Below, one piece after another: positions 1 to 64,000 of a stretch of DNA of 64,000 nucleotides. Numbering within the stretch: position 1 is the first letter of the stretch; each line of letters starts with the position of its first letter. Source of the DNA: Amyelois transitella (Eukaryota > Arthropoda > Insecta > Lepidoptera > Pyralidae); contig NC_083535.1 of NCBI RefSeq assembly GCF_032362555.1, positions 1,550,001 through 1,614,000 on the forward strand. The letters run 5' to 3'. A program made the position numbers and the translations under genes. The notes under the pieces are model-generated. The model was not told the origin of the DNA and did not search any database. It worked only from the letters and a program-made list of their open reading frames with translations.

Positions 1-539
1 AGTACAAAAAACTTAAAAATTAATATTACAATAAATTAAAAACACACAAAAGGAAAAAGCGAGCATATTTGCTAAAATAATATAGAAAACAAGCTCTTCA
101 GATGATTTTCATAAGGTGCTGCATAAGATAATCCAGAATTTCGATTTTTATACTTAATCAAAAAAATATCATCGGACTGAACAGATTTAAAACACGTACT
201 TTCTATATTAAATTATAGTTTAGCTGGATCATAAAGATGTGGTGACATCTGAAATATCACATGACTATTACTTCCTCTACAAAGGTTTTCCATTCTTTCA
301 GGTGTTCCAGTTTTCAAAATCATTTATAGCCATATAAAAGTATCATGCTATAAAGTTTCATTCAATTCAATCTTTGAATATTATGAATCAACATTTTCCA
401 CAATCTAAATATTCAAATATCATTTCTAAAAAAGTTTTCGAATGAATCCATTTAAATCCATTTTTTTTTCTTACAATCGCCCATCACTATTCGTCACGTC
501 CATCACCACACCACACCAGACATTTCAATTCATTCATCT

Positions 540-642
540 TTCTTTCAGAATTTTCAGCTGTATTCACGTCAAGTGATATTTTTTTCTTGTAAAGTGTAAC
601 TTAAATTGATTTAAAATACATTGTGTCGGCAAATAAATATAG
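540..642 (+). other. Candidate 5' noncoding exon of the LPCAT3-like gene
   Basis: A strong donor, AG|GTAAGT, follows position 642, and the coding exon opens with an acceptor at 1851-1852 that leaves only GAC before the ATG. An untranslated first exon ending at 642 would explain this. The exon's 5' limit is unknown and the link is inferred from splice signals only. Confidence 0.35.
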
Positions 643-1146
643 GTAAGTTTTGGTAATTGCAATTAATATGAATGTCTGACATCATCATTTTTTGTTGATA
701 TTAGGGACGCAGTGCTGAATTGCAGATTTTAATGACCTAGGTACTATGTAGATTCATGCGAATGTCTTTATTAATGCAACAATGAATGATTGTTTATATA
801 CAATAATTCAGTTAGCTATTATAGTATGAACATACCTACACTACCTCTGCAATTGCGATTTACTTATATAATTTTCTTAACTAGGTACCTATTTATTTGT
901 ATCATATTTGCCAACCCCGAAATCTGCAACAATATTCCATGATACTAAAACCCATTTTGCTAGCGATTTTCCCCTAGATTCAGATTGAAGTCAGATTTTT
1001 ACCCAAAGTGACTCATATAATTAAAATAATTTGGAAATTATAATTAAAATAATTTAGTATGTTGCAGATTTTTGCTTAAGCCACATATTCACAGTACATG
1101 TTCCCTTAGACCCAGCAGACTCCTATGAGTGCTTGTACTTGTTTGG

Positions 1147-1198
1147 AAAAAGTGGAGTGAATATAAAAACCACAGTTTTTATGTTCACTCCACTTTTT
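1147..1198. repeat. Long near-perfect hairpin (23-bp arms, 6-nt loop)
   Basis: Arms 1147-1169 and 1176-1198 are reverse complements apart from one U-G wobble. The loop is CCACAG. It lies in the presumed 5' intron of the LPCAT3-like gene on the plus strand. Confidence 0.85.
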
Positions 1199-1855
1199 CT
1201 CATGTCAACATTTGTTTTATTAAATTAGTCCGAGCAAACTTGAATAGTAGAGCACAGTTCAACTTCATTCCAATTGTTTACGAACGTCCAAGTGTGCTCA
1301 GATTGGATGTTTTTGTGTAGCTATCTGAGCCGGCTCGGCCCGAGAGTACTCACACTGTGGAAACACAGTTTTTATTAGAAAATTATCATTGGTTGGTGTA
1401 ATTACTATGATTACTGTTTAAGAAAAAGGTAAAATGTGTATCCTGTTTGGTATTTCAAAGAACTAAATAAAAAAGAATAGGATGTGAATCTGAAAATGTT
1501 TCATGCAGTTACAGAATTCTGTCTGTCTCTGCCAAATGTCATCAAAATCGGTCCAGTAGCTTTTATGTGAAATCATTCCAAACTTACACACCAAAATACA
1601 AATGTTTGCTCTTTATAACTAGTAAGTATAGATTATTTAAGAAGTATAGAAAAATCACATACCTACAGACTTAATTTAACAATTTGGTATGTTCTCAGTT
1701 GCACCCAATGCCCTAGTTCTAGGCCTGTTGTTAGAAATACTCAATTTAACCCTATAAATTCGCTCTGGCAACATCAAGCCAGGCAAATCTACCAGTTTGT
1801 GTCTATACCTATAGTTTCAATGAGATAAATTTAATAACTCTATTCTTTACAGGAC

Positions 1856-4800
1856 ATGTTCGGCACAGGCCTTGGCCTTCTGGGCTGGTTAGGGCTCAGC
1901 CCCGTACCCTTCATAGCCTCCGCTATAGGCACAACTGAGCCAGCACTACGTCTGCTAATATCTATTATACTGGGATATCCCTATGCAGTAATATATCACA
2001 AATATGTACGATCAGAAAAACAATTTCGAAACCTTTACTTCATTTTGACTGGACTCGACTTGGCATATTACAATTTTGGCTTTTCGCTGTACCACAATTT
2101 AATACCAGCAGTGGTGATATACCTCACAACAATGTTCCTGAAGCCGGGCAAATTAAATGCGATCGTATCATTCGTGTTCAACTTGGGCTATATTTTAGTG
2201 GGTTACATAGTGACCGAATCTGAGGACTATGATATCACGTGGACGATGCCTCATTGTGTGTTGACACTGAAATTGATCGCGTTATCATTCGATTTGTGGG
2301 ACGGCCAGTTGCTTGCTAAGGGTGAAAAGTTGTCTAGTAACTCCATGAAGACAGCTTTGGTGGAACAGCCTACGTTTGTGGAGTTGCTCGGTTTTGTGTA
2401 TTTCCCGGCTTGCTTCCTGGTGGGTCCCATCTTCTCGTTCCGCCGGTACAAGGATTTCATTGACGACAAGTACCCACTGGACACAGAAGCCAAGGAATAT
2501 GGACAGCAAGGCATGCAGAGGCTAATACAAGGGATATTGTATTTGGTCGCGTTCCAAGTTGGCGGTGAGTTTTAAATCAATAAGGCTCTTGTGGCTTTTG
2601 GCCATATTTCTTTATTTTCTCGGAGAGAATAGAGACACGTAATATATAATTATGTAGGTACTTAATAATACTTTGACAGAGGACTGTTTTCTGTGAATCC
2701 CCCTATTAGTAACTTTTATCACAAGTCACATACATTTAAGGGTGGCTCAATATAGGTGATCTGTTCCTTTATATACATATGATTTTCATGGTAGTTCATA
2801 TAATATGTGATCGTCTTTACATATATACCGTATAAACCATACATAGTTATAAAATCAACCAGTATGTTTGGTTTTCTATTTTAAAATATCAGTTGATACC
2901 GTTTGACGTCATTCTAATGTGTAGTCAGTTTCTTGTCCTTCAAAAGAACACTTGCAGTCAGAGGTTATATACATTTAAACATTTTAAAACTAGCAGATTA
3001 CCTACAAGGAAATTATAATTTTCATAGTTACATACAACGAAGTTTTTTTTCATCTACTAACTGATGCCAGTGACATCGTCCATCTTAAATCTCCATAGAT
3101 TTTATATGTGAAAGAGACGTAGGTATGTATGTGCCGTGTGGTTTCCGACGCTTTAGAATGGAACCACTCCATATCTCATGGATGTCGTAAAAGGCGACTA
3201 TTAGGGTAAATAAACTTGGGATTCGTTTTCTGTCACTATTTGAATCTCAATTCCATCATGCAGGCATACAGCTGAACGTGGCCTTTCAGTCTATTCGCTC
3301 TCGACTGTTGGCTCTGTCTACTTCGCAAAGGTTATAGACGTGATTAAATATATGTATGTATATTTTTTTTAACTAAGACCATTTTTACAAAACAAAAATT
3401 AAGAAGTACAAAGTGTTTTTGTGTAAGTATGTATGTGTATGTTTAATATGTGGATATAAATATATGTATGTGTTTGTTACTGTATCACGCCTGAACGGAT
3501 TTTCATGTAACCTTGCAGTAGTTAATAGGTAGGTATAGCTTAGACATTGGAATAACATAATGAGTTACAAAAACATAGAGATTTCGTCAAGAAGGCGGAC
3601 GAATTCGCTGGCCGAAACTAGCTAGCTAGAAGTATAAAATTAATGTCGCCTTTTCTTTTCAGGAAGCGTGTTCAGCATGAAGTACATGCTGTCCGATGAT
3701 TTCTCAGAAAATTCATTCTTCTACAAACATATGTATTGCGGGTTGTGGGCTCACTTCGCTCTCTACAAATACATATCGTGTTGGCTTTTGACAGAAGGTA
3801 AGATGTGTTATTGACTGACTAACTAGCAGAAGGTAAGATGTCTTATTGACTGACTAGTTGTAGCGTGTGGCTTCGTCCGGTTATTAGTTTTATCAGTAGG
3901 TACTTACATCAATTTGTAACAATGACTCTTTTTTGAAACAGTAACATTAGTAAAACCTTTTAGGATCAGGAAGTTGGACTCCCGTTAAGTTGAAATTCCA
4001 TAAAGTAGATTTGACCAGAATGTTAGGATTTCATGGTTTTGTTTAATCGTAAACTTACCGTAAGTATACCGAATAAGTAGGTATCACTACATAGTATAAA
4101 ACAAAGTCGCTATTTTAGTCTGTTTGTCTGTATGCTTAAATCTTTAAAATTACGCAACGGATTTTGATGCGGTTTTTTGTAACAGGTAGAGTGATTCAAG
4201 AGGAAGGTTTGTATGTATAAATTTTGCACCCGTGCGAAGCCGGGGCGGGTCGCTAGTAATTAATATTTCTTTATTTTATACTATCGTGAGAAAACCAGCA
4301 AATTCTAATAAAGTTTTGCCTGAAAAGTTTGTGGAGGTCAGACGGGGGTCATTTCGTGTAAAAAATTGATTTTAAACTGTGCAAGATCTCGTTCATAGAC
4401 GGGCCCCGGGCTCTTCTCCGGAGAGGTGAAGACTCAATCGGAACTAACCCCAGGAGGATTCCTCCGGAGTCGAAGTCCATTTAAAACCTACCGTGTGGTT
4501 CCCGACACTTAAGAATAGGACTTCCCGTTCTTTTCCATGAAAATTTCGTAAAAGGCGACTAAGGGATAGGCTGATAAACTTGAGATTCTTCTTTTAGGCG
4601 ATGAGCTAGCAACCTGTCACTATTTGCCACTACTCACAAAGGACTAATATAGGTTTCTGGGTATCTATTGATATAACTACAATCACATCGAGTATCCAGG
4701 TCATAATATAACATCACTAGCTGTGCCGACTTCGTCCGCGTGGATTAGTTTTGGACATCATTGAAGCCCTCAAGGATGAATAATTTTCCCCGGTTTTTTT

Positions 4801-7174
4801 ACATTTTCCATTATTTCTCTGCATTTGCTCCTTATAGTTGCAGCGTGATCTTTGCGAGCGATCTATCGAGCCTTCCTCGATAAATGGTCTATTCAACGCA
4901 AAAAGAACTTTTCAATTCGAACCAGTAGTTCTTGAGATTAGCGCGTTCAAACAAACTCTTCAGCTTTATAATAATATAGTATAGATTAATCTATCGACCG
5001 GTTTGTCAATTTTAAATAAATTACTACAATATAGCATAAAGTCAATAGGTCTTGTAGAGTACCTACAATTAGGTCTTAAGTATTCATCGGCCGATGTTAC
5101 AATTACGAAACAATGATAGTGACAAAACTGTTGATGAATATTCAATTTCGTCAACGAGTCACACAGTGGTGAATAACAAATAAGTTTACGTTTTTTAAAC
5201 TACGAGTTAAATTAACTCTTAAAAAGATTTGGAGAAAGGACGCTGTCGCATGTTTTTAACGCGCTATAAGCTATCGCTGTACCGATTCACGTCTTAATAA
5301 AAAGGGAGACAGCATTCGTTTTTTGAGTGATGCTTCATTTCTCGCGCATTTAAAAAAAAAGTATGAATGAATGCATGATGTTCGCTGTGTGGTTCCCGGC
5401 ACCAATACAAAAAGAATAGAACCATTCCATCTCTTTCCCATGGATGTCGTAATGGGCGACTAACGGATAGGCTTACAAACTTGGGATTCTTTTTAAGGCG
5501 ATGGGCTAGCAACCTGTCACTAATCTCAATTCTATCATTAAGCCATTAAAAAAATATAGGTATATACTGCTCGAATAATCGGGTGCCTTAACAGTTCTAC
5601 TACTGATGCTCTAAATATTTGTGTTATGTAATCAGCTAAAGATATTTCAACAATGTTCTAACTTCAAATAGTCGTAGATAACCGCTCAGTGGCGTGATTG
5701 TAACTACCTATGTTATCTTATCCTCGTTAAATTTATGCATTGCATTCATTTTCAGTCTACTGCTACTAGTCTCCACTATGCCACTATCTATACTTATATC
5801 CAAAATTATAGTTCATTTGAAATGAAATGCACTATATGATCATTTCTCAAATAAATTAAGATAATTATTAATAAATAATGTGATTATTATAAATTAATAT
5901 ACATAATAAATGATTCCATTAACATTTTATTTTTCATAAATAACTTCAACAGATTAACGGTTGTATTTAAATACAGTTTTGCGTTCGATGTAAAATATAA
6001 AATATGCATGATAGAAAAGTTTTGCCAATTTTCACAACGCCTATGCGAGTAGGAGGTATAGATAAAACCGGTCCATCCCTCTAGTCCCATTGAGTTGCCC
6101 CATGGTGGGACAAGTGAGACGATTTCGTCCCTCCCAGCGGTCCCATGGGATAAGTGACAATAACGAATTTTTGAAAATCAAAAAAAAATATTTACCTAAA
6201 AAAATCTGATATTTTTCCTCACCAAACAAGTCATGGCAACTGTTGCTATGGCATACATATGTATTGTATATGGCTGGCAACTGGCTGTGCATGTTAATAT
6301 TTATGTGCAATAAATAATTAAATACAAATAAAGAAGATTGCCTACAATGGCTGCAATGGCAATATATTTATACATATAATCACGTCTATATCCCTTGCGG
6401 GGAAGACAGAGCCAACAGTCTTTTAAAGATGAAGATAGACTGAATTTTTTTTTCGCTACCAGACCAGCGTGGAGGCTTAAAGAAATTTCTTTATCAAAAT
6501 TTATAATAAATACACATACATACAATATTCAAAAATTTGTATGTTAATTAAGAAATATTGTGTTCACAGCCGCCTGCATCAGATTCGGATTGTCCTACAA
6601 CGGCATGGAGGGCGCGGCGGACAGTCGCTTCAAGACCTCCAAGTGGGACGGTTGCAACAACATCAAGCTGCTTAGGTTCGAAACCGCGACCAAGTTCCAA
6701 CACTACATAGACAGCTTCAACTGCAACACAAACTATTTCGCCGCCGAGTACATCTACAAGCGGCTCAAGTTCCTCGGTAACAGGAATCTTAGCCAATTCT
6801 TCACGTTGCTCTTCCTCGCCGCGTGGCACGGCATCAGGTCCGGTTACTACGTCACTTTCTTCAATGAATTCATCATTATGTTCATGGAAAAAGAATTGGA
6901 ATCGTTAATGGTGAAAACGAAAATGTACGACCGAATGTGGTCTCATAATGTTGTCAAATATTTATTGTATATAGTACTCAAGATGTACACAATAGTTTTT
7001 ATGGGCTGGAGTCTTGTACCTTTCGATTTGAAAGTGTATTCGAAATGGCTCAAGGTTTATTCTAGTCTTTATTTTTCAGGGTTTTTTTTGTTCTTGCCTT
7101 GGGCGTTTGCGTATAAACCGCTAATTAAAATGGCGATTACTCGTCTGCACCTTAAGAAGGAGGCGGCGGATTAA
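1856..7174 (+). CDS. LPCAT3: LPCAT3-like MBOAT lysophospholipid acyltransferase
   Basis: Spliced CDS from exons 1856-2564, 3663-3797 and 6570-7174. All junctions are GT-AG, phases agree and 1449 nt encode 482 aa, close to human LPCAT3 (487 aa). The protein is rich in membrane segments and belongs to the MBOAT family, which transfers polyunsaturated acyl chains from acyl-CoA to lysophosphatidylcholine and related lysolipids in the ER (Lands cycle; Drosophila relative nessy). The catalytic residues are visible: Asn332 in SFNCNTN and His368 in AAWHGIRSGYY, spaced 36 residues apart as in LPCAT3. The ATG lies 3 nt after an acceptor-like CAG at 1850-1852, so an upstream noncoding exon is likely. 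The C-terminus is lysine-rich (LKKEAAD) but is not a canonical KKXX signal. Intron 2 (2.8 kb) is full of repeats. The family is certain; the exact paralogue (LPCAT3 versus another MBOAT5-like member) is slightly less so. Confidence 0.93.
3131..3360 (+). mobile_element. SINE family 1 copy, diverged
   Basis: Has the head GCCGTGTGGTTTCCGACGC, the core GATGTCGTAAAAGGCGACTA, the block CTGTTGGCTCTGTCTACTTC and a TATGTATGTA tail. It lies in intron 1 of the LPCAT3-like gene. Confidence 0.85.
4095..4260 (+). mobile_element. Retroelement-like 3' fragment
   Basis: Runs from GTATAAAACAAAGTCGCT to GCGGGTCGCTAGTAATTA. It has the look of a short 3'-end repeat common in lepidopteran genomes; clade not assigned. 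Confidence 0.5.
4318..4486 (+). mobile_element. Interspersed repeat (GGGCTCTTCTCCGGAGAGG type)
   Basis: Resembles 29885-30120 on the same strand and 30850-30980 on the other: a bilateral CCCGGGCTC...CCGGAGAGGTGA block followed by a GGGACTAACGCCAGG-like phrase. Probably the 3' region of a non-LTR element. Confidence 0.55.
4490..4632 (+). mobile_element. SINE family 1 fragment (5' half)
   Basis: ACCGTGTGGTTCCCGACAC head and CTAGCAACCTGTCACTATTT core. The 3' half is missing. Confidence 0.8.
4718..4990 (+). mobile_element. Non-LTR-like repeat, 3' end (TTCGTCCGCGTGG family)
   Basis: Shares blocks such as TGCAGCGTGATCTTTG, TTCGAACCAGTAGTTCTTGA and AACTCTTCAGCTTTATAAT with copies at 19578-19845 and 38962-39236, ending in TAGTATAGAT. 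Confidence 0.75.
5238..5282 (+). repeat. Degenerate arm of the hairpin MITE family
   Basis: ACGCTGTCGCATGTTTTTAA...CTATCGCTGTACCG resembles one arm of the hairpin elements at 19420-19547 and 35970-36119. Confidence 0.45.
5386..5545 (+). mobile_element. SINE family 1 fragment (5' part)
   Basis: CTGTGTGGTTCCCGGCACC to TTCTATCATTAAGCC; it lacks the GGCTCTGTCTACC tail block. Confidence 0.85.
6375..6450 (-). mobile_element. SINE family 1 fragment (3' tail), minus
   Basis: ATATAATCACGTCTATATCC and GACAGAGCCAACAGTC are the reverse complement of the SINE tail. It sits about 120 bp before the acceptor of LPCAT3-like exon 3. Confidence 0.75.
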
Positions 7175-9195
7175 TTTGCTCAATTTTGTCGTGAAGGCAT
7201 GTCATACTCATTGTGCCTCTTCGTAATGATCAATATGCGACTTTGGAAGTCTGAAAGTGTTGTTGCGTCAGTAAGTTTATCGATATCGATAGTGTACAAT
7301 CACACACTATTAGAATATTAAAATAATATATAGCATTGCCCAAACCCTATAGTATTAATATTGCTACTCTTTGATGTTCTTGCATGTTTAATAACCCTAC
7401 AGCAATAAAAGGGGTGTTCTTGATATGATGCGTCTGTTTTTATATTTGAACGACTGTGACATCGTACAAAATGAACGTATAAACAAATTGTGAGAATGTG
7501 CTTATTAAATTGGGTAGCGTAGCGGTCAAATTGGACTGGTTCATAGTTAAAAGAATATAAGGAAATAATCTATGAGCCTTTTTTTGTTGATAAATTAATT
7601 TTCTATGCGTACACTTCATAATAATGAAAGTACTGGTGTTGACAGAACGAAGATAAATAATAATTAAAATTGGTCATTATGAAAATAATACAGTAATAGA
7701 TTAAGCATATTGTTCTTTATGAGTAGAGTGATATATAGTTGGTTAAGTAGGCAAAAACGCTAAGTGATTTGCGTAGGATATATTTTTATTTCTTTTATTT
7801 TCATAAGGTTTACGAACAATGCTTCAAACTTCGCTTTTATGCTAATTACGATGTACCTTTTATTCTAAGCAGGTGACTGGGATGTAAGTCAATTTGTAAT
7901 AAAAATGAAAATTGCAGTGTACGTAAATTTTGTCACAAAATCTATTTTATTTTGTATTTAAAGGTAACTGTGACTGGCTATCAAAGTTGTTGAATACCAA
8001 AACTGGGGGCGTATCGGAGACGGTTAGTGACATTGATTTATTTGCCACCACGTCCTGGAAACTCATTTGGACATTTCATATAAAGTGTCATCTGTCAATA
8101 TTGAAGCAGGGGTTATCTTCATAAAGACCATGTACCTACTTGTGGTAATAATTGTAAGACAGTTTGGGTCTATGGCTCTTTGGCCCTGGTAATTAAGCTA
8201 TCTTTCTGATTACTATCTAACCATTTGTTCTAGTGTCCGTTCTGAACGTACTATTAACAATTCTGTGATGGCGGTCTCTCCGTGTTGGGTGTGTCCAGTT
8301 ACATACAAACTCCAATAATACAAAACGCACGCCTTCGGTTTTAGGCATGGCGGCTTTTAATGACCAACCGAATCCCCTGTTACTTCAACCATTAATAATA
8401 ATAAGGGTTGGCATCACGTTTCTTTCATTCCAACGTGTCCCATTTATAGTTTAAGTAGGAATGCTCATTTTCTGAATTTATAGTATAAAAATAAGCTTAT
8501 AAAATTTAAAATACCACATAATTTGCATTTATTGTGAAATTCACTTTAACAATTAATCTGCAATTTTCATATTTTCATGTGTTTTATTATTATCATTATT
8601 TTAAGAAAATAAACGTACCTGAGGCACATAATAATTGTAATGGTACAGTGGCATCAAATAATAACACTTAGGATAGTTTTATAAACGATCAAAATTTACC
8701 TGGTCCACAAAAGCCTCGATGGCCCGAGTCGATATTGGCTCTGATATCGATAACATTTCAGCCCCTCACTATGTAAAGCTAAGTGATTACTCAGATATAT
8801 ACTCAGCTTCGTAAATCGTAACAGGTCGACAATCCTTAACTATATTCAATTGATGGTAGATTTAAAAGAAGGCTTGCTTCTCATTAAATAAAAGTAAATT
8901 ACAAATCAACATGACATATTGACATCCAGTAATAAGGAACAGTGGGTCTATTCACGAACATTGCAAAGGCATGTATCTTCCCTGTCTGATTAAAATAAAT
9001 TGAATTAACTTCGATGTTAAAGAAATGAAAGTGTAGTGTGAAGTGAATAAACCCGACCGACCGACCTGGAACAAACTATCAAAAGCACAAAATATAATTT
9101 AGGCTCATTGTTTGACATTTACTTTAGAATTTTTCATTAATTAATTGCTCAATTCCAAATGAATTTGTCGTCTAAATAAAGTTATTTCGAATTAA
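7175..9195 (+). other. Presumed long 3' UTR of the LPCAT3-like gene
   Basis: About 2 kb with no coding signal and almost no recognisable repeats, unlike the neighbouring introns. It ends at AATAAA (9175-9180), followed by an A-run and a T/G-rich stretch (GGTTTTCTGTTTTATTTG), a plausible cleavage site. The extent is inferred. Confidence 0.45.
9175..9180 (+). terminator. LPCAT3: Candidate polyadenylation signal AATAAA
   Basis: Canonical hexamer with a downstream GT-rich element. It is the best-looking site after the LPCAT3-like stop codon, but 2 kb away. Confidence 0.4.
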
Positions 9196-12100
9196 AAAAA
9201 AAAGGTTTTCTGTTTTATTTGTAAACTTAAATTCTTACGTACATTTTATGGTTTATCTATATCTTTATTTCTCATAATGTTTACCCATACAAAAGGTTAT
9301 AATATCAGGTTTGTAACAAAAAATACATGAAGTTAGATGAATTAAAGGCAATTTATGTGTTAAATTAAACAACACTGTCACTGGATGAGAGAAAAATATT
9401 CTTTGTCTATTTTTTGCGGCTGACAACTTACAAAAATCTGTATTTTATGATTTTGCAATAACGTTGTTTCTCATGGTATTTTCTCTAGTAATCGTAATAA
9501 ATCAAATTTAAATAATCATGGTAAACTTATGCACTGAATGTCAATTCCTTAATACTTACTAATGCGTAATAAATAATATAAATTAAAAATCATTAAGAAG
9601 ATCAATAGTTATGAATTGGTTATATATTTAATTGAAACAGATATGTATTTATATAGTTTGTGAATTATTTTTGAAAAAAAAATTGTATATTTTTTTGTGT
9701 ATTTATATACTTACATATTGTATTGTAACAGAGAAATATTTGGTTATATTGTATCACATAAAAATGTGAAGCTGATTTTGAAAAACCGCCGCGGTTTTGT
9801 CAAATCAATAAATTTTCGGACTAGCATTTTTTTTTCCTTCATCTATTAACTACTTGTCCCCGTATCTTATCTTTAAGGTAAAAGAAATCTTTATTCCTAT
9901 TTTACTGTATTGTATTTTCATTTATAAAGCAATTTCGTGAGACCAGTAAACAAATAAAAAATTCCGAATAATGTTATATTTGAAACTTTTCGTCACAATA
10001 TTATATGAATCCGTCTGGCGTTAGTCCCGGCTGCGTCATCACCTTTGTGGTGAGGAACCCGCGAATTCTTACCTATAGTTATAATTTCATCTTTAAATAC
10101 TATCGCCTGTCAATATTCACCATTTTCAATTTTTCCATTTTTCCTATGACTAGTCTGTAACTTAATGTTCCAAGTTATTTAGATGAGATAATACTTAGTT
10201 GTAACGGCTGGACCGACGGGGCTATATTTGCCTTGAAAGATTTGTAAAAGTTGAGGGATGGTTTTGGTGTATACAATAAAGAAATCACAAATTATTTTGG
10301 GCTCTTAATTTTTTTCCTACTGCTGGGCAAAGGCCGTACCTGTATATTCTTGATGCAGAGTAGTTTGGACTTTAAATGATTGGTGTAATAAGGGATAATA
10401 GGTTAAAATAAATATATACAAATATTTCGTTTTCGTTCAATATGTCGTCTACCTAAAGTGAGACGTGCAATAATGATTTAAAAGAAGTTACAACAATTAC
10501 CCTTCTATTTCAACATTACCTAAAATTATTTTTTATTTCCCAAAATATAGTATATTTCCCTTTAGTTGTTGTAACAGATTTTTAAATTGATATTTATGTG
10601 CCTACATACCTATATGATTTTTCGAGTTTGTCAAAATTATCAAATTCCAATGTAACATTTTGGAATGATGTTGCTACTCTTGCGAGTAGGTACTTTTTTA
10701 TGTTTGTTTCAACTCTTTTTTTATTATTTCTACATCCAATATGTACAGTCAACCGCATATCAAATTACCCTGCATAAAACTATGATACGGTAATAAGTGA
10801 ACAGTAAATTTAAGTAGGTTTATATTCTGTTGACTGTACTAAGCTGTGATGGTTTTCTGCTCTTTTCTTAGATTTCAGTAAAATCAGGTCACATTTGGTA
10901 AATGTTTCATACGCACATTCCCTGCATTAAGTACCTACATAAATAAAACTTGTTAGAAGTTAGTTAGTGCAATGTTTTTTTAATTCACTGTTCACAGATT
11001 AACAAGATAATCCAGAGAGGAGGTTGTGGAGGCGGCGTGGGAACTTCCACCTGTGGCCAATCGGCGCCCGCCCTGCGTATTGATCGCACCGCCCTAGCCC
11101 GTCAGAAAAAAAAAAATGAACACGTCATGCCCGCGCTTGCCTCTGTACAGAGTAAAGAAGACAGCTATATCCGTGCTCTGTGATCACCACGTTTTAAAAT
11201 GGAACGAGGAAAACTGATTTTGGCGCCAAGCGGGGTTTGTTTTTTTTTTTATTTATACTAGACAGCTGCAAATACTAATGCTTTACATACTGTAACAACA
11301 TTTCTATATTTGAGACCATACCTACCTAAGTGATAGCATCTTTTGGATACCAAAGAACCTCTATTTAGTACTATTATCAACTCTATTATACTGTAGCTTA
11401 ATACCACATGGTCCTTTTATGATTTTGGTTTTAGTGGGCACAATTTATTAACTTATTTTTTCTAACTATCAATTTAACCCATAATTCCAAGACGATACAA
11501 CATAGTAGACAAAAGAAAATATGTAAGTACATAGTGGTGTCATTTTCAGTATGTGAAATTCAATGGGTATTGCCTATTGTTTCTTATAATTAAAAAATAA
11601 AGGGAAGCCAATCTTGCTTGGTTAAAATACACATCGACCACATCTACAGAAGGTACAGTCCTCTGCAAAAGTAAATAATAAAATTTTAAAAATTGCTTTA
11701 TCTTAATAACTTAGCTTTGCAGAGTAACCGCACTCCATATCTCTCCTATGAATGTCTTTAAAGGCGACTAAGGGAGGAACTGATAAACAGGGACTCTTCT
11801 TGTAAGCGATGGGCTAGCAACCTGTCACCATTTGAATCCCAATTTGATCCTTAAACCATATACCACTGAACGTGGACTCTGTCTACCCGGCGAGGGATTT
11901 AAACGTAAAATAGTATGTGCCTATGTGTTACATTATAGGCGCAATTTCAGCATTAAAATTGCCAGTACAGATCTGAAGGCATTGTCGCATCGTATACCGA
12001 TAAAACAGTAGGTAGTCACGCGAAGCCCTATTCCTCCCCTTGGGAACCCAAACATCTGTCTAATGCAAAAGCAAAGCTACCGAGCATTCAAGCCGCCTCT

Positions 12101-13039
12101 ATAGGTATCTAATGACTATGTCTACCTACCTACATATCTACCAATCGATGATTGTATGTAGAAGATAGATAAACTCTTTATTGCATCATGAAAAAAAATA
12201 CAGGCCATAGATTTTACGAACGGCGAACAATAGATTATGAGCAGGTAGATACTATTTTCTTCACGAAAACCTATTAACATAATGTTTTTTTTTAACTTAG
12301 TGATACTATTCCATCGTCAATGTCAAGTTTGTTTTTCTACATTATTATGTGAAACAATACCTATCTCTTTTCACTAAGTATATACATATTATAAATTCTC
12401 TTTATTTTCTCTGTCATTCTTCTGTCTGTCTTCAAGCATAAATTTTGTTTCAAATACATATTCAGACAAATCTCAAATGCATTAGGTATAATAACACCCT
12501 CACAACCGTCGAAAGAAAATATCATTATTTGTATTGTATTGTTTGTTATTATCCTAGCATAATAAAAAACTTGTGTTTAATGCAACAGGTTACGAGGCTG
12601 AAATTAATTCAGTACGTATAATAGCTACTTTGGTGACGACATAATTTAGCGAGCCATTGCTTTGTCACATTTGAATTAAGAATAAGTTCATTATTTTTTT
12701 TTAAAGAATAACTGGAAGTAAATTTAAATACGAAGGCTCTACCAAGCAGTTTAATTATCCTGTTAGATTGTACTGCAGCTGTATATACAGTTCGTGCGAT
12801 AAATTATAATTTTTTCAAACCAAGTATTTGTTAGAAAGCACGGTTACATTAGGTGAAAGTAGGTACTTTTTTTCAGTCGTCTTCTACGACATTCATGAGA
12901 AAGAAAAAACTACTAAATGTAGGTAAATAACTATTAAAAAATATCGAAGTACTTTTCGAAAATGCGGAAGACACGCGAATTCTACTAAATCACTAAACCT
13001 ATAAATTCGCAAAAGTGGAAAAGGACATCTCATAGACAA
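9196..13039. other. Intergenic, AT-rich; no gene recognised
   Basis: Holds a short repeat near 9995-10070 (GTTAGTCCCGGCTGCGTCAT), a GC-rich island at 10990-11235 and a SINE copy at 11725-11920. The rest is AT-rich sequence without splice-supported coding potential. Confidence 0.55.
11725..11920 (+). mobile_element. SINE family 1 copy, 5'-truncated and diverged
   Basis: AAGGCGACTAAGGGAGG, CGATGGGCTAGCAACCTGTC and CTCTGTCTACCCGGCGAGGG blocks in the family order. Confidence 0.8.
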
Positions 13040-13290
13040 CTATTGCTTGGCTATTATATTGGTAGAACGCTTGTCTATGACACCGGTGGTCCCGGGTTCG
13101 AATCCCGCATGATGAGAAAAGAACTTTTTCTGATTGGCCTGGGTCTTGGATGTTTATCTATATATATACGTATTTATTATAATATATAGTAGGTATCGTT
13201 GAGTTAGTATCTCGTAACACAAGTCTCGAACTTACTTCGAGACTATCTCAATCAGTGTAATTTGTCCCGTATATATTTATTTATTATTTT
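13040..13290 (+). mobile_element. tRNA-derived SINE
   Basis: Contains a Pol III B box, GGTTCGAATCC, at 13095-13105, preceded by GGTAGAACGCTTGTCTATGA. A non-tRNA body follows (TTGGCCTGGGTCTTGGATG, then a TCTCGAACTTACTTCGAGA mini-palindrome) with a TTTATTTATT tail. It cannot fold as a complete tRNA. Confidence 0.75.
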
Positions 13291-13405
13291 ATAGTCATCT
13301 TAATTACTTCAGTAGACATTTTAAAAACAAACTCATTTCATAACTTATTTATTATCTAGACTAAATACTTTTTACATCGACGCTACTTGTACACTGAGAT
13401 CAATA

Positions 13406-14008
13406 GGACGTAAGTAGTCAAGCAGAAAGGACCTAACCCACAACAGTTCACTTTTGAATTGCGGGCGTTTAAAGTTTCAGCTGTAATTTGCTCTAAAAGG
13501 AGTGACTTTTTTATTTATTTAGAAATTACTATTTCTGCGCTATATAAATATCAGTTTTTTCAATAGGTTCTGAGATATTAGGCCAAATATGGTTTAAGTT
13601 CCTGTATAATAGCAAAATTTGTAGGATTCGTAATTTTTTTTCAGAGACGACTAAGTTACAATATATTTTTTTAAAATAAAATTAATAACTATTATCAAGC
13701 AATATGCTACAAAATGTCATCGTAGACAATAATATTTATATACTTAAAAAATGGCACAGAGAAGACGAGGCAAGGGCATAAATAATTTTATTTCCCGTGC
13801 TCCAAATCTAATGTTGGCCCATACTTATCCATCTTTATTATATTCGTCGTTTAATATTTTTCGTGCTGTTTATACGTATGTGGGATGAGTAGAGGTAGTA
13901 AAAAAATAATAATTTACAATTCTAAAATAAACTTTAAGATAGTTGCAACGATAAAATACTGAATTTCGACCAAATTGTGGGTTAGGTCCTTTCGACTTAA
14001 CTACGTCC
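13406..14008. mobile_element. Non-autonomous DNA transposon (603 bp, MITE-like)
   Basis: Terminal inverted repeats of about 35 bp: GGACGTAAGTAGTCAAGC at the left, and GGACGTAGTTAAGTCG read inward from the right, both followed by AAAGGACCTAACCCACAA. ATA on each side (13403-13405 and 14009-14011) may be a target duplication. No ORF. It ends 33 bp from the stop codon of the PTF1A-like gene, so it probably lies in that gene's 3' UTR. Confidence 0.8.
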
Positions 14009-14041
14009 ATAAATACAAATACCTATCTATACGTGGATACA

Positions 14042-17000
14042 TTATCTCAATTCCTCTTTCTCGATGACGTTGGTCGTGCTGGAGAAGATCCTGGGATCTT
14101 CTGGCACCCAGATCTTGGCGTGCAAAGTGCTGCCTGGAGGGCGTTCCCCACGTCTCGACCATGACAGGGAGTGCGCTTGGAAATTGCTACCTGGAACAAA
14201 ATAGTGCCTTATTAGTTTGACTATTTACTTATTGCGTAATTTTTTTTTTATAGATAGTAGGTATGTAGATTTTTAGTGATGTCAGAAGATTCCCGAAGGT
14301 CTAATGTATATCTGTGCCAAATTTCGTAAAAATCATTAAACATTCGAGTAGTTTTTGAGTTTATTCGTTACAACATACAAAAATAAAAAATCTTTTCTCT
14401 TCATTATTAGTGTGAATAACTTTTCGGATATAATATGGAAATAAAAAAAATAATCACACCACCAAATTGAAAAAAAACGTACATAAAAAAAATCGATTAT
14501 AAATATAATAAAACTATTAATTCTAACCACGGTATTCACAGCACCTCGCATAATTAACCCTAAGCGGCTATCAACATACTTTATTTATCCACAATTAAAG
14601 CGGAGCCCTATAGGGTGGCATAGAATTCGCAACTGCGGTACATTATCGGAGTATCGGCTAGTGTTGCTTAGTCTATCGATAAACTATCGATAATTTAAGA
14701 AATTACAAGTCCCAAATAGGTAATGTAATAAAGTAAATTAAATTATAGTACCCGCGGAAATTCCGGAAAACCCTCTCCTTGTCCTAGATAGACCACATAG
14801 AAGAACCTAAATATCATTTCATCTTCAACACCCAGAGGTCTGTGCCATGCGTCGATATGTCAGTCACAACACTCAGTGTTCCCTTTAATATAAAGTGTGC
14901 GTATATTTTTCGTTACCGCAGGAATTTTATAAAATCCTCACTAATTGCACTTCTAGACCACATAGGAACAAACATACCAAATTTTAAATCTCCAGTCAAA
15001 GCGGTTTGAGCTTTGCATTAATATGTCAGTCAGATACTTATTTCGAAGAAAGACCTATATTTATTTTATATTCCATAGTAATTATACTATCGATAGGCTA
15101 GATGTTTTATCGATAGTCTTTCAACACTAGTATCGGTGTGTTATTCTTTTATTTAAGGGGTGCCACCCTATGCACGTGTGCGCTGTTACGGCCGGCCCGG
15201 GGTCGACCTGAGGCTTAATTTTTTTTCTTTTATCGCACGTTTTATAATCTATTTTTACTATTGATATCTCGGTGCATCTAAATCGTATTAAAAACAATGA
15301 CCACGTGTTGTTTGTCTCGTGCCATGGGCGTGCCATTTTGTGCTGAGTAAATCGTGGAACAAATGTACTTTTTATATATTATTTAAATTTCAACACTATC
15401 AGTTAAAGACAGAGTAAAGTTTTCTTTCTTTCTTTTCTTTATTACTTCCACCGGACTTTGGCAATGTCATGGTATTAATAGGAAGAGTTGATTGTCTTGT
15501 CAAAGTCACAGATAGTCTACATTCTTATTTCAAAAGCTTAGGATAATTTTAAATTGAGCGAATTGCGATTGTAGGCGTCGTGCTACAATTGACTATGTAC
15601 TTTAAATTGTCTCTTTTAAGCTTCAGAACTGTTTACGAGTATATTTACAGCGTATGATATAAGTTATGCATGCACCGAGTTTGCCATACGATTTAATTGC
15701 AGTTTAGCGACACAACCAGCGTTCCCCAGTCATTAGGGCCGGCCTCTCAACATTTATAAATCCATACTTCACATGTGTCTAATTGTGTATTGTGGACTGT
15801 ATTTATCGGACACCTGATAGATCGTGGCTCGTTAAGGTTTCTAGTGTGAAGGTAAATTTTAAATTCATAAATTTATTAAAAGCACAGCTGGCGTGTGACG
15901 TAGGAATAGATAGGAACTGTAATGTTTGAACCAGACGAAATTTAAACGATTTATTAATTTTATGTATAAAATTCTCGTGTCACAATGTTCGTTCCCGTAC
16001 TCCTTCAATACGGCTTGACCGATTCTCTTGAAATTTTGTAGGCCTGAAAATCGGCCAACATCTATTTTTCATACCCCTTAGTGATAAGGGTTGTCCAACC
16101 TTAACATTTTTTTTTGTAACTAGTAATAACTTAAAAATTATATACTCGTATATGGCAAAACAACGTTTGCCGGGACAGCTAGTGTCAAATAAGATTTACG
16201 TTCCGCCCATCAAATCTTCGACATATTTGTAAAAGAATGAAGTTAATGTCCACTTACAAAAAAGAAAAGTTTGTTCAAACGTACTATAGTGGAGTTGAAA
16301 AGTTGAAACAAGGTGAAGTTATTTCCAATTTCCTTTAATAATTACACTGTATGTTATCACAAAGTTTCATAACCACCGCAATTTATAACATTTGACCTCT
16401 GTAATTTTTCCCTGCATACTTGGAAAGAGCTCCTAATTCTTCCTCTATCCGAAGTATATGGTTGTATTTCCCGACTCGCTCACCTCGGACCGGAGCCCCG
16501 CATTTGTACTGCCCCGCTGACAACCCCACCACCAGGTCAGACAAAAACAGATCTTCGGTGTCACCCCAACGGTCCATGACTATAGCTCCTAAGCCACTAG
16601 ACTTCAGCAACTTGAACGCTTCTATAACCTCAGTCAGAGTCCCAGCTTGGTTGATTCTCAAAGCGACGGTGGTACCGGCCTTTTTCTCAATCGCCAAACC
16701 CACTCTTCTTATGTTTGTTTGAGTTAAATCGTTTCCAACAAGCTGGTTGGCAGTCCTAACGGTCAAATTAGTCCATGCCGCCCAATCGTCGAATTCGAAC
16801 GCGTCTTCAACAGAGCACACAGGAAACTCCTTCATATTATCCAAATACACCTCGGCAAGTTTATCTGAAGACATGTATTCCTGCGGGTTTGAGTGTGGAT
16901 TCTTGAATTCCAAGTCGTAAGCGCCGTCTTTGTACATGTCGGTGGCTGATGCGTTTATAGCTATTTCTGCTTTGCCGGTGTAACCACACTGTTTGATCGA

Positions 17001-20000
17001 GTCTGTGAGGAACAGCAGCGCATCGCGGTGACTCTGAAGAGGTACGGCGAATCCGCCGTTATCACTGACATAAGTGCACTCAATGCCGTACTTCGCTCTT
17101 ATTACATTTTTCACGTAAGTGTATATTTCCGTTCCAATGCGCATGGCTTCTGCGAAGGAGGAGGCTCCGGTCGGCATTATCATGTATTCCTGGAAGGGTA
17201 GGCCGTTGGAAGACAGGATTCCACCAGTAAGGATAGTGAAATGTGGCACGGGCAGTATAATGCTGGTGACGCCAGCCATGTCTGAAATGTGTCTGTAGAG
17301 AGGCACCCCTTTCTTGGCAGCTCCAGCTTTAGCGATCACTAGCGATACACACATGATAGCATTTGCGCCGAGGCGTGACTTGGTTTCTGTGCCGTCCAAA
17401 GCGATTAGGAATTGGTCGATTTCTTTCTGCATGGTCACTTCTAGATTTTGTTTGATGAGCTCTGGCGCGATAATGGTGTTGATGTTTTTGACGGCAGACG
17501 TGACTCCTAGGCCGTGGTATTCCTTCGGGTTATTGTCTCGTAGTTGGACCGCTTCTGTCAGCTTCTTGAGGTCGGTGTTGGGGACTCCGATACGGAACAG
17601 ACCAAGTTCAGTGACCATATCCACTTCCACTGTAGGCCTGCCAGTCGCGTCGAATATTTGACGAGCTAGCAGGATTTTAATGGGCATTGTAGTTATAGAT
17701 TGTAAAAGTAGCGTACAAAATATAAAAAAATCTTATCGAATGTATGACATAAATAGTGTCAATAAATGAAGGGCAATCTCAAAAGTCAATGAAAAAAGGA
17801 AATAGACAAATACGTCTATTAATCAACTTTTTTTGGAAATAAATCTGTGGACATCTAAGGAGGAAACTTTAAGAAATAAAAAAATATATGGTATGAAATA
17901 ACCTTAGTGGCCTAGTAGGTGTTGAACTCGTTCAAACTCCGGTCAGTTTACCTACGTGTTAGTTTTAATAATTTAGAATTTGTACATATGATATTTTTAA
18001 TATTTTTCTAGGAAAAGTTTGTTAGACTAATTTAAAATTTACTAACTACTTAAAAAACTGGCCAGTTAAATTGATTTAATATTTTTATTTGCAGTAAAAT
18101 TCGTCTGATTACAAGTGAATGCAAATTGCTAATGAACTTTCGTAATGTGCCTATATCTTTAGTAACAATTTGATGTTTAAATAAAAAACAAGTAAAAAAA
18201 AGCAAAGTCAACACTCCAACAAAAGCGGTGCCACACGTGCGCGATAATCCGTATGTAAATCCTACATTACATTTCGATAAAGTGTTTTTATTAATTGAAA
18301 AAGAGATTATCTGAAGCACTCGAAAAAATAGAGGGGTTTTTTATCAGCGGCCGACGCCCCTACAATAGTATACTTATTAGGTGCTAGGCGTGCAAATAAC
18401 TTATTTTTGTTCTGTTTGATCTTGACATAAACTTGAAAAATCTTTATAGAAAGCTATGATAAAGCCTCTTAATATATCCTAAATGTCTCTCTTACTAGCA
18501 CTTTCACCCTTCTTCCAGTTTCTATACTTTCACATAATATTAGTTAGGTACTGATCGGATTTACGCGAGTAAGCCAGCTCAAGAGTATTACCTGAAACTT
18601 GACAATTATGCGGGGCTCGTGGCAAGTGGAAAAATGTAGACTTTGCCTGCCCCTCCGGGAAAAAGGCATGATTTTTTTTGTATACAAATTCTTAAATCAG
18701 GTGTTATAGATTGGGATTAATTTCCAACCGCTAAACCTACTTTCGCAACCTAGTAATTTTATTAATGTAAAGAAATATATCAGAGTTTTGTAAACAGGCT
18801 AATACAGGGGGTGTTAATAGATTTCTAATACACTCCTCTGCCTCGGGGGGTGATCTCTCAATTTGCTACGCTATTATCTAACAACCCCTTGTTTACAATC
18901 CACAGTTCCCAATGGATTCAGTTGTGTTAACACTGCGCATTTTAATCAACACTTAGATATCATATTCTTTCGCTGTGCAAATCACTCTACGGCCTCCCTC
19001 TGTATGCCACACGATTGTGCAAAATTTCATGGAAATCGGTTAAGTAGCTTTGATGATGAAAGACGGAAAAACAAAAACACTTTCACATTTACAATATTAG
19101 TAGAGGTTACGCGTCTTTTCAGAAGAAGCAAGCAGAGACTTCATCGTTCCATTTGCCACGATTCCTGCATAGGTACTTCTTTGCGACATCAATATTTGCA
19201 TGCAGGTTGGCTAGATTTTTTGTGAGCAGGATGTCCATTAATAATACGATTTCGATTCGATTCGTTCTGGTGAAAGGTCAAAAAAGGAGTGCCCCAAGAC
19301 AAGTACATATAAATAAAGAAAAACTTAATTTGGATAAAGCAAAATAAATATATACCTATGCTGTTGTCGAAGTCGGAGCAAGTGGAAACAACGTAATTAT
19401 TTCCGCCTACACCTCCAACCGCCGTAGTTTTAACACGCGAGACGCTGTTTTTATCGCGCGAAAAATTATCGCTGTTTCGCTTTTATTATGATGTGCGACG
19501 GGACAGCGATAGTTTTTCGCGAGAACAAAACGGGGCAGGCATACGGCATTATCATAGAAATCAGTCCCTATATACTTAACTAGCTGTGCCCGCGACTTCG
19601 TCCGCGTGAAATAGTTATTTTGGGCATCATTGAATCTCTCAAGGATGAATAAAGTTACCCGTTTTTTTTTTTTCAAATTTTCCTTTATTTCTTTGCTCCT
19701 TATAGCTGCAGCGTGATGTTATATAGCCTTAAACCTTCCTCGTTAAATGGTCTATTCAACGCAGAAATAATTTTTTAATTCGAACCAGTAGTTCTTGAGA
19801 TTAGCGCGTTCAAATAAACAAACTCTTCAGCTTATAGATTACGATTTGTAAGTGTGTTTATACTTAAGTGGACTCAGAGGACAGCCGATTAGCTAAGGAA
19901 TACGCTATCATTGTACGACAATAAACAACAGAATCTTATTCCCTTGTCGCGATCAATTAGAAATAGGTTGGTAAAGTTATAAAAACAATTTATCTAAAGT

Positions 20001-23000
20001 GATGTGAATGGCAAAAACAATTATAGGGGTCCACACTGTGAGAGAATCCGTAATTATGGACAGCAATTAATTGGCACCCATCCCCTGGGAACGAGAGGTG
20101 AGTCCCCGGGATATTGCGCTCATCACGCGACTCTGTGGGAATGGGAATATATCCAGATGACACCTGGACCGATAATGGGGAATGGCATGCAATAATTTGA
20201 TGCTGAATATATGTTGTTATCCTCGTTGCGTTTATAAAAAAAAAAGGGTTTTCAGTCAGCATTTTTTTAACATAACACATAACATAACCCTTCTTGCAGT
20301 CGGATAGAGAGAGAATTATCTACGACATAATCATTATTTTTTTAAATATTAATAATAATATAAATTTTATTATTTAAATTTAGTATTAATCAAATAATCA
20401 TAACAATGTATTTTATCGTCCACATTTCTTTTCTAAGTTTGGATAGAAGGAAATGGAAGTTAACATTATTTTATTATTATTGAAGAAAATGCTGCAATGC
20501 AGAATGTTACTTACTGTTTCTACTGCGCTGACGCTTTGGAAGAGGCAATAATCTTTGTTTTAATTAATTTCTAATAAAAAGTTAATCAATATAGTGAAAC
20601 CAAAAGATATGACAATTAATTACTAAGTGATGTTGAAATGTCCCCTAATCTTTTATATAAAATTTTCGTGTCAAAATGTTCGTTCCCGTTCTCCCCCGAA
20701 ACGGCTTGACCGATTCTCATGAAATTTTGTGAGCATATTGAGTAGGTCTGAGAATCGGCCAACATCTATATTTTCATATCCCTTAGTGATAAGGCTTGTC
20801 CAGCCTTAACATTTTTTTTTTAACTATAAATTATTTAAAAATTATTTATATGGCAAAACAACGTTTACCGGGACAAATAGTAATGAATAAAAATTTTGAA
20901 TTTGAATAAAAAAAAATGCAATAACAGTCTGCTCATCCTTGAATAACTTGTAAATCGAACTGAATAAACAATATGCAGTAATGAGGCGCATTAGAAGCGG
21001 TTACTGCTATACCTATATCGATTAACAAAAGGTGCAATAACAAATTGGTTTGTCGTGGGGTCGCCACGGGGTCGCCCCCAGACCCCACCTTGCACCGCAT
21101 ATTGACATATGTTCGAAATTTTGTCAATCGTTTTGACAGACTGTGAGGATAGGCACTTACAGCTTTACCAGCTTTTATTCGCTCGCGTGAAGCTTTAGCG
21201 CCACCTTCACGCGCGAATTTATGTAGCACCTATAAAAGAACAGCGGTTTTTCGCGGATCCCACGAGAACTATAGTTTTTACCAGGTTGAAAAGTACCCAA
21301 TGTCTTTCTCCAGACTTTATTTAGTTTAATGGGCACGTTATTCATTTTATATTATATTATTACAATATATATACATACTTACATACAGAGAAAAAAGTTT
21401 TGTGCAAACTCACGATATTAGTACAATACTTATATCGGAAACGGGAACTTTCTTCAAAACGTCTGCCAAAACGTAAATGGCCGAGATGGGATTTGAAGCT
21501 GTGCCTTTCTACACATCACGCATTTTAACCGGGCACCTCACTCATTCAACCAACGACGCTCTATAAATTATAACAAAAAAATGTATGATGGTGTGGCGAC
21601 ATCTCTACGCCATAAGTCACAAAAACAAAATCACGCGACGCTATCAGTCAAAAACAGCGAAAAGTCTAAATCGCTCAAGCAAAGATTTCACGGATTGGAG
21701 CATATGTACGTACAACCTCCGACACAACATCTTCGGAGCCGCGGTTCCCCAGGCATCACACCTAGCCTGGCGGAAAATCTTCCCTTTGGTTTTGTGTGGT
21801 CGAGCCGAATCATCGCTCCCGCTACAGTGGAATTATTCGTTTCGTTCAATGTATTGTTACCTCTGATGATGATTTTCTTCTGTTCGTCCCTGCTGTTAGA
21901 ATTTCCGACTCCCGTCAGCATTGTGTCAGATGAGTTTCTGTCAGCTCTCACCTGAGAACGAAATCATTTATAAACTAAAATAAAAAAATACTTGAAAACG
22001 ATTAAACAGAACGGAAGAATCATTATCTGAATTGCAAACCAAGATATCCAGAAGTGTATATTATACGAAAGAAGGATTAATTAAATAGATACGTGTTTTT
22101 TTTATCATTAAGCCAAACAGCTGAACTCTTTTCAAGGCTGTTGGCTCTGTCTACCGCGCAAGAGATATGGACGTAATTATATGGATGTATGCATGTGTTT
22201 TAATTTTTAAGTTTTTCATCACGTTTTTTTATGAAATTTACATCTATTTAACCATACAATGTTTAAGACTTACCAATTCACCCAAAAAACTGATATAACC
22301 AATCGCAAGCTTCAGAGTATCGACCTTGGACAGCCGTTTCTCATAAGGCAGGGTTGGTATGTGAGCCCTTAGGCCTTCGAAGGCGTCGTTGATGGACTGC
22401 ATGCGCCTGCGCTCCCGTAAGTTCGCTGCTTGACGCTGCTGGATCTGCTGTTGGGGACACCGCGACCTGCGCTTGTGAAGCCGACGGCAGTCTGACCTGT
22501 CAAAAAATTAAGTTTTGTGACAAACGGGTACTTAGAATAATGTAAGGATAAGTCATGCATTTATAAAACTTTAATATTTTACGTAATTGTAAGTAATTAA
22601 GTAAGATAGGTATGATTGTTTGATTTGAAAAAACTAACATACTCTGCCGACCCCACGTAGAAATTGGGAAAAGGTAACGACGAACAAAAAGGTTTGGTCA
22701 TTTTTATTTTGATACATTTTTTAAATTCCCTAAGCACTTATTTAATTTTGGAACATCTTTTGGTATTTTTTTCTGGACATAAGGTAGATTTGGAGTTCTA
22801 CTACATAACTCAAATTACTTATAAGAAGGTAACTAGGTTAATGTGACAAATAATTTTTTTCATCATGTCCTAAGCGCCGAAACCTGATAGAGTAAATATA
22901 ACATATAATCATGTCTGTCATCCCTTGCGGGGTAGACAGAGCCAACAGTCATCATAAGACTGAAGACAACTTTCGGCTGCTGCTTAATGATAGAATTGAG

Positions 23001-23693
23001 ATTTAAATAGTGACAGGTTGCTAGCCCGCCGCCTTAAAATGACAAAATAGAAAGAGTAAGAAGAATTTATATCAGATGAAAATTAACCTGCACAGTATTC
23101 AACAAAAAAATAAGTCGCTGGTGCAAAGTTTGCAACATTTTGTAAAAATAAATTAGGACTGAAAAACATTCGCAAAATGCAAACAAAAATAAAATCACAT
23201 AAATAAAATGAAATTGGTTACATCGTTTACCTACTTACGATGAGAAGAAATTTTCATTGATCAAGTAGGCAGGTACGTAATAAATAAATATTTTGATTTG
23301 TATCGTACATTGGTAATCGAACGAAATACGAATCCTTTTTATTCGTTTAAAAATATTCGATATATATTGACAACAAACGACAAATGATTTTTTTACATAT
23401 ATATAATTTCTTTAGGTTTTCTGCTTCTTTTGCAGCAGCACCTGTTTTTTTTTTTCATAAAAATAAAACACATGAAAATCAAGCGATCAGATCACCGCAC
23501 CAACTTACCGTTTCCTAGGCGTAGACAAATTTTCTTGATCACTCGCGTAAAGACTGCCGTCAGACATCGAAGAGTCATCATAGAGAAACAAATCCGAGCT
23601 GTTTGCTGATGAAGAAGGTGAGCTGCTGATGGTCAGGGGAGCCACACAGTTCTCCAACGGTTGGCACCTTAGATTGCTTTCCATGTTGAACAT
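14042..23693 (-). CDS. Fer1: PTF1A/Fer1-family bHLH transcription factor
   Basis: Four coding exons on the minus strand: 23693-23509, 22496-22274, 21951-21861 and 14190-14042. GT-AG phases match at every junction; 648 nt encode 215 aa. Residues 83-137 are a bHLH domain with basic region [16 protein letters not shown] and the PTF1A hallmark [16 protein letters not shown]. The last exon supplies two C-terminal boxes, HSLSW (Trp177) and [10 protein letters not shown] (Trp194). In vertebrate PTF1A the corresponding tryptophan boxes bind RBPJ/Su(H), and PTF1A dimerises with an E-protein on E-boxes to specify inhibitory neurons and pancreas. A similar neural role in insects is inferred. The N-terminus is serine-rich. 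ATG 23693 is used because the frame upstream begins only with a GTG. Intron 3 (7.7 kb) holds the enolase-like gene and several transposons. Reading exon 3 onward without splicing gives an unrelated 57-residue extension and is rejected. Confidence 0.92.
14659..15129. mobile_element. hAT-like non-autonomous element (471 bp) with 8-bp target duplication
   Basis: Ends TAGTGTTG...CAACACTA with further inverted similarity (CTATCGATAAA inside both ends). It is flanked by GTATCGGC (14651-14658) and GTATCGGT (15130-15137), an 8-bp direct repeat with one mismatch, as expected for hAT insertion. The interior has no ORF and contains two related half-units (around 14755 and 14925). Confidence 0.8.
15964..16190 (+). 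mobile_element. Repeat family C copy 1
   Basis: ACGGCTTGACCGATTCTC, AATCGGCCAACATCTAT and TATGGCAAAACAACGTTTGC are shared in order with 20653-20882, 4.7 kb away. It ends GCCGGGACAGCTAGT, a typical retroelement-like 3' end. Confidence 0.75.
16334..16339 (-). terminator. Candidate polyadenylation signal ATTAAA (minus)
   Basis: TTTAAT on the plus strand reads ATTAAA on the coding strand, about 45 nt after the enolase-like stop codon. This is the commonest variant hexamer. If it is used, the transcript has its own short 3' UTR inside the host intron. Confidence 0.4.
16383..17687 (-). CDS. Enolase-like protein, catalytic residues lost (probable pseudoenzyme)
   Basis: A single uninterrupted 434-aa ORF that aligns with enolase from the first residues (canonical enolase is 433-436 aa), so the start is secure. 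Fold-level landmarks remain: [36 protein letters not shown] and IEEELG. Against yeast numbering, Glu168 (here 167), the metal ligands Glu295 (294) and Asp320, and Lys396 (395) are kept. The catalytic pair Glu211/Lys345 is Asn210/Arg344. His159 is Leu158, His373 is Asp372, metal ligand Asp246 is Asn245, and the mobile SGAST loop is replaced by NTDLK. Conversion of 2-phosphoglycerate to phosphoenolpyruvate is therefore unlikely. The gene is intronless and nested, same strand, in intron 3 of the PTF1A-like gene, which suggests a retrocopy. The absence of stops or frameshifts suggests that a structural or binding role is under selection. Its function is unknown. Confidence 0.9.
   Translation of the reverse strand: MPIKILLARQIFDATGRPTVEVDMVTELGLFRIGVPNTDLKKLTEAVQLRDNNPKEYHGLGVTSAVKNINTIIAPELIKQNLEVTMQKEIDQFLIALDGTETKSRLGANAIMCVSLVIAKAGAAKKGVPLYRHISDMAGVTSIILPVPHFTILTGGILSSNGLPFQEYMIMPTGASSFAEAMRIGTEIYTYVKNVIRAKYGIECTYVSDNGGFAVPLQSHRDALLFLTDSIKQCGYTGKAEIAINASATDMYKDGAYDLEFKNPHSNPQEYMSSDKLAEVYLDNMKEFPVCSVEDAFEFDDWAAWTNLTVRTANQLVGNDLTQTNIRRVGLAIEKKAGTTVALRINQAGTLTEVIEAFKLLKSSGLGAIVMDRWGDTEDLFLSDLVVGLSAGQYKCGAPVRGERVGKYNHILRIEEELGALSKYAGKNYRGQML
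17688..19400. other. Intron sequence of the PTF1A-like gene upstream of the enolase-like gene
   Basis: AT-rich. It includes a tail fragment of SINE family 2 at 18605-18680 (GTGGCAAGTGG...CCCCTCCGGGAAAAAGGC) and a retroelement-like 3' end at 19000-19110 followed by another SINE 2 piece near 19135-19200. ORFs here are in these repeats. No promoter element was recognised for the enolase-like gene. Confidence 0.5.
19420..19547. mobile_element. Hairpin MITE, copy 1
   Basis: Imperfect inverted repeat with arms containing GCTGTTTTTATCGCGCGAAA and, inverted, TCGCGAAAAACTATCGCTGT. The same arm sequence forms the hairpin at 35970-36119. Confidence 0.65.
19578..19845 (+). mobile_element. Non-LTR-like repeat, 3' end (TTCGTCCGCGTG family)
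   Basis: Second copy of the family at 4718-4990: TAGCTGTGCCCGCGACTTCG through AAACTCTTCAGCTTATAGAT. Confidence 0.75.
20030..20200. other. GC-richer unexplained block in the PTF1A intron
   Basis: Base composition differs from the flanks and short ORFs run on both strands, but I recognise neither a protein nor a repeat family. A repeat fragment is the simplest explanation. Confidence 0.3.
20484..20595 (+). mobile_element. LINE 3' end fragment, diverged
   Basis: AAAATGCTGCAATGCAG...CTTTGGAAGAGGC is a diverged plus-strand version of the minus-strand LINE tails at 27600, 36240 and 38168. Confidence 0.55.
20653..20882 (+). mobile_element. Repeat family C copy 2
   Basis: Same ordered blocks as 15964-16190, ending ACCGGGACAAATAGTAATGA. 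The two direct copies bracket the enolase-like gene. Confidence 0.75.
22107..22195 (+). mobile_element. SINE family 1 fragment (3' tail)
   Basis: CATTAAGCCAAACAGCTGAA and GTTGGCTCTGTCTACCGCGC. It lies in PTF1A intron 2, close to the acceptor side of exon 3. Confidence 0.75.
22905..23040 (-). mobile_element. SINE family 1 copy, minus, partial
   Basis: Reverse complement of the family: CCCTTGCGGGGTAGACAGAG through AGTGACAGGTTGCTAGCC. It lies in PTF1A intron 1. Confidence 0.8.
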
Positions 23694-23699
23694 TTTCAC

Positions 23700-26006
23700 T
23701 AATCATAGACGCGGCATTTCACTTTTTTTTTTTTAATTTAAAGATATTTTTTTTATTTTAGAATCGGTGTGTACTCTAGGGTAGTATAACGTGTTATGCC
23801 GTTTAGGGTGGCTGAGGGCGAGGACACACTGATAACAGGCTCCGCCCCTTCGGCCCTCCTCCGCCCATGTCCAAATACCAGTGTTACAAGACCTCTTTTG
23901 TGAGAAGCTGCGAATCAGATGTTTGGGAATAAAGGGGAATTGGTTGGAATAGCGGGTCAAATAGTTTTGGTGCTTAGCCAGATGAAAGAAGAATAGGAAA
24001 GATAGAAGTAAAAAAAATAATAAAAATTATTATTGCAAAATTTATTATTTATTTAACTCGTCACAAAGGTATGTAGTAGATAAGCTAGCAAATTCCTTTT
24101 TTCCTTGAAATTCATTTCCAGTTTATAATGCGGAATGCCTTGTTTGGAGCGAAACCGCGGGCTAATCTTAATTAAATGTTGTAATATTAATTAAATTAAT
24201 AGATATACAAATAGGTATACCCACAATCCGCAATTAATGATGATTTCGGAAATTCAAAAACAATTAGATACATACCTACTTATAAGTATGTAAGTAAGTA
24301 GGTACCTACTTAAAGGTTTTAGTGGGTAGGCTGCCACATTAGATGCCAGGCCAGGAGTCCCACACTCTCCTAGGTGAAGACCCGGGAGGCAGTCCATTAA
24401 AAGGATTTCCCCTTCGGAGGAAAAAAAAAAGGTACTTACCTACTTAAAATAAAAATTTGTTGTACCTACTAAGAACTTTTATAAGAAATGAAGGTTATTC
24501 TATAGGGATATTATAGGGACTTTTTTTTAAAGAATTTTATTTTTCTTTACCGAAACTACTTATGAAAGAAGGTGTTAAGTTAGGTATGAGTAAGTACAAA
24601 ACTAGGTACCAACTTTAAGGGTGGAAAAATAATGTACTATGTCTGTAATTAATTTTATGTAGGTAAGTTATAGGCTCTGTCTGTTCCAAAAGGCCCAGTT
24701 TCCACCAGAGCGAAGACGAGAGGAGATGTATTTGATTAAGTAAAGCCTAGCTTTAAAATATGGAGCAAAAAGAGGACTGATCCCTGATTCCACTAATTTA
24801 AAATATTCCAGTTGAATCGTTAGTTGGTACAAGAGACCGTTAAAAAAATTAGCGGGAATGAGCTCGTCTATCTCACACTAGTCCCAAGTGCCATGGGACA
24901 AGTGCTTAGTGACACAAGCTAAGATATAAGTATGTTTTCTATGCATTTTTGGCAGTGTTGGGGAAATGATGTTGTGGGCACGGCCGGCGACAAAAAAGAT
25001 ATCTGTGTAATATTATACAGAATGAATTTTTAATGGTTAAGGTTTTCACATTATATTTTTACCACGAAACTGGCACAATATTTTTACATTTTCATGAAAA
25101 TACCTAAATAGCAAATAGTGAATTTTTTTTTACTCCCCCATACAAATTTTAGTTCATTATAATAATAGGTAATATAGATACAAAATTAAACAATTTTTCG
25201 CGTTGTGGTTACCGGCACCAATAGAAAAAATAATAGGACCACTCCATATCTTTTCATGGATGTCGTAAAAGGGATAGATTTATGAATTTGGGATTCTTCT
25301 TTTAGGCGATAGGCTAGCAACCTATCACTATTTGAATCTCGATTTTATCATCAAGCCAAACAGTTGAACCTGGCCAGTCAGTTCAGTCTTTCAAGACTTA
25401 TTGCTCTGTCTACCGATATTCTGTATAGCGATATTTTGCCGAATTTCTAATTATGTTACTTATCCTCAGCCAACCACTTATCTTTCATATCCGCGGTTCG
25501 ATTTGGACCTGCGTGGGTTGCTTTGTCTATCTCGGAGAACGTGAGACGTTGATAAAATATAAAATGACAAAAAACAACCGCAAGCTTGTTATTTCCTTGC
25601 CTTTGCGTGTTTATAAAAAATACATGTTTATATAATGTCAACGTCAGACTTCCAACTAGCTGCCAGCAATCATTTCAATTTTTCAATTTCAATGTTTCAT
25701 TGACTTTATTTCGTATTGACTCGACTAAAACCAAAAGTTTATGAATATGAAGGAATAGAAAATAAACCAATGCAAGCAGATTAAATATATTTTTTATTAG
25801 TTTTGAGGGTTAAATGTATTTCTTTTCAACTTAATTGAACGTCGATTCAGTAAAGAATCTCCAATATAAGAATATATGCAAGCTCTTGAACCTTGTACCT
25901 TTCGTGTCAAAACAAACTTAAAAATTACTTAAATATTTAGTCAAAAGTTTTCATCTTCGAATGTGTCAACCCTGCCTTCGAAAGAGTCTATTTTGATTAC
26001 GGTAAA
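23700..26006. other. Divergent intergenic region between the PTF1A-like and DCAKD genes
   Basis: Contains both 5' flanks. Seen: a repeat fragment at 24320-24430, tandem GTAAGTAGGTA-type microsatellite near 24285-24310, and a SINE at 25202-25425. A 61-codon minus ORF at 25456-25641 lacks family resemblance. No TATA box was recognised for either gene. Confidence 0.5.
25202..25425 (+). mobile_element. SINE family 1 copy, lacking the terminal tail
   Basis: TTGTGGTTACCGGCACCAA head, TAGGCTAGCAACCTATCAC core and ATTGCTCTGTCTACCGA, then it stops. It lies about 580 bp upstream of the DCAKD start. Confidence 0.85.
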
Positions 26007-27978
26007 ATGTTCATTGTTGGGTTAACAGGAGGCCTGGCCACTGGAAAAAGTACAGTGCTTGCAATTTTTCGTGAAAATGGTATAGCTGTCATAGATGCTG
26101 ACGAAGTAGCGAGAAAAAGTAAGTTAACTAGTCTCATTAAGTACCCAGGCTTTGGTATAACAGATGTTAAAACAATTTGCTTATTGTATGAACAGTTCTG
26201 ATAAGAACTTACGATTAAGCATGTATGTATTTTCGACCCTGAGCACTGGTAGACTTTTATGAGAATGGGGGTCGATTAACGAACTACTTATTTTTCTCTC
26301 ATACTCTGTAGTCAATCTCAGAGAAAGAGAAAGAATAACATATAGATTATTAACATTCATGAATAAACCGTCAGGTTAACATGGGGCTTTACAAATGAAG
26401 ACAAATAAATTTTGTATTAGTTCATTATTATGTGATAGATGCTTGAATCATGTGCCTCAATGTCGATGAATAGAAAATGCTAATATTTCATTAAAATTCT
26501 TTATATTTCAGTCCTAGAACCTGGTACTAAAGGATGGAAAGAGTTGAGAGAATATTTTGGAGATGGTGTCTTGGGGCCTGATGGCAGAGTAAACCGAGCC
26601 AAGCTAGGAGAAATTGTATTTGATGACATAGAGAAGAGACGAAAACTGAATGCCATCACGCACCCTCGGATCCAAAAGACTATGATGAGAATGGCAATTA
26701 GGTACTTCTTCTCTGGTCACAGGTACATTGTGATGGAAGTACCACTGTTGTTTGAGACGGGAAAGATGTTGACGTTCATGCACAAAATTATTACTGTGGT
26801 TTGGTAAGTGATATTTGATATTATAACATGATTCAATTTTACTATAATGCAGTATCATATAAGCTCATCAGTTTAACATACTTTTAACCTGACGCTTTCG
26901 CTAGGACAATTTGATAAGTGGATGTCTGTCTAGGCCTTCCTCTATTAATATCACAAACATCCATCTCTTTTTTTTTAATCAAACAGACTACCTATTACAA
27001 AACTATAAAATATTTTATTTTTTCAGCGAGAGTCACCAGCAGTTGGAGAGACTGTGCAAACGTAGCGATTTCTCGGTTACGGTGGCGAAAAAGAGAATAG
27101 ACACGCAAATCCCTCTAGAACATAAAGTAGCAAAGTCCCATTTCGTCATAGACAACTCCGGTGATTTCGCTCACACCAGACATCAGACTGAGAACATTAT
27201 TAGGATGCTCAGGAGGTCTAAATTCACATGGTATATATGCATTCATTTTCATTAATTTAAACATATAAAAATGGGTACTAACACTTACATATATATATAT
27301 GTATATAATCACGTCTTTATCCCTTACGGGTCAGCCAGCAGTCTGGAAAAGGCTGGAAGGTCATGTTCAACAGTATGGTTTTATAAGGAATTGACATTCA
27401 AATAATGACAGGTTGCAAGCCCATCTCCTAAAACACAAATCCTAAGTTTATTAGGCTTTCTTTCCCTCCTTGATTCACTTGTACAATCTGCTCGATAAGA
27501 GAAGCAGCTGGCGCACATTATGTTTTTTCACTATCAGACCAGCACGTAAGTTTAGTCACAATTAAACGTCTTTATGAACACGATGCCAATAAAACTAAGA
27601 ATAGAATAGATTTATTTTCAAAATTGGATACAAGGTATCACTTATTGACGTCACATCACTTAAATCTAAATATAACTACTACCGCTTCCAAAGCGCACGT
27701 GTAGAAGAAGCGGCAGAACAAACTACACTGCAGCATTTTCATCGGACGTCAATTTACAAATATGTATAGATCACATTGTCTTCATTAAAAAAACATGAAT
27801 GAATGTAGATCAAGTTATTTCAATGCAACTATTTCGTCTTAAGCATTATTTACTCGCATATAACTTAAACATTTTTTCTTGTTCCAGGTATTTCAGAGCA
27901 ATAATATTAATCATGGGGTTGTCAGTGATATTTGGGATTGCACACATAACAAGCAATTTACTTGAAGACAAATATTGA
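26007..27978 (+). CDS. DCAKD: Dephospho-CoA kinase domain-containing protein
   Basis: Four exons, 26007-26118, 26512-26803, 27027-27230 and 27888-27978. All are GT-AG and in phase, and encode 232 aa (human DCAKD 231 aa). The CoaE-type P-loop GGLATGKST occupies residues 8-16. It is followed by VIDADEVAR, the lid-proximal INAITHPRI-like segment (NAITHPRI), [10 protein letters not shown] and the C-terminal VIDNSG. Family members phosphorylate the 3'-hydroxyl of dephospho-CoA, the last step of CoA synthesis; for DCAKD the physiological activity is presumed. The last exon encodes a hydrophobic segment (about residues 207-227), matching the C-terminal membrane anchor of DCAKD proteins and consistent with mitochondrial or other membrane attachment. 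Introns 2 and 3 are small and repeat-bearing. The ATG is preceded by GGTAA and no upstream in-frame extension is needed. Confidence 0.94.
27303..27460 (-). mobile_element. SINE family 1 copy, minus
   Basis: TATAATCACGTCTTTATCCC through GACAGGTTGCAAGCCCATCT. It lies in the last DCAKD intron, starting about 70 bp after the exon 3 donor. Confidence 0.8.
27598..27792 (-). mobile_element. LINE 3' end, minus
   Basis: AAGAATAGAATAGATTTATT at the left end is the reversed simple-repeat tail. The body has TACCGCTTCCAAAGCGCACG and AACTACACTGCAGCATTTTC. Copies lie at 38168-38410 and 36240-36425. Confidence 0.75.
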
Positions 27979-29267
27979 TTCTCCTAATTTATACATAGAG
28001 ACAGCATAAACTTAGTGACAGAAAAAGGAAATTAGTGTTCAGTTTTGTAGTATTTGACGAACGCGCTTGTAGGTGCATGAATATACTGACTGAACCAACA
28101 GGCTGACAACATATTTTCATAATTTTTGGCCAAAAATCTGAGTTCAGGGGACTTTATTCTTCCGATATAACAAGAGCTATATAGTTTTGATAATACAAAG
28201 ACCACCGCTATATCTTATGACAAGAACAACTCTTGTGTGTTTAATTTGCTTGTGACTTTAAGAATGAAAGAGATACTTAATTTAAACACATTTGGTGGAT
28301 AAGTCCCTTGTATGAAAAGTTCATAAATAGTTTGCATATTCTCAATTAGTGTAAACTTAGACATCATCTAATAATTGTCAAATAAACTGACATAGTGTTG
28401 TTCAAATTAAGTCTGACAAGTAATTCTTAAGTAAAACAACCCGACTGTACCTGTTTTGGCATTTATTTGTGGGAACACGGTTTTGGAAATGAACATATAG
28501 TATGACATGGTAATTTGTAAATAGCCTAGGTTTTTATACATACTGTGGACATATATATTTTAGATAATTCCGCGATATAATTATCACGTCTATATGAATA
28601 ATTAATTAATTGTAATTTGAATTTTATTCAAATACAAAATCATCATATTATTATTATATTATTCGACTTATCATCGTTGCGTCTGCCTGAAAATGTACTG
28701 TTGGCTGCAAAATCCCACTCATAGTTAAAAAAGAAATGTCTAAGAATTATTGTGACTGAACTTTTGGAGTAGACAGTATGATGTAACAATTTTTTAGGCG
28801 TAGTCAATCAATACATGTGATATACAAAGCAATTAAAGCCTTATGCTGTTGCTCAAAGGAGTTAGTAACTTTGTTATCTAAGTCTTATAGATAAGTTTAA
28901 GTTGCTGGTTTTGTACATGTTATTTATTAAGCTAATACTAGTTTAACGTGGAACTTTAACTTGCGAAATCAATATAGCAATGTTAATAAATTATTGCTCA
29001 ACATGATTGTTGTTAAGTTTTAGTTCTTCCCAGAGTCACCTCTATTTTTTTACATCATTTCATCTAAATCGGTTCAGTGGTTTAGGCGTGAAAAGGAGAG
29101 ACAGGCATACAGAGTTATTTTCGCATTTATAATATTAGTACGGATAATTTATATTTATGGATAAAGATAGTGGCAAGTGGACAGATCTAGGCTCTGCCGG
29201 ACGTGACTTAATATATTGTATTTATCTGAGAAATAATGATGATTTCACAATTATTAATTACAATGTA
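27979..29267. other. Convergent 3' region between DCAKD and the secreted-protein gene
   Basis: Probable 3' UTRs of both genes. AATAAA occurs on the plus strand near 28380. A retroelement-like 3' end lies at 28990-29145 (AAATCGGTTCAGTGGTTTAG...ATAATATTAGTACGGAT). No other gene was seen. Confidence 0.5.
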
Positions 29268-30581
29268 TTATTTATCCGCTTTAATACTGCTGGGTTCCAA
29301 TCGCTTTATCTTCTTCAGTCTGGGTTTCATCGTTATCTTTACCCCTTCAGTTTTGTTGTCAGACATGAGAATCATGTTTTGTGGTACATAAGACGCGTTT
29401 GACTGTCTATAGTAAAGGGGGGGTTCGTCTTCGTCTTTGGGTGTGGTGCGGACAGAGACTGTGGTGCGTTCGGCTGGGGTTGACGTGGTAACTTTACTCA
29501 TGTATTTCGGGTGTTTTATCGGCTCGAACTGTTCATTTATGAGATTGTAGGCGCTGGATCCAAATAATGCGCTGAAATAAAGCGATCTATAGGTACATCT
29601 CCCATCTCTCTCTTTGAGTTAAACTGTAGGAACTACCCACAGAGTGTCATCTTACCTATTCACAAACATTAACAAGGCATACTTAGGTATGTTTTTCCTC
29701 TCACTTTGAACTTTGGGGTTGACCGCTGAGTAAGAGAAAAAAAGGAGATCAGGCATGTCTGATCAAACACCTGATAGAATTATGTTTTTTTTAAGCTTCT
29801 GTGGTCTAATCGGTAAGTTGGTAATCCAAGTATTTTTAAAGTTATGTACACTAGGTAATTTGAATACTACTAACGAATTTTCTTACGGTGAGGGAAAACG
29901 TCGTGAGGAAACCTGCTCCTTCAGGCAACTGGATGTAAGTATAACAACGATCCAATATTGGTTTAGGTTCCTGCAAAAGTTGCGGTCAGATGGGAGTCGC
30001 TTCGTGTAAAAACCTGACTCACTTAATCCAAGATCCATGATCAAATCAAGAGCGTACCCCGGGCTCCTCTCCAGAGTGGTGAGGATGCAACCGGGACTAA
30101 CGCCAGGCGAATAAGAAAATGCCTTTGTCAACGTTCGTGAATAAAGTAGCGGGCGGGTTTACTTCAGACCGGCAGTGTCTGTCTGTTTGTAGTAAAACTT
30201 ACAACTACCCTCTTTATTCCGTCGGGGGTTAAAAAGTGGCAGGTACGTACGGTTTATAGTTGTCGTCCTTGAAATACCTAGTGAAATCTTCACTGTCTTC
30301 TTTATCTTCATTGTTTTCGTCAGCAAATACTGAACAGAACAGGCAGCTGAAAGTAAAATGACACTATGGATGTCGTAAAAGGCGACTAAGGGATAGGCTT
30401 ACAAACTTGGGATTCTTTTTTAGGCGATGGGCTAGCAACCTGTCACTATTTGAATGTACTTATGTAGGTACTACTTTTTTCTGAAATTTCCCGCGCAAAA
30501 GCTAGTAATTAATAATAGGAATTTAGGTACTTACTAAATTAAAACCACTAGAACGTTAATAGAGAAACCATCAAAATACAT
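29268..30581 (-). CDS. Unrecognised small secreted protein
   Basis: Three exons on the minus strand, 30581-30535, 30346-30251 and 29571-29268. Junctions are GT-AG with phases 2/2 that match; 447 nt encode 148 aa. I do not recognise the family. Residues 1-24 form a clear signal peptide (hydrophobic 9-23, cleavage after VFA), split by intron 1 within the hydrophobic core. After it comes an acidic stretch (DENNEDKEDSED, 25-36), then YKPALFGSSAYNLINEQF, a Thr/Ser-rich segment (76-91), two N-glycosylation sequons (Asn106, Asn120) and a basic tail RLKKIKRLE (132-140) that could be a dibasic processing site. There are three cysteines, all at or before the signal core, so the mature chain has no disulphides. 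An extracellular or cuticle-associated product, or a peptide precursor, are possibilities only. Its 5' end faces Atg9 1.1 kb away. Confidence 0.78.
29885..30120 (+). mobile_element. Interspersed repeat related to 4318-4486
   Basis: GTGAGGGAAAACGTCGTGAG, then CCCCGGGCTCCTCTCCAGAG and GGGACTAACGCCAGGCG. It fills most of intron 2 of the secreted-protein gene, which is transcribed from the other strand. Confidence 0.6.
30362..30458 (+). mobile_element. SINE family 1 core fragment inside a 188-nt intron
   Basis: TATGGATGTCGTAAAAGGCG through GCAACCTGTCACTATTTGAA. It makes up about half of intron 1 (30347-30534) of the secreted-protein gene and starts about 15 bp from that intron's acceptor. Confidence 0.85.
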
Positions 30582-31715
30582 TTTGTATGATATTTTTATT
30601 ATATTGTTTTTAATAATTCTGTTTCCATTCTAAAAACTTAATATTTTTTAGTGTAAACCAAAAAGTTCTAAGTAATAAAAATAGTCATAAAGATTTATAT
30701 ATTGTCGTAACATATTGGGATTTCATAATGCAATATACCTTGACGACAGAGCTACAACGCTACAATTTATAAAATGAAAAATATCCAACATTTATTTTAT
30801 GAGTTTTGATAAATGTATACACTGGTTATTTTACACAAAAATATTCATCATCCTCTAGGCGTTACTCGTAGTACTGGACTCGGACTTGCGTTCTCACCTC
30901 TAGAGAAGAGCCCAGGGTGCGCCTATGACCTCGACCCGATCGACTCGATTAGTTAGATAAGTCAGGTCTAACGACGACGCGGAGAGACTTGGGCCGTGGT
31001 TAGGTTGCGAGAGCGATAATTACATACATTTATTTTTTTATAATCTTCTCTTATCTTCAAGCTTATTTCTTTACTTTGATCTTATACAAAAAAAAAATTG
31101 TAAGTGTAATATTTCGTAAATTATTTAGTTACAGTGGTAAAAGGTATATCTTGAGATTTTATTAACTTTGTCATATTCTAGCACATGGTATACATATAGT
31201 ATGTGGGGGGCACAGACGTATACATCGGTGGAGTGGAGGAAATGTGCTATGAGCAAAATAGGTATTTGTGACTAAGTTTTTGCGTTTCAAAGTTTCATTG
31301 CAGCTGTGCATTGCAGGTATTCAAAGTTCATTTTAATGGCAACACTGAATCAAATTATTTAACGGGTAATAAATGAAACGCAGCTGTCATGTCATTCGTC
31401 GTTGGTTTATTTTCGTCGTCGATCTCGAAGTGTAATCCTCATTCTGTAGTCCCACAAAATTCTTTGTATCCTTGAAACTAATAATATTGTTTTATTTTAA
31501 AGTCCCTCTCTGGTGTAAATATAAAAATAAGTCACAAACACTCAGTAATCAGGGAACAACAATAATCCTTTGTGTTTATTATCAAGAGACTTCGATTTAC
31601 GTATTTTGTTACGTTTCTAAAGAAAATCAAGAATGTACGGATAGTTAATGACCTATATCGTGTAATTATTGAGACGTAGAAAACGAGACTAGTATTTAGG
31701 AAATAAATATTTAAG
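30582..31715. other. Divergent promoter region of the secreted-protein gene and Atg9
   Basis: Contains a repeat fragment at 30850-30980 and otherwise unique AT-rich sequence. No TATA box or initiator was identified confidently for either gene. Confidence 0.5.
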
Positions 31716-34700
31716 ATGGCGTATCGCTCTCTTCGAAACGAATTGACTCCTCCATTGGCTAACTTGGCTGAGTCCTCCACAGCAGCTCCTACAATGATTA
31801 CCCTGGACCACGAGCATGAAGACGCCACCAACGTGATCATACACAAAGTGCCCAAAAACAAAGGTATGTTCAAACATCATTTCTTTGTTTGCATTGTTCT
31901 TCTAAACAATTTAAAGTACCACATGGGTTTTCGAGGGTAACTGTTACCTTTGAACATTTAACCATTTTCTAATGTAAACACTAAATGAAGGCATGTTTAT
32001 CTTACAAGAAAAGAAAATGCTAACATTTAATTAAGTCAAAATTATTGAGGGTACCTACTAAAACTAATTGAGATATAATTAGATGAAAACACCTCTAACA
32101 GGTTCACCATATAGAAGAAATTTAGTAATCGCAATTAAGAAGTTACACTCATTAGAAAATATACATAATTATTTAAATACATGATTGTAGCTATTAGCAT
32201 CATTTGGAACTCTGTCAAATCAAAATCACTTTGTCATTGTGAATTGTATGTAGAATTATGATTTGTTTTCTTTGTCCTAAATTGATATCCTACCAAATTT
32301 AACACAACAGTTAAACTGTTGCTGTTTCTAATCTTCTGTTATGTTAAATATTTGGTATCCTTAAATTAATCACCACCTGTTTTTTTCTCTGTAATTCTTA
32401 TGGCTGTATGATCATAGTTTTCAGTATTATGGAATAGCTTAAAATGAAAACTCATTCCAGTAACTTCATTGATAAAACAAGTATTATGAAAGACCTAAAC
32501 AAGATATTAACAAAATGAACATAAAATGAAAAATTAACTTTGCACAGTAGGAGAATGTACAGAGTCGGGCACATAAGTTGATGTGCGTGTGACGCAGTGC
32601 ATGTTTGTAGACAAAGAGGTTACTTTTGTATTTATTAAACAATCCATGTTCTTACACATAAACCATATAGGATTATAAAGAGAGGAAACGATGTAACATA
32701 GTTTCTGCTCATTTCTAAAGAAATATCTTCCATCAGGCCCGAGACGGGAGACATGATGAAAAGTCTTCAAAGTCAATCTAAAATAACATGTGCTTTTAGC
32801 AATCTAAAATAACATGTGCTTTTAGCAATCTAAAAGCACATGTTATTTTTGCCTCTATTTAGCTATCCTTGTCTGTCACATGTTGCCTTTCACTTGAAGG
32901 CAGATGCTGTTGAAATACAATGTACCTTTCTTTACCTGATACCTTTTTTTTTAGTAAGTTTTTGTATATGGTTTTACATTTTTGCAAATGCAAAAGAGTC
33001 ATGGGCTTCAGAGTTGTGTTATTATTATTATGTAAAGCTTTAAATATTTTTTTTTATTATATTCTCTGCTCTGCCTATGTTTAACTTAAATTCCCGTTAT
33101 GGTTCTAGTAGAAATTTCTAGAAAAGAATAGCCTATGTTACTTCTGTGGGCCTTACTCTATCTACATGCCTAATTTCCTCAAAATCAGTGTAATAGTTTT
33201 TGAGTTCATTTGTTACAGGCAAAAGTTTTCATTTTATACAAATATTTTCTCTTGATATTATTAATTATGGATTAAGATTAATTTTGTCTGTAACGTAAGA
33301 TCTTTTTATCAAATACTTTGTCACTAAAATTCACTGTGACATTAGATTAGGTAGTGTTGAAGTCTAAAATTAACAATCAGTTAGTTATCTATTATTCTTC
33401 AGTTAAACAGACTAATATTGGTGTTAATCGCCAGTTGTTTTTTCATTCATATTTTTTCATATTTTTTACTGCATTTAGCCTTCATGCACTTCATATTCGA
33501 AAGTCCTCTTTACTAGCCTATTGCTATTATTTAATAATAGCAATGATTTACACCCTCAGTGGAATGCTAATAAATGATAAGCCCTAATATTGCTATACTA
33601 ATGCATTTGTCTTATATATTTTGGGCCTCAAAAATAAATTGTTGCCTTGAAACCGCAACAAAAAGCATGGGCTGGAACAAAGAATAAGTTGGTCTTTGTT
33701 TTTTTTACTTAGGCTGCATTGTTTTGACATTTTGTTTATATTGTAACAAAGGCACAAACAATTTGTTTCTCTGTTAAGTTATATCTAAAAAAAAGAATGA
33801 AGTGAAATGACTTACACCAAGTGTAGTGATGTTGTGAAGTGAAGTTGTTAAACCTAGCTGTAAGGCAAATTAATATTTTTTATACACATTTAATTTAAAG
33901 AAATGCAAGAATAGCAAAGCGACCTTTGTATTATTTGTGTATAGATACATCTATGAACATTAAGCCAAAGCGAATCAAAGTTACTTTTATCCAAATGTTG
34001 GATAAAATCATCAGTCTATACATATAACATATAAAACTGTCAATTTGCACACCAAATAATTTAGCTGAATGTGTCAGTCTCTTTATTTTTATGTACTATA
34101 TGTACTGCAAATTATGCAAATAAGATATCATTGTTTTTTAAAGCTGAAGTGAAGTTTCTTTTTACATTCTCTTATCTTAACACTTCTCAATTTCTCTTGT
34201 TTCAGGTGGATGGACGCACATAGACGATTTAGACTCATTTTTTACGAGAATGTACAGATATTATATACGTGGAGGGTTCTGCCCTATGTTGATGTCTGAT
34301 CTGTTTTCATTACTGCAGTTCATATTCATTGTGTGGTTCTCAACGTTTCTGGTGCACTGTATAGATTACCCGCTGTTGTTTAGAAATGTACCGTTGGAGG
34401 ATCCTACAGCGAAGTTAACTTTTCATGATGTGATATACCCAACTTCCACGTGCGTGAAGAGTATATCATGGCAGTGGTGAGTAGTTTATAATGTCTTATT
34501 CTTAGTCTGTTGCTTATGAAGTTTAAATGCTGGCCGAGCGGATGCACAACATTGACTAAAAGCCAAGAGGAAGTAGTTGTCAATGGAGATGATGTATGGT
34601 GTGCATGGCATCTGCGTGAACCGCCGCCATTTTGGTTCAACTAGTGATGTTCAAAATTATGTTTAGTTTAAATTAATCTTATTCTTTCAGGTGGTGCCTT

Positions 34701-37700
34701 ATTGTGTTGTGCGGAGTTATATGGTTGATGAGGTTAACTGTATCATTGTATAATTTAATACATTCGTACGATACAAAATTATTTTATAACAATGCGCTGA
34801 AAATTAAAGAGGTAAATATATATATTAGTTTTTGTCGAAACTTGGTTCCGTTCCGTTCTAGAAATTCTACGGAAACAACATCAAAGTTCTCTTTATCTTT
34901 CTGAGTATCTACCATCCACCTGGTTGGGATATGGTATGATGACAGTTTTATTTTCAGTATAATTTAAGTTTCTTTGTGTGCCGTGTGGTTCCCGGCACTA
35001 AAGTAATAGTACCACTCTATATCTTTCCCATGGGTGTCGTTAAAAGTGACTAAGGGATAGGCTAATTAACTTGGGATTTGAACATCATGCCCTGGCCTAG
35101 ATAAGAACTCGGGACGATTATGTTTATGGAAGTGATTTATGTTTATTTATATATTTTTTTTGTTTACGTTTGTTTGCAGAGTGATTTAGCATGGATAAAT
35201 TGGTCGACTATACAGGATAAAGTAAGGGAAGCGCAACTGGAGCATCACATGTGTGTCCATAAACAAGAAATCAACGAATTAGACATTTATCATAGAATAC
35301 TCAGGTTTGTATTACTATATGTGTTGTTATTCTATCATTAAGCCAAACAGCGGAATTTGGCCGTGGATCAGTCTTTTCAAGACTGTTGGCTCTGTCTACC
35401 CCGTAAGGGATAAAGACGTGATGATATGTATGTATCTATTGTTCATTTTATCTTTAATGATTTTGGCTAATCGGTGAAAGTTCGCTTCTCATCATGCCTT
35501 GGCCGGGATTCGAACCCGCGACCTCTAGTGTCACTAACAAGCGCACTGCTGCTGTGCCGCAGAGGTGAAGTCTCTGCCTGCCACTCCAGGAAAGAGGCAT
35601 GATTGTATGTTAAGTTGATATGTATAGGTACTGAAACAAGTATGTCTTTTTGTTACTAAAATATTCCTGGTTAACGGGAAGTAATCCTTCATAAGGATGA
35701 GTCCGCTGTGGTGGATGGAAAACGAGTTAAAATACCTTATAATTAATTAGTAATTCGATTCACAGGTTCGATAATTACATGGTAGCGATGGTGAACAAGA
35801 ACCTGCTACCTTTACAAATAGCTGTGCCTTTCGTCGGTGACTTCCACTACCTGTCCAGGGGGTTGAAGTGGAATTTAGAATTTTTATTATTTAGTAAGTA
35901 TATTTTGCATAGTGCGAGATGTTGGTACGATTTCGATTTGATTTTGAATGGAGAAACATATTTGCAGCCCCCGCAGTATAGCACGCGCGATGCCGTTTTT
36001 ATAGCGCGAAAAACTATCGCTGTTCCGTTTCACTAGTAATAAAAAGTGAAAAAGCTTTTAGTTTAAACTTTTAGTTTTTCGTGCGATAAAAACAGCGTAA
36101 CGCGTGTCCATACTACGGGTGCTATATTGAAACATAAAAGTATTCGGATTTTATAAAAACAGAATCATGAATCAGTCAACATGAAGAAAATTAACATTAA
36201 AAATAAAAATCTGGCGACTGGAACCGTGGACCAGTTTTTATTAAAATTCAAAATTCAGAATTTTTTATTCATTATTATAGGATATTATTATATCGCTTAA
36301 TAATTGTCGTATGGTTTAACAACTTGGTTGACGTCAAATATATTACTTAAAAACTAAGTTTACTGCCGCTTCCAAGGCGTCAGTGCAGAAGAAGCGGTAA
36401 CAAACTGCACTGCAGCATTTTCTTCAACAGGGTTTTAGTGCAGTGTGCTTCCCAGAACCAATAGAAAAAATAATAGGACCACTCGCATCTCTTTCTAATG
36501 GATGTTGTAAAGGCGACAGGCTTAAATACCTGTAACTATTTGAATCTCAATTCTATCATTAAACCAATTGCCTATCAGTCTTTTCAAGATTGTTAGCTCT
36601 GTCTACCCAGCAACGGATATATACGTTATTATATAAATATTTTTTGGGAGTTTTAAGCTAAATACATGTTATTTATTCCAGCAAGCCCATGGAGTCCGTG
36701 GGAGAACTGCTGGCAACTCCGCGAATGTTACAAGGACCACTCCAAACGGATGATGCTAGCCCGCCAACTGGAGAAGCAGATTCTGATGATGGCCCTCATC
36801 AATCTGCTTCTAGCGCCGCTCATACAGGCCTGGCAGATATTGTACTTCTTCTTCAATTACGCTGAGGTAATGAACTTTGCTTAGACTCTGCTCCCGTGGG
36901 GGTAGTTCTACAAAATTTAAGATTTCTGATTGTGATCAAATTTTTCATCAGTGACCATTTTATAATGACTCTTCCTCAGACTCTGCTCCCGTGGGGAAAT
37001 TCTAGAAAATTTTAGATTTCTGATTGTGATTAAATTTTTCATCAGTGACCATTTTATAATGACTCTTCCTCAGACTCTGCTCCCGTGGGGAAATTCTAGA
37101 AAATTTTAGATTTCTGATTGTGATTAAATTTTTCATCAGTAACCCTTTTGCGATATTGACAAATAGCATATTAATTTTTTGTCTAAATCTTCCTTATTCT
37201 TACTATTATATATTACTGTTAATAGTTTTGAGTTTAGTTTTTAGATACAAAAAAGAAAACTAACCTGCAATACTCAGAGGACTAAAAAAAATTGTTCCTC
37301 GTAAAACTTGCAGCTCTATATGCAGATTATCAGTCTATATAATCGTCAAAGAATTTATCGTTTCAAGAAGAATAAAAAATCATCTAGACTTCTTTTTCTG
37401 GCGTTAGTGTCGTCCTTATACCGATGATATATTTGAACCTTTGAATGGAGGCACAGGTTCAAATCCCTTAACGGTTTGACAAACGACATTTTAATTCGCC
37501 ACTTATTAACGTTTCGGCTAAGGACGCTCCTTAATGATTCAACTCTTCGTTTCCTATAACTTTATCCTCTGTTCCAGCTAATAAAACGGTCCCCCGGCTC
37601 CCTAGGGCTTCGCACTTGGTCGGTGTACGCCCGTGTGACACTCCGACATTTCAACGAGCTGGAGCACGAGTTGAGAGACCGTCTGAACAGGGCTCACAAA

Positions 37701-40700
37701 CCGGCCACCAAGTATTTGGCCAGCTTCACGTCACCCATCACCACTGTTATAGCCAAGTATGTTGTTTACATTTAATTTTAACTCTCCGCTGCCGTGGAAG
37801 AGTGGACAGAGAATGAATCTTTCCACGTACATGCCATAATTCCAGCATTCTTCTTTTTTTGTTTCGTTCACGACAAACAGATATGGATCGATGAGTATCG
37901 ATAATAATTCATATACAAAATTTGAATTAAGAATAACGTTTCCATAAATAGGTATAAATATTTTTTTTTAAATAAAAGTTGATGCTGGTTATCTTATATT
38001 AAATTAAGAATATAATCAAAATACAGTCTAGTAATTATATTTAGTTTTTTATCAGTCTCGGCGTTCTATGCATATCGTTGCATATGTTTATGAAGTGTGA
38101 AGGAGATTTAGGATTACCCGATGTTTTAGTATAAGAAAATATCATTTCTTTCATTAACGTCTTGTTTGAATAGAATAGAATAGAATAGATTTATTTACAA
38201 AATTGGATACAAGGTATCAGTTATTGACGTCACATAACTTAAATCTAATTATAACTACTACCGCTTCCAAAGCGCATGTGTAGAAGAAGCGGCGGAACAA
38301 ACTACACTGCAGCATTTTCATAGGACGTCAATTTACAAATATAGATCTCTTAAATCTAAATCGTGGACGAATGCACATTGTCTACATTAAAAAACATGTA
38401 TGAATGTAGAACTAATTATGTCAATAAGAATATTTCGTCAAATAAAATAAATATAAAATAAAATATGTACATACTGTACAAATTATGTCAAGATCATGTC
38501 AAAAATACACAAGCATTTAAGAGGCCATTATGTCCAGCTCGGGCCACACATGTTTATCATTAATATAATCATCCGTGCTGTAATAGGCTTTCCTACAAAG
38601 CTCAACTTTAATATACTGTTTGAATTTTCTATCATTCATTTCAAGAACACTTTTTGGTAATTTATTATTATTTGTGTCACTAAACCCATCTCCCACCCAC
38701 CTTTCTCTTTTTCCTCCTGGCGTAAACTGTTATTTTCAGACCTCCCTGGGGAGACTCGAATGCAAAGATTAATTGAATCATTTCTTTACAGGAACGTCTT
38801 GTTCGTGTCGGCGAGCGTTCTCGGCGTCCTGGTAATGTTGTCGGTGTACGATGAGGACGTGTTGACTGTGGAGCACGCGTTGACCGTCATCACGCTATTG
38901 GGCTGTGTGGCGGCTGGCGCTAGGTACGTAATACGGACATACGTAAACTAATACAAGTACACTAGCTGTTCCCGCGACTTCGTCTGCGTGGAATAGTTAT
39001 TTTGGGCATCATTGAAGCCCTCGAGGAGGAATAATTTTCCCCGTTGTTATTTTTTTCACATTTTCCATTTTTTCTTCGCTCCTCATAGTTGCAGCGTGAT
39101 GATAAATAGCCTAAAGCCTTCCTCAATAAATGTTCTATTAAACACAAAAATAATTTTTCAATTCGAACCAGTAGTTCCTGAGATTAGCGCGTTCAAGCAA
39201 ACAAACTCTTCAGCTTTATAATATTAGTATAGATACACACACAGGCAAGTTAACACACACATACGCATCCAAGTAAACTTTATAATTAGAATATTAGGCA
39301 TTGACGTAGAAAAAAGGCGACGTAGTGTGGTTTGAAAGAAAAAGTGAAGCTTCGTAATGGCGGCATTGTATGCCAATGTCATATGTCATGTGTGAGTGAC
39401 AGAAAATGAGGTAATCTATGACGTAATGGCGGTCGACTGTCACAATATTGGTGAGAGTGTGTGTCTGAGGCATGTATATACATATGTACCTACTATGGGT
39501 CGCCATCCTATTAGTGCTTTATTTTGCTGTATAGTAACACTCTGTCCGCCTTTTTTTCTACGTTTATGAAGTCGGGTCATCACGTCATCACGGTGTAGGC
39601 GTAGGTATGTGATACTCATAGAATTTAATATGGAACTGGTCACGATCCCTGCATATCCCTGCATTTCGTTGACCTCACCTTTTGCCGGAACGTTCCCGAT
39701 TTGATCAAGGTACGTTACCTTGTGCCGTAACATTTTTCCAAAATGTTTGTTTATTGACGTAGACAGGCATGATTGTTGAAGAGTATACAATATCGGATTT
39801 AATGACTGACTGACTTGATGTTGTCGAAAAAGTCCCGAGAAGGGCGAAGCACCCACAGCTATTACTCGACCAATACAAAGAATGGATAATGCCAGCAATC
39901 CGGGCAATTGGAAATACCTAGTCTCTGCCTACTCTTCCGGGAAAGAGACTTGTTTTTGCATGTATGTATGTATAACAGCACAAACAACGTTCGGTTTCGG
40001 TTCCCGCCAAAAAGTTCTTATACAATTGACTTTATTTTTTTTAATTTTTGTCAGGGCATTGATAGGGGAAGAGGATCGCTTGGCGGGCAGCACAGGGCCG
40101 GCCAGGGGCGAAGAGTTGTTCGTGCAAGTGTTGGGCCACGTCCACTACTTACCAGCGGCGTGGCGAGGCAGGGCCCATACAAAAAATGTGGCGGAATTGT
40201 TCCAACAACTCTTCCAGTTTAGAGCGGTGAGTGGACAGACAAACACATACAAATAGATAGATAAACAATTTTACAGCTGAACGCGGCCTTACAGTGTTGA
40301 AAAGACTGTTGGCTCTGTCTAACTCAAACCGGATAGACACGTGATTATGTGTATGTATGTATGTCTGCAGAATAATGTAACTCCTTGTTACAAATGAAGA
40401 TCAAGAATGTATACAAGCAACGACTATAATTTTGTCTTTCAATTATGTATATATACATACACATACATAACTTATCTTTTTGTTTGTACGTTATAGTAAT
40501 AAGTTATACATTTTCACAATTTTTTTTTAATTTATAATAGAATAGAAATTTTCATTATGACACTTTTATTTCGCAGGCCTATATACTATTTGAGTTGCTC
40601 AGCCCTATTCTATGTCCGTGGGTGCTGTTGAAGTTGCGTGCGCGTGCGCTGGATATAGTCGACTTCTACAGGAACTTCACCGTCAGCGTGGTCGGTATTG

Positions 40701-43386
40701 GCGATGTATGCTCGTTTGCGCAGGTAATTGTTTCTATACTCGCTTTTCAGCCTGCGTTAAACTATAGATAAACGCCGTGGGGTTACCAGAAAAAAATTGT
40801 CTACTAATTGTGCCTAATTTTCTACTTAAGTACCTTATTCCTTAACCGACTTCAAAAAAAGTGGAGGTCCTCAATTCATACTTATAATCACGTCTCATAC
40901 TATCCCTTGCGGAGTAGACAGTGCCAACAGTCTTGAAAATACTGATGCGTGGTCTACGCTCAGCTATTATTTAGCAATTACAGATTGGCTTTATGATAGG
41001 GTTGAGATCCAAATAGTGAAAGGTTACTAGTCAATCGTCTAAAAGAAGAAACTCAAGTTTATAAGAATAATCCTGAATTCGACTCAATTTATCTATTCAA
41101 TGTATATAATCTACTAATCTGCCGTGTGGTTCCCGGCAGTGCCGTGAGGTTCCCGGCACCAATACAAAAAAGAATAGGACCACTCCATCTCTTTCCCATG
41201 GATGTCGTAAAAGGCGACTAAGGAATATGCTTAAAAACTTGGGTTTCTTCTTTTAGGCGATGGGCTAGCAACCTGTCACTATTTGAATGTCAATTCTATC
41301 ATTAAGCCAAACAGCTGAACGTCTTTTCAAGACTGTTGGCTCTGTCTACCCCGCAAGGGATATAGATGTGACCATATGTATGTATGTATAATCTAACCAC
41401 AGCTGGACATCCGCCGCCACGGGCACCCCGACTGGCAAGCGCCGGGCAAGTTCGGCAAACCTAAAGCGGCGAACACACAGTACAACCAGGGGGAGGGTGG
41501 GAAGACGGAACTGTCCCTGGTCGCGTTCTCGTGCAGACACCCGGGGTGGCAGCCCGCCGAGCCCGCCCAGAGACAGTTCCTCAGGTCGCTGAGGCAGAGC
41601 ATGCACCACGCTTTACCAAACAACAACGCTCTGGTGAGACTCTGGCCACTGATTTCAACAATTTTCCAGTGATACATACTTACATACATAAAATCACGCC
41701 TCTTTCCCGGAGGGGCAGGCAGGGACTACCTCTTTCCACTTGCCACGATCTCTGCATACTTACTTCGCTTCATCCACATTCATAACTCTCTTCATGCTTT
41801 TTCCGGCGATACGTGCCGATTTTTGAAGATTTTAGGTTTGGTGTGACAGTTTGGACGCAATTTGTTTTCTACCAAAAGATGGCGTTGTACGAGTTTTCGT
41901 AGTTCAATTTGACAGTTTCGACGCCATTTTGAAATTAGGGTTGAAGAATTTTCTACAACTAGATTTTTCGAATACTTTTCAGCTTGATGTAGTAATATTT
42001 ACACTATATTATACTTGTTCTGTTTAAAGATTTTTTAGTCCTTTAGTTTATGTCATAATCTTTAAGATTACAATTGAAATTAGTCGTCAATTTGTAGTCT
42101 TAAGATTAAAGAGTTACAAGACCAATTTATTCGTGAGTATTTCAAAATAAGTCTAGTCTTTTAAATAGTTCTTAAAAGATGTAAGTCTCTTTCATCGCTA
42201 ATCCTATTATATAAAGTCAACGTCAACTGACAGTCGTAACTTTAACCATTTATTTTTCAGAACAAAACAATGTTGGGGTCTTATATCCAGCAGAGTATAT
42301 TCGGCGCGAACACGCCTTTACCGGCGGTGTTGTCATATTATCAACAAAGGCCAGCATACAGACTCCAAGTAAGTACTACCTTGTTTTCTTATTATATAGT
42401 GCCGTGTGGTTTGTTGGTTCGAGAAATGAAAAAAGGCGAAACATACAAAACCGAAAGGTTCTTTCAAGATCTACAAAATAATTTGTTCTGCCTATAAAAC
42501 TGAGTATTGTACGCAGTATCTTATTATCAAATAAATAATTTGCACAGGATATGGACGAAACAAGCGACGAAGAAGACATGGAACCCGGTACAGCCGGTCG
42601 GCCGGGGTCCGGTCTGGGCGGCGTGGGGTCCGGTCTGGGCGGCGTGGGGTCCGGTCTGGGCGGTGTGGGGTCCGGTCTGGGCGGCGTGGGGTCCGGTCTG
42701 GGCGGTGTGGGGTCCGGTCTGGGCGTAGCGGGGTCGAGTCTCGCCGGCGTGGGGTCCGAATTGGGCACCAGCGTGTATGGACTGGACCCGAGAACGGGAG
42801 ACGGCGAAGACAGGAGAGACATGTCCGTTAGCACGCTACATTTGTACGATTTACATCTGTCACAGGTACAATTATAATTGGTTTTCTTATATTTTATTAA
42901 TTAATTGGTTTAGAAACACAAATATTTGTAGGTACAAGTATAGTGGAAAGATGTTGTGTAAGACAGAATTCACAAATTTTATTTTTATAAAGTCGCGACT
43001 GATAACCATAAAACCATATTATCATACATCTTATGTAATTATAACATTAAATAAAAATGTGCCGTGTTGTTCCCGTCATCAAAAGAAAAAAGGATAGTAC
43101 TACTCCATCTCTTTCCTGCCCCCCCAAGGGATATAGACGTGACATATGTATGTAGAATTAAAATAAATGTTTGGACAAAGTACAGAGCATTGAGTTCATT
43201 CTAAGTTTTGCTCAATAAAAAATACTTCTATTCAAAACGAAAGATCGTCAGTGTAAGTATCGAATATTAACCCTATTACAGGCCGGACAAAACGTGTCAG
43301 CATGTTGCACGAACAACTGCAGCGAGCGCGGCCGCCAAGAGAGATGGGGTAGCGGCGAGGACACGCCTTTGTTACACCGCCCATAA
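31716..43386 (+). CDS. Atg9: Autophagy-related protein 9 (lipid scramblase)
   Basis: Fourteen coding exons: 31716-31863, 34206-34476, 34691-34811, 35180-35304, 35766-35893, 36682-36866, 37578-37756, 38792-38923, 40055-40226, 40577-40723, 41403-41633, 42261-42368, 42548-42865, 43282-43386. All are GT-AG and phases agree throughout; 2370 nt encode 789 aa (human ATG9A 839). Conserved blocks appear in order: WTHIDDLDSFF, a first membrane segment near 83-102, a second near 140-162, HMCVHKQEINELDIYHRILR, LLPLQIAVPF, AWQILYFFFNYAE, RHFNELEHELRDRLNRA, SVYDEDVLTVEHALTVITLL, LGHVHYLPAAW, LFQFRA, FYRNFTVSVVGIGDVCSFAQ and HPGWQP. ATG9 is the trimeric transmembrane scramblase on Golgi/endosome vesicles that seeds autophagosomes, working with ATG2. 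The C-terminal part after about residue 650 is low-complexity, with a Gly/Ser repeat in exon 13. Introns 1 and 4-13 carry SINEs, a LINE tail and small DNA elements. Confidence 0.97.
31864..34205 (+). other. Atg9 intron 1
   Basis: 2.3 kb, AT-rich. It holds the duplicated and inverted unit at 32778-32849 and a degenerate retroelement-like 3' end at about 33100-33250. No nested gene was recognised. Confidence 0.55.
32778..32849. repeat. 22-bp direct repeat plus perfect 20-bp inverted copy
   Basis: CTAAAATAACATGTGCTTTT(AG) occurs at 32778-32799 and 32804-32825, each preceded by CAAT. It is followed after CAAT by its perfect inverse at 32830-32849, giving a 20-bp stem with a 4-nt loop. Confidence 0.9.
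34979..35085 (+). mobile_element. SINE family 1 fragment (5' part)
   Basis: TGCCGTGTGGTTCCCGGCAC head; it stops after TTAACTTGGGATTTGAA. Atg9 intron 3. Confidence 0.85.
35335..35430 (+). mobile_element. SINE family 1 fragment (3' tail)
   Basis: CATTAAGCCAAACAGCGGAA through GACGTGATGATATGTATGTA. Atg9 intron 4, starting about 30 bp after the exon 4 donor. Confidence 0.85.
35451..35612. mobile_element. tRNA-SINE fragment joined to a SINE family 2 tail
   Basis: GGGATTCGAACCC is an inverted B box (minus-strand tRNA-like). It is followed on the plus strand by AGTCTCTGCCTGCCACTCC and AAAGAGGCATGA, the family 2 tail. Atg9 intron 4. Confidence 0.55.
35970..36119. mobile_element. Hairpin MITE, copy 2 (150 bp)
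   Basis: Arms of about 47 nt: CCCGCAGTATAGCACGCGCG... at the left and CCCGTAGTATGGACACGCG... read from the right. Both contain GTTTTTAT(A/C)GC(G/A)CGAAAAACTA. It lies 76 bp after the donor of Atg9 exon 5. Confidence 0.8.
36240..36425 (-). mobile_element. LINE 3' end, minus
   Basis: Left tail ATTCAAAATTCAGAATTTTT, then TGCCGCTTCCAAGGCG and AACTGCACTGCAGCATTTTC. Diverged from 27598-27792. Atg9 intron 5. Confidence 0.65.
36440..36640 (+). mobile_element. SINE family 1 copy, diverged
   Basis: GTGTGCTTCCCAGAACCAAT head and TAGCTCTGTCTACCCAGCAA tail block. It ends about 40 bp before the acceptor of Atg9 exon 6. Confidence 0.8.
36884..37143 (+). repeat. Tandem repeat, unit 94-95 bp, about 2.8 copies
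   Basis: Units start with GACTCTGCTCCCGTGGGG at 36884, 36979 and 37073. Units 2 and 3 are nearly identical and unit 1 is more diverged. The array begins 17 bp after Atg9 exon 6. Confidence 0.9.
38168..38410 (-). mobile_element. LINE 3' end, minus, longest copy
   Basis: Starts with the reversed tail GAATAGAATAGAATAGATTT and shares TTGGATACAAGGTATCA, TACCGCTTCCAAAGCGC and the CTACACTGCAGCATTTTCAT block with 27598-27792. Atg9 intron 7. Confidence 0.8.
38962..39236 (+). mobile_element. Non-LTR-like repeat, 3' end (TTCGTCTGCGTGG copy)
   Basis: ACTAGCTGTTCCCGCGACTT through TATAATATTAGTATAGAT, third copy of the family at 4718 and 19578. Atg9 intron 8. Confidence 0.8.
39304..39563. mobile_element. 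Non-autonomous TIR element (260 bp)
   Basis: Left end ACGTAGAAAAAAGGCGACG and right end, read inward, ACGTAGAAAAAAAGGCGGAC, both followed by AGTGT. No ORF of its own. Target duplication not resolved. Atg9 intron 8. Confidence 0.65.
39910..39972 (+). mobile_element. SINE family 2 tail fragment
   Basis: AGTCTCTGCCTACTCTTCCG and GAAAGAGACTTG, then GCATGTATGTATGTATA. About 80 bp before Atg9 exon 9. Confidence 0.6.
40272..40365 (+). mobile_element. SINE family 1 fragment (3' tail)
   Basis: TTACAGCTGAACGCGGCC, TGTTGGCTCTGTCTAACTC and the ATGTATGTATG end. Atg9 intron 9. Confidence 0.8.
40882..41075 (-). mobile_element. SINE family 1 copy, minus, diverged
   Basis: TATAATCACGTCTCATACTA through GAAACTCAAGTTTATAAGAA. 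Atg9 intron 10. Confidence 0.8.
41121..41390 (+). mobile_element. SINE family 1 copy, near full length, abutting an exon
   Basis: GCCGTGTGGTTCCCGGCAGT, with the first 20 bp duplicated, through TGACCATATGTATGTATGTA. It ends about a dozen bases before the acceptor of Atg9 exon 11 (41403). Confidence 0.9.
41680..41800 (-). mobile_element. SINE family 2 copy (3' part), minus
   Basis: ACATAAAATCACGCCTCTTT, CCCGGAGGGGCAGGCAGGGA and TTTCCACTTGCCACGATC: reverse complement of the family 2 tail and adjacent body. Atg9 intron 11. Confidence 0.65.
42604..42770 (+). repeat. Coding minisatellite, 21-bp unit, about 8 copies (Atg9 exon 13)
   Basis: Units GGGGTCCGGTCTGGGCGGCG(T) begin at 42604, 42625, 42646, 42667, 42688, 42709, 42730 and 42751. 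Units 1-5 differ only at one site and the last three are degenerate. The repeat encodes GSGLGGV in the Atg9 C-terminal low-complexity region. Confidence 0.95.
43060..43155 (+). mobile_element. SINE family 1 with internal deletion
   Basis: Head GTGCCGTGTTGTTCCCGTC is joined directly to the tail CCAAGGGATATAGACGTGAC; the middle of the element is missing. Atg9 intron 13. Confidence 0.8.
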
Positions 43387-44400
43387 CACCGGAGTTGCGT
43401 CGCTTCGAGCGCCCAAATCGTGACAGCTCTACCCCCAGTGTGGGTATAGCGATATATAAACTACATTGTCTTTGCTGCAACTTGTTGCAAGGCACCTAAT
43501 TTTACTAAAAAGAAATATGTTTATGTTGTGCAACTTGTTGCATGTGATCGTGATCTGTGTTGCGAGCTTATTGTGGATGCTATGCAAATAGGGTAATAAA
43601 GATACTCATCAAAAGTTGCTGCAACTTGTGTTGCAGAAATTTATTACAAGTTAAAAAATCTTCTTAATAAGTTAATCCTCGAATAAGTTTGTAATACAGT
43701 TAATTCGTATATGTGAATTTGTAACAATTAGACTTTGCTTTGCAACAAGTTGCACCAACCCATCTAAATTACGTCGTCTGTGTATAGCATAATAATCACT
43801 TGCTCATATTTCAGTCTTGTTTTAAAACTTTTTAAACGTATTCATATTGGGTCTCTTAAATGTGTTCATTTTTGGCATATATACATAAGGGATATTCTTT
43901 TTTCAAAATTTAGGGACCTAATTTGGACATATTTTTGAGGTACAGTAAATAATAACTAATTGCATACCACTTGGGTCTCGGTTGCAAATTATTTTTGACG
44001 ATGTGTTGCTATTAAATTGTTGCAACAAAAATGCTAGTTTATTTGATTTTTTTTCCACTCGTAGGTTAATTTGGACATGTCATGTTTTTTTTTTAATATA
44101 AGGTATAGCAACCATTAGGATTGCTCCCATTGAAATTCGTGTTTCGACTTATGATTATGAATTAATTTACTTAAGTTCGTTCACACATCTAAGTTAGGTA
44201 TTAATTATAATCAATAAAAAATATAAATTATGACATACATTCACAATTTTCTTATCGCGATTGATAAATTAAATAATTTAATTTTACATTTTCAATAAAT
44301 ACCATCTAAATCGACAAACCTCGCCCACGTCAAATTAGGGTGATAATTTTACATCCTAGGCAGTTTCTCTGCTTAAAACCAAAATGTTTTTAAATTACAA
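43387..44400 (+). other. Presumed Atg9 3' UTR and downstream
   Basis: No ORF. Four GCAAC-NN-GTTGC near-palindromes lie between 43477 and 43753. An AATAAA at 43595-43600 followed by a TTGCTGCAACTTGTGTTG stretch is a plausible proximal poly(A) signal; the real end is unknown. Confidence 0.45.
43595..43600 (+). terminator. Atg9: Candidate Atg9 polyadenylation signal AATAAA
   Basis: Canonical hexamer about 210 nt after the stop codon with a T/G-rich stretch 20-40 nt downstream. Confidence 0.4.
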
Positions 44401-47400
44401 ATTGAAGCCAAAGCTTTATATTGCAAAATAAATTAATGTTGTTCACTCAGAACAAACGACGTCATGTTGTATAACGTTGTGAATTGTGAAAGACTCGGTC
44501 AGTGTAAAATTCCTGTAAAATATTGGAACATTTTAATTTTCCACTGTAATTTTTCCTTCTTGGTCTCGCAAATTGTCGCTTGGAGACGCAACGGAAAATA
44601 GTTATTAGGTTTATAGTTTTGCAGAAAATATAAAAAAAATTAAAAATGTGGATCTTCAAACTTAGATCAATAATCATTAATCAAATTAAATAATTTGATT
44701 ACACTTGGTTCGTCTAGTATGTTCGTGAAATGTGTATATCTTTGAAGGATAATCTGATTAAAGCGCACACAATATAAACAAAATTACAAGAAAAAATTGT
44801 ACACTGACTTTTTGAATAAAAACTTTTACATAATTCGCGTAGATATAGAAAAGTACCTGTGAATTGTGATATAAACAATGACGTGTCCGCAAACAACATT
44901 TATGTGTAAGAAGTATCGACAAGAGTGTCCGTTTTTTATGAATTATTGAATATAAAAGTGATTTTGAGTGATGTTTGCTGTGTAGAACGGCCATTTTGAT
45001 TCGCTACCCCATTGACATTGGCGGTGAGACTAGGACGTTTAGACGACTCGAAATGGTCGTTTGAAATTCGTGTTTGGAATAAGTGTGTTTTATAAAAATA
45101 AGTTTGAATAGATCTCGATTATGATTGATTGGTGCGTATAAGTATGTATTATTTTTAATTTTCATTTCATTTTTCTACAGAACTCAAATTCGAAGTGATT
45201 GTATACCAGCTTTTTGTTTGAGTTTTGTTTGATTACATTTGGGCATCGGCTCAATTGGGAATTTTCAATAGACGGGAGCAAGCTCAGGCAATTGACACAC
45301 GATTGTGTTAAATATAGATTTGATAAGTGATAGGTACAACGAATGTTGACATTGCTAATTTATTTACAGGCTGACTTTTCAAACAATATCCAAATTAAGT
45401 ATCAAAATCATGATATTGCTGTGACGTAATTTATGAACGGCCCCTAGGGACAGACTGCAAACTAGTTGAAAATAGTACGATTCTTTTCAAAAGTCATCCA
45501 AAATAATGTCCAGACTTCGGTAGCAGTGAGTTTCGTTGTTTTGTTCATAACTGTTGTGATTCTTTCGTAATATTAACTAGTATTTAAGTAAGCGTAGGAA
45601 GCACTTGCCTGGTATTCTGACGACGAGATACTTTAGCAATAATATTGACTGTAGATGTTTAATATAATTAATATAGTTGGGCTCATTGGCGGTCAGGCGA
45701 AAAAATAAAAACAATCTATAAAAGTACTAAAAACAAGCCCCGCAAATAAACTTGTGTTTTATTCCGCTGTTAAATATAAAAAAAAAATACTTAATGATCT
45801 TTTTGAGATCCATCCGTTTTTGATTCTATATATGTATTTTGTTAATGCAACAAGCTTAGGACTTAGTATTAACATGTAACACAATAGTAGTAAACATGCA
45901 ATAGACAATCTCATTTATACACTTAAAAATACATAGAAAACTATAGGCTGTCAACGTGCTTTATACAAACATTATACATTATAACATTATAGATGAAGAA
46001 TATATATATATATATAAATCATTTTTAAATTGTACTTTGAAATGTGATCGCAATATAAGTTTTCGGTACCACAAATATCTGTGAATACGTGTACAAATAT
46101 TTGCCCGTAATAGAAATCGAATAAGAACCTTAGCTAATGCTTTTTATATGCAATATTGTAATAATATATCGTTAGTCGTTTTTAATAATCAGATTATCAT
46201 AAAAAATGTTTCAGTTAAAATTTTTCTCAATCCATCTGACATCAACTTAACATTTGTACGCATCTGTTAAAATGTGATAGTTATTATTATATATTTTTTA
46301 ACGGTTTCATTAATCGCTGTTTCCACTATTATAAAAAAAAGACGATTAAATTCAGTTCAGGAGTATATGGCGATACGATTGATTATGATTTTAATTTTTG
46401 TTTTAAATTTTTTTATTATTATTTTAATTAATTTTTTAATTTCTTTTCTTCAATTTTACGCCTCGTAAAGGCCTTTTAGTTTAAGCTTATTTTTTGAGAG
46501 AAAACCAAAGTTTTTTATTTTCTGAATATGCAGCAGACATGCTGTTTTTAGTTCTACTGGCTGTACAAAAAACTGTAGTAGTCTTTGGTACTACTGCACG
46601 TGAAAAATTTTTAAGAGTACTTACTCCAATTTTTTTTTAGCCTGAGTTTTTTTAAACTACTTTTCCCCGAAGTATAAAAGTGTACCTTTAAATGTAAAAT
46701 AAATACTATAAATAATGTAACTATAAAAGTATTTATGGGTATATATTTTTCTTTACTGACACTAAAGTTATGACATCTTTTGTTTATTGCCACTTACCTA
46801 TACAATGAAATACATACCTATATACGTATGTATTTCAAGTAGTGTGATTCCGTTTATTGATTTATTTATGTAGATATATAATATAAAAAACATATTATAT
46901 AGGGTTAAAAATATAAATGACAAAAAAAAAATATATAAAAATGAAATACCAAAAAAATAGGGATATGAAAAAGTTATCTAGTAGAGATTTTCTTATTACA
47001 TTTATAACTGATTTTAAACTTTCGCGTCGCATTATACTTTAATAATACAGGTATTAAAAGCGCAGGTAACGTACCTTTATTTTATCTCGGACGTTTCGAA
47101 CCATATATATAAGGTACAATGATCCGTGGTCACTGGGCGATTCGAAACGTCCGCTCAATATAAAGGTGCGTCACGTGCGCGTTTAACACCTTTATATATA
47201 AATACATTTAATATGTTGGTTCATTTCAATTTGTAATCATAGAATATTATTGTTAATCCTTTAATCTCAGCTGTACCCCGTTTCGACTCGGAGCGAAACA
47301 ACGGATTAAGATTGCAGCTTTTCTCATACTTTCCACGAGATTATCGACATCACATAATATAAATAACTAATTTCTCGTTTTCATAATTCTCAATTACCTA

Positions 47401-50400
47401 ATAGAAAAATATAGGTACGTCTAAAAACGGGTCATCGAAGATATGTGTACATAATTTCTACATACTGACTACATAATTTATGAATACCGACGGACGGACA
47501 AACAGGAGATATGTATGTAATAATATGGTCGTTAATTATACATATTTTGGTGTACTTCATACGCTAATGGTTTTGTAATTTTCAAAAACTGTGGACGTAG
47601 ATGAAAAATTTCGCTTCATTCTGTTTCGCTCACTAAACACTTTTACACGAGTCAGACAATATGTTTATGTTATTTCGAAACAACAGTAGCGAATGAGACA
47701 GAATGAGACGGTCTTGGTTGCCCTGTTTGTTGCAAGATAAAAATAAGCAATTAACTAATAATGGGCCAAATTTGAAAGTTTAATTTGTGATATAATCTAG
47801 ATATAGTTAGGACCGTGTAGAGCTTTGGTAAATAACTGTTTTATACAAATTCTAGAGGCTACATTAGTTTACAGACTTAGTAGACCACGCCCGAACGTAA
47901 AAGGGATATAAGTACAGATTTTGTAATTTTACATATGTCTGATTTAAATAGAGTTAACATGCGTCTAATAGAAGCGGAGTGTTTTGGGAGATATACAGAA
48001 ATCGACCAATGATGTTTTATTTGTCAAGATTGCGCGCTGTGATTGGTCGATTGTACACGAATCCGTTTCATTGTAAATTTAAAATTAAAACAATAGGCAT
48101 GCTCAATAATGTTACATTTTGGCTTTAAATTTCATGTATAAAGTATAAATATAATTAAATAAGATGTAAGGGCACTTACTATTCACTTTACCATTGCACC
48201 TTAAATAATATAAAAAGCAGTTTTTAACGCTCCGTTTTTTTTTAAACTTTGGTCGAAGTTTCGAGTAAAATAAGTTTTTTCGGAACCCCGACGAAAGTTT
48301 TCTGAAATAATATGTAAACACAGTTATTGAAGACACTTTAGCTTAATTATAAATCCTACATTGTTAAAACGCTTCCATAACTATTACTAAAACTTATTTA
48401 TCATAGTTACCTTGGAATAATAAGGTTAGTTGAAATGAGATAGATATGTATAAAAAGAAAAAATGATAGTTTTTGCACAAATATGATATTCGTTGATAAT
48501 ACACAATTAGTGATACGAAATTCATGTATAGTTTTATAAAGTGATGAATGATAATGAAACATAATGTAAATATTAGTGATTCATAAAATAAGCGTCTAGA
48601 TTCTTTTTGTTTATTTACAAGAGATCTGCCAAACGGGTTTTAAAAATATCTTTTATGTTTTTTTTTTGTATACTCTTTTAGTCTATAGTTTCCATATTGT
48701 ATTGTGATAGTCAAATCTGGATATCTTCTATCTAGTCTATGTAAAAAGCTGAAGACACGATGTAAGTACGTTAAAACTGTTAGTGTCTTAACACAACTAT
48801 TTATAGTTATCAAAAAGAATTGAGGTTTTATTCAATACTCGACATAACATTTTGCATTTTGTGATAACATAATTGTAGAAATATTAATTGTATCGTTTAG
48901 TTTATCATTAAGCATCATGCACGATATATTTCTACTATTTATCGTTACCATAGATAACTAAACTTCTTTTTGGTGTTCACATTATTGACATCTTAATGTA
49001 ACCAAAACAATTTTACATAAAGCTATCTACAGCACAAGTTGATTCAAGATCCAAGTATTGAATTCAACTCGAATCTTTTTGTTAACAATAAATAATTGTG
49101 TTACAATGCCTCCTTGAACGAATGTATTCTAACGTAACAATGTGATAGCAATAATAAAAGAGAGTAATTTTTCTGTACAATATTTACTAAATTATATTTA
49201 TTCATATCAAAATTACGATGCTTTTGCGTCTGTCTGAGGCTTTTTTCGCCGCTGGTGATATTGCTATAGTGAGTGGCCGTTAAGTAGAATATCCTACTTT
49301 ATATACTATATATGTATATATATGTTGTCTTGTTGTGTGTTCATTATATTCCTAGTGCCATGTACTCGTTTAGAGGCACGTTTGCTTTCATGTTATTTGA
49401 ATAGACTTAAATTTGTAAGTTTTGAGGTTAGATTTAAAATATGGCGGGGAAAGTACATAAAGACGGATTACGTCATATTTTATAGTACAGCTACTAATGT
49501 TATGGAAGAGTTTGGATAATAAAAACGGTATTAATCTGACGGAAAATTTCAACTTTAGTCGATTTTTTGGTGGTTAAAAAAAGAGTAGTTATTTCATCCT
49601 AGATTCCTTTTTCCAGTCATTTTTAATAATAAAAAGAGATTTTCAGTGACTCACATATATTTCGTGAAATTGAACTACGGTTGACCGTTTTTAATATCGA
49701 AATTTATAGTCAGATTAGAGTAGAATTAATTATAAGAATGGCACGTCGGATTGTATTGAATCCCGAACAAATGGTAAAGAGAACTTGTCATAGTACAGTG
49801 GTTTGGATTTCAACGATTTGTAAAAGGAACGCAATAAGGTCCAATAACTTTAAAAAAGTTTGCCGATGCGCACACGTTTTTATTGTTTTTTTTTTAATAA
49901 TGCTAGGTACGTACTGTACATGGTCGTGTGTGTGTTGTACACAAAAATGAACAATATTTTTATATTGCTACAACTTTTAAATCATACCAATGTATGAGAG
50001 TAATAACATTTTTTATTACATCAATTAACACCATTAACCAAATTTGTAAATATTAGTTCAATTTATCGATAAGAAGTAAGAGTATTTGTGATATCATTAT
50101 ATTTTTGTCTGCACTTGATATTGGTAAGTCTAGAATATTTTCTTAAAGTTTTCGAATTGAACGGAATAAAAAATTGTTGTGAATGTAATACGAGTGAGGG
50201 TTGCCAACCTCGTTTTTTTAAATATTCGCCTCGTTTTACGCATTGTAAATAAAATTCTCGAAAATTAATTGTTTTTGTTTTTAAAAACCTGTTCTTCTTT
50301 AAAATAGTAATTATTCAAATGTCGTTCACTGATTGTTATATATTAGATCTTAGACGTTATTTAATTGTACAAAACGAGTTTAATAGTCTGTTTATCATTA

Positions 50401-50640
50401 AGAATAAACAGGTATCATTAACTCTCAATAATAATATGTATGTAAAAAGTGCTACCTACTCAGTTTAAAAAATAATTTCAATGAAAAAATCAAGTGGACG
50501 CTTTGTCTTATTGGATTCTAAAGTCTGAACTAGAACCTAGGAACAGATGGTGGCAAGGTGTTTTTTAAAATGCATCTATAGTGGTTCAAGTTAGACTCTA
50601 CTAAATTCGAGATATTTTTTGACAGGAATTGTTCTGTCCT
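44401..50640. other. AT-rich region without a recognised gene
   Basis: Read on both strands; no splice-supported coding exon was identified. Notable content: a 32-bp near-palindrome at 46806-46837, the long inverted repeat at 47049-47191, inverted CCAAT motifs at 48001-48049, and an ambiguous exon-like segment at 49206-49290. Short ORFs such as 49681-49950 show no family resemblance. Confidence 0.5.
47049..47191. repeat. Long imperfect inverted repeat (53-54 nt arms, 36-nt loop)
   Basis: Left arm 47049-47102 and right arm 47139-47191. By direct comparison about 43 of 54 positions pair, including GGACGTTTCGAA perfectly. GC-richer than the flanks; MITE-like. Confidence 0.75.
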
Positions 50641-50655
50641 GGTGCTTGTTCTCAT

Positions 50656-50911
50656 ACATACATAAAGTCACGTCTATATCCCTTGCGGGGTAGACCGAAT
50701 CAACAGTCTTGAAAAGACTGAAAGACCACATTCAGCTGTTTGGCATAATGATAGAATTGAGATTGAAATAGTGGCAGGTTGCTAGCCCATCGCCTAAATA
50801 AAAGAATCCCAAGTTTATGCATCTATCCCTTAATCGCCTTTGTCGACATCCACGGGAAAGAAATGGAGTAGTCCTATGCTTTTTTGTATAAGTGCCGGGA
50901 ACCACACGGTC
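50656..50911 (-). mobile_element. SINE family 1 copy, near full length, minus
   Basis: CATACATAAAGTCACGTC through AGTGCCGGGAACCACACGG, the complete family order reversed. Confidence 0.9.
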
Positions 50912-51442
50912 GTGTTGGTTCTTATGTCTCCAAATTCCAGTTTCCAGAGATTCCTTTGTTAATTTTGGACCTCAAATACATCCTACGGAAATCAGAAAAA
51001 GTCGCGGGAAAATTACCAAAATTTGTACAAAAAAAATTATGAAATCCCTCTAAAATAAAAGTTTTGAGATAGAGAGGAGATTTTACCTATTTTGCGGTAG
51101 GATTTAATTTATTTCCATAGATTCCAGAAAAGCCTAAAAAAATTATAATGACAATAATAAATAATCAAAAATTTGGTACCTAGAAATCTCAGAAAGTAAA
51201 TGTTATCACGTATGTATGTATATACAGGGCGTGTCACAAGGCACGAGCGCCATTTTAGTTCAACTTATGTGCTGGGCATTTCATAGTCTGTTTGTTAATA
51301 ATGATTCGAAATAAATGCACATACCAAAACAGCATAATGCTGTATTAATTACTAAAAAGAAAAAAACGATACGAAAATAATTAGCGGTTTCGGCTTTACT
51401 TGAAATAGGTAATTACTGGAACTACCTATTTCAAATTTATTT

Positions 51443-51483
51443 GTCGTGTGGTTCCTCGCACTTTAGAAAGGGACAACTCCATT
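51443..51483 (+). mobile_element. SINE family 1 head fragment
   Basis: GTCGTGTGGTTCCTCGCAC followed by AGGGACAACTCCA; only the first 40 bp. Confidence 0.6.
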
Positions 51484-51564
51484 TTTTCTACAATAAAAGC
51501 TTAGAAGTTGAAACGTGATAACAAAAAAAATAAATAAGACGAAATCATTTGTGCCATCATCTTA

Positions 51565-51745
51565 TGCCGTGTGGTTCCCGGCACCAATAAAAGACATGAA
51601 TAGGACCACTCCATATCTTTCCCATGGATGTCGTAAAAGGCGACTAACGGGATAACTAATAAACTTGGGATTCACCTTGTAGGCGATGTACTACCAACTT
51701 GTGACTATTTGAATTTCAAAAATTTCCATCATTAAGCCATTCTTA
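51565..51745 (+). mobile_element. SINE family 1 copy, 3'-truncated
   Basis: GCCGTGTGGTTCCCGGCACC through TTTCCATCATTAAGCC. Confidence 0.85.
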
Positions 51746-51947
51746 CATGAGCGTCCTACCGTGTCTCCGGCGCCTTCACTAATGTAACGAGGCACATAGG
51801 GATCTTATATAAACCATAATAGATACTTAATTATATATTTTGCTTATTGTTATAGGGATTTGAGGTTAAAAAAATATATATCATTTTCAATATGTCAAAT
51901 CACTTATGTTGTTTTTCTAAATTCGTTCTTATATACATACAAATATA

Positions 51948-52110
51948 CATATAATCGTCCATATCCCTTTCGGGGTAGACAGCCAACAGTCTTGAAAATA
52001 CTGATAGGCCACATTCGGCTTACTGATAGAATAGAGATTCATTGAAAGTGACAGTTTGCTAACCCGTGGCTTTAAAGAAGAATTCCAAGTATATAAGCAT
52101 ATCCCTCCCT
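51948..52110 (-). mobile_element. SINE family 1 copy, minus, partial
   Basis: CATATAATCGTCCATATCCC through AAGAATTCCAAGTATATAAG. A fragment of the TTCGTCCGCGTGG repeat family follows at 52115-52170. Confidence 0.8.
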
Positions 52111-52516
52111 TCCCTTTTTTTCACATTTTTCATTATTTCTTCGCTCCTAATAGTTGCAGCGTGATGTTTGTTTGTTGTCGTTTTATTTATTACAGTACCT
52201 ACCTATTTTATTTTAATGGCTTCAATTAATTTAAATTTGATTGTTTCAAGTGATTTTATATGCGTGCGTGCCATTTTGACTTATTTAAATTGAAATTACA
52301 ATCTATAGATAACTTAAATCAGAAAACTAGCAGTGCAATTGCTTGAGTCTGTGTCACGGTAAGCATATAACATGCCAATTCATTATTCATGCCAATAATA
52401 TGAATGTGATATGTGCGTGTTGTGGTATACCTACTTATCAGCTGACCCATGGTGTTCAGTGACTTTATACCACCAAAACCCACCAACTTTATGGTTAATC
52501 GTGTGAGATGTGACGT

Positions 52517-52775
52517 AGTGCCGTGTGGTTCCCGGCATCAATACAAAAAAGAATAGGACCACTCCATCTCTTACCCATGGTTGTCTTAAAAGGCGACTAA
52601 GTGATATGTTTACAAACTTGAGATTCTTTTTTGGGCGATGGGCTAGCAACCTGTCACTATTTGAATCTCAATTCTATCGTTAAGCCAAATAGCTGAACGT
52701 GGCAATTCAGTCGTCAAGACTGTTGTATCTGACTACCCCGCAAGCGGTATAGATGTGACTATATGTAATGTATGT
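52517..52775 (+). mobile_element. SINE family 1 copy, near full length
   Basis: GTGCCGTGTGGTTCCCGGCA through GACTATATGTAATGTATGTG. It is followed at once by an inverted tail fragment at 52782-52835. Confidence 0.9.
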
Positions 52776-52781
52776 GTACAT

Positions 52782-52835
52782 GTAGTCACGGCAATATCCC
52801 TTGCGGGGTAGACAGAGCCCACAGAATTATAATAA
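52782..52835 (-). mobile_element. SINE family 1 tail fragment, minus
   Basis: AATATCCCTTGCGGGGTAGA, back to back with the preceding plus-strand copy. Confidence 0.7.
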
Positions 52836-53073
52836 AAAGATTGAATGGTAATGTTATTGATGTGTGTGGAAGACGCGTTGAAATCTTTTCTATGTGAGAT
52901 TTGTACGAATTGTTACAAACATTGTTCCATGGATTTACTTGACTATTGTGAAGTACCTATAAGTTTAAATTAATAATTATAGAATTTAATCTAATTTAGT
53001 AGTTATAACATACTATGTGATCGTGTTTTAAAGACTTTCCTGTATACCTAAGCATAGTCTGGATTGTAATATC

Positions 53074-53250
53074 ATACATATAATCACGACTATATCCCTT
53101 GCGGGGTAGACAGAGCCAAGAACATCAAGTTTTTAAAAGAATCTGTGTTTTTTTATTGGTATATCTTCGAAAGTGGCAAGTGGAAAGAGGTAGTCTCTGC
53201 CTACCCCTCCGGGAAAGAGGCGTGATTTTATGTATGTATGTATGTATGTA
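53074..53250. mobile_element. SINE family 1 tail (minus) next to SINE family 2 tail (plus)
   Basis: 53074-53125 is the family 1 tail reversed. 53172-53250 reads AAGTGGCAAGTGGAAAGAGG, CTACCCCTCCGGGAAAGAGG and (ATGT)n in the plus direction. The two tails are visibly related. Confidence 0.75.
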
Positions 53251-53448
53251 TATCTTCGAAACCGAATCAAATCGAAAAGGCTCTTCATTTTGAATTATTT
53301 TTTTTTCCGATAATTGATGGCACAATTACTTCACCGATAAAAAAAATACAAAGAACCATTTTTCAAAACAAGTTTCGGATGTAAACGCAAGGGTGTGATG
53401 GTGGTTTCTGGCCGGGTACTGTCAGCACGGCACTGGTGGGCGCGCGCC

Positions 53449-53487
53449 TATAAGTAAGAGGTGCGCGTGCGCCGGCGAGGTTAGTCG
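53449..53487 (+). promoter_or_regulatory. Candidate TATA promoter with initiator
   Basis: TATAAG at 53449-53454 follows a GC-rich stretch. TTAGTC near 53481-53486 resembles the arthropod initiator and lies about 34 nt downstream. A GC-rich leader then runs to the ATG at 53767. The composition contrasts sharply with the AT-rich surroundings. Confidence 0.5.
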
Positions 53488-53766
53488 ACGAACCGCCGCG
53501 CGTCCGCGGTCTACCCTGGCCCGTGCCCCGAACCCCCACTCGCCTTTCTCACACCCGTCGCTTACGCAACTCAGTTCGAAAGGTCGCTATTGGCATAGCA
53601 TTTAAATTACTCTCTGACATTAAAGTTGCATATAAATGTGCGATGCAGCTTCCCAGTTAAGCTTCTCTGTCGCAACTTTAGTTTGGGAAAGGCGCTGAAA
53701 ACATTGCAGTAGATCGCAGGCCCGAGTAAGGGCAGATTCGCCGCGACGCATCGCATAGTTGCCACC

Positions 53767-53786
53767 ATGATCGGAAGGATTGCACT
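53767..53786 (+). CDS. Candidate first coding exon, partial gene (MIGRIA...)
   Basis: The sequence GCCACC directly precedes ATG at 53767, giving a strong initiation context. Six codons plus 2 nt (MIGRIA, then CT) lead into a donor, GTGAGT, at 53787. A TATA promoter lies 318 bp upstream. Very short first coding exons that interrupt a signal peptide are common in insect genes for cuticular and other secreted proteins, so a secreted product is possible but unproven. No matching second exon was found in the remaining 10 kb, so the intron may run past the window. The product is unknown. Confidence 0.45.
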
Positions 53787-55009
53787 GTGAGTATTTATTT
53801 CTTTTTAGTTTTCGATTTTTAATTATGGAACAGATTAAAAAAATAATGACTTTGACGTTTGAGGTTTATAGCTGCGGTCTTGTGTTCCACGATTTAAAAA
53901 GATCGGGTTGCGAATGCAACAAAAAAAAAGAAAAAAAGAAGGCCAACTTTGACAACTGGTCAAAGTTTTTAAATCAAATTTTAATATGGTTTTCAGGCTT
54001 AAATTATATTGTGAGTGTGATTAATTTATGGTTTACATATATTTTTGAAAGTAACGTATGATAGTAAACATATTTTTTTTAAAGTTACATATGAAGCCTG
54101 AGATTTTCTTCTTGGATACTTCTTTGATCCTTGTGTCAGATTTTACGAGTTATCATTTAAGGAAATAATATCCATAAAGTTAATTTTCTTATATTATTTT
54201 TATTTAATATATCGTATAAAAAAATCTTGCCGTATGTTTAACTTACAGTGTGTTTATTACCAGTAACTCAAACGTGTGCATCATAAATGCTTTAAGCTCG
54301 GCGTCAAGAAAGTATCCAATTTTTATAATTTTTTCTTATATTAAATAGTGTAAATTTGGTTATAACTTTAGCAGTTCCTGAGCTTTGAATCTAAGATGAT
54401 TCAGCAGTGGCTATGATGAGAGAGGTATCTATACTAGCGAACTTGACTTAACTTTCATCGAATTACCTAAGAAACTATTTACTAATTTACGTAATAAACA
54501 TAGTACATGACATTATACAGGTAATGTTAAATAATAATAAATGATTTTATGGATCGATTATTATACGATTAAATCATAACTGTTGGTTTATGGAGATATC
54601 TTATTAATTTAGCCATGAACATGAAAATAATATGAAAAAGTCTTGACAGGACTTGAGTGACTGTTAACACTAACACAAACACTTATCTAATCTTTTTATC
54701 GTTTTAAAAATTTGATTTCACGTTCAGTTATTTCGATAAAACCATCAAAATTTGTTTCTGTAGGTCTCGTGAAGAATTTTCATTTTATATTAATTTTACA
54801 AAAATATTTCTTAGCAATATTTATATGCAACTGTTGAACATAACGCCAAAAGTATTATCTGTTAGTACCTAAAGCAGTAACAAAATAAATTTTAACAAAG
54901 AGACTTTTTTCATCTTGGTTTGTTCCCAATTGCACCCTCCGCCAATATACATACATAGTTCAGTATCTAGTGTCCCCTAAGTTTTACGGAGACTTCATTC
55001 ATACATATG
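53787..55009. other. AT-rich sequence, presumed first intron
   Basis: No coding exon or recognisable repeat was seen here. The ORF at 53780-54061 overlaps the exon only by read-through and has no family resemblance. Confidence 0.4.
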
Positions 55010-55130
55010 ATCTCGTCTACTTATAACCCTTTGCTTATAGATTGCGGTAGACAGAGCCAACAGTCTTGAAAAGCCTGAATGGCCACGTTCAGCTATTTAG
55101 CTTTATGATAGAATTAGTTATTATTATTAT
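55010..55130 (-). mobile_element. SINE family 1 fragment, minus
   Basis: GACAGAGCCAACAGTCTTGA and CACGTTCAGCTATTTAGC. A reversed head piece (GAGCCGGGAACCACACGGC) follows at 55142-55165. Confidence 0.75.
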
Positions 55131-55547
55131 TAAATAGAATAGAGCCGGGAACCACACGGCACTGCCGGGAACCTTCTTCTAAAATATTCAGCTAATAGCG
55201 ATCTAAAATTTGATCTGTCATAAGGAAATGTTGTTTTCATTGCTCAACCGCGCCGACGTCACGAAATAGGGCAAATGTGTCTCAATGAAGGCGGTGTAAT
55301 GCTTTTAAAATATGCACGAGTTGCTCGCTAAGCTCTCATTGTTCCTGCTCGCCTTTATTTTGATCTGAAAAATTAAATAAAACGTTAACCAGCTGCTTTT
55401 TTTAAGGATTGAAAAAATCAAGATAACGGATTTGCAATTTATTGTTCCTGTTACCCTCTGAGCTAATCTGTAGCATAGTAAAAAGAGACGTGCCTCTCCG
55501 ATTGCGCAAATTGAAATTAAAAATAAGATAACATATGTCATTACATA

Positions 55548-55826
55548 TGTGCCGTGTGGTTCCCGGCACCATTACAAAAAAGAATAGGACCACTCCATCT
55601 CTTTCCCATGGATGTCGTAATAGGTGACTAAGGGATAGGCTTATAAACTTAGGATTCCTCTTTTAGGCGATGGGCGAGCAACCTGTCTCTCTATTATAAC
55701 TTAAATCTCAATTCTATGATTAAGCCAAATAGCTGAACGTAGCCATTCAGTCTTTTCAAGACTGTTGGCTCTGTCTACCCCGCAAGGGATATAGACGTGA
55801 CCATATGTATGTATGTATGTATGTAT
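55548..55826 (+). mobile_element. SINE family 1 copy, full length
   Basis: GTGCCGTGTGGTTCCCGGCA through CCATATGTATGTATGTATGT. One of the best preserved copies. Confidence 0.92.
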
Positions 55827-56204
55827 AACATATTACAAACTGGTCTGCTGTTACTGAAGAAATTAGTGTTAGAGCTGCTTTTCTTTCAGCGCAGATTTAA
55901 AAATATCAAGCTATAATAACAATAGGTTCTGTAGTTTAAGGTTTATATTGTCTTTGTCGCCCGCGTTAATAACAAGTTGATCTTCTAGCGAAGAAAAATA
56001 TAGCGTGTATTAACTACATACATATGTTGCTTGCCCCGCGGGTTGTTAAAAGGAATTAGCTTATAAACTTGGAATTCTATTTTATGCTGATGGACTATGC
56101 AAGTAAATTACTTCAAGTGTATTGTTCTTCTTTGAGGCGATGGAATGGTAATCTGTCACCCAGTTACTACCACTACAATTCAATTTATTTAACATATATT
56201 CAAC

Positions 56205-56408
56205 TAGGCCACCCGCGACTTCGTCTGCATGGAAACCCTATCAATCCCGCGGGAACTCCGGGATAAAAAGTGGCCTATATGTTATTCTGGGTCTTCAGGT
56301 ACCTACATACCAAATTTAATAGTTATCGGTTCAGTAGTTTTTGCGGGAAAGAGTAACAAACTGACATCCCGACATACAAACTTTCGCATTTATAATATTA
56401 GTAGGATT
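56205..56408 (+). mobile_element. Retroelement-like 3' end, family B copy 1
   Basis: CCACCCGCGACTTCGTCTGC, AATCCCGCGGGAACTCCGGG, ATCGGTTCAGTAGTTTTTGC, ending ATAATATTAGTAGGATT. Copy 2 is at 59925-60128. Confidence 0.75.
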
Positions 56409-56770
56409 TATTTAAATGTGGTCTACGAATCTTGTGACTATTTGGCACTGTCTGCTCGATATGGAATAACGTAAAATTAGACAAACAAAATAACATTTTG
56501 ACCGCAGATTTTCTTATATTTTCACGACTCCTAGTCAATTTGTTAGAGAAAACATTAATTTTGAAACACATGACGTTTGCTGTGAAAAGATAGTATTTTG
56601 CTCGACCACACTGTCATTCTGTGGTGATAAGCATTTAATAGATTTTCACTTTACGATGACAACTGTTCTATTGTAGACAATATGTATTTATAATAATAAA
56701 TATAAAACACAAAGGTATGAATATGCTCGCAAAAATAATATTTTCTATATATATAAATATTTCTACTACT

Positions 56771-58082
56771 CTGTCAAGAAAGTAGCGGGAAAAGATCAAT
56801 AATACACAAACTGTTTGTTATTCATCCAAATTTATTTTATCACCTTCAAAATATGCTCCTTTAGAAACGATACACTTACGCCAACGAATAATCCAATCAT
56901 CAAAACATTTTTTAAACGCTGTTTCCGGAATTGAGGTCAGTTCTCGCCGCGAATTCTCTTTTATGTCTTCTACCGATTGAAAACGGGTGCCACGAAGTGG
57001 TAATTTGAGTTTAGGAAAAAAAAAAAAGTCGGCTGGAGCCATATCTGGTGAATATGGTGGTTGCTCGATGGTATTTGTTGAGTGTTTGGTTAAAAATTCG
57101 TTCACAATGATGGCCTTGTGCGAAGGTGCATTATCATGGTGCAAAATCCAAGAATTTTCTTTCCACAAATCTGGCCTTTTTCGTCGGATTTGCTCTCTTA
57201 AACGCCGCATAACACTCAAATAATATTCCTTATTTACCGTTTGACCTTCCGGCAAGAATTCCGAGTGCACAACACCGCGATAGTCAAAGAAAACAGTCAA
57301 CATGACTTTGACTTTTGAACGACTTTGGCGTGGTTTTTTCGGTTTCGGTTCAGTTGGAAGGCGCCACTCCGAAGCTTGTTGACTAGTTTGCATGTCAAAC
57401 TCGTAAACCCACGTCTCGTCACCAGTAACAATGCGTTTCATGAATGTTGGGTCGGAATTGACTCGTTCTAGCATGTCCTCAGTGACTCTCATGCGATTGA
57501 GTTTTTGAAAAAAATTCAGGTCTTTTGGGACTAGCCGAGCGGCAACATGTTTCATACCCAAATTATTAGTTAAAATGGTACGGATCGACTCGTGAGATAC
57601 AGAAAGTTCGGTGGCTATCTCTCTCAAAGTTGAATGAGGATTTTCAGTCACTATTTCCTTCACTTTTGCGATGTTAACTTCAGTTGCAGACGTTGATGGC
57701 CTACCAGAGCGAGGCAAATCTTCCACCACATCTCGACCGCTTTTGAACGCTTTGTACCACTCATAAGCACGAGTTTTTGATAAAGTCGATTCACCGTAAG
57801 GCTTCTGTAACATTTTCAGTGACTCCGAACACGATATTCCATTGGCAATGCAAAATTTAAGACAAACTCTTTGTTCGATGTTTTTAACCATTATGAAATT
57901 AGCAATACACACTAGATATGATATAACTAAAAATAGCACTGTATTTAATGTAAACAACAGATGCAACTCAAACTCCGCGCCAAAATGGAAAACAGTTGTG
58001 CCAATCTAACAACAACAAAAAAAACAAAAATTTGAATTTGGAACCATAAATAAATAATCCATTCCCGATACTTTTCTGACTG
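56771..58082. mobile_element. mariner-family DNA transposon (about 1.3 kb)
   Basis: Inverted termini GTCAAGAAAGTAGCGGGAA (left) and GTCAGAAAAGTATCGGGAA (right, read inward) flank a single transposase ORF. The length is typical of mariner. The outermost bases and the TA target duplication are not unambiguous; the element may extend a few bases further on each side. Confidence 0.88.
56818..57891 (-). CDS. mariner transposase, open reading frame intact
   Basis: 357 codons from ATG at 57891 (MVKNIEQRVC); the longer frame upstream has only a TTG and is not used. The N-terminal helix-turn-helix DNA-binding region spans roughly residues 1-110. The catalytic triad is complete and spaced as DD34D: Asp158 in TGDETW, Asp253 in HHDNAPSH and Asp288 in SPDMAPAD. 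The linker motif usually written WVPHEL is here RLVPKDL. The family cuts and pastes DNA at TA sites. No stop or frameshift breaks the frame, so the copy is young or conserved. The FFFF run after Asp288 is encoded by a 12-base homopolymer, a place where an assembly error or slippage could hide. The subfamily is not assigned. Confidence 0.93.
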   Translation of the reverse strand: MVKNIEQRVCLKFCIANGISCSESLKMLQKPYGESTLSKTRAYEWYKAFKSGRDVVEDLPRSGRPSTSATEVNIAKVKEIVTENPHSTLREIATELSVSHESIRTILTNNLGMKHVAARLVPKDLNFFQKLNRMRVTEDMLERVNSDPTFMKRIVTGDETWVYEFDMQTSQQASEWRLPTEPKPKKPRQSRSKVKVMLTVFFDYRGVVHSEFLPEGQTVNKEYYLSVMRRLREQIRRKRPDLWKENSWILHHDNAPSHKAIIVNEFLTKHSTNTIEQPPYSPDMAPADFFFFPKLKLPLRGTRFQSVEDIKENSRRELTSIPETAFKKCFDDWIIRWRKCIVSKGAYFEGDKINLDE

Positions 58083-58132
58083 AATGTATAATAATTCTTA
58101 ATTGAAATAAGCATTGTCCATACGCTATTCTG

Positions 58133-58167
58133 ATCAAATAACCGTAAGTATATTACGGTTATTTGAT
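58133..58167. repeat. Perfect 15-bp inverted repeat
   Basis: ATCAAATAACCGTAA, five bases, then its exact inverse, 50 bp beyond the mariner element. Confidence 0.85.
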
Positions 58168-58449
58168 TGTTATTCTAGATATTATTCTTCCCAAATTCAG
58201 GTCTTTAAGGAAAACGTGGTGTTTTTTAAGGCAATTTTGTGTATGCACGGTTAACATTATAATTCAATGGACACCCAATGAAGTAATACGTGAAGCATCA
58301 GTTGGAAAGCTCTCTCTTGTATTACGCCATTAAAACGGACGCGCCTACCTACATAACAAAGTCACATGGCGCCTCTCATTTTACTATTGTACGAATTGTA
58401 CTTATCTTATATCAATATATTCATCAGAAATAGACATACATACATACAT

Positions 58450-58590
58450 ACATATAATCACATAGCCAACAGTCTTGAAAAGACTCATATGCCACGTTCA
58501 GCTGTTTGGCTTATTGATAGAATTGTGAATCAAATATTGGCAGGTTGCTAGCTCATCGCCTAAAAGAAGAATCCAAAGTTTATAAGAGAA
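58450..58590 (-). mobile_element. SINE family 1 copy, minus, partial
   Basis: CATAGCCAACAGTCTTGAAA through GCCTAAAAGAAGAATCCAAA, with an adjacent CATACATACATACATA repeat, the reversed tail. Confidence 0.8.
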
Positions 58591-59924
58591 TTAGAGCAAA
58601 AATTATGTATGCGCAGGATTAACCTTTCTATATACCTAAGTGTTCCAAAAATTTGTTTTAGGTAATGTTTAAAAAAATACATTTAGAAAATACCTTTGTG
58701 TACCTAACGTGCGGAAACGACATTATATTTAAAAAAAAATATTATTATCATATTAACTTCTACTATTTTCGGATATTTTTTTTAATCTGAGAGAAAATCT
58801 TTACGTGACAATAATAATAAAATAATACAAAATATGTTTGTGGCATTCAATTTGTTTTTTGCTTATTAAATAATTTTATCTATTACCACCGAATTATTAA
58901 TAGTACTACATATTTCCTTTTAGGTAAGTACGAGTATCATTAGCTTTTTATTTTGTCACAAGAATCGCATCATTACAATAGTTCACTGGTTTTAATGACA
59001 TATTCCGATCATAAGGATGTGGTTTGACATTTAAATTGGAATGCAAATAACATTATAGATATGTGCATCACGAAAATGCCATTAGCTTAGTAAGTCATTC
59101 GATGAAAACCTTGATTTACTTTAAACAATGGAAAAGAATGCGTTTTTTTCATAGTTCAAGCGTATATAGCTCGTGCGTAACTAAATATCTAGTAAGTACA
59201 TACTTTATGGTTTTTAGAATAAGTATCAAGTTAGGATTGAAAATAATTAATAAGCCTATCTCACTTCTTCGTGGCGGGTGAAATGACTGTATGATTAAGA
59301 TAAGTTTAATTTGTAACAAAAATTTGTACTTTGCTGGAACTATAGGGCCACGTTCACACATTTAACGTTCATTTTATCTTGGTATAGTTAAGGGGCCCAT
59401 TTATGGGCCGATTCTCTAAATAAAGAACCTGCGTCAATAAAAGTATCGAATTTAAATTTAATCTGTCGATATTTTTAATCCTTGATTGATGTTGGCAACA
59501 AAAAATGTTCCGAATTCGAATGTAGAATGAAAATTTGTGTATTTTGTCGATGGTCGTACATTGCCCTCGCACACAGGTTGGACGGCCCTCGCTAAAACCT
59601 TAACTCAGGAATTCTGTCATTTTTTAACCGGTATGATCATGTTTCTTTATTTTTAACCAACGATTTATTTGCGATAACACGCTCGGTGTATTCTGGGTAC
59701 TTTTGTGACCATAAACAAGATACACAAGAAGAAAGAGGGGGTTTGATATAAAAAACCTAAGTATGCAATTTGTTTCGTGTGTTTTTTTTTAACTTTAAAC
59801 AATTTATGATGTGGATTTTTTGTCAGGAATCCAAACATATGCTCATGAAGAAGTTTTGTCAAAACAAAGAAAAGAAAAAATAATTATGATGTCTTCGAAA
59901 CGACATACAGAATTATTTACTACT
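58591..59924. other. AT-rich region without a recognised gene
   Basis: No coding exon, RNA gene or known repeat family identified. Confidence 0.45.
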
Positions 59925-60128
59925 AGAGGCCGCCCGCGACTTCGTCCGCATGGAAACCCTATCAATCCCGCGGGAACTCTGGGATAAAAAGTAGCCTATG
60001 TGTTATTCTGGGTCTTCAGCTACCTACATACCAAATTTCATGGTAATCGGTTCAGTAGTTTTTGCGTGAAAGAGTAACAAACATCCATACATCCATACAA
60101 ACTTTCGCCTTTATAATAGTAGTAGGAT
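59925..60128 (+). mobile_element. Retroelement-like 3' end, family B copy 2
   Basis: GGCCGCCCGCGACTTCGTCC through ATAATAGTAGTAGGATTA; closely matches 56205-56408. Confidence 0.8.
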
Positions 60129-61095
60129 TAATCAGTTTATTAAGAACTACTAAACTGCATTTTTGTGTGGGTTTTTTTTTTCATTTTAGCATTGCAAAGA
60201 TCTTGCGAAGTTATTATTATATAACGTGCTTCAACTATTTGCTAAAAGGATTACTGAAGAGGCACGCTTTCATATTAAAATTTCACAATTATTAATCAGT
60301 TTCATGACATTAAAACTTTTAACAATATTAAAATTTCACAATCTTTTTATAAACATTGTACCTATGTAACAAATATTGGCAGCTACTTAGGTATTAATAA
60401 CATAATTTTTGCACAAGGATTTCATTTTATTTCCATTAAAATTTAATAACTATCCATATTAATATTATAAATATGAACGTATCTTTTAAGTAAAACCACT
60501 AAACCGATCTTCATGAACTTTTGCATAAATATAGTGTGGAGTACAGAGAAAGAAACAGGTTATTTAAGTAGGTATATTTATAAAATAACAATAACTGAGG
60601 AAGCGACACAGACGCATGCATCAAGTTTGCTTTCATAAAATGTTGATTATCAACATTCTGTAACCTGCGAAACTCATTGTTCATTGTTATAATTTATGTC
60701 AGTTTAAATGATATTTTAACGATGTTTCAAATTAGTTAAATTTCGTAATTAAAGCAAGTTTTACACTACACATTCGTGACGGTGATTTTTGTTACGAAAT
60801 CGTAAGTGAGTAATGTTAAATACTTTGAGTCGGGTACAAATTGGGGAGACATTCTTTACAAATCATTTTATTTTATTTTTATTGAATGAACGGGTTATTT
60901 AATAACTTTTTATCATATAATTTAGTGCGTAGTGGTGACCTTAGTTATTGAAAAAATATATAACATTTTAAATATTATTAGATATATCAATTTATACGAT
61001 CTAAAATCCGTGAGGATTTTATGTTTAAACATTTTTGTAAAAATACAACATGTTTTTTCACAAACTTGACTAATAATATTCGCGGCCGTTATATT
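60129..61095. other. AT-rich region without a recognised gene
   Basis: Only a short direct repeat near 60280-60345 (AAAATTTCACAAT twice) and possible retroelement debris near 60460-60560. Confidence 0.45.
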
Positions 61096-61362
61096 GTGCC
61101 GTGTGGTTCCCGGCACCATCACAAAAAAGAATAGGACCACTCCATCTCTTTCCCACGGATGTCGTAAAAGGCGACTAAGGGATGGGCTTATAAACTTGGG
61201 ATTCCTCTTTTTGGCGATGGGCTAGCAACCTGTCACTATTTGAATCTCAATTCTATCACTAAGCCAAACAGCTAAACGTGGCCTATCAGTCTTTTCAAGA
61301 CTGGTGGCTCTGTCTACCCCGCTAGGGATATAGACGTGATCATATGTATGTATGTGTGTATG
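61096..61362 (+). mobile_element. SINE family 1 copy, full length
   Basis: GTGCCGTGTGGTTCCCGGCA through GATCATATGTATGTATGTGT. Confidence 0.92.
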
Positions 61363-62767
61363 TAATATTCGCGGCATTGTTTCACTTTCCGACCAATAAA
61401 TAACGTTTCGTCGGCTGTTACGCCATCTGTGTTCCGATTTAGAATACTAATCGTGCGTGGCCATTTCTCCATGATACAGATTTTCGTAACGTATAACGGA
61501 ATGCGTGAATAAGAAAGTCGATTATGGGCGCAATGAATATGTTGTTTCATTTCTGTCGCGTCTGTTCTTGAATAATCTATGCTCTCACAGAATATAAAGC
61601 ACTTAATCTATTTTATAATTATTTCCTGAATTCTAAGTTGAGCTTATGAAGGATTTAGAGATAGGTACTCATACAAACATATAAAATTTAGTTTGAAGAT
61701 ACTCTTCTTTGTTACCCCTTCACTAAATTACCAATTTTCGTTAAATATTTCTTACACATATGTACGTGTAAGAAATAATGTAACAACGAAATTGGGTAAG
61801 AACTTCTTCTCCCTATCTCATCATCACACGCACAAAAAATATTATTTTTTACTCCCTTAGCACTGTTACATATTCCTAAAAAACACAGTTAGCCATATTA
61901 TACAAACAAAAAAGAAATCACATCTCTTTTTCAGAGAGGAAAATATATAGTTATTAAGCAGTTTGTAACTGCTTATTTGGAATAAATAATAAAATAAACA
62001 CGGTTTCTTTTCGTCGAAAAACCTAAATCTTTCTTAGTTCAAGACATAATGTTTCGTCATTTGACCTCAAGTCAGCTCTTAGATAACTCTAGGCAAATAT
62101 CAGCAGCTAGAAAATAGCGTCGACATTATGACACCAATTTCTATATGCCAAAAGTTTATGACTAGATTTTGCGGTTTGTATAATAGTTTCTTATAAAATT
62201 TTATTACCATTTGTTGGTTTATTCATCTCCAATATTTTTTACGGAATTCGGTGTTCATCATGTTTGAAGACAGGTACTTATTCGATTTCTTTAATTAGAT
62301 TTTTTTAATTATTATTTATTTTAAGTTACTATTAATACCACCTAACCCATTTAAACTCGTACCAAAATGTTGTAAAAATATTTATAAGCTTACTCTCGGC
62401 TAACTAGCCAAACTTTGCTATAACTTTTTTTATATAAGTATCTGTTTTTACAGTCATGGACAGGTTGTATAATAGCGTATTTAAATGTATTATTTACACT
62501 TGTCACATGTAATTTTTTATCTTTTTTATTTATAAATAGAAAAAAAGAGTTTATTCCAAACTATTGCTATTAAGTACCTACAAATCTTTCGCGCTAAAGT
62601 TTCTACATAAATCACTCATATACCTATATATATAGCGATAGAAAGTATGTAATTACATGTGCAGTTATGGAGAGACATTCAAGTCATCCCAGAATCCTAA
62701 ATACTTACATCAGTCACTTCTACAGAAATCGGAATTATATAGGACTAGTCACTTTTAATTACTGATT
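61363..62767. other. AT-rich region without a recognised gene
   Basis: Contains a 32-bp near-palindrome at about 61746-61776 (TATTTCTTACAC / GTGTAAGAAATA). Otherwise featureless to me. Confidence 0.45.
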
Positions 62768-62955
62768 TGTGCCGTATGGGTCCTGACTCTTTAGAATAGG
62801 ACATTTCTTCGCCATGAATGTGGTAAAAGGCGGTTATAAGGAATCAGGTCAATTATTAACAATGATTTATTCCAGCTTTGGGTTGAAGAAGTGTGTATGT
62901 GTGGATCCAGGTATTAAAGAATAGGATCACTTTCCCATGGATACCATGATACAGC
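62768..62955 (+). mobile_element. Two SINE family 1 head fragments
   Basis: GTGCCGTATGGGTCCTGACT at 62768 and GTGTGGATCCAGGTATTAAA near 62896. Both run into the CCCATGGAT region and then end. Confidence 0.65.
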
Positions 62956-63169
62956 TACGGCTATTGGCCTTCAGTAAAAAGTAAAGAAAGTACAAAACTT
63001 TCGGAATTTCCAGAAAAAAAAAGGAATCTATTATTCTTCGGCCAATTCACTATAATAAATCATACATAACTTCACCCGAATTGGAAATAATCAAAAGCGT
63101 AACAGACAGATTAACAGACATTTATTAGTATGGATTCTGCGGCTTTGCATAAACTTTTGTAAGCCCTGT

Positions 63170-63290
63170 CCGGCCGGCGGCCATGTCGCGTCCACTCGTC
63201 TTCATTCGACCTTCACTTTCGCTTTTAAAGCTCGCAGCTGCGCCTGCGCACCCGAGCTCGTACGACCTTACGTCATCTAACAATGCAGAG
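63170..63290. promoter_or_regulatory. CpG-rich block with NRF1-like and CRE-like motifs
   Basis: TGCGCCTGCGCA at 63239-63250 (NRF1-like) and TTACGTCA at 63268-63275 (CRE-like, inverted) lie in a CpG-rich island in AT-rich DNA, with TTTTAAAG nearby. Short ORFs run on both strands. Candidate promoter of an unidentified gene; direction unknown. Confidence 0.35.
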
Positions 63291-64000
63291 GAAAGCTTGA
63301 TAAAATCATTGTGGAGGCTACAGTGTGATGGTAAAAATCGTGTTGTGATAATTTTGTTTGTCTGTTCATTAAGATACCTAAAACACATTACATCATACTT
63401 CTTTGCACCTAATTAGTCGTAATAGTTTAAAAGTAAAAAGTTGAAGGGGGAGGGGGGCCATAAAAATATGAATAAAAGAAACAAAAAACTTACTCTCCCA
63501 ATTTATCAGTATGGGTAATATGCAGTCTTTATTATTCAGATTTCTATATAGGGGAAATACACTTCTTTCTCTCTTAAAAAGTAATAATTATCCACAAAAT
63601 TTATGAAGAGAAGGGACAAATCCCTTATTTTTGTATATAACGAATGAACAACCGGACAGATATTTGCGCAATTATCACAGATATAGAATAGACCTTTGGT
63701 AATGTCTTAGGCTACCTTTTTTCTGAAAATTCTCACGAGAGCGAAGCCCTACGCAAAAGCTAGTAAGAAGTTTGTATTTCTCTGGTCTGTCCATTTGGCT
63801 ACAGAACCCAAAAATCACATACCAGAGTGCTTACATTATCACCATTTCACTTATTACGACACTGACAAAAGATGTCATCATACCGGGGCCCGATTATCAT
63901 GCGATCGGAAAAAGTTCGCTCACGAAATTGTTTCGAATGTTTTTTTCGGAGTTATCATCTCTCTCATTTTTGTATGGATATTGTTGAACTCTTTCTTACA
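63291..64000. other. Right edge, AT-rich
   Basis: A retroelement-like 3' end lies near 63690-63770 (GAGCGAAGCCCTACGCAAAA...GCTAGTAAG). No gene recognised. Confidence 0.4.

Follow-up and report, generated by a model that had tools for sequence, protein, structure and literature searches.

An intronless enolase-like gene of Amyelois transitella, very probably the orthologue of Bombyx BmEno2, with a predicted catalytically disabled product and a possible role in sperm formation

The closest known relatives of the gene described here are Bombyx BmEno2/BmEnoC, Manduca Msex2.06012 and Antheraea pernyi enolase II. Kikuchi et al. (2017, PMC5237310) placed BmEno2 in a Lepidoptera-only group of enolases with testis-biased expression and active-site changes similar to those reported below (Asn at a metal site, and Ser, Arg and Asp at active-site residues), and cited the same kind of altered active site for A. 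pernyi enolase II. BmEno2 mRNA is found chiefly in testis, where it peaks from the late fifth instar to the prepupa, the time of spermiogenesis, and BmEno2 is also expressed in the suboesophageal ganglion and weakly in ovary (PMC5237310).

Several more distant systems resemble this group in one respect or another. Mammalian ENO4 is likewise an extra enolase with several critical residues changed, expressed in testis and required for sperm formation, and its knockout causes sperm defects; it differs in its independent origin, vertebrate-only distribution and precursor of about 70-kDa, and the mouse protein is 26% identical to Chlamydomonas enolase (PMC7132099). The S-LAPs are enzyme paralogues in sperm with changed metal and catalytic residues (PMC6388916, PMC13115824); they are structural parts of fly sperm, both of those tested were inactive (PMC6388916), and a Bombyx S-LAP is required for eupyrene sperm (PMC13115824), but they belong to an unrelated family and to the mitochondrial paracrystalline material. 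Tribolium TC011729 is also an extra, testis-enriched insect enolase (PMC8438054), but is 77.8% identical to BmEno1 (PMC5237310) and so conventional by sequence. In Chlamydomonas an enolase is incorporated into the flagellum, at the central pair (PMC8175508, PMC12297659), but it is 67% identical to mouse ENO1 (PMC7132099) and so is again conventional by sequence. According to PMC8175508 and PMC12297659, the mouse sperm central apparatus is without the enolase found in Chlamydomonas, and C1b tagging in Tetrahymena did not recover enolase, although Eno1 levels were lower in mutants without C1b; because of these two results a central-pair role is uncertain.

The window analysed here is a stretch of 64,000 nucleotides of A. 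transitella DNA, and the enolase-like gene within it is made up as follows:

16383..17687, minus strand: enolase-like CDS, 434 aa, intronless, almost certainly the orthologue of Bombyx BmEno2 (frame, domain searches and primer comparison)
16334..16339, minus strand: ATTAAA, a candidate poly(A) signal located 43 nt beyond the stop codon (consensus match only)

The initial annotation described a complete, stop-free frame of enolase length, which we confirm, position and strand included; its single stop is at the end. Mononucleotide shuffles of the window (30 in all) gave stop-free runs of at most 168 codons, and none of 1000 CDS shuffles reached 434. The predicted protein has both the N- and C-terminal domains of the enolase fold family at full length (Pfam Enolase_N, 3.8e-41; Enolase_C, 2e-97), and is identical to Drosophila enolase at 235 of 428 aligned positions (55%) and to yeast enolase 1 at 196 of 433. 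PDB 7n6g, which we take to be the Chlamydomonas central-pair enolase, is among its sequence matches. Two stretches in viral_contigs fit a pattern used to look for relatives of the protein, and neither encodes one. Rfam gave 0 matches within the window at the gathering threshold.

Alignment with yeast enolase, whose numbering is used throughout, places the main active-site changes at the following codons:

17559..17579, minus strand: codons 37-43, NTDLKKL where yeast has the mobile Ser39 loop SGASTGV (alignment; coordinates calculated from those of the CDS)
17214..17216, minus strand: codon 158, H159L (alignment)
17058..17060, minus strand: codon 210, E211N, Ser in Bombyx BmEno2 (alignment and BmEno2 primer)
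16953..16955, minus strand: codon 245, D246N, metal ligand, common to BmEno2 (alignment and BmEno2 primer)
16731..16733, minus strand: codon 319, D320N, third metal ligand (alignment)
16656..16658, minus strand: codon 344, K345R, general base, Arg reported for BmEno2 too (alignment and PMC5237310)
16572..16574, minus strand: codon 372, H373D, Asp reported for BmEno2 too (alignment and PMC5237310)

Eight of 12 catalytic or metal-site residues are altered (S39L, H159L, E211N, D246N, D320N, K345R, H373D and S375W), and E168, E295, R374 and K396 are retained. Every substitution named in the initial annotation is thus present, with D320N and S375W in addition. All 12 residues are unchanged in 80 of 80 aligned enolases from prokaryote genomes, a set picked by similarity to Drosophila enolase with one search pattern that included E168. 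Catalytic columns are kept less often than other conserved columns (4/12 vs 78/115; Fisher p 0.026), and 37 of the 115 conserved non-catalytic columns are also lost, so there are many changes outside the site too. Among the features expected of a catalytic enolase (EC 4.2.1.11), namely the Glu211/Lys345 pair, the metal ligands D246/E295/D320, the Ser39 loop, H159 and H373, E295 alone is kept; against catalytic loss, the protein scores 371.5 bits with the NCBIfam enolase equivalog model TIGR01060, above its cut-off of 300. With the catalytic pair, the mobile serine loop and two of the three metal ligands lost, the protein most likely cannot convert 2-phosphoglycerate to phosphoenolpyruvate, and we infer from its residues that it is a catalytically disabled enolase, one that could possibly bind some ligand given that K396, R374, E168 and E295 are kept.

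Kikuchi et al. allowed for activity without the usual residues (PMC5237310), and a glycolytic enolase with a rebuilt active site, or an enzyme acting on a related substrate, might draw on the polar Arg345 and Asp373 together with the four retained residues. We think this improbable because H159, S375, the Ser39 loop, the catalytic pair and all but one of the three metal ligands are changed, and because position 211 differs between the window protein (Asn) and its Bombyx counterpart (Ser), which is unexpected for a new catalytic residue; no particular catalytic residue is therefore held at 211.

Comparison with Bombyx used the eight published BmEno2/C primers (PMC5237310), which cover 50 codons and do not sample the gene at random; reverse primer A_R was placed from the stated probe positions, 788-1022. 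All eight could be placed on the window gene, with 41 of 50 residues identical, and the nine differences include residue 211. At 17 of the 50 positions Bombyx and the window protein have a common residue that is absent from Drosophila, while Bombyx agrees with Drosophila only at four and the window protein with Drosophila only at one. The Asp to Asn metal-site change and the Lys to Arg and His to Asp active-site changes of the Eno2 group are all found here (D246N, with D320N besides, K345R and H373D), but the Glu to Ser change is not, position 211 being Asn where the BmEno2 primer reads SGGFSV; Ser at 211 may not be a defining feature of the group. The two proteins are nearly equal in length (433 aa in Bombyx and 434 aa here), and the probe start falls at the same nucleotide position (788) in the window gene. 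Judged on these residues, it is close to certain that the window gene is the orthologue of BmEno2. The novelty implied by the initial annotation is not borne out, as in 2017 Kikuchi et al. had already reported a comparably altered site in BmEno2 and cited one in A. pernyi enolase II (PMC5237310).

Over the 50 codons shared with Bombyx we obtained pN 0.101 and pS 0.879; the latter is saturated, beyond the limit for computing dS, and the ratio is accordingly given as pN/pS, at 0.115 (bootstrap 0.050-0.191), well under 1. None of 1000 neutral simulations at 0.2 substitutions per site retained an intact frame, and GC content is 48.6% in the CDS (GC3 54.3%) and 35.2% in the intron around it (below). 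The CDS has no introns, as expected of a retrogene of Eno1, which suggests an origin by retroposition from a multi-exon glycolytic enolase. An intronless copy inside an intron of another gene might be a processed pseudogene drifting without function, and amino-acid sequence diverges more quickly in this group than in Eno1 (84.3% vs 93.1% identity between Bombyx and Manduca; PMC5237310). Such a pseudogene should have a disabled frame or neutral pN/pS, but the frame is intact, the low ratio speaks against neutral drift and the Bombyx orthologue is expressed (PMC5237310), so that we regard this explanation as extremely unlikely. The primer identities, the pN/pS ratio and the residues common to Bombyx indicate instead an orthologue that is held by purifying selection, and the earlier rejection of a decaying retrocopy has good support in the published Bombyx orthologue, the low ratio, the simulations and a base composition unlike that of the flanks.

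An AlphaFold2 model of the protein built with an alignment had pLDDT 91.2 and pTM 0.91 and matched Drosophila enolase 5wro with a Foldseek TM of 0.97; a single-sequence prediction (pLDDT 36.5) was set aside in favour of this model. Given these values the enolase fold is probably kept, in support of the preserved fold core claimed at the outset. We take R8, E20, E188 and R414 to be enolase dimer contacts, and all four are kept in the window protein, with the nearby conserved R14 and K59 changed. The locus is thus a clean candidate for a natural pseudoenzyme, with the fold predicted to be kept, the catalytic site dismantled and selection acting between A. transitella and Bombyx. The pseudoenzyme part of the original interpretation stands as a strong inference from the residues, without the novelty attached to it, and of the roles that it guessed, the one in testis agrees with the expression reported for BmEno2.

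The reading that we consider likely is that a catalytically disabled enolase persists as a folded and probably dimeric protein that functions in sperm formation, much like mammalian ENO4 or the insect S-LAPs. A retrocopied enolase with its full fold, but stripped of the catalytic pair, the serine loop and all metal ligands but one, would have been retained by purifying selection; it would be expressed mainly in testis during spermiogenesis, by analogy with BmEno2; and a stable non-catalytic dimer, either a homodimer or a heterodimer with active Eno1, might then serve as a structural or docking component in the developing sperm. The sperm role of the window protein is thus hypothesized by analogy, and sperm may not be the sole site of Eno2, given the expression of BmEno2 in suboesophageal ganglion and ovary. 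The word "enolase" is absent from the main text of four papers on lepidopteran sperm or testis (PMC13060016, PMC13115824, PMC5712127 and PMC11288676). A full-text search of 5.39 million papers found no BmEno2 knock-out, and the name occurred in Kikuchi et al. (PMC5237310) only. Searches on enolase as a pseudoenzyme gave no title naming Lepidoptera among their matches, those combining enolase, Lepidoptera and sperm proteome gave nothing but work on a fruit fly kinase, and those combining enolase, testis-specific, retrogene and insect gave none.

Instead of forming a structural component, the protein might be regulatory: an inactive partner subunit of Eno1 that alters its activity, stability or location in sperm. 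Enolase works as a dimer, and the four contact residues named above are kept. BmEno1 is expressed in every tissue, testis included (PMC5237310), and mammalian ENO4 has been proposed to form heterodimers with ENO1 (PMC7132099). The changes at R14 and K59, close to these contacts, argue against such pairing, and we consider a regulatory role unlikely. A broader and more tentative proposal, which we hold to be possible but rather doubtful, is that Lepidoptera independently recruited a retrocopied enolase as a dedicated sperm part without catalytic function (a tail scaffold or Eno1 anchor), perhaps in one of the two sperm types only. If true, it would parallel vertebrate ENO4 and the insect S-LAPs, and the use of a retired metabolic enzyme as a sperm part would be a repeated evolutionary route.

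The enolase-like gene lies within a Fer1/PTF1A-like bHLH gene, modelled as follows:

23509..23693, minus strand: exon 1 (from the ATG) (gene model)
22274..22496, minus strand: exon 2, bHLH domain (gene model)
21861..21951, minus strand: exon 3 (gene model)
14191..21860, minus strand: third and last intron, 7,670 bp, containing the enolase-like gene (gene model)
14042..14190, minus strand: exon 4, with the C-terminal motif HSLSW...W.PEDPR and the stop (gene model)

The nesting in a PTF1A-like intron noted initially is confirmed at the level of this gene model, with both genes on the same strand. Nesting in Fer1 and the intronless CDS are features known from the window gene only, the word "intron" being absent from the main text of PMC5237310. 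The position could matter in itself, with Fer1 transcription or splicing driving or limiting the enolase and some of its expression (e.g., in the nervous system) tracking that of the host; the location inside intron 3 on the host's strand and the ganglion expression of BmEno2 (PMC5237310) are in keeping with this, but the nesting is seen in one species, from a gene model, and we give the idea very little weight. The host model itself reads through four exons in frame, with GT-AG junctions, and encodes 215 aa.

The complete enolase frame described in the initial annotation was borne out: it has 434 codons and one terminal stop, contains no intron, and its product matches both Pfam enolase domains. 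The protein scores 371.5 bits against the NCBIfam enolase equivalog (cut-off 300), and a sequence comparison with solved structures ranks 5wro, titled Drosophila enolase, first (E 9.5e-155). Since 30 mononucleotide shuffles of the window gave stop-free runs of at most 168 codons and 0/1000 shuffles of the coding sequence attained 434, a chance open frame of this length is excluded. Exons of the surrounding PTF1A/Fer1-like bHLH gene were sought with PTF1A stretches as bait.

Enolase-like gene and its host (exons from a gene model with GT-AG junctions; coding sequence by frame reading)
23693-23509, minus strand, Fer1-like exon 1
22496-22274, minus strand, Fer1-like exon 2
21951-21861, minus strand, Fer1-like exon 3
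14191-21860, minus strand, third Fer1-like intron, 7,670 bp, containing the entire enolase gene on the same strand
16383-17687, minus strand, intronless enolase-like coding sequence, 434 codons plus single terminal stop
14190-14042, minus strand, Fer1-like exon 4

Joined, the four exons encode 215 aa, in which Pfam recognises an HLH domain (E 1.3e-21); the protein also carries an HSLSW...W.PEDPR tail. The proposed nesting in a PTF1A-like intron holds, as the enolase lies wholly within intron 3. Its coding sequence is 48.6% GC (54.3% at third positions), compared with 35.2% for the remainder of intron 3, and 43 nt beyond its stop codon there is an ATTAAA. The gene probably arose as a retrocopy. 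Two direct copies of one dispersed repeat (15955-16197 and 20646-20895; blocks 77-94% alike, 4.7 kb apart) flank it inside the intron. Adjoining the Fer1-like gene are two plus-strand MBOAT (Pfam) open reading frames, 1856-2575 and 6560-7174 (region 1856-7174), probably exons of one acyltransferase gene.

The active site was mapped by yeast enolase 1 (a sequence matching PDB 1ebg over its full length), using the activity and metal-binding residues of Kikuchi et al. (PMC5237310) plus R374 and S375, whose S. aureus counterparts hold the phosphate group (PMC4667285). Four of the 12 sites are unchanged (E168, E295, R374 and K396) and eight are altered: S39L, with its entire loop replaced, H159L, E211N, D246N, D320N, K345R, H373D and S375W. 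Most of these changes had been named correctly, but D320N and S375W had been overlooked. All 12 residues are intact in 80/80 control enolases from prokaryote genomes. These controls are the 80 top-ranking of at least 584 matches found with an alignment of Drosophila, yeast and window sequences; their selection by similarity to Drosophila enolase, and the presence of E168 in one search pattern, bias the set to conservation. Two of these (L001 and L002, on Nanoarchaeota and Aenigmatarchaeota MAG contigs) are 69% and 66% identical to Drosophila enolase, the other 78 at most 56%; the two are of eukaryotic type, through transfer or contamination. The window protein retains 82 of 127 columns at least 97% conserved, 4/12 catalytic versus 78/115 others (Fisher p 0.026); many non-catalytic conserved positions are thus lost too, so relaxation extends beyond catalysis. 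Judged by its residues, the protein would lack enolase activity.

Single-sequence structure prediction was poor (pLDDT 36.5). An alignment-based model (34 of the 80 loci, alignment A2), which leans on relatives and does not itself prove stability, reached pLDDT 91.2 and pTM 0.91, with Drosophila enolase as nearest PDB structure (TM 0.97, rmsd 1.3, 55% identity); a full enolase fold is predicted. R8, E20, E188 and R414, which we take to be dimer contacts, are unchanged and neighbouring R14 and K59 are altered; the protein presumably forms a dimer.

A second Bombyx mori enolase, BmEno2 (433 aa, chromosome 26), belongs to a cluster reported as Lepidoptera-only; it is 84.3% identical to its Manduca counterpart, and the two enolase types of both moths are 58-61% identical (PMC5237310). 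Its metal site has Asn for Asp, its active-site Glu, Lys and His are Ser, Arg and Asp, and Antheraea pernyi enolase II is described there as having BmEno2-type residues. Eight printed BmEno2/C primers, covering 50 codons that are a non-random sample of the gene, were mapped onto the enolase-like coding sequence (one via probe positions stated in PMC5237310), and 119/165 bases and 41/50 residues were identical. Bombyx and the window gene agree against Drosophila at 17 positions, including D246N; Bombyx alone agrees with Drosophila at four and the window gene alone at one. This match is also the ground for assigning the window to Lepidoptera. By sequence, the window gene is an orthologue of the BmEno2 group, in print since 2017, to which Asn at 211 and the location inside Fer1 are additional. 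With Asn at residue 211 where Bombyx has Ser, this position seems free to vary once Glu is lost.

Over the primer codons pN was 0.101 and pS 0.879 (saturated), a ratio of 0.115 (bootstrap 0.050-0.191); earlier primer placements gave 0.178 and 0.153. In neutral simulations of substitutions only, excluding indels, 13/1000 frames stayed open at 0.1 substitutions per site and 0/1000 at 0.2. An open frame and conserved protein despite saturated synonymous sites require purifying selection. The Bombyx-Manduca amino-acid distance is 2.3 times greater for Eno2 than for the conventional enolase, Eno1 (computed from a table in PMC5237310), so Eno2 is more loosely constrained than the enzyme, yet held. 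The gene is real, intact and under constraint, as first read.

BmEno2 mRNA occurs chiefly in testis and peaks at the time of spermiogenesis; ovary and suboesophageal ganglion also contain some. Kikuchi et al. suggested a lepidopteran-specific role and left activity open, and we found no enzyme assay of BmEno2 in the available portions of their paper (PMC5237310). Our leading guess, a structural or docking part in spermiogenesis, draws on two precedents: mouse sperm ENO4 has several critical residues substituted and its loss causes sperm defects and infertility (PMC7132099), and Drosophila sperm leucylaminopeptidases (S-LAPs) are parts of the sperm paracrystalline material, the two tested being inactive aminopeptidases (PMC6388916), with a Bombyx S-LAP required for eupyrene sperm (PMC13115824). 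The record for a central-pair role is mixed: enolase belongs to the Chlamydomonas C1b projection and Eno1 is reduced in Tetrahymena mutants without C1b, but tagging failed to recover Eno1 there, and the mouse sperm central apparatus is without enolase (PMC8175508, PMC12297659). The main texts of four lepidopteran sperm or testis papers do not mention enolase (PMC13060016, PMC13115824, PMC5712127, PMC11288676), which counts against a sperm role in general.

Elsewhere in the window, an intact 357-aa mariner-type transposase frame (56818-57891, minus strand; Pfam Transposase_1 and HTH_48) has a D,D34D-like triad, judged by eye, and the element is possibly recent.
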